From Bacillota bacterium (GTDB lineage Bacteria > Bacillota_E > JAJZYS01 > JAJYTV01), in assembly GCA_021845645.1 (NCBI GenBank), contig JAJZVM010000002.1, positions 124,001 through 188,000 on the forward strand: DNA of 64,000 bases. The letters are read 5' to 3'. Both the position numbers and the translations under genes were made by a program. The notes below the pieces were generated by a model. It saw only the letters and a list, made by a program, of their open reading frames with translations, ran no database searches and was not told the origin of the DNA. Position 1 is the stretch's first letter; each line of letters opens with the position of its first letter. Shown here piece after piece: positions 1 through 64,000 of the stretch.

Positions 1-393
1 GACCGGTGATCCGCCCTGATGCACCGTATGGATCGCCTCGTGCAGCTCCGAAGCGGAGACATCCTCGAACAGGTACCCGGATGCGCCGTCCATGATCAGA
101 TCGAGAATGGCTTCCTCATCGGAGCGCGCCGTCAGAATGATGACCTGACAGCCGTAGCCCTGCGCGTGGAGCTCCTGGCAGGTGCGCAGGTCGATGCGGC
201 TCGGATCCCGCACATCCACGATGGCCACGTCAGGGCGCACGTCGCGGGCGAGATTGGTCGCCTCCGCGACGTTGCGCGCCTCGGCAACGATCGTGACGCG
301 CGGGTCTTCGCCCAGCATGGCTCGCAGCCCCGACCGCAGCACGGTGGAGTCGGCGACGGTGAGCACCCGGATGGGTCCAAGTGCGTTCGGCAT
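1..393 (-). CDS. Degenerate NarL-type response regulator receiver domain (partial)
   Basis: An open frame starts at ATG 393 after GGGAGG and runs off the left edge after 131 codons, so only the N-terminal receiver domain is seen. The pattern is that of NarL/FixJ regulators: phosphoacceptor D60 in IVDVRDPS, the conserved Thr in ILTAR (T88) and the segment GASGYLFED. Two conserved positions are altered. The acidic pocket reads VADS, so one acidic residue is A14, and the usual Lys of GASGYLLKD is E110. The output domain, expected to be a LuxR-type HTH, lies outside the window. The receiver assignment is firm; whether it is phosphorylated is uncertain. Confidence 0.8.
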   Translation of the reverse strand, partial: MPNALGPIRVLTVADSTVLRSGLRAMLGEDPRVTIVAEARNVAEATNLARDVRPDVAIVDVRDPSRIDLRTCQELHAQGYGCQVIILTARSDEEAILDLIMDGASGYLFEDVSASELHEAIHTVHQGGSPV

Positions 394-971
394 GGTGTTC
401 GTCCTCCCACTGGCGCGGTTCAAGGCCACGCGCCATCGTCCAAGGGGCGCATCGAAAGAACCTTCCGGCCGTGTTCCACCACGCCGGAACCTCCCGGGCG
501 CAAGACCCCCGTGCGTCCTCAGCCGCGTGTCCCCGCTGAGACCGGACCCGGCGCAAAGGCTGTTCGCCCTGTCCGCCTGCCCGCCGCTCCGCTGCCAGCA
601 CCACGGGCCGCGTCCCGGGATCGCCGCCCCGCTCCGGCCGCTTGCGCACCGCTTCACGAGCGAAGACGCGGCTATAGCCCAGGATTCCGCTGCACCGCAT
701 GCCGCCTGGCCTTTTCGCCCTGCGACCGCTGCCGGCGGCAGATCGCCTGCCTGAGGCGGCCCACCCCCGCATACTCATTGACGCGCCGAAAGCGCCATCC
801 GCGCAATCACCATTCGGCCGCGCAACTGGCGCAAGATTGGGGATCCCCTCAGCCCTCCCAAGTTGTACCGAGGACCACTGGCGGTGGCCACATGGCGGAG
901 GCCGACCGCCAGACGGTCCGATAACAGGTGCAATGGAAGTAATGAAAACGGCTGATCCGGTCAGCGCAGTT
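394..971. other. Intergenic region without a supported gene
   Basis: About 580 bases between the start of the receiver gene and the 3' end of the DUF6884-like gene, both on the minus strand. Open frames crossing it are GC-driven, rich in Arg and Pro, and match no family I know. No convincing -35/-10 pair, hairpin with U-tract or RNA gene was seen. Confidence 0.5.
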
Positions 972-1973
972 CTAGCCGGCGGCCAGCCCGCGCTGGACAG
1001 CTTGCCAGAAGGCGTCGCCGCTGTCGTCGACCATCAGATCCTGCAGCAGCGATTGGCCCTCCCGAGCGGCGACCTGCGCAAAGCGCGCGAAGAGATACCC
1101 CTTGAGCGCGATCGAGCCAACCTCGCAGTTCGCCTGGGCAAGGCGTCCCGTGGGCAGGACGGTCACGCCCGGGCCGGCGTAGTGCCGCCTGTAATGCTCC
1201 GTCGCCAGCAGCACGAGGCGCTGACCCTCGGCGGGTACGAGCGGCGGGCGCATCGCCTCGAGACAGCACTGGCCGACGAGGAAGAAGACGAGGTCGTACC
1301 CCGCCATGATGCGGCGCACCGCCTCCGGCACGCCGAGATGGTCCGCCCAGCGGAGCAGCTCCGCCCGATCGAAGTCCGTCAGCGAGACGCTGTGCGGCGC
1401 GATCACGTCTTGCTCTCCGATCACGCCGTAGCCCGGCGACACGATGCGCAGGTCCGCGGCCCCCGGGCCAAAGGCGGCCCGCAAGGTGTCGACGCCTCTG
1501 CGCGTGTACGTGAACTGGTCACAGCAGTAGAGTTCCTCAGCCGGGCGCAGGAACTCCCTCAGCTCGGCCTCGCGCCGCTGCAGCCGCGCAGCGTCGAGAA
1601 AGTCGTCTTTGCGCAGCTCGCGGGGATGATGCACGGCCATGCGACCTGTGCCGCTTGCGAAGATCAAGATGCGCGGCAGGCTGGCGGCGCTGGCCTCCGA
1701 CGCGACCGGCACCGGCATGGCTCCCGTCGGCAGGCGGTGGAACATGACGGTCCGGCGTCCAAGGTGAACGGCTCTGCTGCGAAAGCCGGCGATCTGCCAC
1801 GGCTTCGGCGCCTGACTGGAGTTGGACCACCAGGGCCGGAAGTTGCGCGCGGCAGCCGGCAGCGGCGCGTCGAGAATCTCTTCGAGCTGGCCGAAGCTCA
1901 ACTCGATCTCCTCCACGCCTTCCGCACGGCGCTGATCGAGGTACTGGACAAGCCGTTCGTACTTCGCCGTCAT
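972..1973 (-). CDS. DUF6884/YaaA-like protein with an N-terminal DUF7662-like domain
   Basis: The product has about 333 residues from ATG 1973; an in-frame GTG at 1982 is possible but overlaps the likely ribosome site. Residues 1-60 (YERLVQYLDQ, LSFGQLEEIL, ARNFRPWWSN) resemble the small DUF7662 domain. The rest resembles DUF6884/YaaA-like proteins: ILIFASGTGRM, EELYCCDQFTYTRRG and IVSPGYGVIGEQDVIAPH. In that superfamily the middle segment usually starts with a CSxxK-type motif, here replaced by FASGT. It is the last gene of a minus-strand group, 18 bases after the thioredoxin-like gene. The function is unknown. Domain names are from memory of motifs and need a profile search. Confidence 0.6.
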   Translation of the reverse strand: MTAKYERLVQYLDQRRAEGVEEIELSFGQLEEILDAPLPAAARNFRPWWSNSSQAPKPWQIAGFRSRAVHLGRRTVMFHRLPTGAMPVPVASEASAASLPRILIFASGTGRMAVHHPRELRKDDFLDAARLQRREAELREFLRPAEELYCCDQFTYTRRGVDTLRAAFGPGAADLRIVSPGYGVIGEQDVIAPHSVSLTDFDRAELLRWADHLGVPEAVRRIMAGYDLVFFLVGQCCLEAMRPPLVPAEGQRLVLLATEHYRRHYAGPGVTVLPTGRLAQANCEVGSIALKGYLFARFAQVAAREGQSLLQDLMVDDSGDAFWQAVQRGLAAG

Positions 1974-1991
1974 CGGGCCCACCTGCCTTGA

Positions 1992-2534
1992 CTAGCTTCC
2001 AGGATAGCCGATCTTGCGCAAGTATTTCGTGATCAGGGCGGGGTAGAGAGGAAGCGACACCTCGGCGCGAATCACGCCTTGACGGTCGATGAAGAAGCTT
2101 GTAGGGATGGCCTGCACGCCGTAGCGGTTGGCCACGCTGTTGTTCTGGTCCAGCAGGACGGGGTATGCGATGCCGTATTGCTGCACGAAGTCATCCACCT
2201 TGGCCAGCGAGGACTCCGAAGCCGTCAGGTCCACGCCGATGAGGGCGAGGCCGGGGTTCTTCTTCGCGGTCTGGGCCAGGTCGTAGGCCTCGGCATTGCA
2301 CGGCGGGCACCATGATGCGAAGAAGTTCAGCCACACGGGTTTGCCGCGCAGCGACCAGAGCCGTACCGATCCCTTGCCGTCCAGGCGCTGCAAGGTGAAG
2401 TCCGGCGCGATCTGTCCCACCTGGGTGCCCACCGTGAGCGGCGCGTGCGGGACAGGCGTGAGCCCCCAGACCAGGAGGCCGATGACGACCAGCACAGCGA
2501 ACAGCGCGACGACGGCAACGCGATAGCGACGCAT
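1992..2534 (-). CDS. TlpA/ResA-family membrane-anchored thiol-disulfide oxidoreductase
   Basis: The product has 180 residues with one N-terminal membrane anchor (about 5-25) and an extracytoplasmic thioredoxin fold. The redox motif WCPPC places the cysteines at 76 and 79, and the cis-proline loop is AIPTSFFID. GQIAPDFTLQRLDG is the usual TlpA/AhpC-TSA entry strand. The start is ATG 2534 after a GGGGG-rich site. A longer frame to 2594 overlaps the upstream gene and adds no homologous sequence. It follows a CcdA-like membrane protein by 10 bases, the expected pairing for extracytoplasmic thiol reduction in cytochrome c maturation or similar. The specific substrate cannot be told. Confidence 0.88.
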   Translation of the reverse strand: MRRYRVAVVALFAVLVVIGLLVWGLTPVPHAPLTVGTQVGQIAPDFTLQRLDGKGSVRLWSLRGKPVWLNFFASWCPPCNAEAYDLAQTAKKNPGLALIGVDLTASESSLAKVDDFVQQYGIAYPVLLDQNNSVANRYGVQAIPTSFFIDRQGVIRAEVSLPLYPALITKYLRKIGYPGS

Positions 2535-2544
2535 GACGGACCCC

Positions 2545-3195
2545 CTATCCCACCCAGCCTGCCGCCAGGGAGGCGGCCACGAGCAGCATCGCAAGGCCGG
2601 CGGCGCGCCTCGGCCACGGACCCGGCGCCAGCCGCCGCATGACGAGGTTCGCGACGTGTCCCAGCACGAGCAGCACGAGGGCGGCGCCGATGCCGACCAG
2701 CGCCGACACGAGGAATGCCCCCTTCACGTCGCCGGCATCGCCGAGGGACGAAGCGGCGCCCAGCGCCGCCGACCCGCCGAGCGATGGCAGGGCGAAGGCG
2801 GCCCCGAGGCCGATCAGCACGGCCGCGAGCCAGTCGGTGGTCGGTTCCTCCTGCGATGCCTTGCGCCGCAGCCTGCTCCACAGGCTTTCCACGCCCAGCA
2901 GGTAGACACCCTCGAGCGCGAGAAGCAGGGCAAGTGCCAGGGATGCCGCCGCGGCATGCCGCGCGAGGACCAGCGCAACCGGGGTGCCGTACAAGTGCAT
3001 GAGAAGAAAGGCCAGCAGAAAGGCGAAGACGTAGCTCAGGGCCGGTACCCGGCTGGCGCCGGGAGCCGCGCCGGCGACCAGGGCGAGAAGCAGCAGCCAA
3101 AGCGGCCAGGCGGCGGGCATTGCGATGGCGGACAACCCGGCAAGCAGCACGGCATCGTAACTCAGGCGCCACCAACCCCCGTGCGACGCGTGCAC
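2545..3195 (-). CDS. CcdA/DsbD-like polytopic membrane protein without cysteines
   Basis: About 216 residues with some six hydrophobic segments, placed directly before the TlpA-like gene. The layout recalls CcdA, the membrane protein that passes electrons from cytoplasmic thioredoxin to periplasmic thiol proteins. Where CcdA has SPC and TPC, this protein has MPAAW and ALPSLGG, and there is no cysteine anywhere. It may have lost redox function or may be an unrelated membrane protein. The GTG at 3195 lies only two bases after a -10 box, so transcription would start at or inside it. A downstream start, for example the GTG of VLLAGL or the ATG of MPAAW, is more likely. Confidence 0.55.
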   Translation of the reverse strand: MHASHGGWWRLSYDAVLLAGLSAIAMPAAWPLWLLLLALVAGAAPGASRVPALSYVFAFLLAFLLMHLYGTPVALVLARHAAAASLALALLLALEGVYLLGVESLWSRLRRKASQEEPTTDWLAAVLIGLGAAFALPSLGGSAALGAASSLGDAGDVKGAFLVSALVGIGAALVLLVLGHVANLVMRRLAPGPWPRRAAGLAMLLVAASLAAGWVG

Positions 3196-3197
3196 CT

Positions 3198-3206
3198 ATT
3201 GTAGCA
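3198..3206 (-). promoter_or_regulatory. Extended -10 promoter for the CcdA-like/TlpA-like group
   Basis: Read on the minus strand, the sequence is TGCTACAAT, a match to the extended TGnTATAAT element. No good -35 hexamer sits 17 bases upstream, as is usual for extended -10 promoters. It lies in the short gap that divides this group from the divergent MFS gene. Confidence 0.5.
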
Positions 3207-3257
3207 TTCCACGCATCGACCGAGCGGCCGCAAAGCCCGTGGAAAGAGGCAGCCGTA

Positions 3258-4499
3258 TTGTCGAGAGTCGAACGCCGCCGCGAATACCTCCTCCTTCTCA
3301 TCTCCAGGGCCGCACGCAGCTTAGGCATGGCCATCATCGCCATCGTCCTGCCGCTGATCGTGGCCCATCGCGGCTACGGCGCCGGAGCTGCCGGCTTCAT
3401 CTTCACCGCCGCATCCGCCGGCGCCGCGATCCTGCTGTTTGCCGCCGGCTTCGTCGGCGATCGCATCGGGCGCAAGCCGGTGCTGGTCGCCCTGGCGGTC
3501 CTCTCAGCCATTACGACCATCGGTTTCGGCTTGGCGAGCAGCTACACCCTCCTTGTCACCTTCGCGTTCCTCGGCGCTCTGGCGCGTGGCGGCGGAGCAG
3601 GCTCAGGCGGTGCCTGGGGCCCGTTCGCACCCGTGGAACAGCCCTTGATCGCCGAGATCGTCCCGCGGGAGGCGAGGGCCGCGGCGCTCGGCCAGCTGAG
3701 CTTCATCGGCGTGCTGGCCGGGGCCGTCGGCTCCCTCGCCGCCGCGCTGCCCGACGCGCTGCGCGGCACCATGCCCGGCGACGCCGGCGAAGTCGCGACC
3801 ATGGCCCTCGCGGGCGTCATGCAGCTCGCGGCGGGCATCCTGGTGCTGTGGGTGCGCGAGGCTCCGCCGGCTCCTGCGCGGCGCGAGCTCGGGCGCCATC
3901 TCTCCAGCCGGGCGCGGGGCGCGATCTGGCGGCTTTCGCTGACGAACTCGCTCAATGGCTTCGGCGTGGGCTTCCTGGGACCGTTCCTGACCTACTGGCT
4001 CGAAGTCCGCTATCATGTCGGCGGGGCGGATCTGGCCGGTCTCTACACCCTCGCGAACCTCGTCACGGCCCTGCCCTACCTCGGCGCGGCGCAGCTTGCG
4101 CGGCGGCTGGGCAGTGTGCGGGCCATCCTCTGGACGCGCCTCGTCGGAGCTCTCTTCACGGCCTGTCTGCCGCTCGCCCCCACCTTCACGCTGGCAGGGG
4201 CGGTCTACATCCTGCGCATGGTCTTCCAGACCGTCGGCAATCCGATCCGCCAGTCGTTCGTGCTGGAGCTGGTGCCGCCTGAGGAGCGCGGCAGGCTCAA
4301 CGCCGCATCGTCCGTCCCGTCGCAGGTCACGACCGCCGTGAGCCCCGCGGTCGGTGGCTACCTGATGCAGGTTCTGGGACTCGTGGGGCTGCCGCTCGAG
4401 CTCGCCGCCCTGTTTCAGGCGGCCAACGCGATCCTCTTCAACGTCTTCTTCCGCCGCGCCGGCGACCCGGCCAGAGCCCGCAGCGCGGGCAGCGCCTAG
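3258..4499 (+). CDS. MFS transporter (drug/metabolite efflux type)
   Basis: The product has 413 residues with about twelve membrane segments. The loop after segment 2 carries GDRIGRKP, the MFS motif A (GxxxDRxGRR). The second half keeps the family pattern, including VPPEERGRLNAASS near the loop before the last segments. I chose TTG 3258 because AAAGAGG lies seven bases upstream and the hydrophobic segments start just after it; the longer frame from 3120 would overlap the divergent gene. It is monocistronic, ending 126 bases before the ABC operon. The substrate is unknown. Confidence 0.85.
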   Translation: MSRVERRREYLLLLISRAARSLGMAIIAIVLPLIVAHRGYGAGAAGFIFTAASAGAAILLFAAGFVGDRIGRKPVLVALAVLSAITTIGFGLASSYTLLVTFAFLGALARGGGAGSGGAWGPFAPVEQPLIAEIVPREARAAALGQLSFIGVLAGAVGSLAAALPDALRGTMPGDAGEVATMALAGVMQLAAGILVLWVREAPPAPARRELGRHLSSRARGAIWRLSLTNSLNGFGVGFLGPFLTYWLEVRYHVGGADLAGLYTLANLVTALPYLGAAQLARRLGSVRAILWTRLVGALFTACLPLAPTFTLAGAVYILRMVFQTVGNPIRQSFVLELVPPEERGRLNAASSVPSQVTTAVSPAVGGYLMQVLGLVGLPLELAALFQAANAILFNVFFRRAGDPARARSAGSA

Positions 4500-4545
4500 G
4501 AACAGGGCGAACGGCGAGGCACCTTCGGCCTGATCGCCTGAAGCC

Positions 4546-4563
4546 GTTCACATTGCGTTCACA
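4546..4563 (+). promoter_or_regulatory. Two direct repeats GTTCACA with an 11-base period
   Basis: GTTCACA occurs at 4546-4552 and again at 4557-4563, exactly 11 bases apart, about 63 bases before the ABC operon start. OmpR/PhoB-family regulators bind direct repeats with this helical spacing, and the operon encodes one. Autoregulation is an inference. Confidence 0.4.
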
Positions 4564-4625
4564 CGCCTCCCCCATGCTGACGTCGACAGCACCCGGGATA
4601 CCCGGCGGAACAGAGGGGGAGAGGC

Positions 4626-5636
4626 ATGACGGTACGATCAGGCGCGGACGTCCCCGCGATCCGGGCAGAGGGGCTTCGCAAGGCATTCGGCAAGGTGCGG
4701 GCGCTCGACGGTGTCGACCTCGCGGTGCAGCAGGGCAGCGTCCTCGGTCTCCTGGGCCCGAACGGCGCCGGCAAGACGACGGTCGTGCGCATCCTGACGA
4801 CCCTGCTGCGACCCGACGCAGGTCGGGCGGAAGTGGCCGGGTTCGACGTGGTGAAACGCCCCCACGAGGTGCGCCAGCGCATCGGACTCGCGGGGCAGCA
4901 GGCTGCCGTGGACGAGTACCTCACCGGGCGGGGCAACCTGGAGATGGTCGGCCGTCTCTACCACCTGCCCGCCAAAACCGCGCGCCAAAGAGCCGCGCAG
5001 CTGCTCGAGAGCTTCGATCTCGCCGCGGCCGGCGACCGCGTCGTCAAGACGTACTCCGGTGGCATGCGGCGCCGGCTCGACCTCGCGGCCAGCCTCGTCG
5101 CCACACCTCCCGTCGTCTTCCTCGACGAACCCACGACCGGCCTCGATCCGCGGAGCCGGGCCGGCATGTGGCAGGTGGTGGAGGACCTCGTCGCCAAAGG
5201 CACGACCGTGCTTCTGACGACGCAGTACCTTGAGGAGGCGGACCGCCTCGCGAGCCAGATCGCCGTGATCGACCAGGGCCTGGTGGTCGCGACGGGCAGC
5301 CCCGACGACTTGAAGCGCAGCGTGGGCGGCGAGCGCATCGACGTGCTGGTGAGCGATCGGGCCAGCGTGCCCGCCGCAAGGACAGCCATGGCGGGGGCAC
5401 TCGGACGCGAGGTCGACGCGGACTGGGAGACGCGGCGCCTGACCGCCGAGGTGCAGAGAGGCGCGCAGGCGCTCACGGCGGTGGTGCGCGAACTGGACCT
5501 GGCGGGCGTGGAAGTGGACGACATCGCCTTGCGGCGACCCACGCTCGACGAGGTGTTCCTGCGGCTCACAGGTCACCCGGCCGACGCATCCGCCGGGCCA
5601 GGGTCCTCTCCTGACGTCGAGGAGGAGGTCGGCTGA
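4626..5636 (+). CDS. DrrA-type ABC exporter ATPase
   Basis: The 336-residue ATP-binding subunit has Walker A GPNGAGKTT (44-52), signature SGGMR (about 144-148) and Walker B VVFLDEPTTG (from 163). The switch segment is LLTTQYLEEAD, where Gln replaces the usual His, as is typical of the daunorubicin/multidrug DrrA group. About 100 residues follow the core, including RRPTLDEVFLRLTG, a DrrA C-terminal signature. The start ATG follows GGGGGAGAGG. Its stop overlaps the start of the permease, with which it should form an exporter of drugs or lipid-like compounds. Confidence 0.9.
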   Translation: MTVRSGADVPAIRAEGLRKAFGKVRALDGVDLAVQQGSVLGLLGPNGAGKTTVVRILTTLLRPDAGRAEVAGFDVVKRPHEVRQRIGLAGQQAAVDEYLTGRGNLEMVGRLYHLPAKTARQRAAQLLESFDLAAAGDRVVKTYSGGMRRRLDLAASLVATPPVVFLDEPTTGLDPRSRAGMWQVVEDLVAKGTTVLLTTQYLEEADRLASQIAVIDQGLVVATGSPDDLKRSVGGERIDVLVSDRASVPAARTAMAGALGREVDADWETRRLTAEVQRGAQALTAVVRELDLAGVEVDDIALRRPTLDEVFLRLTGHPADASAGPGSSPDVEEEVG

Positions 5637-6478
5637 TGGCAACGGCTGCGGTCGCGTCGCGGGGCCTCACGGCCCTTGGCCGGCTCGGGTGGGTGCTCAG
5701 GGATTCCTGGACGGTCACGCGCCGCCATCTCACGCACATCCGGTACATGCCGGAGAAGCTTGCGGATGTGACCGTCCAACCGCTCATCTTCGTGTTCATG
5801 TTCGCCTACATCTTCGGCAGCGCGATCGTGGTCCCAGGCGGTCACTACCGCGACTTCCTGATGCCGGGCATCTTCGTGCAGAGCATGGCCTTCGCCGCGA
5901 TGTCGATCATGGTCGGCATTGTGAACGACATGCAGACGGGCGTCATGGACCGGTTCCGCTCCCTGCCGATGGCGCGCGCGGCCGTGCTCATCGGGCACAC
6001 CGGCGCGAGCCTGATCGAAGGCCTGCTCGGCCTTGCGGTCATGACGGGTGCGGGTCTCGTGGTCGGGTGGCGTCCAGAGCTCGATGTGCAGCAGACGCTG
6101 GCCGGCTTCGGGCTGCTGCTGCTGTTCGCCTTCGCCATGAACTGGATCGGCGCCTTTGTCGGCCTGCTGCTGCGCAGTGTCGAGGCGGCACAAGGGTTCG
6201 GCATGATCGTCATGTTCCCGCTCACGTTCGTCGCCAACACGTTCGTGCCCACCCAGGGCATGCCCCCCTGGCTGCGGGTCATCGCCAACTGGAACCCGAC
6301 GAGCGCCGTGGTGGCTGCCGCACGGCAGCTGTTCGGCAACGCCCTGCCCGGGGCGGGAACGAGCTCCGTCTGGCCGCTCGCCCATCCGGTGCTGGCAGCC
6401 CTGGTCTGGTGCGGCCTGCTGATCGCCGTCTTCCTGCCGCTCGCCGTGTGGCGCTTCCGCTGGGCCATGACGCGATGA
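5636..6478 (+). CDS. DrrB-type ABC-2 permease
   Basis: The 280-residue membrane subunit has six predicted segments and belongs to the ABC-2 family (FVFMFAYIFGSAI in the first, MPGIFVQSMAF after it, FVANTFVPTQGMP in the conserved loop). The ATG overlaps the ATPase stop by one base, and its own stop overlaps the response regulator start, so the four genes 4626-8300 are translationally coupled. It forms the pore for the neighbouring ATPase. The substrate is not evident. Confidence 0.9.
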   Translation: MATAAVASRGLTALGRLGWVLRDSWTVTRRHLTHIRYMPEKLADVTVQPLIFVFMFAYIFGSAIVVPGGHYRDFLMPGIFVQSMAFAAMSIMVGIVNDMQTGVMDRFRSLPMARAAVLIGHTGASLIEGLLGLAVMTGAGLVVGWRPELDVQQTLAGFGLLLLFAFAMNWIGAFVGLLLRSVEAAQGFGMIVMFPLTFVANTFVPTQGMPPWLRVIANWNPTSAVVAAARQLFGNALPGAGTSSVWPLAHPVLAALVWCGLLIAVFLPLAVWRFRWAMTR

Positions 6479-7149
6479 CCTGTGTCCTGGTCGTCGACGA
6501 CGACGCGCACATCCGCGCCCTGGCCCGCCACTACCTCGAAGCCGCTGGGCTCGCGGTGCTCGAGGCCGCAGACGGCGAGGAGGCCCTGGGGCTGCTCGCG
6601 TCCCGCAGCGTGCAGCTTGTCGTGCTCGACCTGATGATGCCAGGCGTGGACGGCTGGCAGCTCTGCCGCGAGCTCAGGGCAGGCAGCGATGTGCCCATCC
6701 TGATGCTGACGGCCAGAGGCGAGTCGGCCGACAAGGTGGCGGGATTCGGCCTCGGCGCCGACGACTACCTCGTCAAGCCGTTCGACCCACCAGAGCTCGT
6801 CGCGCGCGTCAAGGCTCTCCTGAGGCGCTACCGGATCGCCGCGTCGCAGGTGGTGGAGATCGGCGCCGCCCGCCTGGATGGCGCCACCCGCGAAGTGTCG
6901 CTGGCCGATGGCACCCTTACGCTGCCACGCAGGGAGTTCGAGCTTCTCTTCCACCTCGGCAGCTACGCAGGGCGCACCCTGACGCGCGAACAGCTGATCG
7001 AGCAGATCTGGGGCTACGACTTCTCCGGCGACGAGCGCACCGTCGACGTCCACATCAAGCGGCTGCGCGACCGCTTCCCCGAGGCGGAGTGCCGCTTTCG
7101 CATCCAGACGATCCGCGGCATCGGCTATCGGCTGGAGGTGACGTCGTGA
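6475..7149 (+). CDS. OmpR/PhoB-family response regulator
   Basis: The product has 224 residues: a receiver domain with acidic cluster VVDDDAH, phosphoacceptor D52 (VVLDLMMPG), Thr in LMLTARG and Lys in LVKPF, then a winged-helix output domain with WGYDFSGDERTVDVHIKRLR and a C-terminal TIRGIGYRLE. The ATG overlaps the permease stop (ATGA). The much longer in-frame sequence upstream is only the other frame of the permease. It pairs with the next gene and probably controls the exporter; the repeats at 4546-4563 are a candidate site. Confidence 0.93.
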   Translation: MTCVLVVDDDAHIRALARHYLEAAGLAVLEAADGEEALGLLASRSVQLVVLDLMMPGVDGWQLCRELRAGSDVPILMLTARGESADKVAGFGLGADDYLVKPFDPPELVARVKALLRRYRIAASQVVEIGAARLDGATREVSLADGTLTLPRREFELLFHLGSYAGRTLTREQLIEQIWGYDFSGDERTVDVHIKRLRDRFPEAECRFRIQTIRGIGYRLEVTS

Positions 7150-8300
7150 AGGAAGGACGACACCCGGACCTTGCCCACCGCATGCACCACGGTGCGGCCG
7201 ACAGATCCCATGGCCGCCCTCGCTCGGGGTGGGTGGCTCTCGGCGTGCTCGCCTTCCTGGTCGCGATCGTTCTTGTCTGGGTCCTCTCCTTTCTCCTGAC
7301 CAGCTGGCTCTACGCCCGGCTCTCCCTGCACCCGGCGGAGGTCGTGCGCCAGGTCGTGACCGCTTTCACGGGGCTGGTCCTGCTTGCGATACCCGCCGCA
7401 ATCATCGGGAACATCCAGCAGCCGCGCGAGCAGGCGATCTTCAGGTCTCTGCTCGCGGCGATCGGTCGCATCGCGCAGGGCGACTTCCGCACACGCGTGG
7501 AGACGCAGTTTCCAGACTCCGACCACCCGTTCACGCAGCTCGTCCACAGCATCAACGACATGGCCGCCGACCTCGCCCGGATGGAAGCCCTGCGCCAGGA
7601 ATTCATCTCGAACGTGTCGCACGAGATCCAGTCGCCCTTGACCTCGATCGGGGGCTTTGCCAAGGCCCTGCAGGACGAGAGCCTGAGCAGCGATCAGCGG
7701 CGCCGCTACCTCGAGATCATCGAGGCCGAGAGCGAGCGGCTCTCGAAGCTGAGCGACAACCTGATGCGCCTCACCGCACTCGAAGCGGAGCAGCCGCCGC
7801 TCGATCCCCGGCCATATCGGCTGGACGCCCAGCTCAGGCGCGTCATCCTGGCGGCGGAACCGCAGTGGGCCGGCAAGGCCATCGAGATGGAGCTCGAGGC
7901 CGCCCCCCTCACGGTCGTGGCCGACGAGGCCCTGATGGAGCACGTCTTTGCCAACCTCCTGCACAACGCCGTCAAGTTCACGCCGAAAGGCGGCACCATC
8001 CGCGTGCGGGCGGTGTCAGACGCAGGCGTGTGGACGGTCGACATGGAGGACAGCGGCGTCGGAATCCCACCGGAGGATCAGGAGCGCATCTTCGAACGCT
8101 TCTTCAAGGGCGACCGCTCGCGCGATCGCAGCCAGGGCGGCAGCGGGCTCGGTCTCGCGCTCGCCAGGAAGATCGTCGCCTTGCATGGCGGGGATATCGG
8201 CGTCTCGAGCGCGGCGGGGACCGGCGCAACCTTCCGCGTCGAGCTGCCCCTTCACGGCATCGGTTCCGCAGACCCGCGCTCGTCCTCGCCACCGACGTAG
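7146..8300 (+). CDS. Membrane sensor histidine kinase
   Basis: The product has 384 residues from GTG 7146, which overlaps the regulator stop (GTGA). Two membrane segments (about 28-52 and 66-88) enclose a very short external part, so sensing is probably within the membrane. They are followed by HAMP (IGRIAQGDFRTRV), HisKA with H159 in FISNVSHEIQSPL, and HATPase_c with N box NLLHNAVKF, DSGVGIP and GGSGLGLAL. Intramembrane-sensing kinases of this shape are often linked to cell-envelope-stress exporters, which fits the upstream DrrAB pair. The 3' end overlaps the convergent gene by 49 bases. Confidence 0.92.
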   Translation: MKEGRHPDLAHRMHHGAADRSHGRPRSGWVALGVLAFLVAIVLVWVLSFLLTSWLYARLSLHPAEVVRQVVTAFTGLVLLAIPAAIIGNIQQPREQAIFRSLLAAIGRIAQGDFRTRVETQFPDSDHPFTQLVHSINDMAADLARMEALRQEFISNVSHEIQSPLTSIGGFAKALQDESLSSDQRRRYLEIIEAESERLSKLSDNLMRLTALEAEQPPLDPRPYRLDAQLRRVILAAEPQWAGKAIEMELEAAPLTVVADEALMEHVFANLLHNAVKFTPKGGTIRVRAVSDAGVWTVDMEDSGVGIPPEDQERIFERFFKGDRSRDRSQGGSGLGLALARKIVALHGGDIGVSSAAGTGATFRVELPLHGIGSADPRSSSPPT

Positions 8301-9085
8301 GTGGCGTCGGCTGCGGCCACGAGCCCGCCCTCCCCGCCGACGGCCGATGCCGTGGCGAAGTGGATGCGGCGGCCGCGGCGCTGTACCTGCCAGGTCAGGG
8401 TCAGGGCTCCCGGCCGCGCGGGCTGGAGGTAGCGCACGGAGAAGCTGGCCAGGCGGACGTCGTCCAGTCCTTCGCGGCCGAGGCCGCAGCGCATGGCACC
8501 GTCCAGAAGCGCCGCGACGGCGCCGCCGTGCATGACGCCATCCGGGTTCAGGTGGCGCGCCTCGACCGGTGCGACGATTGCGTCCCCGCCGGGGGCGTAT
8601 CCGAGAAACTCACGAAAGTTCCGCCACAGGCCCCTGTCGCCCGTCCATGGGCTGAGCGACCTGTGCCCCGGCAGGCCGCGCGCGAAATAGCCCTGCGCGG
8701 ACGCGATCAGCAGTCCGTCCGGCTGCAGCACCTTGCCCTGCGCCGACGTCTCGCGCCAGTCCTGGCGCAGGGCCTCGGCGCCGCCTTGCGCCAGGAGGTC
8801 GCCAGGCGCCCAGCGGCGGTGGATCACGACCTGCAGGGCCACCGTCGCGAACGAGCCCGCCTCGGGCAGTCGGGAGGCGATCGCGTGGCCTAGGGCCACG
8901 TCGAGCAGCGTCAGAACGACGCCCGGGGCGATGCGGCCGTCGTCGCCAAGGCTGGCCTGCCACGGCGGCACGCGCACGGCGGCGGTGCCGGCCCGCGGGA
9001 ACTCCACGTCGATCCCCAGGGCAGCGCGCAAGGGATTCTCGCGCGCCATGATCGCGGGCCTCGGATCGCCGGACAACGCTTGCAC
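8252..9085 (-). CDS. Double-hotdog acyl-CoA thioesterase-like protein (PaaI type)
   Basis: About 277 residues containing two hotdog domains. The second half has the PaaI/4HBT signature NPDGVMHGGAVAALLDGAM. The first half has a weaker copy, APGVVLTLLDVALGHAI, without the HGG. Such twin-hotdog proteins usually hydrolyse acyl- or aryl-CoA thioesters; the substrate cannot be told. A strong AAAGGAG lies only two bases before GTG 9085, so the true start may be TTG 9076, eleven bases after it. The last 49 bases are antisense to the end of the kinase gene. Confidence 0.75.
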   Translation of the reverse strand: MQALSGDPRPAIMARENPLRAALGIDVEFPRAGTAAVRVPPWQASLGDDGRIAPGVVLTLLDVALGHAIASRLPEAGSFATVALQVVIHRRWAPGDLLAQGGAEALRQDWRETSAQGKVLQPDGLLIASAQGYFARGLPGHRSLSPWTGDRGLWRNFREFLGYAPGGDAIVAPVEARHLNPDGVMHGGAVAALLDGAMRCGLGREGLDDVRLASFSVRYLQPARPGALTLTWQVQRRGRRIHFATASAVGGEGGLVAAADATYVGGEDERGSAEPMP

Positions 9086-9216
9086 TACTCCTTTAGGGCG
9101 GGCGAGCCCACCGCTCTCGGACGTCTTGCATCATCCTACCGCAAGCCCCCGGCATGACCCAAGGCGCGGTTCCCAGAGGCCGCTCGGCCGCATGTCGGAA
9201 AACCTGACAAATCCTA

Positions 9217-9244
9217 TTGACCTTCGAGGCGGACGTGGTACCTT
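9217..9244 (+). promoter_or_regulatory. Promoter of the copper lipoprotein gene
   Basis: TTGACC at 9217-9222 and TACCTT at 9239-9244 with a 16-base spacer. The expected start of transcription is near 9251, just before the AAGGGGGAG ribosome site of the gene at 9266. Confidence 0.6.
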
Positions 9245-9265
9245 GCGGGCAAGGGGGAGTGTCTC

Positions 9266-9865
9266 ATGCAACGCTTGCGTCCGCGCAGCCTACTTGCCAT
9301 GGCAGGTGTCGGCGTTCTTCTGGCCGGATGTGGAACCGTCGCGAGCGCGGCGGCGACCGCTCATCACGCGAACCGTCACCACAAGAAGGCCGCGGCGGCG
9401 GCCAAGCCGTCGGCAGCCAAGAGCCAGGCGGCCGTCGGGGCGTACGCCCCCTTCATCGCGAGCCAGGACCCGGCTGTGAAGACGGTGACTCTGTCCATCG
9501 TCGCAGGCGCCACCATCGACAACTTCTACTACAACTTTGACGGCTACGATCTGGGCAACGCCACGATCACCGTCCCGGTAGGCTGGACGGTGAAGGTGGA
9601 CTTCTCGAACGAGAGCGGGTCTTCGCACAGTGTCGTGATCTCTCCGAGCAGCTCGGACCTCACGCCCGTCTTCGCGGGCGCCGCCTCCCCGAACCCCTCG
9701 GCCGGGCTGCAGGCAGGCGAGAGCCAGACGTTCCAGTTCGTCGCCCAGACCGCAGGCAGCTATGTCCTCGCCTGCGGCGTCCCTGGCCAGGCCAGCCAGG
9801 AAGGCATGTGGATCAAGTTCGTCGTCTCCCCGACCGCCACCCAGGCCAGCAGCCAGCAGGGCTGA
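9266..9865 (+). CDS. Sulfocyanin-like cupredoxin lipoprotein with an altered copper site
   Basis: The product has 199 residues. A signal peptide ends in lipobox LLAGC (C22), then an Ala/His/Lys-rich linker (about 28-55) leads to a cupredoxin domain. The ligand pattern resembles sulfocyanin, a type 1 blue copper protein: H121 in SSHSVVIS, C170 in LACGVPGQ and M181 in EGMWIKFVVS. The second His expected in CGVPGHA is Q175, and one extra residue precedes the Met. If copper is bound, the geometry must differ; otherwise the site is lost. Sulfocyanins carry electrons to terminal oxidases, but no respiratory gene lies beside this one. Confidence 0.75.
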   Translation: MQRLRPRSLLAMAGVGVLLAGCGTVASAAATAHHANRHHKKAAAAAKPSAAKSQAAVGAYAPFIASQDPAVKTVTLSIVAGATIDNFYYNFDGYDLGNATITVPVGWTVKVDFSNESGSSHSVVISPSSSDLTPVFAGAASPNPSAGLQAGESQTFQFVAQTAGSYVLACGVPGQASQEGMWIKFVVSPTATQASSQQG

Positions 9866-9899
9866 GGCCCCCAGGGCGCCACCGCGCCCTCGCGCCGCA

Positions 9900-9908
9900 T
9901 GGTAGAAT
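9900..9908 (+). promoter_or_regulatory. Extended -10 promoter of the pantothenate cluster
   Basis: TGGTAGAAT at 9900-9908 fits TGnTAtaaT and lies 27 bases before the ATG at 9936. It follows a GGGCGC/GCGCCC hairpin (about 9874-9889) that may end the copper lipoprotein transcript. Confidence 0.45.
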
Positions 9909-9935
9909 GCCAGGGACAAGGGGGCGCGAAGGGCG

Positions 9936-10796
9936 ATGCAGGCCGTCGCGATCATCGGTCCCGGACGTGTCGGCACAGCACTCTGGCTTGCCCTGCGCGG
10001 CCGCTGCGAGCTCGTGGGCGCCGCAGGCGGGTCGAAGGCCAGCCGTGACCTCTTCCTGCGACGCACAGGCGTCGCGGTCGCGCCGTCCGCCGCCGCCCTC
10101 TGCCTTGCGGCCGACTGGGTCTTTCTCACCGTCCCCGACCGCGCCGTCGCGCCGCTCGCGGCAGAACTCGGCGAGGCCGGGGTCTTCCACGCGGGGCAGG
10201 TCGTGGCCCACACGGCCGGTGCGCTGCCGAGCGCCGTCCTCCGGCCGGCCCAGGCCTGCGGCGCGGAGGTCCTCGCACTGCACCCGATGCAGTCCTTCGC
10301 GGACCCCGAGCGCGGCGCGGACCTCTTTCAGGGCATCACCTGCAGCATCGAGGGGACGCCCGCCGCACGGCAGGCTGGCGCCGATCTCGCGCGGATCCTC
10401 GGCATGCGGCCCTGGCAGGTGGAGGCCGGGGACAAGCCGCGCCTGCATGCGGCGTGCGCCCTGGCGAGCAATGCCCTCGTCGCGCTCCTTGCCGTCGCCG
10501 CCCGGACCGCCGGCGCATCGGACAGCCCCGACGACCGCCAGCGGGCACTGGAGGCCCTCCTGCCGCTCAGCCGGGGCAGTCTCGAAAACCTGGCGCGGCT
10601 GGGACTGCCGCGGGCGCTGACGGGCCCCGTCGAGCGCGGCGACGCCGAGACGGTGCGGTCGCACCTCGACCTGCTGGCGGGCGACGCGGACAGCGCCTAC
10701 CGCATCCTCGGACTGGTGGCGGTGGACCTGGCAAGGGAGAAGGGCAGCCTCGGGCCTGGCGACGCGGCGCTTCTCCAGACGATGCTGCGGAGGTGA
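9936..10796 (+). CDS. DUF2520 Rossmann-fold oxidoreductase-like protein of the pantothenate cluster
   Basis: The product has 286 residues. The N-terminal NAD(P)-binding fold shows AIIGPGRVGTAL and WVFLTVPDRAVAPLA, and the C-terminal helical half has LALHPMQSFADP, typical of the Rossmann-like/DUF2520 family. It resembles ProC/PanE-type reductases in outline. It sits four bases before panB and then panC, and no panE or ilvC is in the window. A role as ketopantoate reductase is therefore plausible but not shown. The start is ATG 9936; the family assignment is confident and the reaction is not. Confidence 0.8.
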   Translation: MQAVAIIGPGRVGTALWLALRGRCELVGAAGGSKASRDLFLRRTGVAVAPSAAALCLAADWVFLTVPDRAVAPLAAELGEAGVFHAGQVVAHTAGALPSAVLRPAQACGAEVLALHPMQSFADPERGADLFQGITCSIEGTPAARQAGADLARILGMRPWQVEAGDKPRLHAACALASNALVALLAVAARTAGASDSPDDRQRALEALLPLSRGSLENLARLGLPRALTGPVERGDAETVRSHLDLLAGDADSAYRILGLVAVDLAREKGSLGPGDAALLQTMLRR

Positions 10797-10800
10797 CGAC

Positions 10801-11715
10801 TTGTCCAAGAGAGTGACCACGCGAACGTTCCTGGAGAAGAAGGCCGACGGCGAGCGCATCACCATGCTCACCGCCTACGACTACCCCACGGCGAGGCTCT
10901 GCGACCTCGCAGGCGTGGACTCGCTCCTGATCGGCGACAGTCTCGGCATGGTGGTGCAGGGGCATGACACGACACTTGGCGTCACCCTGACGGACGCGCT
11001 GTACCACACCCGCATGGTGGCGCGGGCCGCAGAGCACGCTCTCGTCATCGCGGACATGCCCTTTCTCACGTTCCAGCTTACGGTGGATGCGGCCATAGCC
11101 AACGCAGGCAGGCTGCTCGCGGAAGGCGGCGCCCAGGCGGTGAAGCTCGAAGGCGGCCAGGAGATGCAGGAGACGGTCCGCAGGATGTGCAGGGTGGGGA
11201 TACCGGTGCTGGGTCACATCGGCCTCACGCCGCAGTCGGTGCACGCCCTGGGCGGCTACCGCGTCCAGGGGCGCACCGCCGAAGCCGCACGGCGCCTCAT
11301 GGACGACGCGCTGGCGCTCGAGAATGCCGGCGCGTTCGGCGTCGTGCTCGAACTCGTTCCGGAGGAGGTCGCCCGGGCGATCTCAGAGCGGCTGCGCATC
11401 CCGACGATCGGCATCGGCTCCGGGGCCGGCTGCGACGGCCAGGTGCTCGTCCTGCACGATCTCATCGGCCTCGGCGAAGGTCCGGGGCCCCGCCATGCAC
11501 GCCGCTATGCGGAGGTTGGCGAAGCCATCCGCGAAGCCGCGGCCGCCTACTGCCGCGACGTGCGTCAGGGTGGCTATCCCGGACCGGAACATGCCACAAG
11601 CCTCGGCCCCGACGCACAGGCCGTCCTGGCGGCTATCGACGGTGGCGCATCCCCGCCCGAGCGCCACCGCGTGGCCAGCGATCCCGAGCACAGGCCGTAC
11701 GGAGGTAAGCCCTGA
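10801..11715 (+). CDS. panB: 3-methyl-2-oxobutanoate hydroxymethyltransferase
   Basis: This enzyme makes ketopantoate from 2-oxoisovalerate and methylenetetrahydrofolate, the first committed step to pantothenate. Typical motifs are LTAYDYPTARL, LIGDSLGMVVQGHD, VKLEGG, HIGLTPQSVHALGGY and PTIGIGSGAGCDGQVLVLHD. TTG 10801 follows GGAGGTGA. At 304 residues it is about 40 longer than E. coli PanB owing to a C-terminal tail (GVASPP-like, Pro/Arg-rich). The stop is directly followed by the panC start. Confidence 0.96.
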   Translation: MSKRVTTRTFLEKKADGERITMLTAYDYPTARLCDLAGVDSLLIGDSLGMVVQGHDTTLGVTLTDALYHTRMVARAAEHALVIADMPFLTFQLTVDAAIANAGRLLAEGGAQAVKLEGGQEMQETVRRMCRVGIPVLGHIGLTPQSVHALGGYRVQGRTAEAARRLMDDALALENAGAFGVVLELVPEEVARAISERLRIPTIGIGSGAGCDGQVLVLHDLIGLGEGPGPRHARRYAEVGEAIREAAAAYCRDVRQGGYPGPEHATSLGPDAQAVLAAIDGGASPPERHRVASDPEHRPYGGKP

Positions 11716-12558
11716 GTGCAGGTTCTCACGACGATCCCCGATCTTCGCGCCCAGCTCGCTCCGCTCCGCCGCGCCGGCAAGAGCATCGGCTTCGTCCCCA
11801 CCATGGGCTACCTGCACGAGGGGCACGAGGCCCTGGTGCGGGCAGCGCGACAGGAGTGCGACGTCGTCGTCGTCAGCATCTTCGTGAACCCGCTCCAGTT
11901 CGCGCCGAGCGAGGACTTCGAGAGCTACCCGCGGGACCCGGACCGCGATCGGGCCATCCTCTCGGCGGCAGGGGCCGACTACCTGTTCCAGCCCGGGGTC
12001 GGCGAGATCTATCCCCGCCCGCTCCTGACCGAGGTGGCGGTGCCGGAACTCTCGCGCACGCTGGAGGGGCGGACCCGCCCGACCCACTTCCAGGGCGTCG
12101 CGACGGTCGTGCTCAAGCTCGTCCACATCGTCTGGCCGGACAGAGCCTACTTCGGCCAGAAGGACGGCCAGCAGGTGGCCGTCGTCCGGCGCCTGTGCGA
12201 GGACCTGGACCTGCCGCTTGCGCTAAGGGTGGTCGAGACGGTGCGCGAGCCCGACGGGCTGGCCCTCTCCTCGCGCAACGTCTACCTTTCACCCGACGAG
12301 CGCCGCGCCGCGCCGGTCCTGCACGAGGCGCTCGAGCAGGGCCGCGCGGCGGCGCTGGCCGGCAGAGACGGCCCGGCGGTGCAGGCGGCGATCGAGGTCC
12401 GCGTGCGACAGCAGCCGCTGGCGCGCCTGGACTACGCGGCCGTCGTCGATCCCGACAGCATGCAACCCAAAAGCGATCTCACAGGACGCGTGATGCTGGC
12501 GGTCGCCGCGTATGTCGGAAAGACCCGGCTGATCGACAACCTGGTGATGCAGCTCTAG
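11716..12558 (+). CDS. panC: Pantothenate synthetase
   Basis: Joins pantoate and beta-alanine with ATP. The 280-residue product shows FVPTMGYLHEGHEALV (the HIGH-like motif is HEGH), VSIFVNPLQFAPSEDF, YFGQKDGQQVAVVRR and ALSSRNVYLSPDER (KMSKS-like region). It starts at GTG 11716 immediately after panB, with GGAGGT before the panB stop. No panD for beta-alanine is present. Its stop TAG lies in a CTAG palindrome that also supplies the stop of the convergent proS. Confidence 0.96.
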   Translation: MQVLTTIPDLRAQLAPLRRAGKSIGFVPTMGYLHEGHEALVRAARQECDVVVVSIFVNPLQFAPSEDFESYPRDPDRDRAILSAAGADYLFQPGVGEIYPRPLLTEVAVPELSRTLEGRTRPTHFQGVATVVLKLVHIVWPDRAYFGQKDGQQVAVVRRLCEDLDLPLALRVVETVREPDGLALSSRNVYLSPDERRAAPVLHEALEQGRAAALAGRDGPAVQAAIEVRVRQQPLARLDYAAVVDPDSMQPKSDLTGRVMLAVAAYVGKTRLIDNLVMQL

Positions 12559-14252
12559 CGCGTACTGCCGAGTAGGCCCGAGAGCACGCCTTCGATCTCC
12601 GCACGCGGCACGATGCGCGTCTCCCCGTCGCTGCGGCGCCTCAGCTCGACGCCGCCCGCGGCCAGGGAACGGCGGCTCACGGTGATCCGCCAGGGCAGTC
12701 CCAGGAGATCCGCGTCCTGGAACTTGACGCCCGCCGTCTCCGTGCGGTCGTCGAGAAGGATCCGATCCCCGCCAAGCTCCTCGATCTCGTGGGCGACGGC
12801 GGCCACCTCGGCGTCCTCCCCCAGGGCCAGCAGATGCGCCGCGAACGGTGCAGCCGCCTCGGGCCAGACGATGCCCTGCTCGTCGTGGTGGACTTCGATC
12901 ACGGCGGCCAGGAGGCGCGAGACGCCGATGCCGTAGGAACCCATCCAGAGCGGGCGCTGCACGTTGTCGGGACCCGCGCAGGCCAGCCCCAGCGGCTCCG
13001 CGTAGCGCGTGCCGAGCCGGAAGATGTGGCCGAGCTCAAGCGAGCGCGCGACGCTGAGCGCCCCACCGCACTGCGGGCAGGCGTCGCCCGGATCGACGCG
13101 CGCGATGTCTCCCTCGCGATGCCAGGAGAAGTCCCGGCCCGGCCGGGCCCATGCCAGGTGCCAGCCGGCCCGGTTGGCGCCACAGACGAGGCCGCAGGCT
13201 CTCGTGACCTCCTCGTCCGCCACGATGCGCAGCGGCCCCGCGAGCTCGAGTCCGACCGGGCCCGCGTACCCGACCTGCAGGCCCCGTGCCGCCGCCTCCT
13301 CCGCGGCCAGCGGGCGCAGCTCGCCGCCCAAGAGCGCCCCAAGCTTGCCCTCATCGACCTGCCTGTCGCCGAGCACGAGCGCCATCACCGTAGTGTCCGC
13401 CTCGTCATAGAACACTGCCTTGAGCGTGTCGTGGGCCGCCACGCCGAGCGCCGCCGCAAGGCTGGAGATCGTCGTCGCGGCGGGCGTCTCGACAGCTCGC
13501 ATGGGCAGGCCGTCCCGGCCCATGCCGACGCGCAAGCGCCGACGCGCCGCTTCGCGGTTCGCCAGGTACCCGCAGCCATGGCAGGATACGATCTCGTCCT
13601 CGCCCGCCGCGAGCGGCAGCTGGAACTCTACGGTCCCGGATCCCCCCATCATGCCGCTCGACGCGGTCACCTCCCGGACGTCGAGTTCCAGCCGGGCGAA
13701 GATCCGGCGGTATGCCGCCGCGACGCGGGCGAAGCTCTGCTCCATGCCCTGGGCGTCGAGGTCGAAGCTGTAGGCGTCCTGCATCGAGAACTCCCTGAGG
13801 CGCAGCAGACCGCCGCGCGGGCGCAGTTCGTCGCGGAACTTCGGGCCTGTCTGCGTCAGCAGGAGCGGCAGCTGCGACCTCTGAACACCCTGGCGGCGCA
13901 AGAGCTCTGTCATCGCCTCCTCGGCCGTGAGCGCGAGGGCGAAGTCGTCGCCGCGGCGATCCTTGAAGCGGACGAGCTCAGGCAGGTCGCTCTTGGCGCG
14001 CCCGCTGCGGAGCCAGAGCTCGAGGGGCTGCACGAACGGCAGGCGCACCTCCTGCGCCCCCGCCTGCCCCAGCTCCAGGCGGACCACCTCCTCGATGCGC
14101 CGCTCCGCCATCAGGCCGAGCGGTGTCAGGGCGTAGACGCCGGCCGCGAAGCGCTGCGCGAGACCCGCCCGCAGCAGGAGCCGATGGCTCGCAGCTTCGG
14201 CGTCCGCCGGATCGGTGCGCATGGTCCGCCAGAAGAGTGACGACTGTCGCAA
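12555..14252 (-). CDS. proS: Prolyl-tRNA synthetase (bacterial type)
   Basis: The 565-residue class II synthetase contains motif 1-2 segments, TGPKFRDELRPRGGLLRLREF and an inserted editing domain (about residues 230-380: TTISSLAAALGV, LGDRQVDEGKL) that clears mischarged alanine. The C-terminal anticodon domain ends in DRTETAGVKFQDADL and IEGVL. TTG 14252 is preferred because GGGAGG lies eight bases upstream; the longer start at GTG 14261 overlaps that site. The gene is preceded by a T-box leader with proline specifier and a strong promoter, so it should respond to uncharged tRNA-Pro. Confidence 0.96.
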   Translation of the reverse strand: MRQSSLFWRTMRTDPADAEAASHRLLLRAGLAQRFAAGVYALTPLGLMAERRIEEVVRLELGQAGAQEVRLPFVQPLELWLRSGRAKSDLPELVRFKDRRGDDFALALTAEEAMTELLRRQGVQRSQLPLLLTQTGPKFRDELRPRGGLLRLREFSMQDAYSFDLDAQGMEQSFARVAAAYRRIFARLELDVREVTASSGMMGGSGTVEFQLPLAAGEDEIVSCHGCGYLANREAARRRLRVGMGRDGLPMRAVETPAATTISSLAAALGVAAHDTLKAVFYDEADTTVMALVLGDRQVDEGKLGALLGGELRPLAAEEAAARGLQVGYAGPVGLELAGPLRIVADEEVTRACGLVCGANRAGWHLAWARPGRDFSWHREGDIARVDPGDACPQCGGALSVARSLELGHIFRLGTRYAEPLGLACAGPDNVQRPLWMGSYGIGVSRLLAAVIEVHHDEQGIVWPEAAAPFAAHLLALGEDAEVAAVAHEIEELGGDRILLDDRTETAGVKFQDADLLGLPWRITVSRRSLAAGGVELRRRSDGETRIVPRAEIEGVLSGLLGSTR

Positions 14253-14261
14253 AGCTCGCAC

Positions 14262-14494
14262 CTCCCAAACAAAAACCCGCCCTTCAAAAGGGCGGGAGAA
14301 CCCGCGGTACCACCTTTCTCGGCCTTGCGGCCACTCCGATCGTCCCTGGGGGACGAAGCCCGGTCACGGCGGGCATCCGGACGGCTCGTCGCCGCCGCTC
14401 GAGGCTGGGAAGGACGCATCGCCTGCCGGCTTGCACCAGCCGCCGGCTCTCTACGCGGACCATGGCGTCCCGGGTGCCTCTCATCGCAAGTCTT
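14262..14494 (-). promoter_or_regulatory. T-box leader with proline specifier upstream of proS
   Basis: The minus strand carries the T-box core AAAGGTGGTACCGCGGG (14317-14301) before an intrinsic terminator. In the Stem I region GATGCGT is followed by CCT (14413-14411) and then TCCC, the same layout (codon-N-CCC) as in the two other T-boxes in this window. CCT is a proline codon and matches the downstream gene. The antiterminator should form when uncharged tRNA-Pro binds. Confidence 0.92.
14271..14296 (-). terminator. Intrinsic terminator of the proS T-box
   Basis: On the minus strand a perfect CCCGCCC/GGGCGGG stem with a TTTTGAA loop is followed by TTTTT. The T-box core can pair with its left side to form the competing antiterminator. 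Confidence 0.92.
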
Positions 14495-14500
14495 TGGCCG

Positions 14501-14529
14501 AGTATAGACCGCCGCGCGGGGAGCGTCAA
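14501..14529 (-). promoter_or_regulatory. Promoter of the proS T-box transcript
   Basis: On the minus strand TTGACG (14529-14524) and TATACT (14506-14501) are separated by 17 bases, close to the sigma-70/SigA consensus. Transcription should start near 14494. Confidence 0.85.
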
Positions 14530-14644
14530 CGCCGCGGGGCCGCGAAGGAAACCGGGTCGGCGGACGGAATCTCTGCGCAGAAGCGAAGAACCTTCTCGAG
14601 CTCGTGACGCAAGCGGGATGGCCACCTGACAGGAGGGCGAGCCC

Positions 14645-15373
14645 GTGTCCTACCCCGGCAGCGACTTCGATCACCTGGACCTCGACGCAACCATCGAGGA
14701 GCTGAGGCGTCTCGGCGACGGCCGGTCGCGCCGCCGGGACTTCTACCTGCATCTGGCGCTCGCGCCGCTCTGCCTGCCTGTCGAGTTCGTGTCCGACGCC
14801 ATGCCGAGCGAGGCCAGGGCCTACACGTCCCGCACCGCGTACGAAGTGGGTCCTGATAGCCCGTACCAGATGCTCGAGCTTCCCGCCAAGGACCTGCTGC
14901 TCCACCTGGCCAGGGCAGGCAGCCGGATGCTCTCGGTGGCCGCAGCACCGCTGCCGTCGCGCGCCGAACCCGCGACCGCAGATCATCTCCACTGGGCCTA
15001 CGTCCCAGGCGACGACATCGCGGGGCTCGCGGAGGGCAGGCTGCCAGACGCCACGAGCGTCTGGCAGGTGCCCCTCGACCTCGTCGAGGAGTGCCAGCGC
15101 GTCGCGCAGCGGCTGCAGGGGCTCGCGGCGCTCTGCCTCAGCCGCATCGGCGGCAATGCGGTGCGCGAGCTCCGTCTCACCGCGTTCTTTCATCCGGATT
15201 TCGGCTTCGCGCACCAGGACGACGCGCTGCACGAGCTCGCCCTCTATGCGCGCAACGTGATCGACGGGGCGCAGGCGGTGACGGTCGCCCAGGCGACCAC
15301 GGCCCGCTTCTACGAGGAACCGGACACCTTCCGACGCATCCTGTACTGCAGCGCCGAGTACCTCAGTTCCTGA
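14645..15373 (+). CDS. Conserved-looking protein of unknown function
   Basis: The 242-residue soluble protein starts at GTG 14645 with AGGAGGG seven bases upstream, so it is probably expressed. I recognise no family. It is acidic to neutral, has no signal peptide or membrane segment, and contains HLHWAYVPGDDIAGL, AFFHPDFGFAHQDDALHEL and several His/Asp pairs that could bind metal. It diverges from proS, with 115 bases from the proS -35 box, and its last 11 bases overlap the convergent ABC-F gene. Codon use is like the neighbours. No function can be given. Confidence 0.7.
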   Translation: MSYPGSDFDHLDLDATIEELRRLGDGRSRRRDFYLHLALAPLCLPVEFVSDAMPSEARAYTSRTAYEVGPDSPYQMLELPAKDLLLHLARAGSRMLSVAAAPLPSRAEPATADHLHWAYVPGDDIAGLAEGRLPDATSVWQVPLDLVEECQRVAQRLQGLAALCLSRIGGNAVRELRLTAFFHPDFGFAHQDDALHELALYARNVIDGAQAVTVAQATTARFYEEPDTFRRILYCSAEYLSS

Positions 15374-17231
15374 CCTCGTCGGCGGACTCGGCCTCCAGGG
15401 CCTCCTGCGCTGCCTGCCAGACGCCGTACAGCCGCTCGATCTCCTGGCTGAGCTCGAAGAGCCTCGTCGCAAGCTCTGTGGCATAGGCGCCCGCCGCCAG
15501 TTGGAGCTCCTGCTCGACTGCCCGGCGCGCTGCCTCGGCCTCGGCCACCAGGCGCTCCTGCTCGGCCACCTGCGAGCGCAGCTGCGAGCGGCGCGCCCGA
15601 CGCTGCTTGGCAGGCGCCGGTCTCGCCTCGCGCGGGCCCGAAGGCCGTTCGTCATCCGCCTGGGTGAGCCCGAGGATCTCCTCGAAGTCCTGGCTGATCT
15701 GCCAGCGCCCGTCCCCCTGCAGCCAGAGCCAGCGGTCGGTCACGCGCTGCAGGAGCGCCCGGTCGTGGGAGATCAGGAGAAGCGTGCCGGGAAAGGACAG
15801 GAGCGCTTCCTCGAGAGCCTCCTGCGCCGGCAGGTCGAGGTGGTTCGTCGGCTCGTCGAGCAGCAGCACGTTGGCCCCCGCGGCCACCAGCACCGCAAGG
15901 GCGAGGCGGCTGCGTTCGCCGCCCGACAGGGCACCAAGGGGCGTCTCGATCTGCGCGGGCTGGAAGAGATGCCGCGCGAGCAGCCTGCGGGCCGCGAAGA
16001 TCGTCATGCCCGGCAGGCGGAGGAGGGCGTCGAGAGGCGTGTCACCCGCGACGGACACCTCCTGCGCCAGGTAGCCAAGCCGTGTTCCCGGCGCCCAGAG
16101 GACCTCGCCGCCCTCGGGCTTGAACGTGCCGCGCAAGGCCTCGAGCAGCGTGGTCTTGCCGCTGCCGTTGCGGCCGACGATGCCGAGGCGGCCGCCCTCC
16201 GCAAGGCTGAATGCGAGGTCGCGCCAGAGGGTGCGCCCCGGGTAGGACTGGGACAGGCCCCGCACCTGCAGGAACAGCGTGCGCTCTCCCAGGGGGCGCC
16301 CGTCGAAGCGTAGTCTGAGCCTGCCTGCATGGTGCGCCTGGGCCACGGGTGCCAGCCGCTCGAGTTTGCGCTCGCGGTCGTGGGCCTGCGTCGAGCGGTT
16401 TCCCGCCTTGTACCGGCGGATATACGCCTGCAGACGCGCGCGCTCCGCCTCTCGCCGCCGGCTCTCCTCCTCCTCGCGGGCGATCTGGCGCTTCAGGTGC
16501 AGGCGGTAGGCGTCGTAGCCGCCGATGTAGGTCTGGAAGCCGAGCGGGCTGAAGTCCCAGATGGCGGTGGCCACGTTGCGCAGAAAGGCCCTGTCGTGCG
16601 AGGCGGCGATGATGCCCCCGGGATACAGGCGCAGCGTCTCTTCGAGCCAGGCCATCGCCGGCAGGTCGAGATGGTTCGTCGGCTCGTCCAGGAGCAGGAC
16701 ATCGGGCCTTTCCAGCAGGAGGCGCGCGAGCGCCAGCCGCACCTTCTGACCTCCTGACAGGCCCGCGGCCGGCATCGCCTCCTGCTCCGGCGTGAAGCCA
16801 AGACCGCGCAGGGTGGCGCGCACCCTGTTCTCCCAGAGGTAGCCGCCGAGCTGCTCGTAGTTGGTCAGGGCCTGCCCGTAGGCCGACAGCTGACTCTGAT
16901 CCTCGGCCAGTTCCGATTCGAGGCGGCGCAGGCGCCGCTCGAGCCTGGCGATCTCGCCGTCACCGGCCCCCAGAGCATACTGCCAAAGCGTCACCGCCTC
17001 GCCGAGCTCGAGCTCCTGGCGGAGGTACCCGACGCGCGCACCGCGCGCCGTCGTGACGAGACCTCCGGCAGGCTCGATCACCCGCGCGATGATGCGCAGA
17101 AGGGTCGTCTTGCCGATGCCGTTCGGACCGGTGAGGGCGATGCGCTGACCGGCCTCCAGCCGTCCGAAGACGCCTGTGAAGAGTTCCCGCCCGCCCACCT
17201 CGGCGCAGACGTCCTGCAGTTCGAGCAGCAT
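15363..17231 (-). CDS. ABC-F family ATPase (ribosome-associated, Uup/YdiF-like)
   Basis: The 622-residue soluble protein carries two ABC modules: GPNGIGKTT, LSGGQKVRLALAR and LLLDEPTNHLDLPA in the first, and GRNGSGKTT, LSGGERSRLALAVL and a second LLLDEPTNHLDLPA in the second. Between them is the charged ABC-F linker (EEEESRRREAERARLQ, NRSTQAHDRERKLERL). A C-terminal coiled coil (about 540-615) recalls Uup. ABC-F proteins act on the ribosome in translation or antibiotic protection; which role applies here is open. I chose ATG 17231, seven bases after GGAGG, over ATG 17237 and the frame start at 17267. Confidence 0.9.
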   Translation of the reverse strand: MLLELQDVCAEVGGRELFTGVFGRLEAGQRIALTGPNGIGKTTLLRIIARVIEPAGGLVTTARGARVGYLRQELELGEAVTLWQYALGAGDGEIARLERRLRRLESELAEDQSQLSAYGQALTNYEQLGGYLWENRVRATLRGLGFTPEQEAMPAAGLSGGQKVRLALARLLLERPDVLLLDEPTNHLDLPAMAWLEETLRLYPGGIIAASHDRAFLRNVATAIWDFSPLGFQTYIGGYDAYRLHLKRQIAREEEESRRREAERARLQAYIRRYKAGNRSTQAHDRERKLERLAPVAQAHHAGRLRLRFDGRPLGERTLFLQVRGLSQSYPGRTLWRDLAFSLAEGGRLGIVGRNGSGKTTLLEALRGTFKPEGGEVLWAPGTRLGYLAQEVSVAGDTPLDALLRLPGMTIFAARRLLARHLFQPAQIETPLGALSGGERSRLALAVLVAAGANVLLLDEPTNHLDLPAQEALEEALLSFPGTLLLISHDRALLQRVTDRWLWLQGDGRWQISQDFEEILGLTQADDERPSGPREARPAPAKQRRARRSQLRSQVAEQERLVAEAEAARRAVEQELQLAAGAYATELATRLFELSQEIERLYGVWQAAQEALEAESADEVRN

Positions 17232-17318
17232 CGCCATCCCTCCCCGCCACGCGCAACGATACCACACAGGGTCCGACCGCGCACCGCGTCAAGAGCCCTG
17301 GTCACAGGGTGACACCGC

Positions 17319-17715
17319 CTATCGGCGTCCCTTCAGCACCTCGTCGACGCACGCCGCGTGCCGAGCCTTCATCCGCTGCAAGGCCGGTGCGGCGAGCCCC
17401 GGCATCTTCGTCAAATAGTGATCCGTGAAGGCTTGCATGGCCTCGCGGCCCCAGAGCAGCGCGACTTCGAGCCGACCGTTGCCGGGATAGGCGAGCGGGT
17501 CGCCGCGGGCGGCGTCCTCCCAGTCGATGACCGCCGTCAGCCGCCCCATCCGCCAGAGCGTATTGCCCGGCCAGAAATCGCCATGGAGCAGGCGGGAGGG
17601 GGTGCGGCGCTCGGGCGGCCAGTTGTGTGCCAGCGCGCTTCGGATCACCTGCAGGCCGTCGTCACGCAGGTCGGGCGGCTCCGGATCGCTCTGGCCATCG
17701 TATCGCGCAGCACTG
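17319..17715 (-). pseudogene. 3' remnant of an aminoglycoside phosphotransferase/choline kinase-like gene
   Basis: The last ~130 codons of this frame match the C-terminal lobe of APH-family kinases: LLHGDFWPGNTLW (catalytic HGDxxxxN), TAVIDWEDAARGDP (the Mg-binding IDW-D) and LTKMPG. Upstream of about 17715 the homologous pattern stops and no N-terminal kinase lobe, start codon or ribosome site is found. It is therefore a truncated relic. The lost part was probably replaced by the sequence at 17697-17979. Confidence 0.7.
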
Positions 17716-17979
17716 GTGGCTCGGCCTGCTCGTGCTCCTGGTCTCGCGCGTGGTGCACCGGCCGGCGCAGGAACTCGCCAGGGACAGGATGGTGCCGGCA
17801 CCTGGCCGGGCGAGCCGACGCCAGCCCAGGTGCGGCGAGGCAGACGGGCGGTGGCCCTACGGAGCGTCGTGCTCATCGGTCTGGCCGCGGCCGCGTGGTT
17901 CCCGGGCGAGCTCCGGGATCCGCACCTGCGGGAGGCCCTAGTGATCGCCTGCGTGGCGGCGGGGGCATCATGGTCATGA
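17697..17979 (+). pseudogene. Possible frameshifted remnant of a membrane protein
   Basis: The plus strand encodes a hydrophobic stretch (HWWLGLLVLLVSRVVH) in one frame and another (VVLIGLAAAAWFPGEL, LVIACVAAGASWS with stop at 17979) in the next, as if a frameshift lay between about 17820 and 17850. There is no start codon or ribosome site. The 190 bases after it, up to the aro promoter, show nothing. Confidence 0.3.
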
Positions 17980-18134
17980 CACGTGCGACGGTGAGGGCTG
18001 CCGGCAGCTGACGGGCGCAGGACCATGGCGGCGACGCAGCCGGCGCCTCCCCATCCCGGCCGGACCGGTCAGGGAAGAGGCGCCGCCCGAATCGGCGTCG
18101 CGCGGGCAACGGCCCGCATGCCGCAACGTCGGGC

Positions 18135-18163
18135 TTGCAAACGGGACGGCCGCCTGCTATGGT
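18135..18163 (+). promoter_or_regulatory. Promoter of the aroF-pheA T-box transcript
   Basis: TTGCAA (18135-18140), a 17-base spacer and TATGGT (18158-18163), preceded by TG at the extended -10 position. The start is expected near 18170. Confidence 0.65.
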
Positions 18164-18169
18164 ACAAGG

Positions 18170-18448
18170 CAATATACGCGCATGGCGTTGAAGGGGCAAA
18201 GTAGGTCGGCCACCGCCGCTAGAGAGAAGGGAGCCTCGGCTGCAAGCTCCCGCGGCGCATCCGATGCGAAGTTCGCCCTGGAGCTGCCCGCTGAAGCCTT
18301 AGGGTGGTAGGCGTGGCCGGGTGCCCTCCGTGACAGGGGCTGGGTGTCGGACCGGCAGGTCCCGCACCGACAAGAGGGTCGCCGACGGCGGCCAATCAGG
18401 GTGGTACCGCGGGTCATGGACCCGTCCCGACGAGGGGCGGGTCCTTTT
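18170..18448 (+). promoter_or_regulatory. T-box leader with phenylalanine specifier upstream of aroF-pheA
   Basis: The T-box core AGGGTGGTACCGCGGG lies at 18398-18413. Stem I elements can be followed: AAGTAGG near 18200, AGAGAG near 18220, the apical GGCTGCAAG, then GATGCGAAG-TTC-GCCCTGGAG. The TTC at 18272-18274 is a phenylalanine codon in the same context as the specifiers of the other two T-boxes here. It should switch on the aromatic operon when tRNA-Phe is uncharged. Confidence 0.9.
18418..18448 (+). terminator. Intrinsic terminator of the aro T-box
   Basis: Stem GGACCCGTCCC/GGGGCGGGTCC with loop GACGA, then TTTT (18445-18448), just before the aroF ribosome site. Confidence 0.88.
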
Positions 18449-18482
18449 GTATACCCGAGCAGGCGAGAGGGAGGCGTGCGCG

Positions 18483-19562
18483 ATGGCGGAGGAGCTCCTC
18501 GTGACCGAAGGGGCAGGGCAGACGCGGCAGGTGGACGTGGGCTCGTTCGTGCGCTTCGGCGCCGCGACGCCGGTCGTGATCGCGGGCCCCTGCTCGGTGG
18601 AGTCCGAACGGCAGATCCAGGAGGCGGCCGAGGCGGTTGCGGCGGCCGGGGCGCACATGCTGCGCGGCGGCGCATTCAAGCCACGCACCTCGCCCTACGC
18701 GTTCCAGGGCCTTGGCGCCGAGGGGCTGCGCTACCTCGCCAAGGCCGGCAGCGCGGCGGGCCTGCCCGTCGTCACCGAGGTGCTCGACGCGCAGGACGTC
18801 GCGCTCATCGCCGAGCACGCCGACATGCTGCAGATCGGCGCGCGCAGCATGCAGAACTTCAGCCTGCTGCGCGCCGCCGGGCGCAGCGGCCGCCCGGTCC
18901 TGCTCAAGCGCGGTGCCGGCGCCACCCTTGACGAGTGGCTGCATGCGGCGGAGTACATCCTCGCGGAGGGGAACGCACAGGTCGTGCTCTGCGAGCGGGG
19001 CATCCGCAGCTTCGAGCCGTACACCCGCGCGACGCTCGACCTGGCCGGTGCCTTGGCCGCCCGCCAGCGGACGTCCCTGCCGGTGATCGCCGATCCCTCC
19101 CACGCCACGGGCCGCAGGGAGCTCGTCGTGCCGATGGCCTGCGCCGCGATCGCGGGCGGTCTGGACGGTGTCATCGTGGAGGTGCATCCGGACCCCGACC
19201 GCTCGGTCAGCGACGCCGCGCAGACCATCTCCAGCGAAGCCTTCGCGGGAATGATGCGCAGGCTCCACCTGCCGCCCCGCACCGCCGACCTCGCGCTCCT
19301 GCGCGACGCGGTCGACGATCTGGACGAGGCCATCCTCCGCCTGCTCGAACGCCGCATGGCCCTCTCCGCGCACATCGGCGAGGCCAAGCGCAGCCACGGC
19401 CTGCCCGTACGCCAGCCCAGGCGCGAGCAGGCGATCCTGCAGCGCCTCGCCGATCACAGCGGCAGCCACCTGCCCGCCGCAGCCGTGACCGACATCTGGA
19501 AGGCCATCCTCTCCGCGTCGCGCGCGCGCCAGGGCCGCACAGCCACCCAGGAGACGCGGTGA
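18483..19562 (+). CDS. aroF: Bifunctional DAHP synthase / chorismate mutase
   Basis: The product has 359 residues. Residues 25-255 are a type I-beta DAHP synthase, joining phosphoenolpyruvate and erythrose-4-phosphate: [57 protein letters not shown] and IVEVHPDP. Residues about 265-350 are an AroQ chorismate mutase ([29 protein letters not shown]). The fusion is DAHPS first and mutase last, the reverse of the Bacillus order. ATG 18483 follows GGGAGG by eight bases. Its stop overlaps the pheA start, and the Phe T-box controls both. The mutase part probably gives feedback control as well as catalysis. Confidence 0.95.
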
Positions 19563-20377
19563 CGGGCCCGCTCCGCGTGGCGATCCAGGGCGAGCGCGGC
19601 GCCTACAGCGAGCAGGCGGCCTTGGCCCTGTACGGTCACGACGCCGCGATTGTGCCCTGCCGCACCCTGCCGGACGTCTTCTCGGCCTTGGGGCGCGGCG
19701 ACGTCGAGGCGGCGGCCGTTCCCGTCGAGAACTCCCGCGCGGGAACGATCGTCGAGACGTACGACCTCCTGCTCACGCACGACTACCCCGTGACGGGCGA
19801 GTACCGCCTGCGGGTGCGCCACTGCCTTCTGGGCCTGCCCGGTGCCGCACTGGCCGACATCCGCCGCGCCTACTCGCATCCGCAGGCCCTGGCGCAATGC
19901 CGCACCTTTCTCGAGCACCACGCCATCACGCCGGAGAGCGCCTACGATACCGCAGGCAGCGCCGCCGACGTCGCAAGGCGAGGCGACCGCGCCGCTGCCG
20001 CCATCGCCTCGCGCCGCGCCGCGGAACTGCTCGGCCTTTCGGTCCTGGCGGAGGGAATCGAGGACCGCCAGGACAACGTGACGCGCTTCCTTGCCGTCGG
20101 CGCCCCGCCGAACCTCGCGTCGGGGCCGGGACGATCCCTCGTGGCCTTCACCGTCCCGAACGAGCCGCGGGCCCTCTACCGCTGCCTGGAACCGTTCGCG
20201 CGCCACGACTGCAACCTGTCCAAGCTCGAGTCGCGACCCGACCAGCAGACGCCCTTCGCCTACGTATTCTACCTCGACGTGGACCGACGGGCGGACGACC
20301 CAGACCTGGCGCAGGCTCTCAGGGAACTCTCGCCCATTGCGACCTCCTGGCGCCTGCTCGGGAGTTTCGGAAACTGA
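19559..20377 (+). CDS. pheA: Prephenate dehydratase
   Basis: The 272-residue enzyme converts prephenate to phenylpyruvate. The catalytic domain shows [41 protein letters not shown] and [12 protein letters not shown]-terminal ACT domain with [17 protein letters not shown] and the Phe-binding motif LSKLESRP gives feedback inhibition. GTG 19559 overlaps the aroF stop (GTGA). With the upstream fusion, the unit provides DAHP synthase, chorismate mutase and dehydratase under a Phe T-box. Confidence 0.95.
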
Positions 20378-20388
20378 AGACCGTCACC

Positions 20389-20417
20389 TTGCCAAGATCC
20401 TGTCTGCACGGTATATT
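20389..20417 (+). promoter_or_regulatory. Promoter of the RRM protein gene
   Basis: TTGCCA (20389-20394), a 17-base spacer and TATATT (20412-20417), starting 12 bases after the pheA stop. This leaves a leader of about 95 bases before the GTG at 20519. Confidence 0.75.
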
Positions 20418-20441
20418 GATCCTGTCGCTTTAGGAGTTGGT

Positions 20442-20459
20442 ATGGATCCACGGCTGTAA
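20442..20459 (+). other. Five-codon open frame in the RRM leader
   Basis: ATG GAT CCA CGG CTG TAA (MDPRL) preceded by AGGAG with a normal spacing of seven bases. It lies in the 5' leader of the RRM gene and could be translated as a regulatory micro-ORF. Chance occurrence is possible. Confidence 0.3.
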
Positions 20460-20518
20460 CAGTTGCCATGTCTCCGTGCACTTCCTGGCGAATACGGTTT
20501 CGAAAGGAGTGCAGAGAC

Positions 20519-20785
20519 GTGCAGAAGACGATCTACGTCGGAAACCTGCCCTGGTCCGTTACCAGTGAGGACCTGCAGCAGGCGGTGTCACAGTATGCCG
20601 AGGTCCTGGCGGCGCGCATCGCGACCGACCGGGAGACCGGCCGTTCGCGTGGGTTCGGCTTCGTGGAGGTTCCCGCCGACAAGGCGGAGGCCGTGATCGA
20701 GGCCTTGAACGGAGCGGACTGGCAGGGTCGGCAGCTTACCGTGAACGAGGCGCGCCCCCGCGAGGAGCGCCCCCGTCGCTACTAG
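20519..20785 (+). CDS. RRM-domain RNA-binding protein
   Basis: The 88-residue protein is a single RNA recognition motif: RNP2 IYVGNL, RNP1 RGFGFVEV, and a short basic tail (PREERPRRY). It starts at GTG 20519, nine bases after AAAGGAG; an upstream in-frame ATG at 20468 has no ribosome site. Such glycine-poor bacterial RRM proteins bind single-stranded RNA and are often cold-induced. It has its own promoter, a ~95-base leader and a strong terminator, so it is monocistronic. Confidence 0.93.
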   Translation: MQKTIYVGNLPWSVTSEDLQQAVSQYAEVLAARIATDRETGRSRGFGFVEVPADKAEAVIEALNGADWQGRQLTVNEARPREERPRRY

Positions 20786-20796
20786 CCGTCGAACAC

Positions 20797-20831
20797 AGGG
20801 AGCCCGGCGAGAGCCGGGCTCCCTGCCTTTT
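20797..20831 (+). terminator. Intrinsic terminator after the RRM gene
   Basis: Perfect 12-bp stem AGGGAGCCCGGC/GCCGGGCTCCCT with loop GAGA, followed by GCCTTTT. Confidence 0.9.
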
Positions 20832-20933
20832 GCTCAGGCAGGCTGAGAGCCCGGCCGTTCTGGATGGCCGTGCCCCCTGGTCCTGTCAGGCGCTACAATG
20901 CAAGCGGGCGTACGAAGCTTGGGAGGTGCTCCT

Positions 20934-22418
20934 GTGCCGGACTGCCTGCTCGCGATCGACCAGGGCACGCATGCATCGCGCGCGGTGATCTTCGACCTCA
21001 AGGGCAGATCGCTCGCCAGCCGCGTCGTGCCTCTGAGGACGGTCTGCCCGATGCCCGGCTGGGTGGAGCAGGATCCGGACGACATCTTCGAAAGCAGCGT
21101 CCACGCGGCGCGCGGGGCCATGGCGGCCGGCGGCGTCGACCCACGGGATCTTCGCGCCGTCGGCATTGCGAACCAGCGCGAGACGCTGGTCGTCTGGGAT
21201 CGTGCAAGCGGGCGGCCAGCAGCCCCGGCCATCGTCTGGCAGGATCGACGCGGCCAGGCCGCGTGCGAAGAGCGGACGCAGGCGGCCGCCGACCTCGACC
21301 TCGCAGGCCGGACAGGGTTGCGCCTCGACCCCTATTTCACCGCCAGCAAGCTCTCGTGGCTGCTGCACGGGGATCAAGATCTCATGCAGGCCGCCCGCAA
21401 CGGACGCCTGCAGGCCGGAACGGTGGACAGCTGGCTCCTCTACCGCCTATCGGGCGGCGAGGTCTGGGCCACCGAGCCGAGCAATGCGAGCCGCACCCTG
21501 CTCTACGACCTGTGGCAGCGGCGATTCGCCCAGGAACTGCTCGACCTCTTCTCCGTGCCGACCTCCCTCCTGCCGCCGGTGCAGCCCTCCGCCCACCGTT
21601 TCGGCGTCACGGAGCGCGATCTGCTCGGCGCCAGGGTGCCCGTGACGGGCATGCTCGGCGATCAGCAGGCGGCGCTCCTCGGGCAAGGCTGTCTGGAGGC
21701 CGGCGACGCCAAGGATACCTTTGGCACAGGGGCCTTCCTGCTTGCCTGCACGGGCAAAGACGCCTGCCGCTCGGCACATGGCCTCCTGACCACGGTCGCC
21801 TGGGACTTCGGGGACGGGCCGAACTACGCCCTCGAAGGCAGCGTGTTCATGGCGGGTGCGCTCCTCGACTGGCTCATCGACCTCGGTCTCGCATCGTCCC
21901 CCGCGGAGCTGGATCGTCTGGCCATTGCGGCGCAGCCCGGGCACGGAGCCGTGGTCATACCGGCGCACCAGGGGCTCGGCGCCCCCTGGTGGGAGCCCGG
22001 GATGCGCGGCGCCATCTGGGGGCTCACCCGCTCCAGCGATCGGTCCGTGCTGGCACGGGCGGCCTTCGAGGCGATCGCGCAGCAGGCCGCGGACCTCACG
22101 GAGGCGATCCGGGACGACCTCGGCCGACCGCTCCGCGACCTGCGCATCGACGGCGGCGTCGTGCGCAGCGCACTCCTGCCGCAGCTCATCGCAGACCTCT
22201 CGGGGCTCGCCGTGCTGCGTAGCCTCGATCACGAGGCGACAGCGCGCGGCGCCGCGATGGTCGCGGCCCTGGGGGCAGGTCTGATGTCCGCGCAGGAACT
22301 TCCCGGCTTTGTCGGAGAGCGCGAGACGTTCGCCCCGGCCACCGCTGTCGAGCAACGCGAGGCCGAGCGCCAGCGCTGGCGCCGGGCCGTCACCCAGGCG
22401 CGAGGACTGGGGGCATGA
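20934..22418 (+). CDS. glpK: Glycerol kinase (FGGY family)
   Basis: The 494-residue FGGY carbohydrate kinase has AIDQGTHASRAVIFD at the N-terminus, GIANQRETLVVWD, WQDRRG, the GDQQAALLGQGC and GTGAFLL segments and the C-terminal RIDGGVVRSALLPQLIADL. Motifs and the overlap with glpD favour glycerol as substrate. THASRA departs from the common GTTSSR and the sequence is somewhat diverged, so another polyol is possible. GTG 20934 lies seven bases after GGGAGG. A TACAAT at 20894-20899 is a likely -10. Confidence 0.85.
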   Translation: MPDCLLAIDQGTHASRAVIFDLKGRSLASRVVPLRTVCPMPGWVEQDPDDIFESSVHAARGAMAAGGVDPRDLRAVGIANQRETLVVWDRASGRPAAPAIVWQDRRGQAACEERTQAAADLDLAGRTGLRLDPYFTASKLSWLLHGDQDLMQAARNGRLQAGTVDSWLLYRLSGGEVWATEPSNASRTLLYDLWQRRFAQELLDLFSVPTSLLPPVQPSAHRFGVTERDLLGARVPVTGMLGDQQAALLGQGCLEAGDAKDTFGTGAFLLACTGKDACRSAHGLLTTVAWDFGDGPNYALEGSVFMAGALLDWLIDLGLASSPAELDRLAIAAQPGHGAVVIPAHQGLGAPWWEPGMRGAIWGLTRSSDRSVLARAAFEAIAQQAADLTEAIRDDLGRPLRDLRIDGGVVRSALLPQLIADLSGLAVLRSLDHEATARGAAMVAALGAGLMSAQELPGFVGERETFAPATAVEQREAERQRWRRAVTQARGLGA

Positions 22419-24043
22419 CCGCCACCGCGCGGGAGCACGCCCTGCGCCGTGCCCAGATGGACGTGTTCGATCTCGCGGTGGTCGGCGGCGGCATCACCGG
22501 GGCGGGCGTGGCGCGCGAGGCGAGTCTCAGAGGCTTCACGACATGCCTTTGCGAGGCGCGGGACTTCGCGTCGGGAACCTCCAGCCGTTCGACCCGTCTG
22601 ATCCACGGCGGCCTGCGCTACTTGCGCATGGGCGACCTGAGGCTGGTGCGGGAATCCCTCCAGGAGCGGGAACTCCTGCGCCACGTCATGGCTCCCCACC
22701 TCGTCCGCGGCCTGCCGTTCTACTTCCCGATCTATCGCGGCGATCCCGACCCGCTCTGGCTGGTACGCATCGGCGTCGCCGTCTACGGTCGCCTGAGCGG
22801 CGCGGCGGCCGGGGAGATCGATCTTCGCCTGTCGCCTGCGACCCTGCGCGAGGCGATGCCGCTCCTGCGCCGCGACGGCCTCGCCGGCGGAGTGCGCTAC
22901 CTCGACGCCCGCACCGACGACGCCCGGCTCACCCTCGCCGTCCTGCGCGACGCGGCGGCGCACGGCGCAACGGTGCTGAACTATGCTCCTGTGCGCGCCT
23001 TCGGCCGCGACGGGGAGCTGCACCGCCTCAGCTGCCGCGACGAGGAGAGCGGCGAGACGTTTGCGGTCCGGGCGCGCCGGGTGCTCGTGGCGGCCGGTCC
23101 CTGGACCGACGAGGTGCTGCATCTTCTGGACCCGTCGTCACCGGAGCTCGTACGCCGCAGCGCCGGCAGCCATCTCGCCCTGCGCAGCGGTCGCCTGCCT
23201 TTGCCCGCAGCCTGCGTCATCCGCGGCGCCGACGGTCGCATGCTGTTCGCCGTGCCCCACGGCACGCAGACCTACATCGGCACCACCGACGTCGTCACCG
23301 ACGAACTGGACGGTTCCGTGGTGCCGGTGCAGGAGGCGGAATACATCCTGAAGGCCGCCGACCGCGCCTTCCCCGAGGCCCACCTCGGCCAGCACGATGT
23401 GATCGGCGCCTGGCGCGGCGTGCGACCACTCGCCCGCCCGAGGCGCAGCATGGCGGCCAACAGCGTCTCCCGCGAGGATCGCCTCGTGCCGGTGCAGGAC
23501 GGGATGCACGTGGTGGTGGGCGGCAAGCTGACCGCGTTCCGCGCCATGGCGGAGCGCATCCTGGACCGCGTCTTTCCTGGATCGGGCGGCGACGCGGCCG
23601 CCGGCGAGAGTCGCGCGCCGCTTCCCGGCGCGCAACGGGAACATCTGAGCGACGATCTCTGGCGGCAGGCCGCGCGGCGGACCGGCATGCGCGTGCATGA
23701 GCTCAAGGAGCGCCTCGCCCCGTACGGCGACGAGGCGGGTGCCGTGCTGGCGCACGGCTTCGGGCCGGGCGACCTGCGCTTCAGCCTGGATCGCGCCCTC
23801 CTGCGGTTCGCCGTCGCCGAAGAGTTCGCTCAGCATCTCATGGACGTCTACCGGCGCCGCACCGACCGCATGCTCTTCGGCGGCGACTTCGCCCTGCTGC
23901 ACCTCAAGGCCGACGCCGACGAGATGGGCCGTCTCATGGGCTGGTCGGAAGCAAGGCGCGAGGCGGAGATGGACGCTGTACGGCGCGCGGAAGCGCAGAT
24001 GCTGGCCTGGCGCCTGCCGCACTCTGATGAGATTCTCAGATGA
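22415..24043 (+). CDS. glpD: Glycerol-3-phosphate dehydrogenase (FAD, aerobic type)
   Basis: The 542-residue flavoprotein oxidises glycerol-3-phosphate to dihydroxyacetone phosphate and passes electrons to the quinone pool. FAD motif VVGGGITGAGVAREA (residues about 18-32), SSRSTRLIHGGLRYL, the GlpO/GlpD strand QTYIGTTDVVTDE and GAWRGVRPLARP are diagnostic. The C-terminal helical domain ends near RRAEAQML. ATG 22415 overlaps the glpK stop (ATGA), so glycerol uptake into glycolysis is encoded as a coupled pair; no glpF is present. Confidence 0.95.
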   Translation: MTATAREHALRRAQMDVFDLAVVGGGITGAGVAREASLRGFTTCLCEARDFASGTSSRSTRLIHGGLRYLRMGDLRLVRESLQERELLRHVMAPHLVRGLPFYFPIYRGDPDPLWLVRIGVAVYGRLSGAAAGEIDLRLSPATLREAMPLLRRDGLAGGVRYLDARTDDARLTLAVLRDAAAHGATVLNYAPVRAFGRDGELHRLSCRDEESGETFAVRARRVLVAAGPWTDEVLHLLDPSSPELVRRSAGSHLALRSGRLPLPAACVIRGADGRMLFAVPHGTQTYIGTTDVVTDELDGSVVPVQEAEYILKAADRAFPEAHLGQHDVIGAWRGVRPLARPRRSMAANSVSREDRLVPVQDGMHVVVGGKLTAFRAMAERILDRVFPGSGGDAAAGESRAPLPGAQREHLSDDLWRQAARRTGMRVHELKERLAPYGDEAGAVLAHGFGPGDLRFSLDRALLRFAVAEEFAQHLMDVYRRRTDRMLFGGDFALLHLKADADEMGRLMGWSEARREAEMDAVRRAEAQMLAWRLPHSDEILR

Positions 24044-24122
24044 GCTTCAGACAGCCTTTAAGTTGGCGCCTTATGCTGATCTCAGTTCCGCAGGGCAATT
24101 GAGTTCCGCGAGGTGAGTTCTC

Positions 24123-24242
24123 GTGCGCGCGATCCGCCGGTCACATATCCTTCAGAACGCGCTGCTGCTCTCGTTCCTGTTTGTGCTCGGCGCTTCCGGC
24201 GTCTACCTCCTGATGCTGGGACGATCGCTGCACTTCAGCTAG
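24123..24242 (+). CDS. 39-residue single-pass membrane protein
   Basis: GTG 24123 follows GAGGTGA by six bases and opens a 39-codon frame ending TAG 24240-24242. The product has a basic N-terminus (VRAIRRSHIL) and one hydrophobic segment of about 20 residues (ALLLSFLFVLGASGVYLLML), then RSLHFS. It follows glpD by 80 bases. It is too short to assign to a family; the good ribosome site and clean membrane helix argue that it is real. Confidence 0.5.
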   Translation: MRAIRRSHILQNALLLSFLFVLGASGVYLLMLGRSLHFS

Positions 24243-24313
24243 ACGCCCGACATTCCCAGAGCAGAAAGACGTAGGCCGTCAGCCCGCGGGCCGGGCGGCC
24301 CGGTTGTCATGTG

Positions 24314-25414
24314 TCAGCCTTCGTCCCTTTCGCCGTGCGGGCGCGGGTCGTACGGTACGATGACGGGCTCCGGCTGAAGCTGCACGCCGAAGCGTCGCGC
24401 GACGCCCACTCGGATCTCCTCGGCGAGGGCCAGAAGATCCCGCGCGGTTCCGCCGCGGTTGACGAGCGCGAGCGTGTGACGCTCCGAGATGCCTGCCCCG
24501 CCCAGCGTCTGTCCGCGACGGAAGCCCGCCTCGCCGATCAACCAGGCCGCCGAGACCTTGTACCCGCCAGCCGCGGGGTAGGCCTCCAGTTCGGCCGCCC
24601 GCGGTCCAAGGCTGCGGCGCACGCGATCGAGCTCGGATGCCGAGAGGACCGGGTTGAGGAAGAAGGAGCCGACGGAGCGCGCGTTCGGATCGTGGGGGTC
24701 TCGCAACATGGCCTTTCCCCGGCGCAGGTCGAGGACGATGCGCCGCACAGCCGCCAGGGCCTCCCGCGGCGGCAGTGCGGCGACGCCTTCGCGCGCGGCG
24801 CGCTCCGCGACCTCGCGGTAGCCGAGGTGCGGCATGGCGCCCGGACGCAGATGATAGGCGGCGCTCAGGATCACGTAGCGGTCGCGGTCCTGGTCCTTGA
24901 AGCGGCTGTGGCGGTAGGAGAAGCCGCAGTCCTCGCCGCGCAGCTCCTCCACCCTGCCCGTCCGGCGCTCGAGGACCCGCACCCAGCTCAGGCTCCCGGC
25001 CACATCCTGGCCATACGCGCCGACATTCTGGACAGGCGTCGCACCGACACTGCCCGGGATGCCCGAGAGGCACTCGACACCCCCTAGCCCGCGGCCGACC
25101 GCCGCGGCGCACACGTCGTCCCACTCGCTGCCGGCCTGCGCCACGCAGAGCACGCTCTCCCCGTCGGCGCGAAAGGTGATGCCGCGCCGCGCGACCCGCA
25201 GCACGAGGCCGGCAAAGCCCGCGTCCGGGAAGACCGTGTTGCTGCCGCCGCCGAGGAGCTGCACCGGCAGTCCGCGGCCCTCCGCCCAGGCGAGCACCTC
25301 CCTGAGCTCCTCCCTGCTGTGGACGGATGCGAAGTAGCGCGCGGGCCCGCCAAGCCTCAGCGTGGTCATCGGCGCCAGCGGAACGTTCTCGCGCAGCATC
25401 GGCACTCGCTTCAA
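24314..25414 (-). CDS. murB: UDP-N-acetylenolpyruvoylglucosamine reductase
   Basis: MurB makes UDP-N-acetylmuramate in peptidoglycan synthesis. The 366-residue product has the FAD-binding region (LGGPARYFA, LGGGSNTVFPDAGFAGLVL, GIPGSVGATPVQNVGAYGQ), substrate motif GFSYRHSRFKDQ and the catalytic GSFFLNPV, where Leu replaces the more usual Lys/Arg. It has the longer type I C-terminal part (SAAWLIGEAGFRRG). I chose TTG 25414 because GGAGG lies six bases upstream; ATG 25399 is the alternative. It is alone, without other mur genes. Confidence 0.93.
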   Translation of the reverse strand: MKRVPMLRENVPLAPMTTLRLGGPARYFASVHSREELREVLAWAEGRGLPVQLLGGGSNTVFPDAGFAGLVLRVARRGITFRADGESVLCVAQAGSEWDDVCAAAVGRGLGGVECLSGIPGSVGATPVQNVGAYGQDVAGSLSWVRVLERRTGRVEELRGEDCGFSYRHSRFKDQDRDRYVILSAAYHLRPGAMPHLGYREVAERAAREGVAALPPREALAAVRRIVLDLRRGKAMLRDPHDPNARSVGSFFLNPVLSASELDRVRRSLGPRAAELEAYPAAGGYKVSAAWLIGEAGFRRGQTLGGAGISERHTLALVNRGGTARDLLALAEEIRVGVARRFGVQLQPEPVIVPYDPRPHGERDEG

Positions 25415-25469
25415 CGGCTGCCTCCGATCCTGCCGCCGCGGCTGGGCGTCGCGGCTGCAAGGGCATGTC

Positions 25470-26855
25470 TCAAGCTTCCTGAAGTCCCTCAGGCAAGTAT
25501 TCGCCCGACTGTCCCTCGACCGCATAGCGACCACGAAACTCGCCCAGCCGCACGGCCAGCACGGCCTGCTGCAGGCGGTCGATCTCCTCCTCGAGATTGT
25601 ACAGGCCCAGGCTGGCCCGCACCGCACCTGGCAACGCCCACCGCTCGCCACGGCCGACCTCGTCGCGTATCCGCCGCACCTCACGGTCCGACAAGCCGAG
25701 GAGCCGCATGATGTAGGGGGTCGCGCGGAAACCACCCGCCCCCACGCCGATGCCCCACTCCCAGCCGAGCGCCGACGCCACGAGAGCCGGCGGTACGCCA
25801 TGCACCACAAAGGATATGGCGCCAATGCGGTCTGCCGCGCTCGTGCCGCCGAGCACCTCCAGCCCGGGCACCTCCTGAAGCCTTGAGAACAGATACTGGA
25901 GCAGCTGCTGTTCACGCGCCTCCAGCCGCTCGAAGCCGATCGCCTCCAGCTCATGCAGGGCTGCACCGAACGCGATCGCCCCGAGAACGTTGGGCGATCC
26001 CGCCTCCTCACACGCCGGCGGGTTTCCGGAGAACACATCGTCGAGGCTGACGAACTGGATTCCACCGCCGTCCTCGAGATCCGGCGCGCCCTGCCTGAAG
26101 AACTCCTTCGGTCCGATCAGGGCACCCAGACCGTACGGCGCGTAGGTCTTGTGCGCGGAGAAGGCGAGGAAGTCGATCGCCTGGGGATCCCCCGGTTCTC
26201 CCATGCGGATGCGCCGGTGCGGCGCCCGCTGCGCGGCGTCGACGAAGATGCGCGCGCCATGGCCATGGGCGATCTCCGCCGCCAGGTGCACGTCGCTCAA
26301 GTAACCGGTGACGTTCGACGCCCCGGTGATGGCGACGAGCCGCACCCGGCCCCGGTGCCGCTCCATGAGATCGGGCAGGACGCCGAGATCCATGCGGCCC
26401 TCGCCGTCGAGCGGCAGGTAGGCGAGTTCGGCACGGCCGCGCCAGGGCAGGAGATTCGCGTGGTGCTCCATCTCGCTCAGCACCACGACATCCTCCGGCT
26501 GCAGGCGGAGCTCCGCGGCGAGCCTCGTCACGGCTGCGGCGGTATGCCTCGTGAAGATCGCGACCCTCGTCCCGTCGTTGGCCCCCACGAAATGCAGCAC
26601 CTGCTGGCGCGCGCGTTCGTACAGGTCCAGAGTGCGGCGGGAGTTGTAGCCCGCGTGGCTGTACATGCTTGCGTACGTTTCCTCGGCTTCTCTCAGGGCT
26701 CGCTGCACATGGCGCAGCACAGGCGTCGTCGCCGCGTTGTCGAGGCCCACGTAGGTCGTCCGGCTACCGTCCAGGAGCAGTACCTCGCGGTCGGCACCCA
26801 CCACCTCACGCCGCCAGAGAAGTGCATCGCGCCGCAGCCCGCCGTCCCACCGCAT
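25470..26855 (-). CDS. Class V aminotransferase-fold protein, cysteine desulfurase-like without the catalytic Cys
   Basis: The 461-residue PLP enzyme of the SufS/Csd fold has LDNAATTPVL, the PLP Asp in FVDAAQRAPH (D206) and PLP Lys K236 in FSAHKTYAPYG. The C-terminal VRASLGLYNLEEEIDRL is typical. In desulfurases of this group the active-site loop reads GCFCAHPY. Here it is GGFRATPY (about 374-381), so the cysteine that takes sulfur is absent. It may be a lyase, aminotransferase or epimerase rather than a desulfurase. ATG 26855 follows GAGGAGG by ten bases. No suf genes are nearby. Confidence 0.85.
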   Translation of the reverse strand: MRWDGGLRRDALLWRREVVGADREVLLLDGSRTTYVGLDNAATTPVLRHVQRALREAEETYASMYSHAGYNSRRTLDLYERARQQVLHFVGANDGTRVAIFTRHTAAAVTRLAAELRLQPEDVVVLSEMEHHANLLPWRGRAELAYLPLDGEGRMDLGVLPDLMERHRGRVRLVAITGASNVTGYLSDVHLAAEIAHGHGARIFVDAAQRAPHRRIRMGEPGDPQAIDFLAFSAHKTYAPYGLGALIGPKEFFRQGAPDLEDGGGIQFVSLDDVFSGNPPACEEAGSPNVLGAIAFGAALHELEAIGFERLEAREQQLLQYLFSRLQEVPGLEVLGGTSAADRIGAISFVVHGVPPALVASALGWEWGIGVGAGGFRATPYIMRLLGLSDREVRRIRDEVGRGERWALPGAVRASLGLYNLEEEIDRLQQAVLAVRLGEFRGRYAVEGQSGEYLPEGLQEA

Positions 26856-26955
26856 GGCCGCTCGGCCTCCTCACACACGCCCCCGCCACCGATGTTCGCG
26901 CCGGGCGGCGCCGATCCTGCCCAGACGTTCCAGGGAACGGCGGGCGCCGCCTGCT

Positions 26956-28176
26956 TCAGAGCGGCGTGGTGGCCTTCCCTGGCGGCGACGGCTGGCCCGT
27001 ATCGCGCCCGAGCCTCGCCGCGGCCACCGCCATGGCCGCGGCCAGGATGGACGTCATGGCGAGCGCGATCTCGGGCATCTGCGCGAACACCTGGCCCTCC
27101 GCCCACGGCACGGAGAGGGCCGCCAGCGCGAGGGACGTGAAGATGAAGAAGAATGCCTGGCCCTCGCGCCGCGGTGCCTCGCGCCCCGCCACGGTGAGAA
27201 CGATGGGAAACGCGGGCCCAAGTGCGACGCCTGTCAGCACGGCGCCCAGCAGTACCGCGTAGGGGTTGTGGCCGAAGGCCACGACGAGGCCGCTCGACGC
27301 TGCCGCCGCCGCGGCGCCCAGCAGGAGCACCCGCTCGAGGCGCAGGTTCGGAAGCAGGGGTCCGATCATGAGGCGCGTCACGGTCAGCCCGACCTGGTAG
27401 GCGGCGGGGTAGAGCGACGCGATCGCGTCGGGCAGGCCCGCGCGCACATGCACGAAGGCGGCCACCCACGCCGAGAAGCCGCTCTCCGCGGCGACGTACA
27501 GGAAGACGAGCCACGTCAGGGCGCGCAGCCACGGCGCCTCGCGCCAGAGTTCGAGATTGCCGCGCAGGCCCGGGCCAGGATGCGCGGGCTCGCCTGGCAC
27601 CTCGCCCATCGCGGTCATGCCCAGGCCGCCGACCAGCGCAAGCGCGGCGGCAAGGGCGAACACGAGCGCGACGGGCAGCCCGGCGCCGTTCAGCAGCCCC
27701 ACCGCAAGCGGCGCGGAGATCGCCCCGACGCCGAACCAGAGATTGAGGCGGTTGAAGGCCTGGGCCTGCTGCTGGCGGTAGAGGTCCGAGACGAGCCGCG
27801 AGCCGCCGACGTCGACGAGCGCGAAGGCGATCCCGGCCGCGAAGGCCAGGACCACCCAGATCGCAAAGCTGGCCACCAGCGGCAGGAGACCGGTCGAGAC
27901 GGCGAACAGCCAGAAGCCGAGCAGCAGCACGCGTCGCGTCCCCTGGTGGTCGACGAGGTGGTTCGCGTAGAAGTAGGTCGCGGTGTTGCCGAGGGACTGC
28001 ATGGCGAAGAGAAGCGACAGCTCGCCGTAGCCCACCCCGAGACGGTGCACGAGTTCAGGCAGTGCCGATCCGTAGGCGGTCGCCATCAGGCCGATGACCG
28101 CATAGCCGAGCCAGCTCAGCTGCTCCGCCGACCGTCGCGCCCTTCGGTCTCCCGCCGCCGGACTCTGGCTGTGCAT
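26956..28176 (-). CDS. MFS transporter (FucP/BypA-like)
   Basis: The 406-residue protein has about twelve membrane segments. GYGELSLLFAMQSLGN and NHLVDHQGTRRVLLLGF in the first half and ALGPAFPIVLTVAGRE in the second resemble the sugar-permease-like FHS branch of the MFS. ATG 28176 follows GGGAGGAAAC. It lies downstream of odhB on the same strand but is separated by a 12-bp inverted repeat. The substrate is unknown. Confidence 0.85.
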   Translation of the reverse strand: MHSQSPAAGDRRARRSAEQLSWLGYAVIGLMATAYGSALPELVHRLGVGYGELSLLFAMQSLGNTATYFYANHLVDHQGTRRVLLLGFWLFAVSTGLLPLVASFAIWVVLAFAAGIAFALVDVGGSRLVSDLYRQQQAQAFNRLNLWFGVGAISAPLAVGLLNGAGLPVALVFALAAALALVGGLGMTAMGEVPGEPAHPGPGLRGNLELWREAPWLRALTWLVFLYVAAESGFSAWVAAFVHVRAGLPDAIASLYPAAYQVGLTVTRLMIGPLLPNLRLERVLLLGAAAAAASSGLVVAFGHNPYAVLLGAVLTGVALGPAFPIVLTVAGREAPRREGQAFFFIFTSLALAALSVPWAEGQVFAQMPEIALAMTSILAAAMAVAAARLGRDTGQPSPPGKATTPL

Positions 28177-28196
28177 GTTTCCTCCCGGACAGGCGA

Positions 28197-28224
28197 GCGG
28201 CGGCCTGCGCCTGCAGGCCGCCGC
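28197..28224 (-). terminator. Perfect 12-bp inverted repeat between odhB and the MFS gene
   Basis: GCGGCGGCCTGC and GCAGGCCGCCGC with a four-base loop. There is no U-tract on the minus strand, so it may be a non-canonical terminator or an mRNA-stabilising hairpin. Confidence 0.45.
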
Positions 28225-28238
28225 AGCCGTGTCCCGCC

Positions 28239-29477
28239 CTAGCCTTCGAGCAGCAGCTGCGTCGGATCCTCGAGCAGTTCCTTGACGTGCCGCAGGAAGC
28301 GCACCGATACGGAGCCGTCCACGATACGGTGGTCGTAGGAGAGGGCGATGTACATCATCGGCCGCACCACCACCTCGCCCTTGACGGCGATCGGCCGCTC
28401 CTGGATGCCGTGCATGCCGAGGATGCCCACCTGCGGTGCGTTCAAGATCGGCGTCGAGAGCAGCGAGCCGAAGACGCCGCCGTTTGTGATGGTGAACGTG
28501 CCGCCACGCAGGTCCTCGAGCGTCAGGGCGCCGCTGCGCGCCTTCTCGGCCAACTCGGCGATGGCCTGTTCGATCCCGGCGAAATTGAGGCGGTCGGCGC
28601 CGCGCACCACCGGCACCACCAGACCCTCGTCGGTGGAGACGGCGATGCCGATGTCGTAGTAGCGCTTCAGGACGATGTCGTCGCCCTGGATCTCGGCGTT
28701 CAGATGCGGGTAGGCCTTGAGGGCACTTACCGTGGCCTTGGTGAAGAAGGACATGAGGCCGAGCGATACGCCGTGCCTCTCCTTGAAGGCGTCGCGCCGC
28801 TCGCGGCGCACGGCTATGACGGCCGAGAGGTCCACCTCGTTGAAGGTGGTGAGCATCGCGGCCTGATGCTGGGCCTCGACCAGGCGGCGCGCGATCGTCA
28901 GGCGCCTGCGCGACATGCGCTGGCGCTCCTCGCGTCCCGGCTCCTGTGCGAACATCCCTGTCACCGGCGGAGGGGCATAGGCTGCGGCCTGCGGCGGCAG
29001 CGGCGCCGGCGAGACCGGTACGCTCGCCGCCGGCCTGGGCCCGGCTGCGACGCGCTCGACATCCTCGCGCGTGACCCGCCCGCGTGGCCCGCTGCCCGTC
29101 ACCTGGCGCAGATCGACCGCCAGATCCTGCGCCGCGCGCCGCACCTCCGGCGAGGTGGGACCCGCCGGCTCCTGGGCGGCCTGCGGCTGTGCCGCGGCCG
29201 CCGAAGCGGCGGCAGGAGCCGCCTCGGCGACCTTGCCCCCGCCCTCGGCGAGCATGCCCAGCACCTCACCGATCGCCACCGTGGCACCCTCGTCCTTGCG
29301 CACCTCCTGCAGGGTACCGGCCACTTGGGCCTGCACCTCCAGGTTGACCTTGTCCGTCTCGAGTTCGACGAGGGCGTCACCCGCGGCGACCGCGTCACCG
29401 GGATGCTTCAGCCAGCGGCCGACGGTCGCCTCCACGATCGACTCGCCGAGCTGCGGTACCGTGATCTCAGTTGGCAC
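28239..29477 (-). CDS. odhB: Dihydrolipoyllysine succinyltransferase, E2 of 2-oxoglutarate dehydrogenase
   Basis: The 412-residue E2 subunit has a lipoyl domain (1-75) with the lipoylated Lys in [11 protein letters not shown], an Ala/Pro-rich hinge, an E3-binding domain (about 106-145: [20 protein letters not shown]) and an acyltransferase domain (from about 185) with [12 protein letters not shown] and the catalytic SYDHRIVDG. It overlaps odhA by 11 bases. E3 (lpd) is not in the window. Confidence 0.95.
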
Positions 29478-32268
29478 GTCTCTTCACACCCCGCGTTTGC
29501 AGTTTCTCCTCCGGCAGCGAGAGCGCCGCCTGCACGATGCGCTCGTGCTCGGCCTTGTGCACATCGGGCATGCCTTCGGCCGTCGAAGCCCGCTCCGGGC
29601 GCCCGATGTAGCGGAGCTGGACGCCAGCCGGCAGCAGTGGCGCCAGGCGTGGCGCGATGAATGCGTAAGGCCCCATGTTGGCGGGCTCCTCCTGCATCCA
29701 GACCACTTCGCGCACGCCGGGATAGGCGGCGATGAGGCGCCGGATCTCCGCTTCCGGGAAGGGATAGAGGAGTTCGATGCGGATGAGTGCGGCCCGGTCG
29801 GCATCGTGGTGCTCCTTCGCGGCGAGGCGGTACTCGACCGAGATCTTGCCGCTGCAGAACACGAGCCGCTCGACCCGCTCGCGTCGGTCCATGGCCGTCT
29901 CGTCGTCGAGCACGGGCCGGAAGCTGCCGTCGGCCAGCTCGGAGAGCTCCGACTGCGCCAGCGGGTGGCGCAGCAGGCTCTTCGGCGTCATCACGACGAG
30001 CGGGCGCGGCTGGAGGCCGAGAGCCGCCGCCTGAAGCCGCAGCAGGTGGAAGTACTGGGCGGCCGTGGTGCAGTTCGCTATGCGCAGGTTGCCCTCGGCC
30101 GCGAGCTGCAGGTACCGTTCGACGCGGCCGCTGGAGTGCTCCGGCCCCTGCCCCTCGTAGCCGTGGGGCAGCAGCAGGATGAGGTCCGAGCGCTCGCGCC
30201 ACTTTGCCCTGGCCGCGGCGAGGAACTGGTCGATGATGACTTCGGCCGCATTGGCGAAGTCGCCGAACTGTGCCTCCCAGACGACGAGCGTCTCGGGGGC
30301 CCGCAGACCGTACCCGTATTCGAACCCGAGCACGCCGGCCTCCGTGAGCGGGCTGTTGTACACGGCGAAGGAAGCCTTCGCGAAGGGCAGGTGCTGCAAG
30401 GGCGTGTAGCGGTGCCCGTCGCGGACGTCGTGCAGCACGAGATGGCGCTGGCTGAAGGTGCCGCGCTCGGCATCCTGACCGCTCATCCGCACAGGCACGC
30501 CGTCCTCGAGGATGGTGGCGAGGGCGAGCGCCTCGGCGTGCGCCCAGTCGATTCCCTGAGGCTTGTCGAGAAGCTCGCGCCTGCGCTGCAGCAGCCGCTC
30601 GAGCTTGGCGCTGCCGGTGAAGCCCTCCGGCCGTGCCAGGAGAGCGTCGTTCGCCACGCGGAGCCGCGCCTCGCCGGGCGGCTTGGCAAGACCCTGCAGG
30701 TCGCGCTCCTCGGGCATCGCCTGGGGGAACTTGACGCGTCCCTCCACCACCTCGTTGAAGGCGGCGCGCAGCCGCTCCTCGGCCTTGTGCTGCAGGGCGG
30801 CCGCGGCGCCAGGATCCACCATGCCCTCGCCGACCAGGCGCTCGAGGTAGATCGCACGCACGGTCGGGTGCTTGGCGATGCGCTCGTACAGCAGCGGTTG
30901 GGTGAAGGCGGGCTCGTCGCCCTCGTTGTGCCCGTAGCGACGGTAGCCCACGAGGTCGATGAGGAAGTCCTTGTGGAACAGCTGGCGGTAGGCGATCGCG
31001 ATGCGCGCCGCCGTCATGCACGCGTCGGGGTCGTCGGCGTTCACGTGCAGGATGGGGATCTCGAATCCCTTGGCCAAGTCCGAGGCGTAGCGCGTCGAGC
31101 GGTCCTCGCCGGGATCGGTGGTGAACCCGATCTGGTTGTTGGCGATGATGTGCACCGAGCCGCCCGTGGTGTAGCCGTCCAGCTGCGAGAGGTTCAGCGT
31201 CTCGGCCACGATGCCCTCGCCCGGGAACGAGGCGTCGCCGTGCACCGAGACGTTGAGCGCCTGCGAGAAGTCCGCATGCGGGCGGCCGCGCTGCGTGCGG
31301 TTGTCCTGCGCGCCGCGCGTCATGCCCTGCACCACCGGGTTCACGAACTCGAGATGGCTCGGGTTGTTCGCGAGCGTGATCTGCACCGGCTGCTCGCCGT
31401 CGGTCTGGATCGTGCGGCGCGAACCGAGATGGTACTTGACGTCGCCGCTCCAGCCGACGTAGAGGTCCGGCTGCTCGTCGGGTCCCACGTGGAACTCGGT
31501 GAAGATCTGGCCGAACGGCTTCCCGACCACGTGGGTAAGGACGGACAGCCGCCCGCGGTGCGCCATGCCGATCGTCACCTCGCGCGTGCCGCTTTCCACG
31601 GCCGCGTCGATGATCTCGTCCAGCATCGGCACCAGCACGTCGTTGCCCTCGATCGAGAAGCGCTTCTGCCCCTGGAACGTCCGGTGCAGGAACTGCTCGA
31701 ACGCCTCGACGTCCGTCAGGCGCTCGAGGATCTCCAGCCGGCGCGCCGCGGCGACGTGGCGGTAGCTGCCGTCCTCTGCCGCATGCTGCAGCCACTGGCG
31801 CTCCGCAGCCTCGTGCACGTGGCTGAAGTCGAAGCCGATGGTGCCCATGTAGATCTCTTCAAGCCGGTGGATCGCCTGACGCAGGCTTCCCGCCGCAGCT
31901 CCAGCCGTCGGAAACGCGATCGCGCCCGGCAACCTGTCCATCTGCTCGTCGGTGAGGCCGTAGCCCTGCGCGTCGAGGGCGTGCTGCGTCAGCGGATCCT
32001 GTCCCAGCGGGTCGAGTTGCGCCTTGAGGTGGCCATACTCGCGGATGTTGCGCGCGAGGCGCGCCGCGAGTACGATCTCCTGTACGTCCACCGCCGCCGC
32101 GGGCGTGGATGCCGGCGCCGCGGCCAACGCCACGCCGCCCTCCCGCTCCATGCGTTGGAAGATGGCAGCGGTCGCCGCGTCGACCGACTGAGGATCCTGC
32201 CGGTAACGCTCGTAGAGCTCCAAGGCCCAACCAGCGTTCGGACCATGAAACAGCTCCCCCAGGTCCAT
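29467..32268 (-). CDS. odhA: 2-oxoglutarate dehydrogenase E1 component
   Basis: The 933-residue thiamine-diphosphate decarboxylase of the TCA-cycle complex has N-terminal [58 protein letters not shown], ThDP motif [10 protein letters not shown] with later NNQIGFTT, and the C-terminal transketolase domain with [10 protein letters not shown] and [11 protein letters not shown]. The start ATG 32268 is preceded by a purine-rich AGGAAGATC. A TATAAT -10 lies about 65 bases upstream. The odhA-odhB order and overlap show one operon. Confidence 0.96.
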
Positions 32269-32610
32269 GCTGATCTTCCTCGCGCGGCCAGATTTCCCGG
32301 TGACCCGGGACGGCGTGCCAAGTTAGGTTTCATTATAACCAACGGCCAGTTGCCTGTGCGACGTGGCAAGTACTCTAGGGAATGGCGGTCCGACCGTCAA
32401 GGGCACAGGCCACATGTGCGCGGTCGGATCATCGCAGGGCCATGTCAGCCCGCCCGAGCGAACCTGCGGCGGGACGCTGCGACGACTTCTGTCGCCTTTG
32501 GGCCTCACCGGCCTGCCGCCGAAGGGCTGGCCGTCAGTGGATATGTTGTGATGATCGAATATGTGCATTTTGCATAATATCTTCTACTGGCATATGCTGC
32601 CCGTGTCTAA
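32269..32610. other. AT-rich divergent intergenic region
   Basis: Between odhA and a methyltransferase relic. It contains the odhA -10 (32332-32337, minus strand) and an AT-rich stretch (about 32537-32600) unlike the surrounding GC-rich DNA. Within this stretch is a near-palindrome, ATATGTGCA-TTT-TGCATAATAT (32559-32580), whose core TGCATTTTGCA is perfect. It could be an operator. No gene is supported. Confidence 0.45.
32332..32337 (-). promoter_or_regulatory. -10 element of the odhAB promoter
   Basis: Perfect TATAAT on the minus strand, read 32337 to 32332, preceded by TGGT. No good -35 at 17 bases. Confidence 0.45.
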
Positions 32611-32790
32611 GGGGGCGCTAGGCTCTTCCTCGTACAGTGGGACCGCGTGGAGACGCCCATGGGCCCACCGTTCGCGGCCCGCATCGGAGCAGACGAGATG
32701 AAGCGCATCCTGGCCTCGATCGGATTCGAGCTCGAACGCGTCTGGCCGGGCCCAGAGCCGTTCTACCGCGTGCTCGCGCGCAAGCCTTGA
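32611..32790 (+). pseudogene. C-terminal fragment of a SAM-dependent methyltransferase
   Basis: Directly after an in-frame TAA (32608-32610), 59 codons read ARLFLVQWDRVETPMGPPFA...IGFELERVWPGPEPFYRVLARKP and end at TGA 32788-32790. This looks like the last strands of a class I methyltransferase (the usual F.. LARK end). No start codon with ribosome site or SAM-binding region exists upstream. It is a relic cut at its 5' side, next to the AT-rich stretch. Confidence 0.55.
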
Positions 32791-32878
32791 CCGGAGCACC
32801 CAACCGGCCACGGACTCTCCTCGCCGCGGAGGATACGCGATACCTGCGCCGAAGGACTGGCGGCAAGGAGGGACATGC

Positions 32879-33961
32879 ATGGAACTGTTCCGCGTGGGTA
32901 TCGCCGGCAGCGGCTTCGGCGCCCGCGTGCACGCGCCGTTTCTCGCAGCCCATCCGGGCTTCAGCCCGGTCGCGATCGCCAGCCTGCACCGCGGCGATCC
33001 CGACCGCATCAGGAGCGAGAGCGGCATTGCGGATGTCCTGCCCGACTGGCGCCGACTGCTCGATCTCCCGATCGACCTCCTCGTGGTGGCGGCAAACCCC
33101 ACGCTGCACCGGGAGATCAGCGAAGCGGCCCTCGCGCGCGGGCTCCACGTGCTCTGCGAGAAACCGATGGCCCTGGACCTCGGCGAGGCGGAGTCCATGG
33201 AGGCGGTGCGACGTCGCGGGGACCGCCTCGGCGCGATCACCTTCGAATTCCGCTTCCGCCCGGCGCGCCAGACGGTGCGCCGCCTGATCGCGGAGGGACG
33301 GATCGGCAACATTCTGCACGTCTCGTACGCCGGCCAGGATGCCCGCTATCCGCAGCTCCTGGACAGCCCAATCGGCTGGCTGGGCAGCCGGCGGCAGGGC
33401 GGCGGCAGGCTGGGCGCGCTCGGCAGCCACATGTTCGACAGCCTGCGCTACTGGACGGGGGACGAGGTCTCGGAGCTCGCGGCCCAGCTCACGACGCACT
33501 TGCCCGACGGGCCTGCGGGCGAGCGGCGCGACGCGGACGACGCCTTTCAGGTGATCGGCCGCATGGTGGGCGGCGCGACGTTCACCCTCGACTACCGGAG
33601 CGCGACGCACCTGCCGTCGGGCTGGCAGCTCGAGGTGCACGGCACGGCCGGCACGATCGCACTCCGCGACGACCTCCAGGTGCGCCTGCAGCCTGTCGGC
33701 GGCCAGTGGCAGGACGTGCCGCTGCCACCCGCCGCCGACGCGCCGGGACTGCCGCCCTCCCCCAGGGGCTACGCGAGTGCCATGCTGCCGTTCCTGGACC
33801 GCTTGCACGATGCCCTGGCCAAAGGCACGGCGCATCATGACCTGCCCACCTTCCAGGACGGCGTCGAGAGCCAGCGTCTGCTCGATGCGGCGCGACGGTC
33901 GTCCGAGAGCGGAATGCGACAGGTGCTGCGTGGTCCGGGAGGTCGGGCCCTTCGGCCCTAG
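32879..33961 (+). CDS. Gfo/Idh/MocA-family oxidoreductase
   Basis: The 360-residue NAD(P)-dependent enzyme has Rossmann motif VGIAGSGFGARVHAPF, the family Lys in HVLCEKPMAL (EKP), and a C-terminal alpha/beta domain with GGGRLGALGSHMFDSLRYW, which carries the conserved Asp/His of the sugar or inositol dehydrogenase group. The substrate is probably a sugar, cyclitol or related alcohol, unspecified. ATG 32879 follows AAGGAGG. The MBL gene is 56 bases downstream and may be co-transcribed. Confidence 0.9.
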   Translation: MELFRVGIAGSGFGARVHAPFLAAHPGFSPVAIASLHRGDPDRIRSESGIADVLPDWRRLLDLPIDLLVVAANPTLHREISEAALARGLHVLCEKPMALDLGEAESMEAVRRRGDRLGAITFEFRFRPARQTVRRLIAEGRIGNILHVSYAGQDARYPQLLDSPIGWLGSRRQGGGRLGALGSHMFDSLRYWTGDEVSELAAQLTTHLPDGPAGERRDADDAFQVIGRMVGGATFTLDYRSATHLPSGWQLEVHGTAGTIALRDDLQVRLQPVGGQWQDVPLPPAADAPGLPPSPRGYASAMLPFLDRLHDALAKGTAHHDLPTFQDGVESQRLLDAARRSSESGMRQVLRGPGGRALRP

Positions 33962-34017
33962 GAACCAAGTCTTGCGCAGCGAAGTTCCGTGTACTTTCGA
34001 AGCGAGGAGGCTCATTC

Positions 34018-34740
34018 ATGCAGCTCTTTCCAGGCGCGGAGGTGCTGGAACTCCCGATGCAGGGGTTCGGCGGCCCGAGCGTGGTGTACCCGGTCCTGCT
34101 CACAGGCGAGGAGGGCGCGACGCTGGTCGACACAGGCTTCCCTGGTCAGGGGCCTGCGCTCGAGGCGGCCCTCAAGGCGCACGGTCTCGCCATGGCCGAC
34201 CTCGACCGCGTGATCCTGACCCATCAGGACGTGGATCACATCGGCAATCTGCCGGCTGTGGCCGCGGGGCGCGCCACCGTGCTCGCACACCGCCTGGAGG
34301 CGCCCTACATCGAGGGGCGCGAGCGCCTGCTGAAGTTCAACCCCGAGCGCATGCAGCAGATGGTCGCGCGCCTGCCGGAGGCGGCGCGCGCGCAGTTCGA
34401 GAAGCTGATGTCCGATCCGCCCAAGGCGACGGTGGACGTGCTCCTGGAGGACGGCGAGGAACTGCCGCTCTACGGCGGGCTGACGGTGATCCACACCCCG
34501 GGCCACACCCCGGGCCACATCAGCCTTTACTTCCCGCGGCACCGCGTCCTGATCTCCGGCGACGCGATGCGCGTCGTGAACGGCCAGCTGGAGGGACCGG
34601 GGCCCGAGGTGACGCCGGACATGCCGACGGCGATGGCCTCGCTCAGCAAGGTGCCGGCGGACGTCGAGTACGTCCTGTGCTACCATGGCGGCCTCTTTGG
34701 CCCTGCGGCGGGACGGCGCCTCCAGGAGATCCTGGGCTAG
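34018..34740 (+). CDS. MBL-fold metallo-hydrolase
   Basis: The 240-residue beta-lactamase-fold hydrolase has metal motif THQDVDHIG (H69, D71, D73, H74), where the second His of HxHxDH is Asp, then HTPGHTPGHISLY, SGDAMR and the final His in CYHGG. The Asp substitution is frequent in one glyoxalase/lactonase-like branch, so activity is likely. The substrate is unknown. GAGGAGG lies upstream of ATG 34018. The transcript meets a convergent gene at a 19-bp inverted repeat. Confidence 0.88.
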   Translation: MQLFPGAEVLELPMQGFGGPSVVYPVLLTGEEGATLVDTGFPGQGPALEAALKAHGLAMADLDRVILTHQDVDHIGNLPAVAAGRATVLAHRLEAPYIEGRERLLKFNPERMQQMVARLPEAARAQFEKLMSDPPKATVDVLLEDGEELPLYGGLTVIHTPGHTPGHISLYFPRHRVLISGDAMRVVNGQLEGPGPEVTPDMPTAMASLSKVPADVEYVLCYHGGLFGPAAGRRLQEILG

Positions 34741-34750
34741 CGGCCATACC

Positions 34751-34789
34751 GACTGAAAGGCGCCGGGCCAGGCCCGGCGCCTTTCAGTC
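34751..34789. terminator. Perfect 19-bp inverted repeat between convergent genes
   Basis: GACTGAAAGGCGCCGGGCC and its exact complement separated by a single A. It lies just after the MBL stop and contains the stop codon of the convergent CoA-transferase gene (34784-34786). There is no U-tract. It could act as a bidirectional terminator. Confidence 0.65.
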
Positions 34790-36013
34790 CGTCTGTCCTT
34801 GACCCCCCGGCGGCCCGTTCGCGACGCCGTCCGCGAACGCGGCCTCGACCTCGGCTTCGCTCAGCCCCGCTTCGCGCAGGATGCGCCGCGTGTGCTGGCC
34901 GTGCAGCGGCGGCGGCGTGCGCGGCATGGCCGGCGTGCCGGTGAAGCGCCACGGCAGCCGCACCTGCTTCAGGTTCGGGATCAGCGGGTGCTCCATCTCC
35001 ACCACGGTGCCCGCGCGCGCCACCTCGTGGCTCTGGAACACCTCGCTGACGCTGCGGATGGGCCCGCAGGGGATGCCGGCCGCGGTGAGGATGCCCAGCC
35101 ACTCCTCCCGGTCGCGGCGCGACAGGGCGGCATCGATGGCACCCTTCAGCGCGATGCGGTTGGTCACGCGCGCCGGATTCGCAGCGAACCGCTCGTCGTG
35201 CACCCACTCGGGGTGACCCAGGGCTTCCGCCAGGCTCTTGAACTGCCGGTCGTTGCCGACGCCGAGCGTCAACGGCCCATCCTGCGTCTCGAAGACCTCG
35301 TAGGGGGCCATCGACGGATGGGCGTTGCCGTAGCGCCTTGCCGGCTGCCCCGTGAGCAGATGGCTCGAGGCGACGTTGGCCAGCATGGCGACCTCGCATT
35401 CGAAGAGGGAGACTGTGAGATGCTGTCCCTTTCCGGTCTGGCAGCGGGAGTAGAGCGCCGCGAGGATGCCGCTCAGCAGGAACGAACTCGTGAAGAGGTC
35501 GGCGGCGGCGACGCCCACCTTGTAGGGCTGCCCGTCCTCGGGGCCGGTGACGGACATGAGGCCGCCCGCGCCCTGGATGACGAAGTCGTAGCCCGCCCGG
35601 TCGTCGCCCAGGGGGTAGCCGCGCACGCTGGCGGTGATGAGGGCCGGATTGTCCCGCCGCATCGCCTCGAGCGACAGGTTGAAGCGCTCGAGGTTGCCCG
35701 GGCGGAAGTTCTCGACGACCACATCGGCCCAGGAGAGCGCCAGGCGGCGCACGACGTCCTGCGCCAGGGGCCGCGTCAGGTCGAGTGCGATGCTCTCCTT
35801 GTTGCGGTTGACGCCCAGGTAGTAGGCCGACTCGCCCGCGATGAAGGGAGGTCCCCAGCTGCGCGTCTCGTCGCCCTCCTGCACGTGCTCGACCTTGATC
35901 ACGCGCGCTCCAAGCTCGCCGAGGGCCATCGTCGCGTATGGCCCCGCGAGCACGCGCGAGAGATCGAGAACCCGCACCCCTGTGAGCGGCCCGTCGGCCG
36001 CGTCCCTAGGCAC
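34784..36013 (-). CDS. CoA-transferase family III (CaiB/BaiF)
   Basis: The 409-residue acyl-CoA:carboxylate CoA-transferase has N-terminal VRVLDLSRVLAGPYATM, GARVIKVEHVQEGD, SWGPPF, YLGVNRNKESIALDL and the catalytic Asp region GVAAADLFTSSFLLSG. The C-terminal part has GIPCGPIRSVSEVF. GTG 36013 overlaps the stop of the upstream aminotransferase by eight bases, so the two are coupled. The acid substrate is not evident. Confidence 0.93.
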   Translation of the reverse strand: MPRDAADGPLTGVRVLDLSRVLAGPYATMALGELGARVIKVEHVQEGDETRSWGPPFIAGESAYYLGVNRNKESIALDLTRPLAQDVVRRLALSWADVVVENFRPGNLERFNLSLEAMRRDNPALITASVRGYPLGDDRAGYDFVIQGAGGLMSVTGPEDGQPYKVGVAAADLFTSSFLLSGILAALYSRCQTGKGQHLTVSLFECEVAMLANVASSHLLTGQPARRYGNAHPSMAPYEVFETQDGPLTLGVGNDRQFKSLAEALGHPEWVHDERFAANPARVTNRIALKGAIDAALSRRDREEWLGILTAAGIPCGPIRSVSEVFQSHEVARAGTVVEMEHPLIPNLKQVRLPWRFTGTPAMPRTPPPLHGQHTRRILREAGLSEAEVEAAFADGVANGPPGGQGQTD

Positions 36014-37169
36014 GGGCCGTCAGCGCCGCCAGGGCGCGGTGTGCCGCAGCTACGTCGTCGAGATTGTTGTACGGTCCGAACGAGAAGCGCACGCCCGGAG
36101 GGTCCAGCTCTCCGACGCGGCGGGCGATCACGCGGTGCTCGGATGCGAGGCGCGCCAAAACGTCCTCGGGGCCGTCCGGGAAGCGCAAGGTGCACATCGC
36201 GGCCCTGCGCGGGACCGCTGCGAGGTCGACGCCGGGCGGCAGCCCGTCGACGAACGCATCCAAGAGGCTCCGCTGATGGGCCTCGATCACCGAGGAGCCG
36301 ATCTCGGACCGCAGGGCGATCGCCGCCTCGAGCCCCTCGAAGAGCGGCCAGTTCAGCGTGCCGACCTCAAAGCGGCGCGCCTCCTGCCGCCAGGGCACGT
36401 CCCCTTGGTCGCGGCCGGCAAGGTCGTGCTCGGCGGAGCCGCTGCCGGCCGGCAGGAACCCGATGCGGGACAGGCTGGCCGGGCGGATGTAGATGCCGGA
36501 GGTGCCCACCGGGCCGAGGAGCCACTTGTGGCCTGAGAACGGGTAGAAGTCCGGGTCGATCGCGCCGAGGTCGACCGGCACCTGTCCCACGGCCTGCGCC
36601 CCGTCGATGAGCGACGAGACGCCGCGGCTGCGGCAGATCTCCACGATCTCCCGCGCGGGTAGCACGCGCCCGCTCGTCTGGAGCACGTGGCTCACGGCCA
36701 CCAGGCGGGTGCGCGCACCGATCAGGCGCCCGAGATCCCTGAGCAGACCCTCGTCGTCCTCGGCCATCTGCCACGTGATCACCTTGATGCGGCCCATCGC
36801 TTCCAAAGCCCGCCATGGGTAGCGGTTCGCGGGATGCTCGTCCGCCCCGACGATCACCTCGTCGCCCTCACGCCACGCGAGGCCCTGCGCGATCCAGTTG
36901 ATCGTCTGCGTCACGTTGCTCGCAAAGCTGACGCTCACCTGCGGCACGCCGAGCAGGAGGGCCACCGCCGCGCGCGCCGACGCCAAGCCCTCGCGCCGGC
37001 GTTCGTAGGCTTCCGGCCAACCCGCGCCTTCGACCTGCCACTGCTCGTACGACTTGAAGAAGCGCACTGTCACGGCCTGCGGTGCCGCGCCCATGGTGCC
37101 GGTGTTCAGGTATACCTTGCGCCGCAGGACCGGCACGTCCCTACGCAGGTCCTCGAGCGTGTAACCCAT
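36006..37169 (-). CDS. Class V PLP-dependent aminotransferase (isopenicillin-N epimerase/desulfurase-like)
   Basis: The 387-residue class V enzyme has VYLNTGTMGAAPQAV at the N-terminus, SFASNVTQTINWIAQGL, EHPANRYPW (PLP-stacking His region), LIDGAQAVGQVPVDL (PLP Asp) and PLP Lys in FSGHKWLLGPVG. RFSFGPYNNLDDV closes the C-terminal domain. No desulfurase Cys loop is seen. It overlaps the CoA-transferase gene. The pair could serve breakdown of an amino acid through a CoA thioester, which is inference. Confidence 0.88.
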   Translation of the reverse strand: MGYTLEDLRRDVPVLRRKVYLNTGTMGAAPQAVTVRFFKSYEQWQVEGAGWPEAYERRREGLASARAAVALLLGVPQVSVSFASNVTQTINWIAQGLAWREGDEVIVGADEHPANRYPWRALEAMGRIKVITWQMAEDDEGLLRDLGRLIGARTRLVAVSHVLQTSGRVLPAREIVEICRSRGVSSLIDGAQAVGQVPVDLGAIDPDFYPFSGHKWLLGPVGTSGIYIRPASLSRIGFLPAGSGSAEHDLAGRDQGDVPWRQEARRFEVGTLNWPLFEGLEAAIALRSEIGSSVIEAHQRSLLDAFVDGLPPGVDLAAVPRRAAMCTLRFPDGPEDVLARLASEHRVIARRVGELDPPGVRFSFGPYNNLDDVAAAHRALAALTARA

Positions 37170-37230
37170 GGCCTGGCCTCCTCGCTGCTCCAGTTACGCC
37201 GAATCGCGATCGGTCACCTGCCGCAGGCTC

Positions 37231-37239
37231 TGCTATCAT
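37231..37239 (+). promoter_or_regulatory. Extended -10 promoter placing transcription at the start codon
   Basis: TGCTATCAT at 37231-37239 fits TGnTAtaaT. The GTG at 37247 begins eight bases after its last base, so the mRNA probably starts at or within two bases of the start codon. Confidence 0.5.
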
Positions 37240-37246
37240 CCTAGAG

Positions 37247-37963
37247 GTGGCACTCCGAAGCTCGGTCGGAAAGCGGGCGACGGCTACGGCAGACGTCAGG
37301 CGCGACGGCAGGACGGCCAGGCTGCAGCGGTTCTACGGCATGGCCCACAGACTCTACGACATGTTCATGTTCGAGGCGTCCCAGGAGACCTGGGCTGCGG
37401 TGCTCGCGCTCATGCGCCCAGCGCCGGGAGACAGGATTCTCGACGCCGGATGCGGCACCGGCAGGCTCGCGATCGCCCTCGCGGACCTCGTCGGCGGGGA
37501 AGGCGACGTGCAAGCGGTGGACGTCTCTCCCGCGATGCTGCGTCAAGCCGCGCGCCAGATCGCCCGCACGCCGCTGGCCGGAGGCATCGCGCTGCGCCAG
37601 GCGGATCTGCGGCAGCTCCCCTATCCGGACGACGCCTTCCAGGCGGCCGCCGCGAGCCTTGTGCTCGAGCTTCTCAGCCCGGAAGGCGTCAAGGCCGCTC
37701 TCCGTGAACTCATGCGGGTCGTGCGGCCCGGCGGGCGCATCGTCGTCGCGGCGCTCGCCGAGGAACTGCCCTACGGGCGCACGCTCTCCTTCTATCTTGT
37801 GCTGCGCGCCATCCTGCGGCTCTCTGCGCTCGGCCGCCCGCTCGCCCTGCGCAGGCTGGCGGCGGAGGCCGGCCTGCTGCCGCGCATCTCGATGCGCCGC
37901 AGCCTGCTGCGGCTTCCGGTGGACATTCTCCTCTGCGAGGTTCCGCACGATCCGGTCGACTGA
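37247..37963 (+). CDS. Class I SAM-dependent methyltransferase
   Basis: The 238-residue UbiE-like methyltransferase has a helical entry (ARLQRFYGMAHRLYDMF), SAM motif I ILDAGCGTGRLAIAL, VQAVDVSPAML, motif II region LRQADLRQLPYPDDAF and post-motif RELMRVVRPGGRIVV. The acceptor is unknown. GTG 37247 lies just after an extended -10 and lacks a proper upstream ribosome site, which points to a leaderless mRNA. A hairpin at 37980-38015 may end the transcript. Confidence 0.88.
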   Translation: MALRSSVGKRATATADVRRDGRTARLQRFYGMAHRLYDMFMFEASQETWAAVLALMRPAPGDRILDAGCGTGRLAIALADLVGGEGDVQAVDVSPAMLRQAARQIARTPLAGGIALRQADLRQLPYPDDAFQAAAASLVLELLSPEGVKAALRELMRVVRPGGRIVVAALAEELPYGRTLSFYLVLRAILRLSALGRPLALRRLAAEAGLLPRISMRRSLLRLPVDILLCEVPHDPVD

Positions 37964-37979
37964 CGACGCGCGTCAGGCT

Positions 37980-38015
37980 GATGCCGCCAGGACCGACACC
38001 GGTCCCGGCGGCATC
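37980..38015 (+). terminator. Hairpin after the methyltransferase gene
   Basis: GATGCCGCCAGGACCG pairs with the sequence at 38000-38015 with one mismatch and a short loop. It is followed by TTCGTCG, a weak U-tract. Confidence 0.5.
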
Positions 38016-38154
38016 TTCGTCGCGCCGCGGGTGCAGACTGTGTGCATGCTGGCGCGGCCTACCGGCTTGGCGCGGCCAGAGCCGTCGTCCCATTGGACCA
38101 TGACCTGCTGGGCTAAGCGGCCCTTGACGCCAACCCGCAGAAACTCGACCGTTT

Positions 38155-38170
38155 GTTAGGTGAGCCTAAC
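38155..38170 (+). promoter_or_regulatory. DtxR/IdeR-type operator upstream of the Nramp-like gene
   Basis: GTTAGG-TGAG-CCTAAC is a perfect 6+6 inverted repeat. It closely matches the DtxR/IdeR box half sites (TTAGGTnAGnCTAA). It lies 31 bases before the GTG of a metal-transporter gene and downstream of a TTGACG (38124-38129). A metal-sensing DtxR-family repressor is the expected ligand. Confidence 0.6.
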
Positions 38171-38200
38171 TTCTGCGACGCTACGTGAGGAGGTGCGCGG

Positions 38201-39532
38201 GTGAGGCGCGAAGGCGCAGGCTATGCCGTCCCGGAACGGCTCGCGCACAACCGTGCACGGCGTGCCGCGACATCCGCGCTCAAGGAAACCGCCAGGGCCG
38301 GCGGCCGCAGAGGCCTCGGCAGGCTGCTGCTGATCAGCGCCATCGCCGGACCTGGACTCATGGTCATGCTCGCCGACACCGACGCCGGCAGCATCGTCAC
38401 GGCCTCGCAGTCCGGGGCGCTCTGGGGCTACGGCATGCTGCTGCCGCAGCTGCTGCTGATCCCTGTGCTCTACGTCGTCCAGGAGATGACGGTGCGCCTT
38501 GGCGTGCTGACGCGCCGCGGGCACGGCGAGCTGATCCGCGAGATCTTCGGCAGGCCGTGGGCCCTGCTGTCGGTACTGACGCTCTTCGTCGCGGCGGTAG
38601 GCGCCCTTGTCACCGAGTTCGCGGGCATCGCCGGCGTCTCGGAGCTCTTCGGCGTACCACCGTCCTACACGGTCATCCTCGCGGCGCTCCTCCTGATCGG
38701 ACTCGGGCTCAGCGGCGGCTACCGCCGCGTGGAGCACGTCGGCATCGCCCTCGGGCTTTTCGAACTCTTCTTCCTGCCGGCCGCGCTCATGGCCCATCCC
38801 GCCCCTGCGGCCATCGTGCACGGTCTCGGCCAGATGCCGCTCGGCAACCGCAGCTACCTCATGCTGCTCGCGGCAAACGTGGGCGCCGTCATCATGCCCT
38901 GGATGGTCTTCTACCAGCAGGGCGCCGTCATCGACAAGGGCCTGAGGCCGAATCACCTGCGCGGCGCAAGGATCGACACCCTGATAGGCGCCGTCGTGAC
39001 CCAGCTCGTGATGATCTTCGTCGTCATCGCGGTCGCCGCGACGATCGGTCGCACGGGGCACGCCCAGGCGCTCCAGGGCATCCCGGAGATCTCGCGGGCC
39101 CTGCAGCCCTTCCTCGGCTTCGCCGGAGCGAAGGTGGCCTTCGGCCTGGGCATCCTCGGGGCGTCCCTCGTCGCCGCCATCGTCGTTTCCGTGGCGGCGG
39201 CCTTCGGCATCGGCGAGGCGTTCGGCTGCCCGCACAGCCTCAATCGCAAGATCAGCGAGGCGCCGCACTTCTATCTCGCGTACACCTCCGCGCTGGTGCT
39301 GGGCGCGGCGGTCGTCCTGACGGGCGTACCGCTCATCCATCTCACGATCGACATCGAAGTGATGAACGCCATTCTCCTGCCCATCGTGCTCGGCTTCCTC
39401 CTGGCGCTCGAAGCCAGGGCTCTGCCGGCCCAGTCCCGCATGAAGGGCCCATACCGCTGGTTCGTCTACCTGGCGACGGGATCGGTGATCGTCGTCGGTC
39501 TCGTCACCACGTTCCACGCCGTGATCGGCTAG
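38201..39532 (+). CDS. Nramp-related divalent metal transporter with altered metal site
   Basis: The 443-residue protein has about eleven membrane segments with the Nramp layout. In segment 1 the ion-binding DPGN is replaced by DAGS (61-64, within ADTDAGSIVTASQ). In segment 6 the usual MPHN becomes MPWM (AVIMPWMVFYQQGAV). Such changes occur in Nramp-related proteins proposed to carry other divalent ions such as Mg2+, so the substrate is uncertain. GTG 38201 lies six bases after GAGGAGGT. The DtxR-type operator upstream points to control by Mn2+ or Fe2+. Confidence 0.87.
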   Translation: MRREGAGYAVPERLAHNRARRAATSALKETARAGGRRGLGRLLLISAIAGPGLMVMLADTDAGSIVTASQSGALWGYGMLLPQLLLIPVLYVVQEMTVRLGVLTRRGHGELIREIFGRPWALLSVLTLFVAAVGALVTEFAGIAGVSELFGVPPSYTVILAALLLIGLGLSGGYRRVEHVGIALGLFELFFLPAALMAHPAPAAIVHGLGQMPLGNRSYLMLLAANVGAVIMPWMVFYQQGAVIDKGLRPNHLRGARIDTLIGAVVTQLVMIFVVIAVAATIGRTGHAQALQGIPEISRALQPFLGFAGAKVAFGLGILGASLVAAIVVSVAAAFGIGEAFGCPHSLNRKISEAPHFYLAYTSALVLGAAVVLTGVPLIHLTIDIEVMNAILLPIVLGFLLALEARALPAQSRMKGPYRWFVYLATGSVIVVGLVTTFHAVIG

Positions 39533-39540
39533 CCTTCGCC

Positions 39541-40218
39541 TTAGCTCCCGACGACCTGCCGGTAGGCGATGTACGAGTACACGACTGTGCTCAGGGCAGC
39601 CGCCACCACGCAGACGAGCAGGATGAGCCTGGCCGCCTGTGGCCAGAACGGCAGCAGCACGACGGGCAGGAGGCCGCCGATCATGAACACCGGCCCGCCG
39701 AACCGGTGCGTGCGGCGCCATACTTCCTCGTTGGCCAAGGTCCAGGGCGTGCGGACGCCGACGAAGTAGTTGTGACGAACGCGCCCGAGCGAGTTGCCGA
39801 TGAACATGAAGAGCAGTCCGACGACCAGGACGGCGACATCACCGATCTGCATGGCGTGGCCAAGATTGCGCCAGATGCTGGAGAAGAAGGTGAACGCCAG
39901 GACCAGCACCAGCAGCAGGCGCAGCGAGCGGTAGAAGGGCAGAAAGGCCGGGTAGTTGCGGCGCCTTGGGTCGATCACCGGCACAATGATCAGGAACAGC
40001 CAGAGCAGGATGGAGACGCCGATCGGGAAGGCGACCGCGGCGATCGGCGACATCCACCCGTTCGCCTGGCCATTGAGTCCGAAGTGGGTCGCGACGCGGG
40101 TCGGCAGCTGCGGCAGGGCCCAGATGCCCACGCCGATCATCGCTAGCCAGACCATGTAGATCGGCCAGTCGTGGCGGATCTCGCTGCGGATCCGGTATTC
40201 CGGCATCCGATCATTCAT
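39541..40218 (-). CDS. SdpI/DUF1648 family membrane protein
   Basis: The 225-residue protein has about six membrane segments. The N-terminal DUF1648 motif PTRVATHFGLNGQANGW and the C-terminal SdpI motif FVGVRTPWTLANEEVW are both clear. SdpI of Bacillus gives immunity to the killing factor SdpC and relays its signal to SdpR, but many homologues lack a toxin partner, and none is seen here. It overlaps the ArsR-family gene by eight bases, the usual SdpR-SdpI arrangement. Confidence 0.9.
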   Translation of the reverse strand: MNDRMPEYRIRSEIRHDWPIYMVWLAMIGVGIWALPQLPTRVATHFGLNGQANGWMSPIAAVAFPIGVSILLWLFLIIVPVIDPRRRNYPAFLPFYRSLRLLLVLVLAFTFFSSIWRNLGHAMQIGDVAVLVVGLLFMFIGNSLGRVRHNYFVGVRTPWTLANEEVWRRTHRFGGPVFMIGGLLPVVLLPFWPQAARLILLVCVVAAALSTVVYSYIAYRQVVGS

Positions 40219-40510
40219 GTCGGTCTTCCCTTTCCCCAGGCGCGTCGCCTTTGCGCAGGATGTCGAATCCCCATCCGAGCGCCTCCTGCAGCACCGTGGT
40301 GTGCAGGGAATAGATGATCATCTGACCCTGGCGTCGCGAGAGTACAAGGTCCGCCTGCCGCAACATGTTCAGATGGTGCGAGATGCTGGGTTTCGTGAGC
40401 GTGAAGGCGGACGCGATCTCCCCCGCGCTGAGGTCGCCGCGGCTGAGCATGCGCAGGATCTGCCGGCGGGTCGGGTCCGAGAGGGCATGAAACACATCCC
40501 CCAGCGACAT
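40211..40510 (-). CDS. ArsR/SdpR-family transcriptional repressor
   Basis: The 99-residue winged-helix protein has DVFHALSDPTRRQILRML, LSAGEIASAF, the recognition helix TKPSISHHLNMLRQADLV and a wing RRQGQMIIYSL. It lacks the ELCVCDL metal motif, which fits the SdpR/autorepressor branch. ATG 40510 is chosen because GAGGAGGT lies seven bases upstream; GTG 40519 overlaps that site. A 7+7 palindrome just upstream is its likely operator. Confidence 0.92.
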   Translation of the reverse strand: MSLGDVFHALSDPTRRQILRMLSRGDLSAGEIASAFTLTKPSISHHLNMLRQADLVLSRRQGQMIIYSLHTTVLQEALGWGFDILRKGDAPGEREDRHE

Positions 40511-40534
40511 GCCGAACACCTCCTCGCACGTTTC

Positions 40535-40552
40535 GATGATTGTCTAATCATC
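40535..40552 (-). promoter_or_regulatory. Palindromic operator of the SdpR-SdpI unit
   Basis: GATGATT-GTCT-AATCATC is a perfect 7+7 inverted repeat with a four-base spacer, 25 bases before the SdpR-like start. On the minus strand it overlaps GACAAT, a possible -10, so binding would block transcription. Confidence 0.6.
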
Positions 40553-40845
40553 GGCTTCCGTCAAGCCCCGACGGGCGTCGCCCAGAAGGCCATAGCGCAC
40601 GGTGGTGCAATGGCTCCGTCTTCCATGGTCGGCCTGCCGACCTGCAGCTCACGGCGGGCGCGGCAGGTCCGGCGCACAAGGAGGATACCCCAGGGGAGGG
40701 GCGCTGCCGGGCAAGCCGATACCTCATGCTGGTATGTGTCTCCGTATCGTCGTCTACAGTACTTCCCTGCCACACGGGTCGCCACGACCCGCGACATGCC
40801 GCCCGGACCCTGGCGAGTGGCCATGATGCATGCGCCTGTTTTCAC
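40553..40845. other. Intergenic region without a supported gene
   Basis: Lies between the SdpR operator and the promoter of the DUF981 gene. Some hairpin potential is present but no gene, ribosome site or family match was found. Confidence 0.4.
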
Positions 40846-40874
40846 TTGTGCCGGGGGCCACTTTGTCGTATCCT
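40846..40874 (+). promoter_or_regulatory. Promoter of the DUF981 transcript
   Basis: TTGTGC (40846-40851), a 17-base spacer and TATCCT (40869-40874). This predicts a leader of about 190 bases before the ATG at 41072. Confidence 0.5.
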
Positions 40875-40908
40875 GCGCCATCCCGCTCTGGCACATGGCC
40901 GGGGTGTG

Positions 40909-41062
40909 GGTACTTTGGGGGGCCATCCAACCCCCCGGCCGCACCAGTACGAAACGGACTAGATGTTCATATGGCCAAAAATGCACAAGGGGGATAGTTG
41001 CTCCAGGCAGAGTCCCGCAAGGGATGGCGCCGACGGCCGCGAGGCGCCCTGCCAAGGGGAGG
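40909..41062 (+). ncRNA. Structured 5' leader of the DUF981 gene (candidate cis-regulatory RNA)
   Basis: Two structured parts are visible. The first is a long hairpin: GTACT (40910-40914) pairs with AGTAC (40946-40950), with GGGGGG/CCCCCC inside. The second is a compact three-way junction: outer stem GGCAG (41006-41010)/CTGCC (41049-41053), a TCCC-GCAA-GGGA hairpin with GNRA loop (41013-41024), and GGCGCC/GGCGCC (41026-41031/41043-41048). It ends three bases before the GGGGAGG ribosome site. It matches no riboswitch class I can recall. Confidence 0.4.
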
Positions 41063-41071
41063 CAAAGTTCC

Positions 41072-41641
41072 ATGATCGACTATCTTGCAGTGATGCTCGT
41101 ATCCGTAGGTGCTGGGCTTGCGCTTCTGGCCACGTACCTCTTCTTCGCCCCGGCTCCGGAGAACCGCCCGACCTGGGGCTTCGGCTTCGGCGCCACCGCC
41201 CTCATCCTGGCTGCGACGTCGATCCCGATGGTCGTCACCTGGCCGCTCCCGGGCAGCTACAACGTCGCCTACGGTGAGCCCGCCCTGATGTTCGGCGCCC
41301 TCTTCACCGTCGCAGGCCTCGCTCTCGTCTTCCGCCTCGAGCTCCTCGGCCCGGCGATCTGGGGCTTCTTCGCCGGCATCGCCGCGACGGTCGTAGGCAC
41401 GCACATCATCAGCCTGCACATGTCGAACGAGCCCACGGTGGCGGGCATGGGCTTCATCCTCGCCGGCATCGGCGGCATCCTGACCCTCCCGGCCGTCATC
41501 TTCAAGAACCAGCGCTGGGTCGCCATCGTCGCAGCGCTCGTGCTCGCCGTCGCAGCCATCCTCTGGCTCTACACCGGCCTCCTCAGCTACCCCGGCCACA
41601 TGGCGGACTTCGCCAAGTACGTGCCGGCGTACATGAAGTAG
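41072..41641 (+). CDS. DUF981 family membrane protein
   Basis: The 189-residue protein is almost entirely hydrophobic, with about six membrane segments. MIDYLAVMLVSVGAGLALLA, GALFTVAGLALVF and the GMGFILAGIGGI segment match the DUF981 family as I remember it, which is known mainly from archaea and acidophilic bacteria. Function is unknown; a role in membrane physiology or pH tolerance is speculation. ATG 41072 lies nine bases after GGGGAGG. A long structured leader precedes it. Confidence 0.65.
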   Translation: MIDYLAVMLVSVGAGLALLATYLFFAPAPENRPTWGFGFGATALILAATSIPMVVTWPLPGSYNVAYGEPALMFGALFTVAGLALVFRLELLGPAIWGFFAGIAATVVGTHIISLHMSNEPTVAGMGFILAGIGGILTLPAVIFKNQRWVAIVAALVLAVAAILWLYTGLLSYPGHMADFAKYVPAYMK

Positions 41642-41682
41642 CAGGTTCCTTCCCGGGAGACCATCGCGGCGGTTCCCCAGCG

Positions 41683-41715
41683 GCAAGGCACCGGACCTCA
41701 GGTCCGGTGCCTTGC
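41683..41715. terminator. Perfect 16-bp inverted repeat after the DUF981 gene
   Basis: GCAAGGCACCGGACCT and its exact complement separated by a single C, between convergent genes. There is no U-tract. It is the same design as the repeat at 34751-34789. Confidence 0.55.
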
Positions 41716-41789
41716 ACGTTGCCTGCCGGCGCGCCGGCCCCGCCTCGTGCCAGGATGCGTCACGCCGCGCGTCGCGGCACGGGGACGCG

Positions 41790-43115
41790 TCATCCCACTT
41801 CCTCGCGCCTGAGCGGGTACGCGAGGTACTCGGCCTTCTGGATGATGTCGCGCAATATCGACAGGGCCTGCGCGATCTCCTCGAAAGTCGTGTAGAGCGG
41901 GTGCGGACCCAGCCGCACGAGATTGGGCGGGCGATAGTCCGGCACGACGCCCCGGTCTTTGAGCGCACGGCTCAGGCGCGCCGCCTCCGGGTGCGCAAGG
42001 GCAACGTGACCGCCGCGGTCCTGCACCTGTCTCGGCGTCACCACGCGGACGTCGAGTGCCTGCAGGACGTCGTCCGCCATCGCCATCAGGTACTCGGTCA
42101 GGTGCAGGGAGCGGTTGCGCAGCGGTCCCATGCCCACCTCGCGGAAGATCTCGAGGCTCCCGAGCAGCGGTGCCGACGCGAGCACCGGCGGCGTGCCCAC
42201 CTGGAGCGCGCCTGCCCCCTGCGCCGGGCAGAGCTCGGCGGACATGTCGAACTGCCGTCGCTTGTCGCTGCCGAACCAGCCCGCCATGCCGGGACGCACC
42301 GGCAGGTGGCGCCGGTGGACGAAGAGTCCGCCGATCGCGCCGGGCCCGCCGCAGAGGTACTTGTAGGTACAGAAGAAGGCAAGGTCCACACCGTCCGCGT
42401 GCAGGTCGAGCGGCACGGCGCCGACCGCGTGCGATAGGTCCCAGGCGACCAGGGCCCCCCGGTCGTGCGCCGCCGCCGTCAGCTCACCGATCGGCAGCAG
42501 CTGGCCAGAGCGGTAGAGCACTCCGGGCAGCACCACGAGAGCGGCGTCGTCGCCGATGGCCGCGACGACATCCTCGGTCGCGAGCGTGTGCCCGTCACGG
42601 CTTGGGACGAGCCGCAGGCCCGTCGTCACGTCGTGCCCGCGCTGTTCGAGGTGGCTCGTCATCGCGTAGAGGTCGCTCGGGAAGGCGAGCGCGTCGGTGA
42701 CCAGGACGTCCCGCCCGGGTCTGGGTCGGTAGAAGCTCTGCAGGATTTGATGCAGGTTCACGGTGGTCTGCGCTGTCGCCACCACCTCCTGCGGCTCGGC
42801 GCCCAGGAGGCCTGCCAGCATGCCGCCGATCGTCTCCGCAAGATGAAACCAGGGCACCTCGGCGCTCTGCCAACCTCCAACGCCAAGCCGCCGCCAGTCC
42901 GCGACGGCCTTGTCCAGGTGGGCGAGACCGCTCCGCGTGAGCGGGCCGAGCGAGTTTCCGTCCAGATAGATCACGCCCTCCGGCAGGAGGAACTCCCGCC
43001 GCACGGCCAGGAGTGCATCCTCGGCGTCCATGCGTCTCGCGGTCTCCAGCCACGCTTCGATGCGCAAGGCCGTCCAACTCCCCCGGCTGAGCTTGTCGGA
43101 CGCGGGTTCTCGCAT
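41790..43115 (-). CDS. kynU: Kynureninase
   Basis: The 441-residue PLP hydrolase cleaves kynurenine to anthranilate and alanine. VIYLDGNSLGPLTRSGL at the N-terminus, AQTTVNLHQILQSFYRP, FPSDLYAMTSHL, VAWDLSHAVGAVPLDLH (PLP Asp) and PLP Lys in FFCTYKYLCGGPGAIG are diagnostic. The C-terminal VVPDYRPPNLVRLGPHPLY is also conserved. I chose ATG 43115, with GGAGG upstream, over the longer GTG frame to 43190. No other kyn gene is nearby. Confidence 0.95.
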   Translation of the reverse strand: MREPASDKLSRGSWTALRIEAWLETARRMDAEDALLAVRREFLLPEGVIYLDGNSLGPLTRSGLAHLDKAVADWRRLGVGGWQSAEVPWFHLAETIGGMLAGLLGAEPQEVVATAQTTVNLHQILQSFYRPRPGRDVLVTDALAFPSDLYAMTSHLEQRGHDVTTGLRLVPSRDGHTLATEDVVAAIGDDAALVVLPGVLYRSGQLLPIGELTAAAHDRGALVAWDLSHAVGAVPLDLHADGVDLAFFCTYKYLCGGPGAIGGLFVHRRHLPVRPGMAGWFGSDKRRQFDMSAELCPAQGAGALQVGTPPVLASAPLLGSLEIFREVGMGPLRNRSLHLTEYLMAMADDVLQALDVRVVTPRQVQDRGGHVALAHPEAARLSRALKDRGVVPDYRPPNLVRLGPHPLYTTFEEIAQALSILRDIIQKAEYLAYPLRREEVG

Positions 43116-43420
43116 GGGCGTCCGCCCTCCTGCAGACGGGCAGGTGCCGAAACCCGCTACCGCCCCGTGCTGACGGCCGCCCTGGTGCACGGCTCGCGCC
43201 GGCGCCGCCCGCAGATCGCGTTCGAGCCTGCAGTTGGCCCCGATCGTCCTGGCAGCCCGGCCTTCTCGAAGGGGCGCGACGGCGAACGCCGGCGTGATGA
43301 TACCGCCGGCGGGGAAGCCGAAAGCCGGCGCCGATTTGGCCAGGGCTGCCGCAGGAACCGCCCGGCGACGCCACGAATCGCGTCACGTCAGCATTCCCCG
43401 GCCTCCTGGAGGTACCCTAC
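43116..43420. other. Divergent intergenic region without a supported gene
   Basis: About 305 bases between kynU and the Asp-box protein gene. It contains both ribosome sites at its ends. No clear -35/-10 pair or hairpin was seen. Confidence 0.4.
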
Positions 43421-45532
43421 GTGCCACGCCACCTCGCAGCGCTGCTCGCCGGCGCTGGGCTCCTGCTTCTGGCAGCCTGCGCATCCCTTCTGGTCGCATC
43501 GAGCTCGCCGCGGACCCTGCCGACAGGCGGCAAGTGGCTTCCCATAGGACCCGCTCCCGTCTATCACGATCCATACGCAGGGAACGAGAGCGGACGCGTC
43601 ACGTCGCTGGCCGCGGTGGGCAGCACCCTCTACGCCGGGTCTGCGGGCGGCGGCGTGTGGGTGACGGCGGACGGCGGGCGGATGTGGCACCCCCTCTCCG
43701 ACCGTACGCCCGACATGGCCATTGGTGCCCTCGCGATCCAGCCAAAGCCCGAGGTGATCTACGCAGGCACCGGCGAGAACGACGACTGCGGCGACTGCTT
43801 CTTCTCCGACGGCATCCTGCGCAGCAGCAACGGCGGCCGCAGCTGGCAGCTCCTCGGGCGCAAGGTGTTCTATGGACATTACCTGTCGTCCATCCTCCTC
43901 GATCCGAGCGACCCAAGGCGCATCTTGGCCGCGGGGGACCTCGGCGTGGAGCTTTCGCAGGATGGCGGCCGCACCTGGCGGCTCGTCCTGCGGATGGCGA
44001 CCACCGATCTCGCCTGGGCTCCCGGCTCCCCCCGCCGTCTGCTGGCCGGCGTCGAAGGCATGGGGGTCGAGGTCTCGGGCAACCTCGGCCGCTCATGGCA
44101 TGTGCTCTCAGGCGGCCTGCCGCGTCCCAGTGCCCTGATCGGCCGCGTCGCCCTGGCCGTGGCCCCGAGCGACCCCTCCACCATCTACGTCAGCATGGCC
44201 ACCCTGAGCCGCCGCTGCACCGATTGCCTGATGGGGCTCTACGTGACGCATGACGGCGGCAGGACATTTCGCAAGCTCGCCGGTACGCCGGACTTCCTGC
44301 GCGAGCCGGATACCTCGCCGCCGCAGGCGCAGGGTGACTATGACCAGGTGCTGGCGGTGTCGCCGGACAATCCGCAGGAGCTCTTCGCCGGCGGTGTCGA
44401 GCTGTTGGTCACGGCCGACGGTGGCGCCACATGGACCGACCTGACGCAGAACTTCTACCTGCACACGGACCAGCATGCGCTGCTCTTCACCGCGGCGGGA
44501 CTCTACATCGGCAACGACGGCGGCGTCTACCGCCTGACGCCCCAGAACACCGTGCAGGACCTGAACACGAACCTCTCGATCACCGAGGTCTATCCGGCGA
44601 TGGCCGTCTCCGCCAGCGGCGACCGCGTGCTGGCGGGCTTCCAGGACAACGGCACGGCTGTCTACAGCGGCAAGACCGGCCGCTGGACCGCACTGATCGG
44701 CGGTGACGGCGGCTTCACCGCCTTCGGCGCCGGCAAGCTGCTCCTCGGAGAAGCGGACGGCTCCCTGCAGCGCTCGCGCAGCGGAGGGCGCCACTGGGGG
44801 TCGCCGCAGCCGCCCGTAGGTTCTCTCGGAGTGGGCGCGTTCGCGGTCGATCCAAACCAGCCGAACGTCCTGCTGGCTGGCGGCCAGCAGATCTGGCGAT
44901 CGACGCACGACGGCGGTTCCTGGCGACGCGTCACACGTGTCCGCGGCGGCGGTCCCGTGACGGTGATCGCCTTCGCACCTCAAAGCGGCTCCGTCGTGTA
45001 CGCGGGCTGGCAGAACGGCCAGGTCGCGCTGTCCGAGAATGCCGGACTGACCTGGCGCCTGATCTCGCCGCAGCACTGGCCTACGCCGTGCGGTGGCACC
45101 TCGGCGGCGGACCTCTACGTCACCGACATCGCGGCGACCCCGGACGACCCCTACCGGGCCTTTGTCAGCGTCGCGTTCGGCATGCCGCAATCTCTGCCGG
45201 ACTGCCCGTTCGTGTTCGAGACGCCCGCCGCGAACGCACCCTGGCCCCAATGGACCAATGTCTCGGGCAACCTGCCGCAGTTCTCGGTGCTCGGCCTCTA
45301 TGCCGCCACGAACGGTATCGTCGCCGCCACGGGGGACGGCGTCTTCTGGAGCCCGTCGCGCGGTGCCGGCTGGCTCCCCCTCGGTCATGCGCTGCCGAAC
45401 GTGCAGACGACGACTTTGGCCATGACGCCCTCAGGCGACCTGCTCCTCGGCACCTACGGCAGAGGTGTCTGGGACCTGCCGGCCGTCAAGCGGCCCGACG
45501 CACAGGCCAAGCCCGGGGCGCGGCGGCCCTGA
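43421..45532 (+). CDS. Exported Asp-box (BNR) beta-propeller lipoprotein
   Basis: The 703-residue product has a signal peptide ending in LLLLAACASL, a likely lipobox (Cys about 20). The rest is made of repeated propeller blades with Asp-box motifs such as VTADGGRMW, RSSNGGRSW, LSQDGGRTW, VTHDGGRTF, VTADGGATW, RSTHDGGSW and LSENAGLTW. Such sortilin/Vps10- or Ycf48-like propellers occur in glycosidases and in binding proteins. No catalytic signature is seen, so it is probably a surface binding protein. GTG 43421 lies seven bases after GGAGGT. Four Cys near CGDCFF and RRCTDCL may form disulfides. Confidence 0.85.
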   Translation: MPRHLAALLAGAGLLLLAACASLLVASSSPRTLPTGGKWLPIGPAPVYHDPYAGNESGRVTSLAAVGSTLYAGSAGGGVWVTADGGRMWHPLSDRTPDMAIGALAIQPKPEVIYAGTGENDDCGDCFFSDGILRSSNGGRSWQLLGRKVFYGHYLSSILLDPSDPRRILAAGDLGVELSQDGGRTWRLVLRMATTDLAWAPGSPRRLLAGVEGMGVEVSGNLGRSWHVLSGGLPRPSALIGRVALAVAPSDPSTIYVSMATLSRRCTDCLMGLYVTHDGGRTFRKLAGTPDFLREPDTSPPQAQGDYDQVLAVSPDNPQELFAGGVELLVTADGGATWTDLTQNFYLHTDQHALLFTAAGLYIGNDGGVYRLTPQNTVQDLNTNLSITEVYPAMAVSASGDRVLAGFQDNGTAVYSGKTGRWTALIGGDGGFTAFGAGKLLLGEADGSLQRSRSGGRHWGSPQPPVGSLGVGAFAVDPNQPNVLLAGGQQIWRSTHDGGSWRRVTRVRGGGPVTVIAFAPQSGSVVYAGWQNGQVALSENAGLTWRLISPQHWPTPCGGTSAADLYVTDIAATPDDPYRAFVSVAFGMPQSLPDCPFVFETPAANAPWPQWTNVSGNLPQFSVLGLYAATNGIVAATGDGVFWSPSRGAGWLPLGHALPNVQTTTLAMTPSGDLLLGTYGRGVWDLPAVKRPDAQAKPGARRP

Positions 45533-45679
45533 TCCTGCGCTCGCTCCGCACGGGCCCCGTCCGACCTCGCCCGGGCAAAGGGCAGTCGCCTCGCTCTGCC
45601 CCCCTCCGCCAGGGACGGCAGGCTGCGGCGGCGAAGCTTGCGAGCAGACGGGGCACGGCTTCCCTGAAGGAGCAATAGC

Positions 45680-46126
45680 ATGGACGTCATCCTCTACACC
45701 GATGGAGCGTGTTCCGGCAACCCGGGTCCAGGCGGCTGGGCCGCCGTCCTCATCTGGGGCGAAAAGCGCAAGGAGATCTCGGGCTACGCCCCAAGCACCA
45801 CGAACAACCGCATGGAACTCACGGCCTTGCTCGAAGGCCTTGCAGCGCTCAAGGCACCGTGCTCGGTGCAGGTGCACTCGGACTCCACCTATGTCGTGAA
45901 CGCGTTCCGCCAGGGTTGGCTCAGCCGCTGGCAGAAAAACGGCTGGCGTACGTCGCAGGGTGGCGCCGTGGAGAACCAGGACATCTGGCAGGCCATCCTG
46001 CGCGCGCAGGAGCCTCACCATGTGGAGTTCCACTGGGTCAAGGGCCATGCCCGCGACGCCGAGAACAACCGCTGCGACGAGTTGGCGCGCGAGGCGATCC
46101 GGCGGGCGGCAGGAACGACAGCTTAG
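45680..46126 (+). CDS. rnhA: Ribonuclease HI
   Basis: The 148-residue type 1 RNase H degrades RNA in RNA-DNA hybrids. The catalytic carboxylates are visible: D8 in YTDGACSGNPGPGGW, Glu in NNRMELTALLEGL, Asp in HSDSTYVVNAF and the last Asp in NNRCDELAREAI. The length is normal and the basic handle region (WLSRWQKNGWRT) is present as in the E. coli enzyme. GAAGGAG precedes ATG 45680. Confidence 0.97.
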   Translation: MDVILYTDGACSGNPGPGGWAAVLIWGEKRKEISGYAPSTTNNRMELTALLEGLAALKAPCSVQVHSDSTYVVNAFRQGWLSRWQKNGWRTSQGGAVENQDIWQAILRAQEPHHVEFHWVKGHARDAENNRCDELAREAIRRAAGTTA

Positions 46127-46588
46127 AGAGTCCCCGCATGACGGCACGGCGAGGGACCGGTTGCGGCGGCTCGAGAGGCCCGCTTGCTCTGGCCGGAGGG
46201 GCAGGTGTCGTGCGACAGGTTGGCGCACACTGCCCTCCGCCACGGGCGCACATCGCTGGCTGGCCTTCGTCACATGTGCCAACCGGCCAGGGTCTTTCGC
46301 CGGCGCTGCGCGCATACACTTGGTTCCAGGAGCGTCTGATTGGCCCTGGTGCCCAAGATGGACAGAGCACATCCTTTGTGCTAAAGGTTTCCTCTTACCT
46401 ACCGCATGCGCCTTACGTCGTAGGCACCCGGCGGCCTATTTGATTGTTCCCACCACCCACTCGCCCAGCGGCGGAGGGATGCTGGCCCGACCGAGCCGTC
46501 ATCCCAAATCATACTGACCGCCGTTTCGTGTCTCTACGGTGCATTCCCAAAGTGATGTATCGTCGGGCTTTCGCGAGGGGGACGGCTC
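46127..46588. other. Intergenic region upstream of the peptide transporter
   Basis: About 460 bases. It is less GC-rich than its flanks in the second half. CCTAC and GTAGG about 20 bases apart form a weak inverted repeat near 46400-46430, and CATACT near 46511 could be a -10 without a good -35. No gene supported. Confidence 0.4.
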
Positions 46589-47542
46589 GTGGGTATCTTC
46601 ATCGTGCGCAGGCTCGGGCAAGCCATCCCGGTGATCTTCCTCATCTCGCTGCTGCTCTTCTTCATGATGCATGCGATGCCTGGCGGGCCGCTCGCGATGT
46701 ACGTGCACCAGCCGGGCATCACGAAGGCCATGCTCGAGCAGATCCGCATCGACTACGGCCTCAACCAGGGCATCTGGACGCAGTACGTCGACTGGCTCGG
46801 CAAGGCCCTTCAGGGCAACTTCGGTTACTCTTACGTCTACGCGCAGCCGGCCGCCAGCATGATGCTTCAGCGGCTGCCGGCGACGCTGGAACTCATGTTC
46901 TCTTCTTTCCTCATCACGTTCGTTTTCGCGTTCCTGGCCGGCGTCTACAGCGCCGTCCGCCAGTACTCCTTCGGCGATTACGCGATCACGGTGGTCAGCT
47001 ACTTCGGGTTCTCGATGCCTACGTTCTGGCTCGGCCTGATGGTCCTCATCCTATTCGCGGTGCAGCTGCACTGGTTCCCCGCAGGCGGGATGTCCACCGC
47101 AGGGGCGGCGTTCAGCATCGGCGACCGCCTGTGGCACCTGACCTTGCCGATGCTCGTGCTGGCCTTCTACACGCTGGCTTCCGAGAGCCGCTACGTCCGC
47201 TCGTCGATGCTGGACGTGATCCATCAGGACTACATCCGGACGGCGCGCGCCAAGGGGGCAAGCGAGCGCCGGGTGATCTGGCGCCATGCACTGCGCAACG
47301 CGATGCTGCCTGTCGTGACCGTGATGGTCATGGACGCCGCCTACCTGTTCGGCGGCGCCTTGATCACGGAGACGATCTTCTCCTGGCCAGGCATGGGTCG
47401 GCTGTTCATCCAGGCGATCCTGCAAAGCGACTACCCCGTACTGATGGCCATCGTCTCGTTCCTCTCGGTGGTCATCGTGCTCGCGAACATTCTCGCGGAC
47501 GTGCTCTACGGCATTCTCGATCCGCGCATCCAGTACAACTGA
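46589..47542 (+). CDS. Dipeptide/oligopeptide ABC transporter permease (DppB type)
   Basis: The 317-residue inner-membrane permease has the DppB/OppB N-terminus (GIFIVRRLGQAIPVIFLISL), a LNQGIWTQYVDWLGKALQGNFG segment, and the ATPase-contact EAA loop near YIRTARAKGASERRV. GTG 46589 follows GAGGGGG. It forms the pore with the DppC-type gene 11 bases downstream. Confidence 0.93.
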   Translation: MGIFIVRRLGQAIPVIFLISLLLFFMMHAMPGGPLAMYVHQPGITKAMLEQIRIDYGLNQGIWTQYVDWLGKALQGNFGYSYVYAQPAASMMLQRLPATLELMFSSFLITFVFAFLAGVYSAVRQYSFGDYAITVVSYFGFSMPTFWLGLMVLILFAVQLHWFPAGGMSTAGAAFSIGDRLWHLTLPMLVLAFYTLASESRYVRSSMLDVIHQDYIRTARAKGASERRVIWRHALRNAMLPVVTVMVMDAAYLFGGALITETIFSWPGMGRLFIQAILQSDYPVLMAIVSFLSVVIVLANILADVLYGILDPRIQYN

Positions 47543-47553
47543 GGAGGCCGAGG

Positions 47554-48459
47554 ATGGCAACTCGACCGCAAATCGAACCAGCACCTCCCTCCGCCCTTGG
47601 AAACCCTCGCTTCGAGAGCTACGCGCATCTGGTGTGGCGTCGCTTCCTCCACCACAGGGTCGCGGTGGTGGCAGCCATCGTGCTTCTCCTGATCATGCTC
47701 GCGGCAGTCCTGGCACCCTGGGTCACGCCCTACCCGCTCGGTCAACCGGACCTTTCGGCTATCCTGGCCCCGCCCAGCATCCACCACCCGATGGGGACCG
47801 ACGATCTCGGCATCGATCTCTTTACGGAGGTGTTATTCGGCGGCCGCGTTTCGCTGACGATCGGCATCTTCGCAGCACTCGTGGCCGTCGTGGTCGGGGG
47901 CGCCATAGGCTCGATCTCCGGCTATTTCGGGGGCCTTGTGGACGCGCTGCTGATGCGCGTCACCGACGTCGGCCTGTCGGTGCCGCTTCTGTTCGTCGTC
48001 CTGCTCCTGTCGCTTCTCATCGGGCCCACGCCCGTGAGCATCATCACGATCATCGGCCTCACGTCTTGGATGTATCCTGCGCGCATCGTCCGCAGCCAGT
48101 TCCTCACATTGAAGAAACGCGACTTCGTGGAGGCCGCCAGGGCCGTAGGCATGCACAGCACCCGCATCATCCTGCGGGAGATCTTCCCGAACGCCATGGC
48201 ACCCCTGATCGTGAACGCGACGCTGCTCGTGGGCCAGGCGATCATCCTCGAGTCGGTGATGAGCTTCCTCGGGGCTGGCCTGACGCCGCCCAACATCTCC
48301 TGGGGGTACCTCCTCAACCAGGCGCAGTCCTTCACCACGAGTGCGCCGTGGCTTGCCATCTTCCCCGGTCTGATGATCTTCTTCGTCGTTCTCGCCGTGA
48401 ACCTGGTCGGTGACGGGCTGCGTGACGCCCTCGACCCGACTTCGAACCAACGCCAGTAA
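47554..48459 (+). CDS. Dipeptide/oligopeptide ABC transporter permease (DppC type)
   Basis: The 301-residue permease starts at ATG 47554 with GAGGAGG before it; the longer frame upstream overlaps the DppB gene and is not real. It has VVAAIVLLLIMLAAVLAPW as first segment, HHPMGTDDLGIDLF, and the EAA loop FVEAARAVGMHSTRIILREI. DppC partners DppB. The ATP-binding subunits DppD/DppF are absent from this operon. Confidence 0.93.
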   Translation: MATRPQIEPAPPSALGNPRFESYAHLVWRRFLHHRVAVVAAIVLLLIMLAAVLAPWVTPYPLGQPDLSAILAPPSIHHPMGTDDLGIDLFTEVLFGGRVSLTIGIFAALVAVVVGGAIGSISGYFGGLVDALLMRVTDVGLSVPLLFVVLLLSLLIGPTPVSIITIIGLTSWMYPARIVRSQFLTLKKRDFVEAARAVGMHSTRIILREIFPNAMAPLIVNATLLVGQAIILESVMSFLGAGLTPPNISWGYLLNQAQSFTTSAPWLAIFPGLMIFFVVLAVNLVGDGLRDALDPTSNQRQ

Positions 48460-48525
48460 AGGAGGGGCGCAGGAGAGACGCATGGGTCAGCAGTCGCGAC
48501 AGTGAAGGGATTGGAGGGGATACGA

Positions 48526-50160
48526 ATGCGCGACACGTGGTGGAAGACTGTGCTTGGCCCCTTGGCGGCCGCCGGGCTACTGCTCGCCGTCGCAGCGCCC
48601 GCGGTCGGTCCGGCCGGCCAGGCGGCGGCCGCCAGCAGCGGCGGCACGATCGTCGACGGGCTCTACGAGGAACCGGGCAACCTGAACCCCATCCTTGGTC
48701 CGGACATGACCTATTCGCAGATCGTCGACACTGCGATCTTCCGCAACCTCTTCATGATCACGCCGAACGGCACGATGGAACCGGATCTCGCCAGCGTCGT
48801 GCCGAGCGTGCAGAATGGCGGCATCTCCAAGAACGGTCTCAGCTACACGTTCCACCTGAAGCAGAACGCGGACTGGTCGAACGGCCAGCCGGTGACCTGC
48901 CAGGATATCTACGAGACGTGGAAAGTCGTGACAAACCCCTCTGTCCTGGCGGTCACGCGCCTGGGCTGGGATGACGTCACCAACGTCAAGACCATCAGCC
49001 CCAAGGTCTGCGAAGTCGACCTGAAGGCGCCCTTCCCGGCGATCCTGATCGACGACTTCTCCGGCAACCTGCCGGGCATCATCCCCTACTCGGTCTTCAA
49101 CGGCATGACGGCGCAGCAGATCAACACGGCCTCGTTCAACCACGACCCGACCGTGACCGACGGTCCGTACATGTTCCAGTCCTGGGTGCCCGGCGCGTCG
49201 ATCACCGTCGTCGCGAACCCGCATTGGTACGGGCCGACCCCCAAGGAAGGGACCATCGTCTTCAAGGTCATCCCTGACGAGAACTCCCTCCTGGCCAACG
49301 CCCAGGCCCACCAGATCAACACCTACTACTTCGCGCCGATCGAACAGGTGCAGCAGCTCAAGGCGATCCCGGGCGCCCACGTCTTCTTCACGCCGATGGC
49401 GGCCTGGGAATCGGCGGACATCAACTTCCGCAACCCGGCGCTCCAGGATCGCAACGTCCGCGTCGCACTCGAGATGGCGATCGACCGGCAGGCGATCCTG
49501 AAGAAGATCTGGCTCGGCTACGGTGTGCTGTCCGCGGCCGACCAGCCGTCGATCATCTGGGCCAACAATCCCAAACTGAAGCCCTACTCCTACGATCCGG
49601 CCGAATCCAAGATCCTGCTGAACAAGGCCGGCTGGAAGATGGGGTCCGACGGCTACCGCCACAAGAATGGCAAGACGCTGCAGCTGGTCTACGCCACAAC
49701 CGCCGGCAACCCGTGGCGTGAGGCGACCGAGCGCCTGGTCCAGTACTGGTTCCAGCAGATCGGTGTCAAGATGGTCATCCACGACTATCCGGCCAACGTG
49801 TACTTCGGCACCGTCTTGCCGTCAGGCAAAGGCTGGGACCTCGGCGAGTTCGAGTGGACCGAAGGCTACGACCCCGCCGCATCCGAAGAGCAGCTCTACG
49901 AGACAAACGCCGCGCAGAACTTCGGCAAGTACTCGAACCCTCAGGTCGACAAGCTGCTCAAGGAGCAGGACACCATGCTGAACCAGTCGGCGCGCCAGAC
50001 GGTGCTGCGCCAGGAGCAGGCCATCCTGCACCAGGATCTGCCCGCGCTCTGGTACTACACCCCCGACGAGATCGATGCAGCGATCAACCTCACCGGCTAC
50101 CAGCCGGACCCATGGTACGTCGAGACCTGGAACTGCTACGACTGGCAGCTGACCCAGTGA
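48526..50160 (+). CDS. Peptide ABC transporter substrate-binding protein (SBP family 5)
   Basis: The 544-residue exported protein has a signal peptide (about 1-38, ending near AAAASSGG) with no lipobox Cys. Family 5 motifs include GLYEEPGNLNPILG, VVPSVQNGGIS, YTFHLKQNADWSNGQPV, NVRVALEMAIDRQAIL and a C-terminal LPALWYYTPDEI. ATG 48526 lies six bases after GGAGGGG. It should deliver peptides or other solutes to the DppBC pore; the lack of a lipid anchor is slightly unusual for a monoderm. Confidence 0.93.
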   Translation: MRDTWWKTVLGPLAAAGLLLAVAAPAVGPAGQAAAASSGGTIVDGLYEEPGNLNPILGPDMTYSQIVDTAIFRNLFMITPNGTMEPDLASVVPSVQNGGISKNGLSYTFHLKQNADWSNGQPVTCQDIYETWKVVTNPSVLAVTRLGWDDVTNVKTISPKVCEVDLKAPFPAILIDDFSGNLPGIIPYSVFNGMTAQQINTASFNHDPTVTDGPYMFQSWVPGASITVVANPHWYGPTPKEGTIVFKVIPDENSLLANAQAHQINTYYFAPIEQVQQLKAIPGAHVFFTPMAAWESADINFRNPALQDRNVRVALEMAIDRQAILKKIWLGYGVLSAADQPSIIWANNPKLKPYSYDPAESKILLNKAGWKMGSDGYRHKNGKTLQLVYATTAGNPWREATERLVQYWFQQIGVKMVIHDYPANVYFGTVLPSGKGWDLGEFEWTEGYDPAASEEQLYETNAAQNFGKYSNPQVDKLLKEQDTMLNQSARQTVLRQEQAILHQDLPALWYYTPDEIDAAINLTGYQPDPWYVETWNCYDWQLTQ

Positions 50161-50186
50161 CCTGATCTCCGTACGGCCACAGTCCA

Positions 50187-50218
50187 GGGCGCGCGCCGGT
50201 TGTTGCCGGCGCGCGCCC
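50187..50218 (+). terminator. Hairpin after the substrate-binding protein gene
   Basis: Perfect 13-bp stem GGGCGCGCGCCGG/CCGGCGCGCGCCC with loop TTGTTG. No U-tract follows. Confidence 0.6.
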
Positions 50219-50308
50219 GCGAGTTCTGGCACGTGGACGGGGCCTCGGTCACCTCCGCACGGACTGGGGGCCGGGTGGCCGGTCTGGTCCGCCAGGTCTC
50301 TTAGGCGC

Positions 50309-51532
50309 TCAGACGGCAGGGCTGGCGGATGCGGTCTCTGCCCCAGCTGCGGCAAGCAGCCTCGGGATACTGCCGACGAAGGCGCCGACGCCGACGGCGA
50401 GGGCATCCTCGTCCACGGTGAAGCGGGGGTGATGATGCGGATAGATGATCCCCTCGTGCGGATTGGCTGCACCGATCAGGATGAACGTCCCTGGTGCCTT
50501 GGTCTGGAAAGCGGAGAAGTCCTCCCCGCCCATGGTGGTGAGGCCGTCCACCACCAGCCGCTCCGGGCCGAACGTCTCTGCGAGGGCCTCGCGCAGCCAG
50601 CGCGTGACCTTCCCGTCGTTGACGACGGGCCTGTAGCCCTGCTCGTAGGAGAATTCGTAGCGGGCGCCGTGGGCTTCGGTGATCCCCCTGACGATCCTCT
50701 CCATGAGGGCCGGCACGTCCTGCCTGAGCTGGGGGTTGAACGAGCGCACCGTGCCCTCGAGCTCCGCCGTTTCCGGGATGATGTTGTCTGCCGTGCCGGC
50801 GTGGAACTTCGTGACGGAGAGCACCAGGCGGTCGAGAGGGTCCGTGCAGCGCGACACGATGTGCTGCAGGTTCGTGACGATCTGGGCCCCCACTGCCACA
50901 CTGTCGACCGTCATGTGCGGTTGCGCGGCATGTCCGCCACGCCCCCGCACGATAATGCGGAACGTGTCGGGTGCGGCCGTGAGCGGCCCGGCGGCCACGC
51001 CCACCATGCCAACCGCGAGCGGCATCCAGAGATGGGCGCCGATCACGAGATCGACCCCGTCCATGACTCCGGCGTCCACCATCTCTTGGGCCCCGCCAGG
51101 GAACAGTTCCTCGGCGTGCTGGAAGAGAAAACGCACTTCGCCTGCCACCTGTTCGCGCAGGCCGGAGAGGACCTTCGCCGTACCGAGCAGCATCGCCGTG
51201 TGCCCATCGTGCCCGCAGGCATGCATGACCCCGGGATTCTGCGAAGCGAACCCGAAATCGTTCTCTTCCGTGATCGGCAGGGCATCCATGTCCGCCCGCA
51301 CCGCCAGGACAGGGCGGGGCGACGAGCCGATCAGCCTCGCCATCACGCTCGTCCGCGTGGGCCGCGAAACCTCGAGCCCGGCGAACGTCTTAAGGATGTC
51401 GTAGACGAAGTTCGCCGTCTCTTCCTCCTGGAACGAGAGTTCCGGATGTGCATGCAGGTGCCGCCGCCATTGCAGCACGTCTTGTCGCACCGATTCCGCC
51501 GCATCCGCCAGCATTCGGGCATCCATCGCCAA
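50309..51532 (-). CDS. M20-family amidohydrolase (hippurate/N-acyl-amino-acid hydrolase-like)
   Basis: The 407-residue metallohydrolase has RRHLHAHPELSFQEEET, AVRADMDALPITEE, VMHACGHDGHTAML (metal ligands), FLFQHAEELFPGGA, the dimerisation-domain motif GRGGHAAQPH and the C-terminal TTMGGEDFSAF. It hydrolyses N-acyl or peptide bonds. I chose TTG 51532, seven bases after GGGAGG; ATG 51526 is possible. Placement opposite the peptide-transporter operon suggests a role in handling imported peptides. Confidence 0.92.
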   Translation of the reverse strand: MAMDARMLADAAESVRQDVLQWRRHLHAHPELSFQEEETANFVYDILKTFAGLEVSRPTRTSVMARLIGSSPRPVLAVRADMDALPITEENDFGFASQNPGVMHACGHDGHTAMLLGTAKVLSGLREQVAGEVRFLFQHAEELFPGGAQEMVDAGVMDGVDLVIGAHLWMPLAVGMVGVAAGPLTAAPDTFRIIVRGRGGHAAQPHMTVDSVAVGAQIVTNLQHIVSRCTDPLDRLVLSVTKFHAGTADNIIPETAELEGTVRSFNPQLRQDVPALMERIVRGITEAHGARYEFSYEQGYRPVVNDGKVTRWLREALAETFGPERLVVDGLTTMGGEDFSAFQTKAPGTFILIGAANPHEGIIYPHHHPRFTVDEDALAVGVGAFVGSIPRLLAAAGAETASASPAV

Positions 51533-51767
51533 GTGCGCACCTCCCGGGCCATTGCTCCCTGTCAGCGCAAGCATACCGCTGGCGCGGGCGCTGGCAATGA
51601 TCAAGTCCCCACCCCGTTCAGGCAGGTTCGCGTGACATGGTCCACCTGTCTCAAACCGTAGCCGGTCTGGCAGGAGCCTTCGAGGCAGCAGGGGCCGGCG
51701 CGGACACGCGCCCTCTGGCCCATCTGCAGCGCAGGATTACGTCACGTGGCCACTGTGAGCGAGCGCG

Positions 51768-52338
51768 CTACGCAAGACAGACAGGCGGCCTGCTCCCAGT
51801 GAGGGGGCAGACTGCTTCGCTGCCGCCGTCGGTCGACTTCAGGACGGACCAGTCGGGGCAGGAGATCCGCCGTACGCGGGAAGTGCGCAGTCCAGGCCGG
51901 CCACGTCGTACGCGAGGCGCGGGGAGACGAAGTCGAGCCGCAGGACGACAAGGGACGGCGGCTTCCCGTCCACAGCGGAATCCAGGTCGTCCAGCGGGCG
52001 CCCCCGTCGCTCGTACGCCAGATCGTCGGCGTTGGCGTGCCTCCGCGTTCCGGAAGCGCCAAATGGGAGGCGGCCCAACCTTCGCTGCCGGTAAGGAAGT
52101 CGATCGCGTCGAAGAGCGGCGAGCCCGTCTCCGCCTGGGGGAGCGCCGTGGAGAAGGCGGAGGTGATCCGCATGTGCCGTGAGAGGAAGTCTTGGACGGC
52201 CGGGTGCGCCCGTGGCGATGCGCCCTTCGGCACGGACGTCCGGCAGGCCGGGAGAAGGATCGCGACCAGCGCCAGCGGGAGGATGCGGGAGGGACGCACC
52301 ACGCGCGACACATCCCCGCCCCGCACGAAGGCCATCAT
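51768..52338 (-). pseudogene. Frameshifted Asp-box (Ycf48/BNR-like) lipoprotein gene
   Basis: From about 52338 the minus strand encodes a signal peptide with lipobox LLPAC and then AIDFLTGSEGWAASHLALP and WRTSDGGARW, an Asp box. The homologous pattern continues in a second frame (LDFVSPRLAYDVAGLDC) and then in a third (WSVLKSTDGGSEAV), before an early stop near 51768. At least two frameshifts are needed to read it through. It is a decayed relative of Asp-box secreted proteins such as the one at 43421-45532. Confidence 0.6.
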
Positions 52339-52391
52339 CAGGAGACAGCAAGAAGCTTCGGATTTCGACGCCTGCGGCGGCCCTCCTCCGC

Positions 52392-52420
52392 TTGACGGCC
52401 GTCCATGCGGACCGTATAGT
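52392..52420 (+). promoter_or_regulatory. Promoter of the serine T-box operon
   Basis: TTGACG (52392-52397), a 17-base spacer and TATAGT (52415-52420), close to consensus. The start is expected near 52427. Confidence 0.85.
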
Positions 52421-52426
52421 AGGCGC

Positions 52427-52651
52427 AATTCCATCTGCCATCTGCCGATGAGCGGGAAGAGGATCTTCGCGCCGCGAAGCGAGCCGGGGCGGTGTAAGCC
52501 GGCCGCGCAGGGATCCCCGATTCCACCCGCGAGGTGCCGGCGACGAGCCGGACGTTGGCCGCGTGACGGCTGCAGAGGGGATCCGGCCGTGGCCGGATCA
52601 ATCAGGGTGGCACCGCGACGCACCGTCGTCCCTGAGGGACGGCGGTGTTTT
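52427..52651 (+). promoter_or_regulatory. T-box leader with serine specifier
   Basis: The T-box core AGGGTGGCACCGCGAC lies at 52604-52619. In the 3' part of Stem I, CCGAT is followed by TCC (52522-52524) and then ACCC, the codon-N-CCC layout also seen in the two other T-boxes. TCC is a serine codon and fits the serine-synthesis genes downstream. Other Stem I marks are AGCGAGC near 52478 and the apical GGTGTAAGCC. Confidence 0.9.
52621..52651 (+). terminator. Intrinsic terminator of the serine T-box
   Basis: Stem CACCGTCGTCCC/GGGACGGCGGTG with one G-U pair and loop TGA, then TTTT. The ribosome site GAGGAGG of the first gene is 20 bases on. Confidence 0.88.
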
Positions 52652-52679
52652 GTTGTACGCGGGGAGAGGAGGATGCCGG

Positions 52680-53822
52680 GTGGTCTGGACCGAGCGGCTC
52701 CTGATCCCGGGACCGACGCACGTGCCGAGCGAAGTGCTCGGCGCGCAGGCGCGCCAGATGACCAACCACCGCGGCGCGTCCTTCAGCGAGCTCGTCGGCG
52801 CCGTCGAGGAGGAGATCGCTCTCCTCGCCGACGCAGAGCGGGCGGTCGTTCTGCCGTCGAGCGGCACAGGCGGGCTCGAGGCGGTGGCGCAGAATCTCCT
52901 GCGCCCCGGGGACCGCGTGCTGGCGGTCTCGGGCGGCGCCTTCGGCGAGCGCTTCGCGCGAGTTGCGGAGCGCAGCGGTGCCGAGGTGACGCGGCTCGAG
53001 GTGACCTGGGGCGAGGCCGCTTCGCCGGCCGAGGTGGTGGCCCGGGCGGCGTCTGGCGACTTCCGGGCGGTGCTCCTCACCCAGAACGAGACCTCTACGG
53101 GCGTTCTCCACCCCGTGGAGGAGATCGCCTGGCGCCTTGCGGGCGGTCCCCTCGTGATCGTCGACGCGATCAGCGGCTTCCCTGCGGTGCCGCTCAAGCT
53201 GCGGAAGGCCGGCATCGACGCGGCCGTCGCCTGCTCTCAGAAGGGGTTCATGGCGCCGCCCGGCCTCTCGCTCGTGCTCCTCGGCCCGCGGGGCCTCGAC
53301 GCCGCCTCCGCCCCGGCCGACCGCCCCGCCTACTTCGACCTCAGGCCCTACCTGAAGGGCTCTTTGCCCTACACCCCGGCCGTCTCGCTCGTCTACGCGC
53401 TGCGCGAGAGCCTGCGCCTCCTCGAGGAGGAGGGCGAGGAGGCGCGGCTTGGCCGCCACCGCCTCCTCGCCGCGATGACGCGCAGTGCCGGCAAGGCGCT
53501 TGGCCTCGCCCCGCTGGCGCCCGCGGCGGTCGCGTCGCCCGCTGTCACGGCGCTCGAGGTGCCGGGCGGCCAGGCGGACGCGCTGCGCCGCGCGGCGCAG
53601 CGCCGCGGCGCGGTGCTCGCCGGCGGCCAGGACCGCCTCAAAGGACGGATCGTGCGCGTCGGCCACGTGGGCTCGGTCATGCCGGTCGACCTCCTGGGAG
53701 GTCTCGGCGCGCTCGAGCTCGCCCGCGCGGAGGTCCTGGGCAGCGCGCCGGACGGCCGCGGCGTGGCTGCGGCACTCGGCGTCTGGGCCGTATCTTGGAC
53801 GACAGAGAGGAGTGGCGCCTGA
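52680..53822 (+). CDS. Class V PLP aminotransferase, probable phosphoserine/serine aminotransferase
   Basis: The 380-residue enzyme belongs to the alanine-glyoxylate/serine-pyruvate aminotransferase branch: LLIPGPTHVPSEVLGAQ, NHRGASFSELV, LPSSGTGGLEAVAQNL, LLTQNETSTGVLHPVEEI, IVDAISGFPAVPLKL (PLP Asp) and PLP Lys in ACSQKGFMAPPGLS. It is not canonical SerC, but this branch paired with serA is known to supply the 3-phosphohydroxypyruvate transamination step in several lineages. GTG 52680 lies seven bases after GAGGAGG. Its stop overlaps the serA start, and the Ser T-box controls both. Confidence 0.88.
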   Translation: MVWTERLLIPGPTHVPSEVLGAQARQMTNHRGASFSELVGAVEEEIALLADAERAVVLPSSGTGGLEAVAQNLLRPGDRVLAVSGGAFGERFARVAERSGAEVTRLEVTWGEAASPAEVVARAASGDFRAVLLTQNETSTGVLHPVEEIAWRLAGGPLVIVDAISGFPAVPLKLRKAGIDAAVACSQKGFMAPPGLSLVLLGPRGLDAASAPADRPAYFDLRPYLKGSLPYTPAVSLVYALRESLRLLEEEGEEARLGRHRLLAAMTRSAGKALGLAPLAPAAVASPAVTALEVPGGQADALRRAAQRRGAVLAGGQDRLKGRIVRVGHVGSVMPVDLLGGLGALELARAEVLGSAPDGRGVAAALGVWAVSWTTERSGA

Positions 53823-55408
53823 TGGAGAGGCCGAAGATCCTTGTGTCAGAGGTGCTGGATGCGCAGGCGCTCGCCCTCCTTGCGGAGCACGCGGAGGTCG
53901 AGGCCCACGAGACGATGCCCGAAGCGGACTTCCGGGCGCGCCTTCGCGAGTTCGACGCGGTCATCATCCGCAGCGCCCACCGCCTTACTGCGGAGCACTT
54001 CCGCCTCGCGCCGGGCCTTCAGGTCGCGGCGCGCGCCGGCGCGGGCGTCGACAACATCGACCTCGACGCCGCGACCGCGGCCGGCGTCCTCGTCCTCAAC
54101 ACGCCCGGCGCGAACGCCGTCGCGGCCGCCGAGCACACCTTCGCGCTACTCCTCGGCACAGTGCGCCGCGTGTGCCCCTCGGACCTCCACGTGCGCGCCG
54201 GGGGCTGGCGCCGCCAGGACTACATCGGCTTCGAGCTCAGGGGGCGCCGGCTCGGCATCATCGGTATCGGGCGCGTCGGCCGGGAGGTGGCGCGCATCGC
54301 CCACGGCTTCGGCATGGAGGTCTACGCCTACGACCCCTACGTGGACCCCACCGAGATCAAGCGGCGCGGTGCCGTGCCCTGCGCGACGCTCGAGGAGCTC
54401 CTGCAGAAGGCCGACGTGCTCACGGTCCACACGCCGAAGACCGGCCCGCGCCTCGGCCGCGCCGAGCTCTCGCGCCTGCCGCAAGGCGCCGTCGTGCTGA
54501 ACGTGGCGCGTGGCGGGCTGATCGATGAGCAGGCGCTCATGGACCTCCTGGACGAGGGCCACCTCAAGTTCGGGGCGCTCGACGTGTTCACCCACGAGCC
54601 GCCGCGCGACGAGCGCCTCCTCGCGCGGGACGACCTCCTCTTCACCTGCCACCTCGGCGGCTCGACGAACGAGGCCATGGGCAAGATCGGCACGCGCGTC
54701 GTGCAGCTCGTGCTGCGTGCTCTCGCCGGCGAGGTGCCGGAGGAGGCCGTCAACCTTGCGCTGCCGCAGCTCGACGGCCTTCCCTCGCAGCAGCTGATCG
54801 CGGCGGCCGGCCGTGCGGGCGGGGTGCTCGCGGCACTCGCGAAGGTGGACGGCCCGCTCGTGATCGCGGCCCGCGGGCCCCTGCCCGAGGAGGCCCTGCC
54901 CATCGCGGCGCGGGCGCTCATCGCGGGCTACCTCGGCGTCGCCGCGGACGAGCCCGTGAACGTCGTGAACGCCCTCGTGCAGGCTCAGCGCCAGGGCATC
55001 GCGCTGGAGCTGCGGCGCGAGCCCGAGGACGACGCGCCCGCGCGCATCGCGGCCTGGTTCGCCGGGCAGCCGGAGAAGGACGTCGAGTGCGCTGTCGCGG
55101 ACGGCCGCCTGCTCCGGCTCCTTGGAGCGCCCCTGGACCTTCCCGTCCAGGGCCACCTCCTCGCGACCCGCCACCGGGACCTGCCCGGCGTCGTTGGCCG
55201 CGTCGGCACCCTGCTCGGCGCGGCGGGCGTGAACATCGCGACGCTCCAGCTCGCGCGCTGCGGCGGCGGGCAGGCGGTGATGGCGCTCGGCCTCGACGAC
55301 GAGCCGCCCGCCGAGGCGCGCAAGGCGATCGCCGCGCTGGCCGAGGTGGCGGAGGTGTTCTCGGTCGCGCTCGAGCAAAGCCGCTCGCGGGAGGCGGTAA
55401 AGCCTTGA
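53822..55408 (+). CDS. serA: D-3-phosphoglycerate dehydrogenase
   Basis: The 528-residue long-form SerA catalyses the first step of serine synthesis. Substrate-domain motifs include [18 protein letters not shown] and [22 protein letters not shown] site [19 protein letters not shown]; catalytic Arg, Glu and His in [23 protein letters not shown] and [10 protein letters not shown]. It is followed by an intervening (ASB) domain and a C-terminal ACT domain ([19 protein letters not shown]) for serine feedback. ATG 53822 overlaps the previous stop (TGATG). TTG of the next gene overlaps its own stop. Confidence 0.96.
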
Positions 55409-56235
55409 TCGTCGACCAGCACGTGCATCTCGAGAACGGTCCCTACACGCCCGAGGACTACCCGCAGGAGTGGCTCGAGGCCTATCTCGCCACGGCCGCG
55501 CGCCGCGGCGTCGCGCGCATCGGCTTCGTCGAGCACGGCTACCGCTTCGTCGAGGCGCGGGGCCTCCTGCCCGGGACCTGGTCCGAGGAGCGCTGCCGCT
55601 ACCGGGTCGAGCGCTACTTCGCCTTCGTGCGGCGCATGCAGGACCTGGGGCTGCCGGTCGCCGCCGGCATCGAGATGGACTACTGGCCCGGCCACGAGGA
55701 GGGCATTCGGCGCTTCCTCGAGCGCCATCCCTGGGACTTCGTGCTCGGCTCGGTGCACTTCGTCGGCGACTTCGGCGTCGACCTCGACCCCACACCCGAG
55801 ACCTGGCGGCAGATGGGGGAGGAGGCGGTCTGGGAGCGCTACTTGGCGCTCAGCGAGCAGGCGGTGGAAAGTGGCCTCTTCGACGTCCTGACGCACCCCG
55901 ACCTGCCGAAGATCTTCGGCCAGCGCCCGCCCGCGCTCGCCCTCGACTGGTACCCGCGCATCGCGCAGGCCCTGCGCCGCCGGGACATGGCGATCGAGTG
56001 CAACAGCAGGGGGATCCGCCGCCCGATCGGCGAGCCCTACCCGACCCTGCCCTACCTGCAGGCTGCGCACGCGGCCGGCGTGCCGCTCTCCCTCGGCTCC
56101 GACGCCCACGAGCCCGAGAATACGGGCATCGGCCTCGACCAGGCCGCGTCGCTCGCAGCGGATGCCGGCTACCAGAAGGCGGTCCACTTCCTCGGCCGAC
56201 GCCGCATCGCCGCTCCCCTACCCGGCGCGCCGTGA
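55405..56235 (+). CDS. PHP-family phosphatase (HisJ-like), candidate phosphoserine phosphatase
   Basis: The 276-residue PHP-domain phosphoesterase has the full set of metal ligands: H6 and H8 in DQHVHLE, H44 in FVEHGY, E90 in [10 protein letters not shown]118 in [10 protein letters not shown]164 in LTHPDLPK, and D233/H235 in LGSDAHEP. Its nearest known relatives are monofunctional histidinol phosphatases, yet no his gene is near. It is coupled to serA by a TTGA overlap inside a serine T-box operon that lacks serB. A phosphoserine phosphatase role is therefore inferred from position only. TTG 55405 lies ten bases after GGGAGG. Confidence 0.85.
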
Positions 56236-56270
56236 GGCGCAGGCGGGCGTCGATGCGTCAGAATCGAGGC

Positions 56271-56507
56271 ATGCACCCGCGCCCAAGCTCGCTGCCGGAT
56301 GAGAGCCTGAAGGACGCCGCCGGGCGGATGCGCGCCGCCCGGCGAACCGTTGTCGTCGGCTCGCGCGGCGCCGGCAAGACGACCTTGGCGCGTGCGCTCG
56401 CACCGCTCCTCGGCCTCCCGCTCCACCACCTCGACCGCCTCTACTGGCAGAGCGGCTGGGCGCCGCGCGGGGACGATGTCCAAGGCCGTCGAGGAGTTCG
56501 ACCTCCG
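56271..56507 (+). pseudogene. 5' remnant of a P-loop kinase-like gene
   Basis: From ATG 56271 the frame gives [18 protein letters not shown] (Walker A), then [19 protein letters not shown], the start of an adenylate-kinase/FlaR-like P-loop protein. The homologous pattern stops there, and the frame runs on into an unrelated sequence. A 3' truncation is likely. Confidence 0.5.
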
Positions 56508-56923
56508 ATGAGTGGCGCAGCTTCCGACGAAGCTTCCGTGACCGACGTCGCCCAGGCCCTCGGCATCCCGCCCCAGGCCTGCGTGCGGATCCTCCGCGAG
56601 GAGGGGGCCTCCTCGGCTGACGCCCAGGAGGCCTTGCGCCGCATCCTGCGCCACAAGGCCTACCAGACTAGCATCATCCGTTCCCCGGGCGCTTTCTTCC
56701 GCGGCGTTCTTCGCCGCCGCCAACAAAACAGAACGCGCAGCCCGCGTCGCCGCTTGGCCGCGCCTACCTGCGCGCCTACCACCTGCTTGCCTCTGGCCAG
56801 ACTACCGCTGCGGCGGCCGCCGCCCTCCACCAGGACTTCCCGAATGCGCCAGCAGAACTGCTCGCTACCGCCTTATCCTGGGCAGCCGGCCTCCGCGGCC
56901 CTGATCGCTCTCACAAAGCCTGA
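56508..56923 (+). pseudogene. Small gene of unknown function broken by two frameshifts
   Basis: An ATG at 56508 with GGAG upstream opens [20 protein letters not shown] and [16 protein letters not shown]. The pattern then continues in another frame as [17 protein letters not shown], and in a third as [16 protein letters not shown]...[17 protein letters not shown] with stop at 56921-56923. The parts join into a helical protein of about 138 residues of unknown family. Sequencing error is an alternative explanation. Confidence 0.45.
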
Positions 56924-57032
56924 GCGATCCCGTCGCAAAGAGCGCGAGCGGCTACAGCCACGCGGGGCGCCAGGAACGGAACCGGAATCGCGGAATGTAG
57001 AGAGCAAGGAGCGGAAGGCAGGGTGAGGCCGG

Positions 57033-58427
57033 ATGGCAAGCGTTCGCACGTACCTAAAGGAGCACAGTCAGGTCTTCACGGATCTCAGTGACCGCATCTG
57101 GCACACCCCGGAAATCGGCCTTCGCGAACAGGCGAGCAGCCAAGCGCTCATGGACGCCCTCGCAGCGGAGGGGTTCGCCCTGAATCGGCTGGAGTCGATG
57201 CCCACCGCCTTCGTCGCGAGCTACGGCGAGGGCGCGCCGGTCATAGCACTGCTCGGCGAGTACGACGCACTGCCTGGCCTCAGCCAGGCGGCGGATGTGG
57301 CGGAGAGAGCACCTATCGTCGAGGGCGGCCCCGGACACGGCTGCGGACACAATCTTCTCGGCACCGCCGCAGCGGCGGCAGCCATGGCCGTGCGACATGC
57401 CATCAGGAGCCAGGGGCTGCGCGGCACCGTGCGCTTCTATGGCTGTCCCGCGGAAGAGACCCTGGTGGGCAAGGTGTTCATGGCGAAGGAAGGCCTGTTC
57501 CGCGACGTCGACTGCGCCCTCACGTGGCATCCCGGCAGCGCCAATGCCGTCTGGGCGGCGAGCACCCAGGCGATGAACTCGGTACGCATCCGCTTCCACG
57601 GCATCCCCGCGCACGCCGCCGCCAACCCGGAGGACGGACGCAGCGCCCTGGACGCCGTCGAGCTGATGGACGTCGGAGCCAACTTCCTGCGTGAGCATGT
57701 CCCCTCGGATGCGCGCATCCACTACGTGATCACGGACGGCGGCGATGCACCGAACGTGGTCCCCGCCCATGCGGAGGTCTGGTACTACGTACGCGCCCCG
57801 CGGCGCGACGACGTCGAGGCCATTTACCGCCGCCTCCTGGACGTCGCCCGCGGCGCGGCCCTGATGGCCGGCGTCAGCCATGAGGTGGAGCTCGTCACCG
57901 GCTGCTACGACACGCTTGCGAACCGCGTCCTCGGCGACCTGCTGCAAGAGCAGATGGAGAACATCGGCGCGCCCGTGTTCAGTCCCGAGGAGCACCGGCT
58001 CGCGCACGACCTGCAGGCCACGTTCGCGGACGGGACGGTCGAGCGGGCGGTGCGCCACCTCAGGCGCCGCGGCCTCGCGGTGCCGGCCGGCTGCGACCTC
58101 GTCGAGGCCGTCGCGCCGAGCTCCGGCTACGGCAAGGTCGACAGCGGATCGACCGACGTGGGCGACGTGTCCCACATCGTGCCGACAGCCCAGCTGACCG
58201 CGGTCACGGCTCCCCTCGGGACGCCGGGCCATTCCTGGCAGAACGTCGTCTCGGTCGGGAGCGGCATCGGTCACCGCGGCATGCTCTACGCAGCGGAGGT
58301 TCTGGCTCAGGCGGCCGCCGAGCTCCTCGCGCGTCCCGAGCTGGTCGCCCAGGCCAAGGAGGAGTTCCGCCAGAATGCGGAGCCCTATGTCTCTCCGGTG
58401 CGCGACCTGGCGACGCCGCGCGGCTGA
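57033..58427 (+). CDS. M20-family amidohydrolase (AbgB-like)
   Basis: The 464-residue hydrolase resembles the aminobenzoyl-glutamate hydrolase AbgB/peptidase M20D group: LSDRIWHTPEIGLREQASS, IALLGEYDALPGLSQ, EGGPGHGCGHNLLGTAA, YGCPAEETLVGKVFMA, IPAHAAANPEDGRSALDAV and STDVGDVSHIVPTAQ with final H in GTPGHSWQNV. It probably cleaves an amide in an acyl- or aminobenzoyl-amino acid. ATG 57033 follows a weak AGGGTGAGG. It stands alone after the relic region and is convergent with the TetR gene. Confidence 0.92.
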   Translation: MASVRTYLKEHSQVFTDLSDRIWHTPEIGLREQASSQALMDALAAEGFALNRLESMPTAFVASYGEGAPVIALLGEYDALPGLSQAADVAERAPIVEGGPGHGCGHNLLGTAAAAAAMAVRHAIRSQGLRGTVRFYGCPAEETLVGKVFMAKEGLFRDVDCALTWHPGSANAVWAASTQAMNSVRIRFHGIPAHAAANPEDGRSALDAVELMDVGANFLREHVPSDARIHYVITDGGDAPNVVPAHAEVWYYVRAPRRDDVEAIYRRLLDVARGAALMAGVSHEVELVTGCYDTLANRVLGDLLQEQMENIGAPVFSPEEHRLAHDLQATFADGTVERAVRHLRRRGLAVPAGCDLVEAVAPSSGYGKVDSGSTDVGDVSHIVPTAQLTAVTAPLGTPGHSWQNVVSVGSGIGHRGMLYAAEVLAQAAAELLARPELVAQAKEEFRQNAEPYVSPVRDLATPRG

Positions 58428-58452
58428 CCGAGGGGAAGGGAGCCGCGAGCTC

Positions 58453-59091
58453 TCACATGTCCTCGCGCCCGCCGAGATCCCCCGTCAGGTAGCGCTGCAG
58501 CGTCGGCCCGACCGCCTGCACGAGATCGTCCACGGGCGTCGAGGCAAGCGGCTCCAGCCGCAGCACGACCCTCGCCACCAACAGGCCGAAGATCTGGCTG
58601 CCGACGAGCGCGACGCGCAGATCGGCGTCGTCCCCCGTAAGGGCCCCCGCCAGACGGCCGAGCACCGCGTGGCCCAGGAACTCCCGCAGCATGGCCGCCC
58701 CCTGCTCGTTCGTCGCGGCGGTTCGCACCAGCCCCGCCAGGGTGCGCGGCAGCTCGGGATCCGTCCAAAGCACGGAAAGCATGCGCAGGATGCGCTCGCC
58801 GATCCGCCCCGGTTCCACGGGCACGTCGTCCGGTGCCAGAGCCTCTGCGAGCGCCGCCTGGAGATCCGGGAGGCGCATGGCGGCGAGGAAGAGGCCCTCC
58901 TTGCTGCGGAAGTAGTGGTGCACGAGCGCCGGGTCAACGCCGGCGTCGGCGGCGATCTCGCGCAGGCTGGCCTGGTCGTAGCCCCGCTCGGTGAACCTGC
59001 GCCGCGCCGCGCGCAGGATGGCCTCCCGCGTGCGGCTCAGGCCCGGCCGGCGCCCGCGCCGCCTGGGTGTCTCGCGCCGCTTCCCGGTCAT
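58453..59091 (-). CDS. TetR-family transcriptional regulator
   Basis: The 212-residue repressor has the N-terminal HTH TREAILRAARRRFTERGYDQ, SLREIAADAGVDPALVHHYF and SKEGLFLAAM, then a helical ligand domain of the TetR_C type. The tail of the N-terminus is basic (GKRRETPRRRGRRPG). It is the last gene of a four-gene unit, its ATG overlapping the previous stop (ATGA), so it probably controls the exporter encoded with it. The palindrome at 61952-61973 is the candidate operator. Confidence 0.93.
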   Translation of the reverse strand: MTGKRRETPRRRGRRPGLSRTREAILRAARRRFTERGYDQASLREIAADAGVDPALVHHYFRSKEGLFLAAMRLPDLQAALAEALAPDDVPVEPGRIGERILRMLSVLWTDPELPRTLAGLVRTAATNEQGAAMLREFLGHAVLGRLAGALTGDDADLRVALVGSQIFGLLVARVVLRLEPLASTPVDDLVQAVGPTLQRYLTGDLGGREDM

Positions 59092-59936
59092 GCGCGTCCC
59101 GCGGCGAGCTCCACGAACCTCTCCTCGAGCGTCGCAGGCGCCCGCCGCAGGCGGACGTCGACGCCGGCCAGCGCCTGGGTCGCCGCCTCCTCCGCGGCGG
59201 CGGGCAGGCGCAGCGAGCGGCCGACGAGCGCAGGCTCGAGCCCTTTCGCCTCCAGCAGCGACATGGCCGCCGCCCAGTCCGGCGTGTCGAGGAGCACCAT
59301 CTCCTCGCCCGCCAGAATGTCCTCGAGGCCGCCCGCCGCGACCACCTGCGCGTCCGCCATCACGACGAGCCGGTCGCACTGTTCCGCCTCTTCCATGTGA
59401 TGCGTGGTGATCAGCACGCCGGCACCGCCGTCGGCGGCCGCCCGTACCTCCTGCCAGAGGCGGGCGCGCATCAGCGGATCGACGCCCGAGGTCGGCTCGT
59501 CGAGCACCAGAAGCTGCGGGCGGTGCTGCAGCACCTGCGCGAATGCGACCCTGCGCTGCACGCCGAGCGGCAGGCGGCCGACCGCCACCTCAGGCAGCGC
59601 CTGGTGCGGCGTCGAGCGCGATACGCCGTAGACCGCCCGCGCGAACCGCAGGTTCTCCCGTGGCGTCAGGTCGTCGTAGAGCCCGAGGCCCTGCGGCATG
59701 TAGCCGATGCGCCGACGGCTGGCGAACGACGGCCTTTCGCCGAACAGCCGCACCTCGCCCTCCGAAGGCGGCAGCAGCCCTAGCAGCATGCGCAGGAGCG
59801 TCGTCTTGCCGGCGCCGTTCGCGCCAAGGAGCCCGAGCACCTCCCCCTGCTGCACGGCGACGCTCACCCGCTGCACCGCCACATGCGCCCCGAAGCGGCG
59901 CGTGACATCGCGGCTCTCGGCCAAGGCCTCGGCCAT
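59088..59936 (-). CDS. ABC exporter ATPase with a degenerate signature
   Basis: The 282-residue ATP-binding subunit has Walker A GANGAGKTTLLRM, Q-loop YMPQGLGLYDDLT, Walker B LLVLDEPTSGVDP and H-loop ITTHHMEEAEQCD. The ABC signature, usually LSGGM, reads LPLGVQRRVAFAQ, so one composite ATP site may be weak. The C-terminal VRLRRAPATLEERFVEL follows the CcmA/YhiH pattern. It overlaps both neighbours by a few bases and should pair with the ATPase at 59936-60784. Confidence 0.9.
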   Translation of the reverse strand: MAEALAESRDVTRRFGAHVAVQRVSVAVQQGEVLGLLGANGAGKTTLLRMLLGLLPPSEGEVRLFGERPSFASRRRIGYMPQGLGLYDDLTPRENLRFARAVYGVSRSTPHQALPEVAVGRLPLGVQRRVAFAQVLQHRPQLLVLDEPTSGVDPLMRARLWQEVRAAADGGAGVLITTHHMEEAEQCDRLVVMADAQVVAAGGLEDILAGEEMVLLDTPDWAAAMSLLEAKGLEPALVGRSLRLPAAAEEAATQALAGVDVRLRRAPATLEERFVELAAGRA

Positions 59937-60784
59937 CAGGCGGCACCTCCTTCGACCGGGCGCAGTTCCCCGCCAAGGAGCAGGGCCGTGACGGCGTCCT
60001 GCAGGTCCGGCGCAGCCTCCTGCCAGCCCTGCGGAGGCGCAGCGTCCCCCTCCGAGCTCCAGAGCCGCCACCGCCTGCCGCGGCGCCAGGCCCTGTCCGC
60101 CGCGTCGCCGGCCGGCCTCGCGTCGCCCGTCCAGAGGTGCCCCGGCATCGCCTGCACGACCTCCTCGGCCGTTCCGGCGGCCAGCGCACGGCCGTGATCC
60201 AGGAGCAGCAGCTTCGATGCGCGTTCGGCCTCGTCGAGGTAGGTGGTGGCGATGAGGACGGCCGTCCCCTCGGCCGCGGCGTGCGCGATCAGCCACCAGA
60301 GGTCCCGGCGGCTCATGGGATCGACGCCGGTCGTGGGCTCATCCAGCACGAGCAGGTCGGGACGGTGCAGCATGGCGCGGATGACGCCCAGCTTCTGGCG
60401 CATGCCTCCCGAAAGCTCCCCACCGAGCCGCCGCTCCACCCGGTCCAGGCCGGCGCGGGCGAGGAGCATGCCCCTGCGCGCCCGCAGCGCCTCGCCCGCC
60501 ACGCCGTAGGCGGCGGCGGCGAACTGGAGGTTTTCCGCCACCGAGAGATCCGGATAGACGCCAGACGAGGCTGAGAGGTAGCCGATGCGCGTCGCGGCAG
60601 GTCTCGATACCGCCCCCGACTCGGGGTGCAGGGCGCCGGCTGCGGCCTTGAGGAGCGTCGTCTTGCCTGCGCCGTCGCCCCCCACCACGACCCGGACCTC
60701 TCCAGGCGGAAGCTCGAGGTCCACGCTCTGCAGGGCAGGAGTCCGGCCGAAGCGCACCGTGACGCCGGCAAGGCTCCAGCTCAT
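59936..60784 (-). CDS. ABC exporter ATPase
   Basis: The 282-residue ATP-binding subunit has Walker A GGDGAGKTTLLKA, a full signature LSGGMRQKLGVIRAM, Walker B LLVLDEPTTGVDP and the switch segment LIATTYLDEAERA, where Thr-Tyr stands in place of the usual His. A YhiH/YbhF-like heterodimer with the neighbouring ATPase is likely. ATG 60784 overlaps the permease stop. The longer frame to 61300 is antisense-like sequence over the permease. Confidence 0.92.
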   Translation of the reverse strand: MSWSLAGVTVRFGRTPALQSVDLELPPGEVRVVVGGDGAGKTTLLKAAAGALHPESGAVSRPAATRIGYLSASSGVYPDLSVAENLQFAAAAYGVAGEALRARRGMLLARAGLDRVERRLGGELSGGMRQKLGVIRAMLHRPDLLVLDEPTTGVDPMSRRDLWWLIAHAAAEGTAVLIATTYLDEAERASKLLLLDHGRALAAGTAEEVVQAMPGHLWTGDARPAGDAADRAWRRGRRWRLWSSEGDAAPPQGWQEAAPDLQDAVTALLLGGELRPVEGGAA

Positions 60785-61923
60785 GGCCTCGCCTCCTGGG
60801 CGGTGGCCGCGCGGCGCCCGCCGCCGTGTCCCGGCGACGGGTTCAGCAGGCGGTGGAAGCGCAGCGTCGCGAACGTCACGACCACGGCGCCCAGGACGGC
60901 CAGGTAGAGAAACGGGCGCCAGAGGTCCCCGATCGGCTGGCCGAGGAGCATGACGCCACGGCTGATCTCGACGAAGTAGGTGAGCGGCAAGATGTAGGCG
61001 ATCCAGCGCACGCCTGCCGCCATCGACGCGAGCGGGAAGATCAGCCCCGAGAGCAGGATCTGCGGCAGCACGGTGAGCATGGCGAGCTGGATCGCCTGGC
61101 CCTGGTTCTGCGAGACGCTCGAGATCAGCACGCCGATGCTGAGCGTGACGAACAGGAAGAGCAGGGCGCCGAGGATGAGCAGGCCCCAGGAGCCGCGCAT
61201 CGGCACCCCGAAGAGCCACATGCCGACGCCCAGCACCAGCGCGAGGTCGACGGCGGCGACGAGGAAGTATGGGGCGATCTTTCCGATCAGGACATCCCAT
61301 GGCGAGAGCGGCATCACCGCAAGCTGTTCCAGGGTGCCCGCCTGCCGCTCGCGGACGACGCCGAGACTCGCGATGAGGGTGCCGATGAACACCAGGATCA
61401 CGCCGGCAAGCCCGGGAACCATGACGAGCGCCGTCTTGAGATGGGGGTTGTACAGCACGTCGACCCGCGGCGGCGGGGGCGTCATGAAGGTCACCGCCGT
61501 ACCCGCGGGCAGGAGTGTCTGCAACTGGGCCTTGAGCTGCGCGAGATCCGGCTGGGACGCGGCCAGGCGGGCGACGGCCGTCTCGGCCGCGCGCGCCGTG
61601 AAGAGGTCGGCGCCGTTGATCAGGACAAGCGTTCGCGTCGCGTCCGCGACGACGGCGACATCGGCTTTGCCGTCGCGCAGGTCGCGCCGCGCAGCGGCGA
61701 CACCTTGCCGGGGGTAGGTGCCCTGGAGCGCGAACGGACTCTTCAGGCGCTGGCTGAAGCTCTTGGCCTCTGGCCCCACCACCACGGCCGAGATCTTGGA
61801 CACGTCGAAGCTCGCGGCGTAGCCGAAGATGACGAGCAGCATGATCGGCAGCACGATCATCATCGCCAGGGTGCGACGGTCACGCCGCAACTGCAGGAAC
61901 TCCTTGACGATCATCGCCCACAA
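60781..61923 (-). CDS. ABC-2 permease (YhhJ/YbhS-like)
   Basis: The 380-residue permease has an N-terminal segment after KEFLQLRRDRRTLAMMI, a large external domain (about 45-165; VVVGPEAKSFSQRL and VDVLYNP) and five more membrane segments with LGVVRERQAGTLEQLAVMPL, the ABC-2 signature, and QILLSGLIFPLASM. TTG 61923 is chosen because AAGGAG lies nine bases upstream; the ATG at 61962 overlaps the operator. First gene of the four-gene unit. Confidence 0.92.
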   Translation of the reverse strand: MWAMIVKEFLQLRRDRRTLAMMIVLPIMLLVIFGYAASFDVSKISAVVVGPEAKSFSQRLKSPFALQGTYPRQGVAAARRDLRDGKADVAVVADATRTLVLINGADLFTARAAETAVARLAASQPDLAQLKAQLQTLLPAGTAVTFMTPPPPRVDVLYNPHLKTALVMVPGLAGVILVFIGTLIASLGVVRERQAGTLEQLAVMPLSPWDVLIGKIAPYFLVAAVDLALVLGVGMWLFGVPMRGSWGLLILGALLFLFVTLSIGVLISSVSQNQGQAIQLAMLTVLPQILLSGLIFPLASMAAGVRWIAYILPLTYFVEISRGVMLLGQPIGDLWRPFLYLAVLGAVVVTFATLRFHRLLNPSPGHGGGRRAATAQEARP

Positions 61924-61951
61924 GAGCACCCTCTCCTTCTTGACCGAAGGG

Positions 61952-61973
61952 TAATTCAGCATCAGATGAATTA
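61952..61973. promoter_or_regulatory. Perfect 7+7 palindrome, candidate TetR operator
   Basis: TAATTCA-N8-TGAATTA, 22 bases in all, lying 30 bases before the permease start. On the minus strand it overlaps CATAAT (61975-61970), a possible -10. Size and position suit binding by the TetR protein encoded at the end of the operon. Confidence 0.6.
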
Positions 61974-62048
61974 TGCCTACGGGGAGCCGAATCCTGCCTG
62001 CGGCAATGGCGGCTTCGGTCGGCGCCTCCGGGCCGCAGCAGCCGGATG

Positions 62049-62077
62049 CTGACCTCGTCCCGCCGCTCGGCTACAAT
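62049..62077 (+). promoter_or_regulatory. Promoter of the two-component pair
   Basis: CTGACC (62049-62054), a 17-base spacer and TACAAT (62072-62077), about 32 bases before the regulator start. Confidence 0.6.
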
Positions 62078-62108
62078 GTGTCCGGGATCTGCGGCGGAGG
62101 TGATGACG

Positions 62109-62783
62109 ATGCGCGTCCTGGTGGTGGAGGACGACCCCTCCCTCGGCGCGACGCTGCGCCTGGGACTCACGTCGGAAGGGTTCGATCCCACCGTGACCGG
62201 AACGGTCGCCGAGACGCTCGCCCTGCTGGAGCGGAGCAGCTTCCAGCTCGCGCTCGTCGACGTCAACCTCCCCGACGGGTCAGGTTTCGCCCTGGTGCCA
62301 CGGCTCAAGGACCGCGGCATCATGGTGATCATGCTGACGGCCCGCGGCAACGTGCCGGACAGGGTGCACGGCTTTGAGCTCGGCGCGGACGACTATGTCG
62401 CCAAGCCGTTCGCGTTCGAGGAACTCGTGATGCGCATGCGGGCGGTGTCGCGCCGACCCGTCCCGGAGGACAGGCTGCCCGTGCTGAGCTTTGCGGACGT
62501 CGAGGTGCACCTCGAGCGCCAGCAGGCCCTGCGCGCCGGCCAGCCGCTCGACCTCACGCGCCGCGAGTACGACCTCCTCTGCTTCTTCCTGCGCAACCAG
62601 CGCCGTGTGCTGACCCGCGAACAGATCCTCGAGCGGGTCTGGGGCTTCGACGCGGAGGTCGGCGAAGGCGTCCTCGACGTCTACATCAGCTACCTCAGAC
62701 GCAAGCTCGAGGCCCTGGGGCCGCGCCTCATCCACACGGTGCGCGGCTTCGGCTACCGCCTGGACGAGCATGGCGAAGCGTGA
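62109..62783 (+). CDS. OmpR-family response regulator
   Basis: The 224-residue regulator has receiver domain LVVEDDPSLG, phosphoacceptor D51 (ALVDVNLPDGSG), MLTARGNVPDR and Lys in YVAKPFAFEEL, then a winged-helix output domain ending in HTVRGFGYRLDEHG. ATG 62109 is eight bases after GGAGG; ATG 62103 is too close. It overlaps the following kinase by 14 bases. It diverges from the ABC exporter operon, which may be one of its targets. Confidence 0.93.
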   Translation: MRVLVVEDDPSLGATLRLGLTSEGFDPTVTGTVAETLALLERSSFQLALVDVNLPDGSGFALVPRLKDRGIMVIMLTARGNVPDRVHGFELGADDYVAKPFAFEELVMRMRAVSRRPVPEDRLPVLSFADVEVHLERQQALRAGQPLDLTRREYDLLCFFLRNQRRVLTREQILERVWGFDAEVGEGVLDVYISYLRRKLEALGPRLIHTVRGFGYRLDEHGEA

Positions 62784-64000
62784 GCGCGGCCTGCAAAGCC
62801 TGAGCCGTCGCCTGCTCGTCGCGATGGTGGCGCTCGTCGGAGCATCCCTGCTGCTCGCCGATTTCGGCGCCGTATTCTTTCTGCGCAGCGTGCTCGTGCA
62901 CAACCTGCGATCGCAGCTCGTAGCCTCCGCGCATGCGACGGTGGGCTTCTACCTGCATAGCGGGGACGTCCCCGCCCGCCTGCCTCTCGGCGAGTCGATC
63001 GCCATCTACGCCGAGAACGGCCGGCGGGCCTTCGCCATAGGGCCCGTGCCGGAGACACCGCCGCCGCTCGGTGTGAGTCAGCAGGCGCGCAGCCTGCGCT
63101 ACACCGTGATGGTGCCTGGCGGTCTCTTCCTCGAGCAGGTCAACCTGACCAGCGTCACCCGACCCGTGCGGATCCTGGAGAGCGTGCTGGCGCTCGTGAC
63201 GCTCGCCGCGGTCCTTCTGGCCGGCATCGTCGCGGACGGCGTGGCGCGCGGCCTCACCGCTCCGCTCTCGTCGCTGTCCAGGGAGGCGCAGCGCATCAGC
63301 GAGACCGGCGACCTCGACGTCAGTCTGCCCACCGACCACGGCGTCCGGGAGATCAGAAACCTCGCGGAGGCTCTGCAGCAGATGCTGGGGCGGCTCGGGC
63401 AGATGTTCGGAGCCCTCGAGGCCTCCGAGCAGCGCGAGCGCGCCCTGCGCGAGATGACACTGCACGACCTTCGCACGCCCCTGTCCACCGTGCTCGGCAC
63501 CCTCGAACTCCTGGCCGGCGGCCGCCTCAAGGGCGACGAGGCGGTGGAGGCCGCGGCGCTGGCCCAGCGCGAGGCGGCACGCCTCGCGTCCCGCATCCGC
63601 GACCTGGATGCCAAGGAGAGCGAGCCGGTCTCGGACCTCGGCCTGTCGGTGAGCCGTGCCGCCCGCGGTCACCTCCTGGCCGCGGGCCCCGCCGGTACAT
63701 GGGTCTCTGCGCCGGCGGCGGAGGTGGGTCATGTGCTCGATCTCCTGGTGGACAACGCGATGCGGCACAACCCGCCCGGCACGGCGATCGATGTCGGCTG
63801 GCGCCGCGAAGGGGACCTGGCCGTCGCGTGGGTGCGCGATCAGGGGGTCGGCATGGCCCGGGAGATTGCGGAGCACGCCTTCGACCGCTTCTATCGCGGT
63901 GACCGCGAAGGCGGGCTCGGCCTGGGCCTCTCCCTGGTGCGGGTGCTCGTGGCGTCCCGCAGCGGCTCGGTGGACCTCACGACCGCCCCCGGCCAGGGGA
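62770..64000 (+). CDS. Membrane sensor histidine kinase (3' end outside window)
   Basis: 410 codons are visible. Membrane segments at about 15-38 and 135-158 enclose an extracellular sensor part of about 95 residues. HAMP follows (LTAPLSSLSREAQRI, ISETGDLDVSLPTD), then HisKA with H232 in MTLHDLRTPLSTV (Asp rather than Glu after the His), and HATPase_c with VDNAMRHNPPGT, DQGVGMAREI and GGLGLGLSLV. The frame is still open at the window edge, but the catalytic core is almost complete. It pairs with the overlapping regulator. Confidence 0.92.
   Translation, partial: MAKRERGLQSLSRRLLVAMVALVGASLLLADFGAVFFLRSVLVHNLRSQLVASAHATVGFYLHSGDVPARLPLGESIAIYAENGRRAFAIGPVPETPPPLGVSQQARSLRYTVMVPGGLFLEQVNLTSVTRPVRILESVLALVTLAAVLLAGIVADGVARGLTAPLSSLSREAQRISETGDLDVSLPTDHGVREIRNLAEALQQMLGRLGQMFGALEASEQRERALREMTLHDLRTPLSTVLGTLELLAGGRLKGDEAVEAAALAQREAARLASRIRDLDAKESEPVSDLGLSVSRAARGHLLAAGPAGTWVSAPAAEVGHVLDLLVDNAMRHNPPGTAIDVGWRREGDLAVAWVRDQGVGMAREIAEHAFDRFYRGDREGGLGLGLSLVRVLVASRSGSVDLTTAPGQG

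Follow-up and report, generated by a model that had tools for sequence, protein, structure and literature searches.

The question raised by this locus is which enzyme takes the phosphate off phosphoserine when an operon encodes a phosphoglycerate dehydrogenase and a presumed phosphoserine aminotransferase without serB. The region lies at 52392-56235 on the plus strand of the window (the whole 64,000-nucleotide stretch of DNA that was analysed) and consists of a sigma-A-like promoter, a T-box leader and three overlapping genes, encoding a class V aminotransferase (AT), a SerA-like protein and a PHP-family protein (PHP). Judging by sequence comparison, the PHP is probably a PHP-type phosphoserine phosphatase, possibly acting also on histidinol phosphate. 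We favour this assignment because the link to serA recurs and no SerB scores over the TIGR00338 cut-off in 154 + 34 genomes.

Structure of the Operon

The single promoter, the three overlapping genes and the start and end of the operon in the original prediction agree with the present analysis (Table 1). At the likely starts, AT and serA overlap by 1 base (TGATG), and serA and PHP by 4 bases (TTGA). The operon had also been described as lacking serB and any histidine gene, and no his gene or second phosphatase was found within it; the missing serB is weak evidence by itself.

Table 1. Features of the serine T-box operon, in window coordinates
Feature	Position	Strand	Basis
Sigma-A-like promoter, TTGACG-17-TATAGT	52392..52420	+	Sole promoter-like site in 52200-56500; shuffle mean 0.1
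T-box leader RNA, serine type	52439..52636	+	RF00230, full model length, 56.3 bits, E 1e-11 (461-base search)
Specifier codon UCC (Ser)	52522..52524	+	Inferred via alignment to the T-box model
T-box sequence AGGGUGGCACCGCG	52604..52617	+	Alignment to RF00230
Intrinsic terminator of the leader	52620..52648	+	13 pairs, 9 G-C, T-rich tail; shuffle mean 0.7
Class V aminotransferase (AT), presumed phosphoserine aminotransferase	52680..53822	+	PF00266, 80 bits
SerA-like 3-phosphoglycerate dehydrogenase, C-terminal ACT domain	53822..55408	+	PF02826 (2-Hacid_dh_C) 164.6, PF00389 (2-Hacid_dh) 111, PF01842 (ACT) 28.6 bits
PHP-family phosphatase (HisJ family, PRK07328 subfamily), proposed phosphoserine phosphatase	55405..56235	+	TTG start; 276 aa; PF02811 45.1 bits, cut-off 26.4

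The T-Box Leader

A default Rfam scan of the window gives no T-box, because the leader, at 56.3 bits, does not reach the RF00230 gathering score of 93. Specifier codon, T-box sequence and terminator are nonetheless all present. Since the AT-serA leaders of relatives likewise score below 93 (31.8-92.1 bits), we take the low score to be a threshold matter in G+C-rich leaders.

A T-box lies upstream of AT in all eight linked operons that begin inside their contig (window, G073, G074, G075, G076, G034, G035 and G114), those of G073 (E 0.0027) and G114 (E 0.0018) being weak. The serine specifier TCC of the original prediction was recovered by alignment to the model, and UCC occupies the specifier place in 7/8 of these operons, window included, G114 being the exception. 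At the matching place, UCC-AC is found in the leaders of G073, G074, G075, G076, G034, G035 and G082, and not in that of G114. The UGGC in the T-box sequence suits a tRNA with discriminator G73, as in tRNA-Ser. When serine is short, uncharged tRNA-Ser (anticodon GGA) would bind the leader, the terminator would not form, and the three genes would be read.

The Aminotransferase and the SerA-Like Protein

The AT lies below every listed NCBIfam cut-off, including those of SerC (TIGR01364, 23.5 vs 443.6 bits; TIGR01366, 41.9 vs 401.65 bits). Judged by these scores, it is a class V aminotransferase from a branch other than SerC; its pairing with serA is seen again in relatives. The SerA protein narrowly misses the curated equivalog cut-off of TIGR01327 (437.7 vs 454 bits) and is therefore filed as SerA-like, with catalytic, NAD-binding and ACT domains all present.

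The best-scoring models of the AT, all under cut-off, are aspartate-glyoxylate and 2-aminoethylphosphonate aminotransferases, as might be expected if the pathway ran in an altered or non-phosphorylated order, with the PHP acting on 3-phosphoglycerate or phosphohydroxypyruvate and the AT on hydroxypyruvate. An arginine for the carboxylate (see below) would be equally suitable for either of these phosphorylated substrates. We hold such an order to be very unlikely, as the SerA is of the phosphoglycerate dehydrogenase type with an ACT domain, its 437.7 bits to TIGR01327 comparing with 196.1 to the best glyoxylate reductase model, and as class V aminotransferases adjoining serA have been proposed as phosphoserine aminotransferases, SerC3, in the available text of PMC9026213.

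Family, Fold, and Residues of the PHP Protein

The PHP protein passes the HisJ-type family cut-offs (TIGR01856, 95.7 vs 90.2 bits; NF005596, 202.7 vs 202 bits) and possesses the PHP barrel with HxH plus the other ligand columns. Neither TIGR00338 nor any HAD model is among the seven NCBIfam families listed for it. Its nearest structure is a histidinol phosphatase; other structural neighbours are tyrosine phosphatases and parts of polymerase and RNase P. The metal ligands were predicted to be complete, and H6, H8, H44, E90, H118, H164, D233 and H235, columns that we take to be metal-binding, are indeed conserved in 2yxo and in 35/35 aligned serA- or his-linked rows (window in, L206 out).

Arg63 is present in 30/32 serA-linked PHPs vs 0/4 his-linked subfamily members, a comparison that includes L206 and excludes the distant his-linked L205 and L246 from the his group. 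This residue could contact the carboxylate that is present in phosphoserine and missing in histidinol phosphate. The signature residues track the tree and do not serve as an independent test. We rejected EH-x-Y/F-x-F as a mark of serine-linked enzymes, for it is also found in four his-operon members.

Linkage to serA in Related Genomes

Relatives were drawn from genome scans alone, with a four-sequence alignment as query; a scan with the single PHP protein gave 31 pattern matches and no relative. The survey of PHP genes beside serA proposed with the original prediction revealed two arrangements, co-directional in 10/154 genomes of the class of the nearest genome, and convergent in 21/80 loci, these being the best 80 of 585 confirmed loci and hence a sample by similarity.

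In the first arrangement, PHP follows serA immediately and in the same orientation (G073, G074, G075, G076, G077, G114, G034, G035, G163 and G031, the last counted as linked although a contig end cuts serA). Two genomes were left out of this count: G082, whose AT-serA (T-box of 64.9 bits) stops 53 bases before the contig end while PHP starts at base 139 of another contig, and G039, where one frame separates serA from a PHP fragment downstream. PHP is away from serA in ten genomes (G134-G140 and G150-G152).

Strict co-occurrence of PHP with SerA was considered and rejected: SerA is found in 31/38 genomes with a PHP of at least 190 bits, but also in 51/116 others, among which fall the linked G034 and G163 with their weaker-scoring PHPs; the p-value of this comparison takes no account of kinship. 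No PHP match whatever exists in 27/82 class genomes with SerA, and in SerA genomes without PHP no other phosphatase is evident behind serA among the downstream frames, judged by translation.

Four close relatives (G078, G079, G080 and G083) retain a PHP (59-64% identical) without SerA at E <= 1e-60. Their AT and SerA matches are distant (30-35% identity) and on separate contigs, and HisF was not found in them. HisD proved misleading as a marker of histidine synthesis in G080, where it stands beside a permease-like frame (L227) and HisF is missing. In the three loci of this group that were tested (L144, L146 and L150), PHP sits behind a DUF554 membrane protein. The PHP of these genomes may have a use outside both pathways or be a relic, or the distant enzymes may make serine. 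Their PHPs, kept where both HisF and a close AT-SerA pair are missing, and the DUF554 neighbour would suit an enzyme that acts on another phosphorylated compound or protein and shares only the serine signal, as would the structural neighbours of other roles; we regard this as rather unlikely for the window.

Histidinol Phosphate as a Possible Substrate

One should also ask whether the PHP is purely a histidinol-phosphate phosphatase that has fallen behind serA, the serine phosphatase being an unlinked HAD or histidine-phosphatase-type enzyme. The family models and the nearest structure point that way, as do four subfamily members within his operons (L017, L027/L204, L202 and L203). Furthermore, G074, G075, G076, G077, G114 and G035 have no HisJ-family match at E <= 1e-10 besides the serA-linked PHP, HisD and HisF are present in all six, and no HisN over cut-off was found in the class (a cut-off passed by just 2/14 controls). 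We nevertheless consider this explanation unlikely: it would put a histidine enzyme under a serine T-box, the serA link recurs in 10 operons, and a second HisJ-family match accompanies the serA-linked PHP in G034, G163, G031 and G073 (G073 has no HisF match, and HisD only as a cut fragment).

The convergent arrangement also speaks against a histidine role alone. Among the best 80 of 585 loci, 21 come from Bacillota, most of them Bacilli, in which PHP and serA converge at a distance of no more than 5 kb. A separate HisJ at 195-242 bits is found in 19/21 of these genomes, the serA neighbour scoring 118-142 bits, and HisD in 21/21; the serA-neighbour PHP is thus dispensable for histidine there. 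The enzyme may serve phosphoserine and histidinol phosphate alike, since the serA-linked PHP is the sole HisJ-family match in 6/10 linked genomes.

Survey for SerB

With TIGR00338 as the survey model, SerB over cut-off was found in 0/154 class genomes (best 63.8 vs 144.15 bits) and 0/34 further genomes, and in 7/14 controls. At E <= 1e-8 this model misses Bacillus subtilis, which possesses SerB according to the available text of PMC8226366, so lack of a match leaves room for other HAD enzymes. We therefore rejected SerB absence as proof, the more so as it is class-wide and extends to PHP-less genomes. Indeed, the 27 SerA genomes without PHP and without SerB over cut-off mean that the class must have some other phosphoserine phosphatase, which may also be in the window's genome.

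The central claim of the original prediction, that the PHP acts on phosphoserine, is supported in part. It gains from the recurrent serA link (10 operons and the Bacilli neighbourhood) and from the lack of a TIGR00338 SerB in 154 + 34 genomes, although that lack extends to class genomes without this PHP, the model misses B. subtilis, subfamily members occur in his operons, and PHP persists in four close relatives that have neither a close AT-SerA pair nor HisF.

Proposed Pathway and Its Meaning

As we read it, the operon would lead from 3-phosphoglycerate to serine. Oxidation of 3-phosphoglycerate by SerA would give phosphohydroxypyruvate, which the class V aminotransferase would convert to O-phosphoserine, and the PHP would take off the phosphate by metal-assisted hydrolysis, yielding serine. 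The enzyme would stem from the histidinol-phosphatase family and have gained phosphoserine as a new or added substrate, both compounds having the form R-CH(NH3+)-CH2-O-PO3.

We would give even chances to a broader proposal: that Bacillota possess a further, PHP-superfamily phosphoserine phosphatase derived from the histidinol-phosphatase family, joined in several lineages to AT-serA with its serine T-box and in Bacilli to the surroundings of serA, with one enzyme for serine and histidine in some lineages, and that it explains part of the Firmicutes with serA and serC and no known serB. Many Firmicutes have serA and serC with no recognised serB (450 of 2856 genomes by the count in PMC9026213), a retention called unclear in the available text of PMC7478625, and a PHP-type enzyme would fill part of this gap. 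It would also put right 'histidinol-phosphatase' annotations, alter which bacteria are predicted to be serine auxotrophs, and offer a natural case of an enzyme shifting from one amino acid pathway to another whose substrate looks much the same.

Comparison with Known Systems

The window PHP resembles HisJ/HisK of the PHP family (T. thermophilus 2yxo, L. lactis 4gyf) in fold, HxH and ligand columns, length and family models; it differs in sitting in a serine T-box operon with serA, and is 32% identical to 2yxo. T. thermophilus has a HAD-type phosphoserine phosphatase, and E. coli HisB is a HAD enzyme. Compared with the four his-operon members, the loop that follows EH in the window PHP is extended and carries R63, and their W55 is missing from it.

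No PHP-type phosphoserine phosphatase was found in the literature searched, subscription journals being mostly outside its scope. In the available text of PMC8787120, 'PHP family' and 'phosphoserine phosphatase' refer to different P. gingivalis proteins, Php1 and SerB. The types listed in the available text of PMC9026213 are SerB1 (HAD), SerB2 (PF00300), SerB3 (the B. subtilis HAD enzyme) and SerB4 (HAD), with 450/2856 genomes lacking all four; its main text, as available, has no word starting 'PHP'. The step proposed here is the same, whereas the window enzyme has the fold of the PHP superfamily and is neither HAD nor PF00300. For SerB4 a genomic link to serC3-serA is argued there, as for the window PHP.

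Paenibacillus polymyxa has a serine T-box before serA, as in the window, but with specifier AGC instead of UCC and with serC elsewhere instead of a three-gene operon; in the available text of PMC8002221, serB was not found by name and a ysaA homologue was. Finally, the histidinol phosphatase HisB of E. coli, when raised, replaces SerB in a serB knockout (PMC6296033, available text) and so does the phosphoserine step as proposed for the window PHP, the difference being that HisB was raised by laboratory mutation whereas the PHP enzyme stands in a natural operon.

Leader and transcription unit

The segment 52392-56235 reads as a single transcription unit, in which genes for a class V aminotransferase, a SerA-like protein with an ACT domain and a PHP phosphatase of the HisJ family (276 aa) would follow one leader. 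The observation behind this study was confirmed: the proposed single promoter is the only promoter-like site nearby, and the proposed T-box with serine specifier TCC is recovered by the T-box model (Table). The UGGC of the T-box sequence fits a G73 discriminator, as in tRNA-Ser. A default Rfam scan of the window shows no T-box because the score of 56.3 bits lies below the gathering score of 93.

Right behind the operon (56271-56500), a P-loop kinase-like frame begins and, judged by eye, soon runs out of frame, as a decayed gene or an error in sequencing might. The operon flanks (48502-51604 and 57033-58427) encode a family 5 extracellular solute-binding protein and two M20 peptidases, one on each side.

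Table. Features of the operon leader in the window, and genes preceding orphan PHP genes in relatives without a close aminotransferase-SerA pair and without HisF (L-numbers, loci in relatives' genomes)
Feature	Position	Remarks
Sigma-A-like promoter	52392-52420	no other in 52200-56500; shuffle mean 0.1
T-box leader	52439-52636	RF00230, 56.3 bits, E 1e-11, 219/219 model positions
Specifier UCC (serine)	52522-52524	from alignment to the T-box model
T-box sequence AGGGUGGCACCGCG	52604-52617	
Terminator	52620-52648	13 pairs
DUF554 membrane protein before orphan PHP	L144 7087-7845	
DUF554 membrane protein before orphan PHP	L146 8795-9709	
DUF554 membrane protein before orphan PHP	L150 6870-7934	

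Recurrence of the serA-PHP operon

Relatives of the window's organism, in which SerB and HisN were also sought, were reached through the PHP loci of the genome collection (best 80 of 585) and through the class of G001, the genome of locus L004 (Bacillota bacterium TL1-4.bin53). When PHP genes beside serA were surveyed, the same-strand link recurred: a PHP gene lies directly 3' of serA in 10 of 154 class genomes (G073, G074, G075, G076, G077, G114, G034, G035, G163 and G031, the last with its serA truncated at the edge of the contig), any PHP match being present in 108. The two genes overlap by 4 bases (ATGA, GTGA or TTGA) in the window, G074, G075, G076, G077, G163 and G031 and by more in G073, G114, G035 and G034 (start unsure), values that depend on the start codons chosen.

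The aminotransferase gene precedes serA in all nine linked operons where this is visible, and a T-box precedes the aminotransferase in all eight, the window included, whose start is on the contig; in G077, G163 and G031 the contig starts within the operon. Scores are 58.2 bits in G075, 58.8 in G074, 59.2 in G076, 92.1 in G034 and 66.3 in G035, with weak matches in G073 (31.8, E 0.0027) and G114 (32.4, E 0.0018). All eight leaders carry GGGTGGNACCNCG, and all except that of G114 have UCC-AC at the specifier place. A T-box also precedes the aminotransferase-serA pair in all five operons examined that have no PHP gene (G150, G126, G133, G136 and G001; UCC-AC in all except G126); thus, leader, aminotransferase and serA are the general arrangement and PHP a variable third member. 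The pair in G082, whose PHP linkage is undecided, has a T-box of 64.9 bits.

Two further features were seen at these loci. Behind the serA-PHP operon of G034 there is a second T-box on the opposite strand (L206 5304-5531 (-), 94.3 bits), and about 1.4 kb 3' of serA in G136 there are 20 CRISPR-DR2-like repeats (L216 8419-9713; 35 bits each, gathering 37).

In a quick tree of 135 PHPs, with SH-aLRT as the only support, same-strand operons turn up in three positions: a clade of 22 rows that holds the window (support 100), the pair of G034 and G035 (87-89, including a very long branch), and a group of 4 rows with G031 and G163 (100). Branching among the three is weakly supported, and of the two changes counted against other labelled groups the starred branches force only one, so that the linkage could equally be ancient and lost in places or have been gained repeatedly.

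SerB and histidine enzymes across the class

No class genome has a SerB match over the cut-off of TIGR00338 (0/154; best 63.8 bits against 144.15), a model passed by 7 of 14 controls and giving no match in the Bacillus subtilis control at E <= 1e-8, although B. subtilis does possess a SerB (PMC8226366). HisN (TIGR02067) is likewise over cut-off in 0/154, a weak test that only 2 of 14 controls pass. The HisJ family is over cut-off in 95 of the 154 genomes and HisD is found in 109; SerA (E <= 1e-60) is present in 82. Where a PHP match reaches at least 190 bits (38 genomes), SerA accompanies it in 31 and HisD in 34.

PHP matches are altogether absent from 27 of the 82 SerA-bearing genomes, and 33 lack a HisJ-family match at E <= 1e-10. 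These too are without SerB over cut-off; the missing SerB is therefore a class trait and no proof for PHP, and another phosphoserine phosphatase must exist in the class. We regard an altered pathway order as very improbable.

Substrate of the PHP enzyme

On this genomic evidence, the best reading is that the PHP enzyme of the operon is probably a phosphoserine phosphatase, a double role being included. The recurrent serA link (10/154) speaks for this proposal of the original prediction; the class-wide absence of SerB over cut-off does not prove it, and the orphan PHPs of G078, G079, G080 and G083 speak against it. Those orphans are 59-64% identical to the window PHP and nested in its clade; their genomes have no SerA at E <= 1e-60, only distant aminotransferase and SerA matches on separate contigs, and no HisF was found when sought. 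Either their PHP has another use, or it is being lost, or the distant enzymes make serine. Their retention favours action on some other substrate, which we consider unlikely for the operon enzyme. A DUF554 membrane protein gene lies directly 5' of the orphan PHP in all three loci tested (Table). At L157 and L153, a gene for CtaG-like cytochrome oxidase assembly lies 5' of PHP, and at L157 an EmrE/EamA-like transporter lies 3' of it; by eye, similar frames flank PHP at L154, L158, L160, L161 and L162.

One should also keep in mind that a place behind serA can mislead, since DvMF_1903 of D. vulgaris, a putative phosphatase 3' of phosphoglycerate dehydrogenase, is described as failing to rescue an E. 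coli serB mutant (PMC5764234).

That the enzyme serves histidinol phosphate only is quite unlikely. In G074-G077, G114 and G035 the serA-linked PHP is the sole HisJ-family match, yet HisD and HisF are present, so PHP may serve histidine too, or another family does. G077 carries a second HisD; HisD stands next to a permease-like frame at L224 2450-3715 (G077) and L227 7582-8838 (G080), apparently outside histidine synthesis. Against a histidinol-only role stand 21 of the best 80 of 585 PHP loci, in which serA is convergent (within 1 kb in 16, 5 kb in 21), in genera including Fictibacillus, Cytobacillus, Halobacillus, Thalassobacillus, Salinibacillus, Salimicrobium, Virgibacillus, Tepidibacillus and Pseudalkalibacillus. 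A separate HisJ (195-242 bits, against 118-142 for the serA neighbour) occurs in 19 of these 21 genomes, being absent in G005 and G009 only, which makes the serA neighbour spare for histidine in those 19. HisD is found in 33 of 34 genomes searched, including all 21, and SerB over cut-off in none of the 34, by the same model that misses B. subtilis; these Bacilli may also carry a SerB of the B. subtilis type. The convergent arrangement is weaker evidence because convergent neighbours form no operon.

The 21 fall within one tree group (27 rows, support 97), joined (88) by a weakly supported group of six rows (84) with the his-operon members L017, L027/L204, L202 and L203 of the same subfamily, which offer a natural contrast for the choice of substrate. 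Of 32 serA-linked PHPs, 30 have Arg at position 63 (not L139 or L208), where the four his-linked members have Lys, Lys, Gln and Thr; position 91, adjoining E90, is Met in 27/32 and 0/4, and position 55 is Trp in 0/32 and 4/4, respectively. As the loop is gapped in the alignment, the groups track the tree and several actinobacterial PHPs show mixed letters, these candidate substrate markers are a lead for mutagenesis only.

Comparison with known enzymes

Price et al. (PMC5764234) point out that R-C(NH3+)-CH2OPO3 describes both phosphoserine and histidinol phosphate, and they propose that certain genes of four bacteria, labelled as phosphoserine phosphatases, are histidinol phosphatases. HisB can replace SerB in an E. 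coli serB knockout (PMC6296033), and YsaA of B. subtilis is reported active on both substrates (PMC8002221). Our literature search found no paper tying PHP family or domain proteins to a phosphoserine phosphatase role; PMC8787120 uses both terms for different proteins. PMC7478625 calls unclear why serA and serC are kept without serB. If true, our reading would give an already known family a new role, and it is cheap to test. It would stand beside the four kinds of SerB described in PMC9026213 (HAD, PF00300, the B. subtilis HAD enzyme, and HAD with an extra domain), a source in which 450 genomes from diverse Firmicutes remain with no SerB at all and which proposes SerC3, a PF00266 aminotransferase beside serA.
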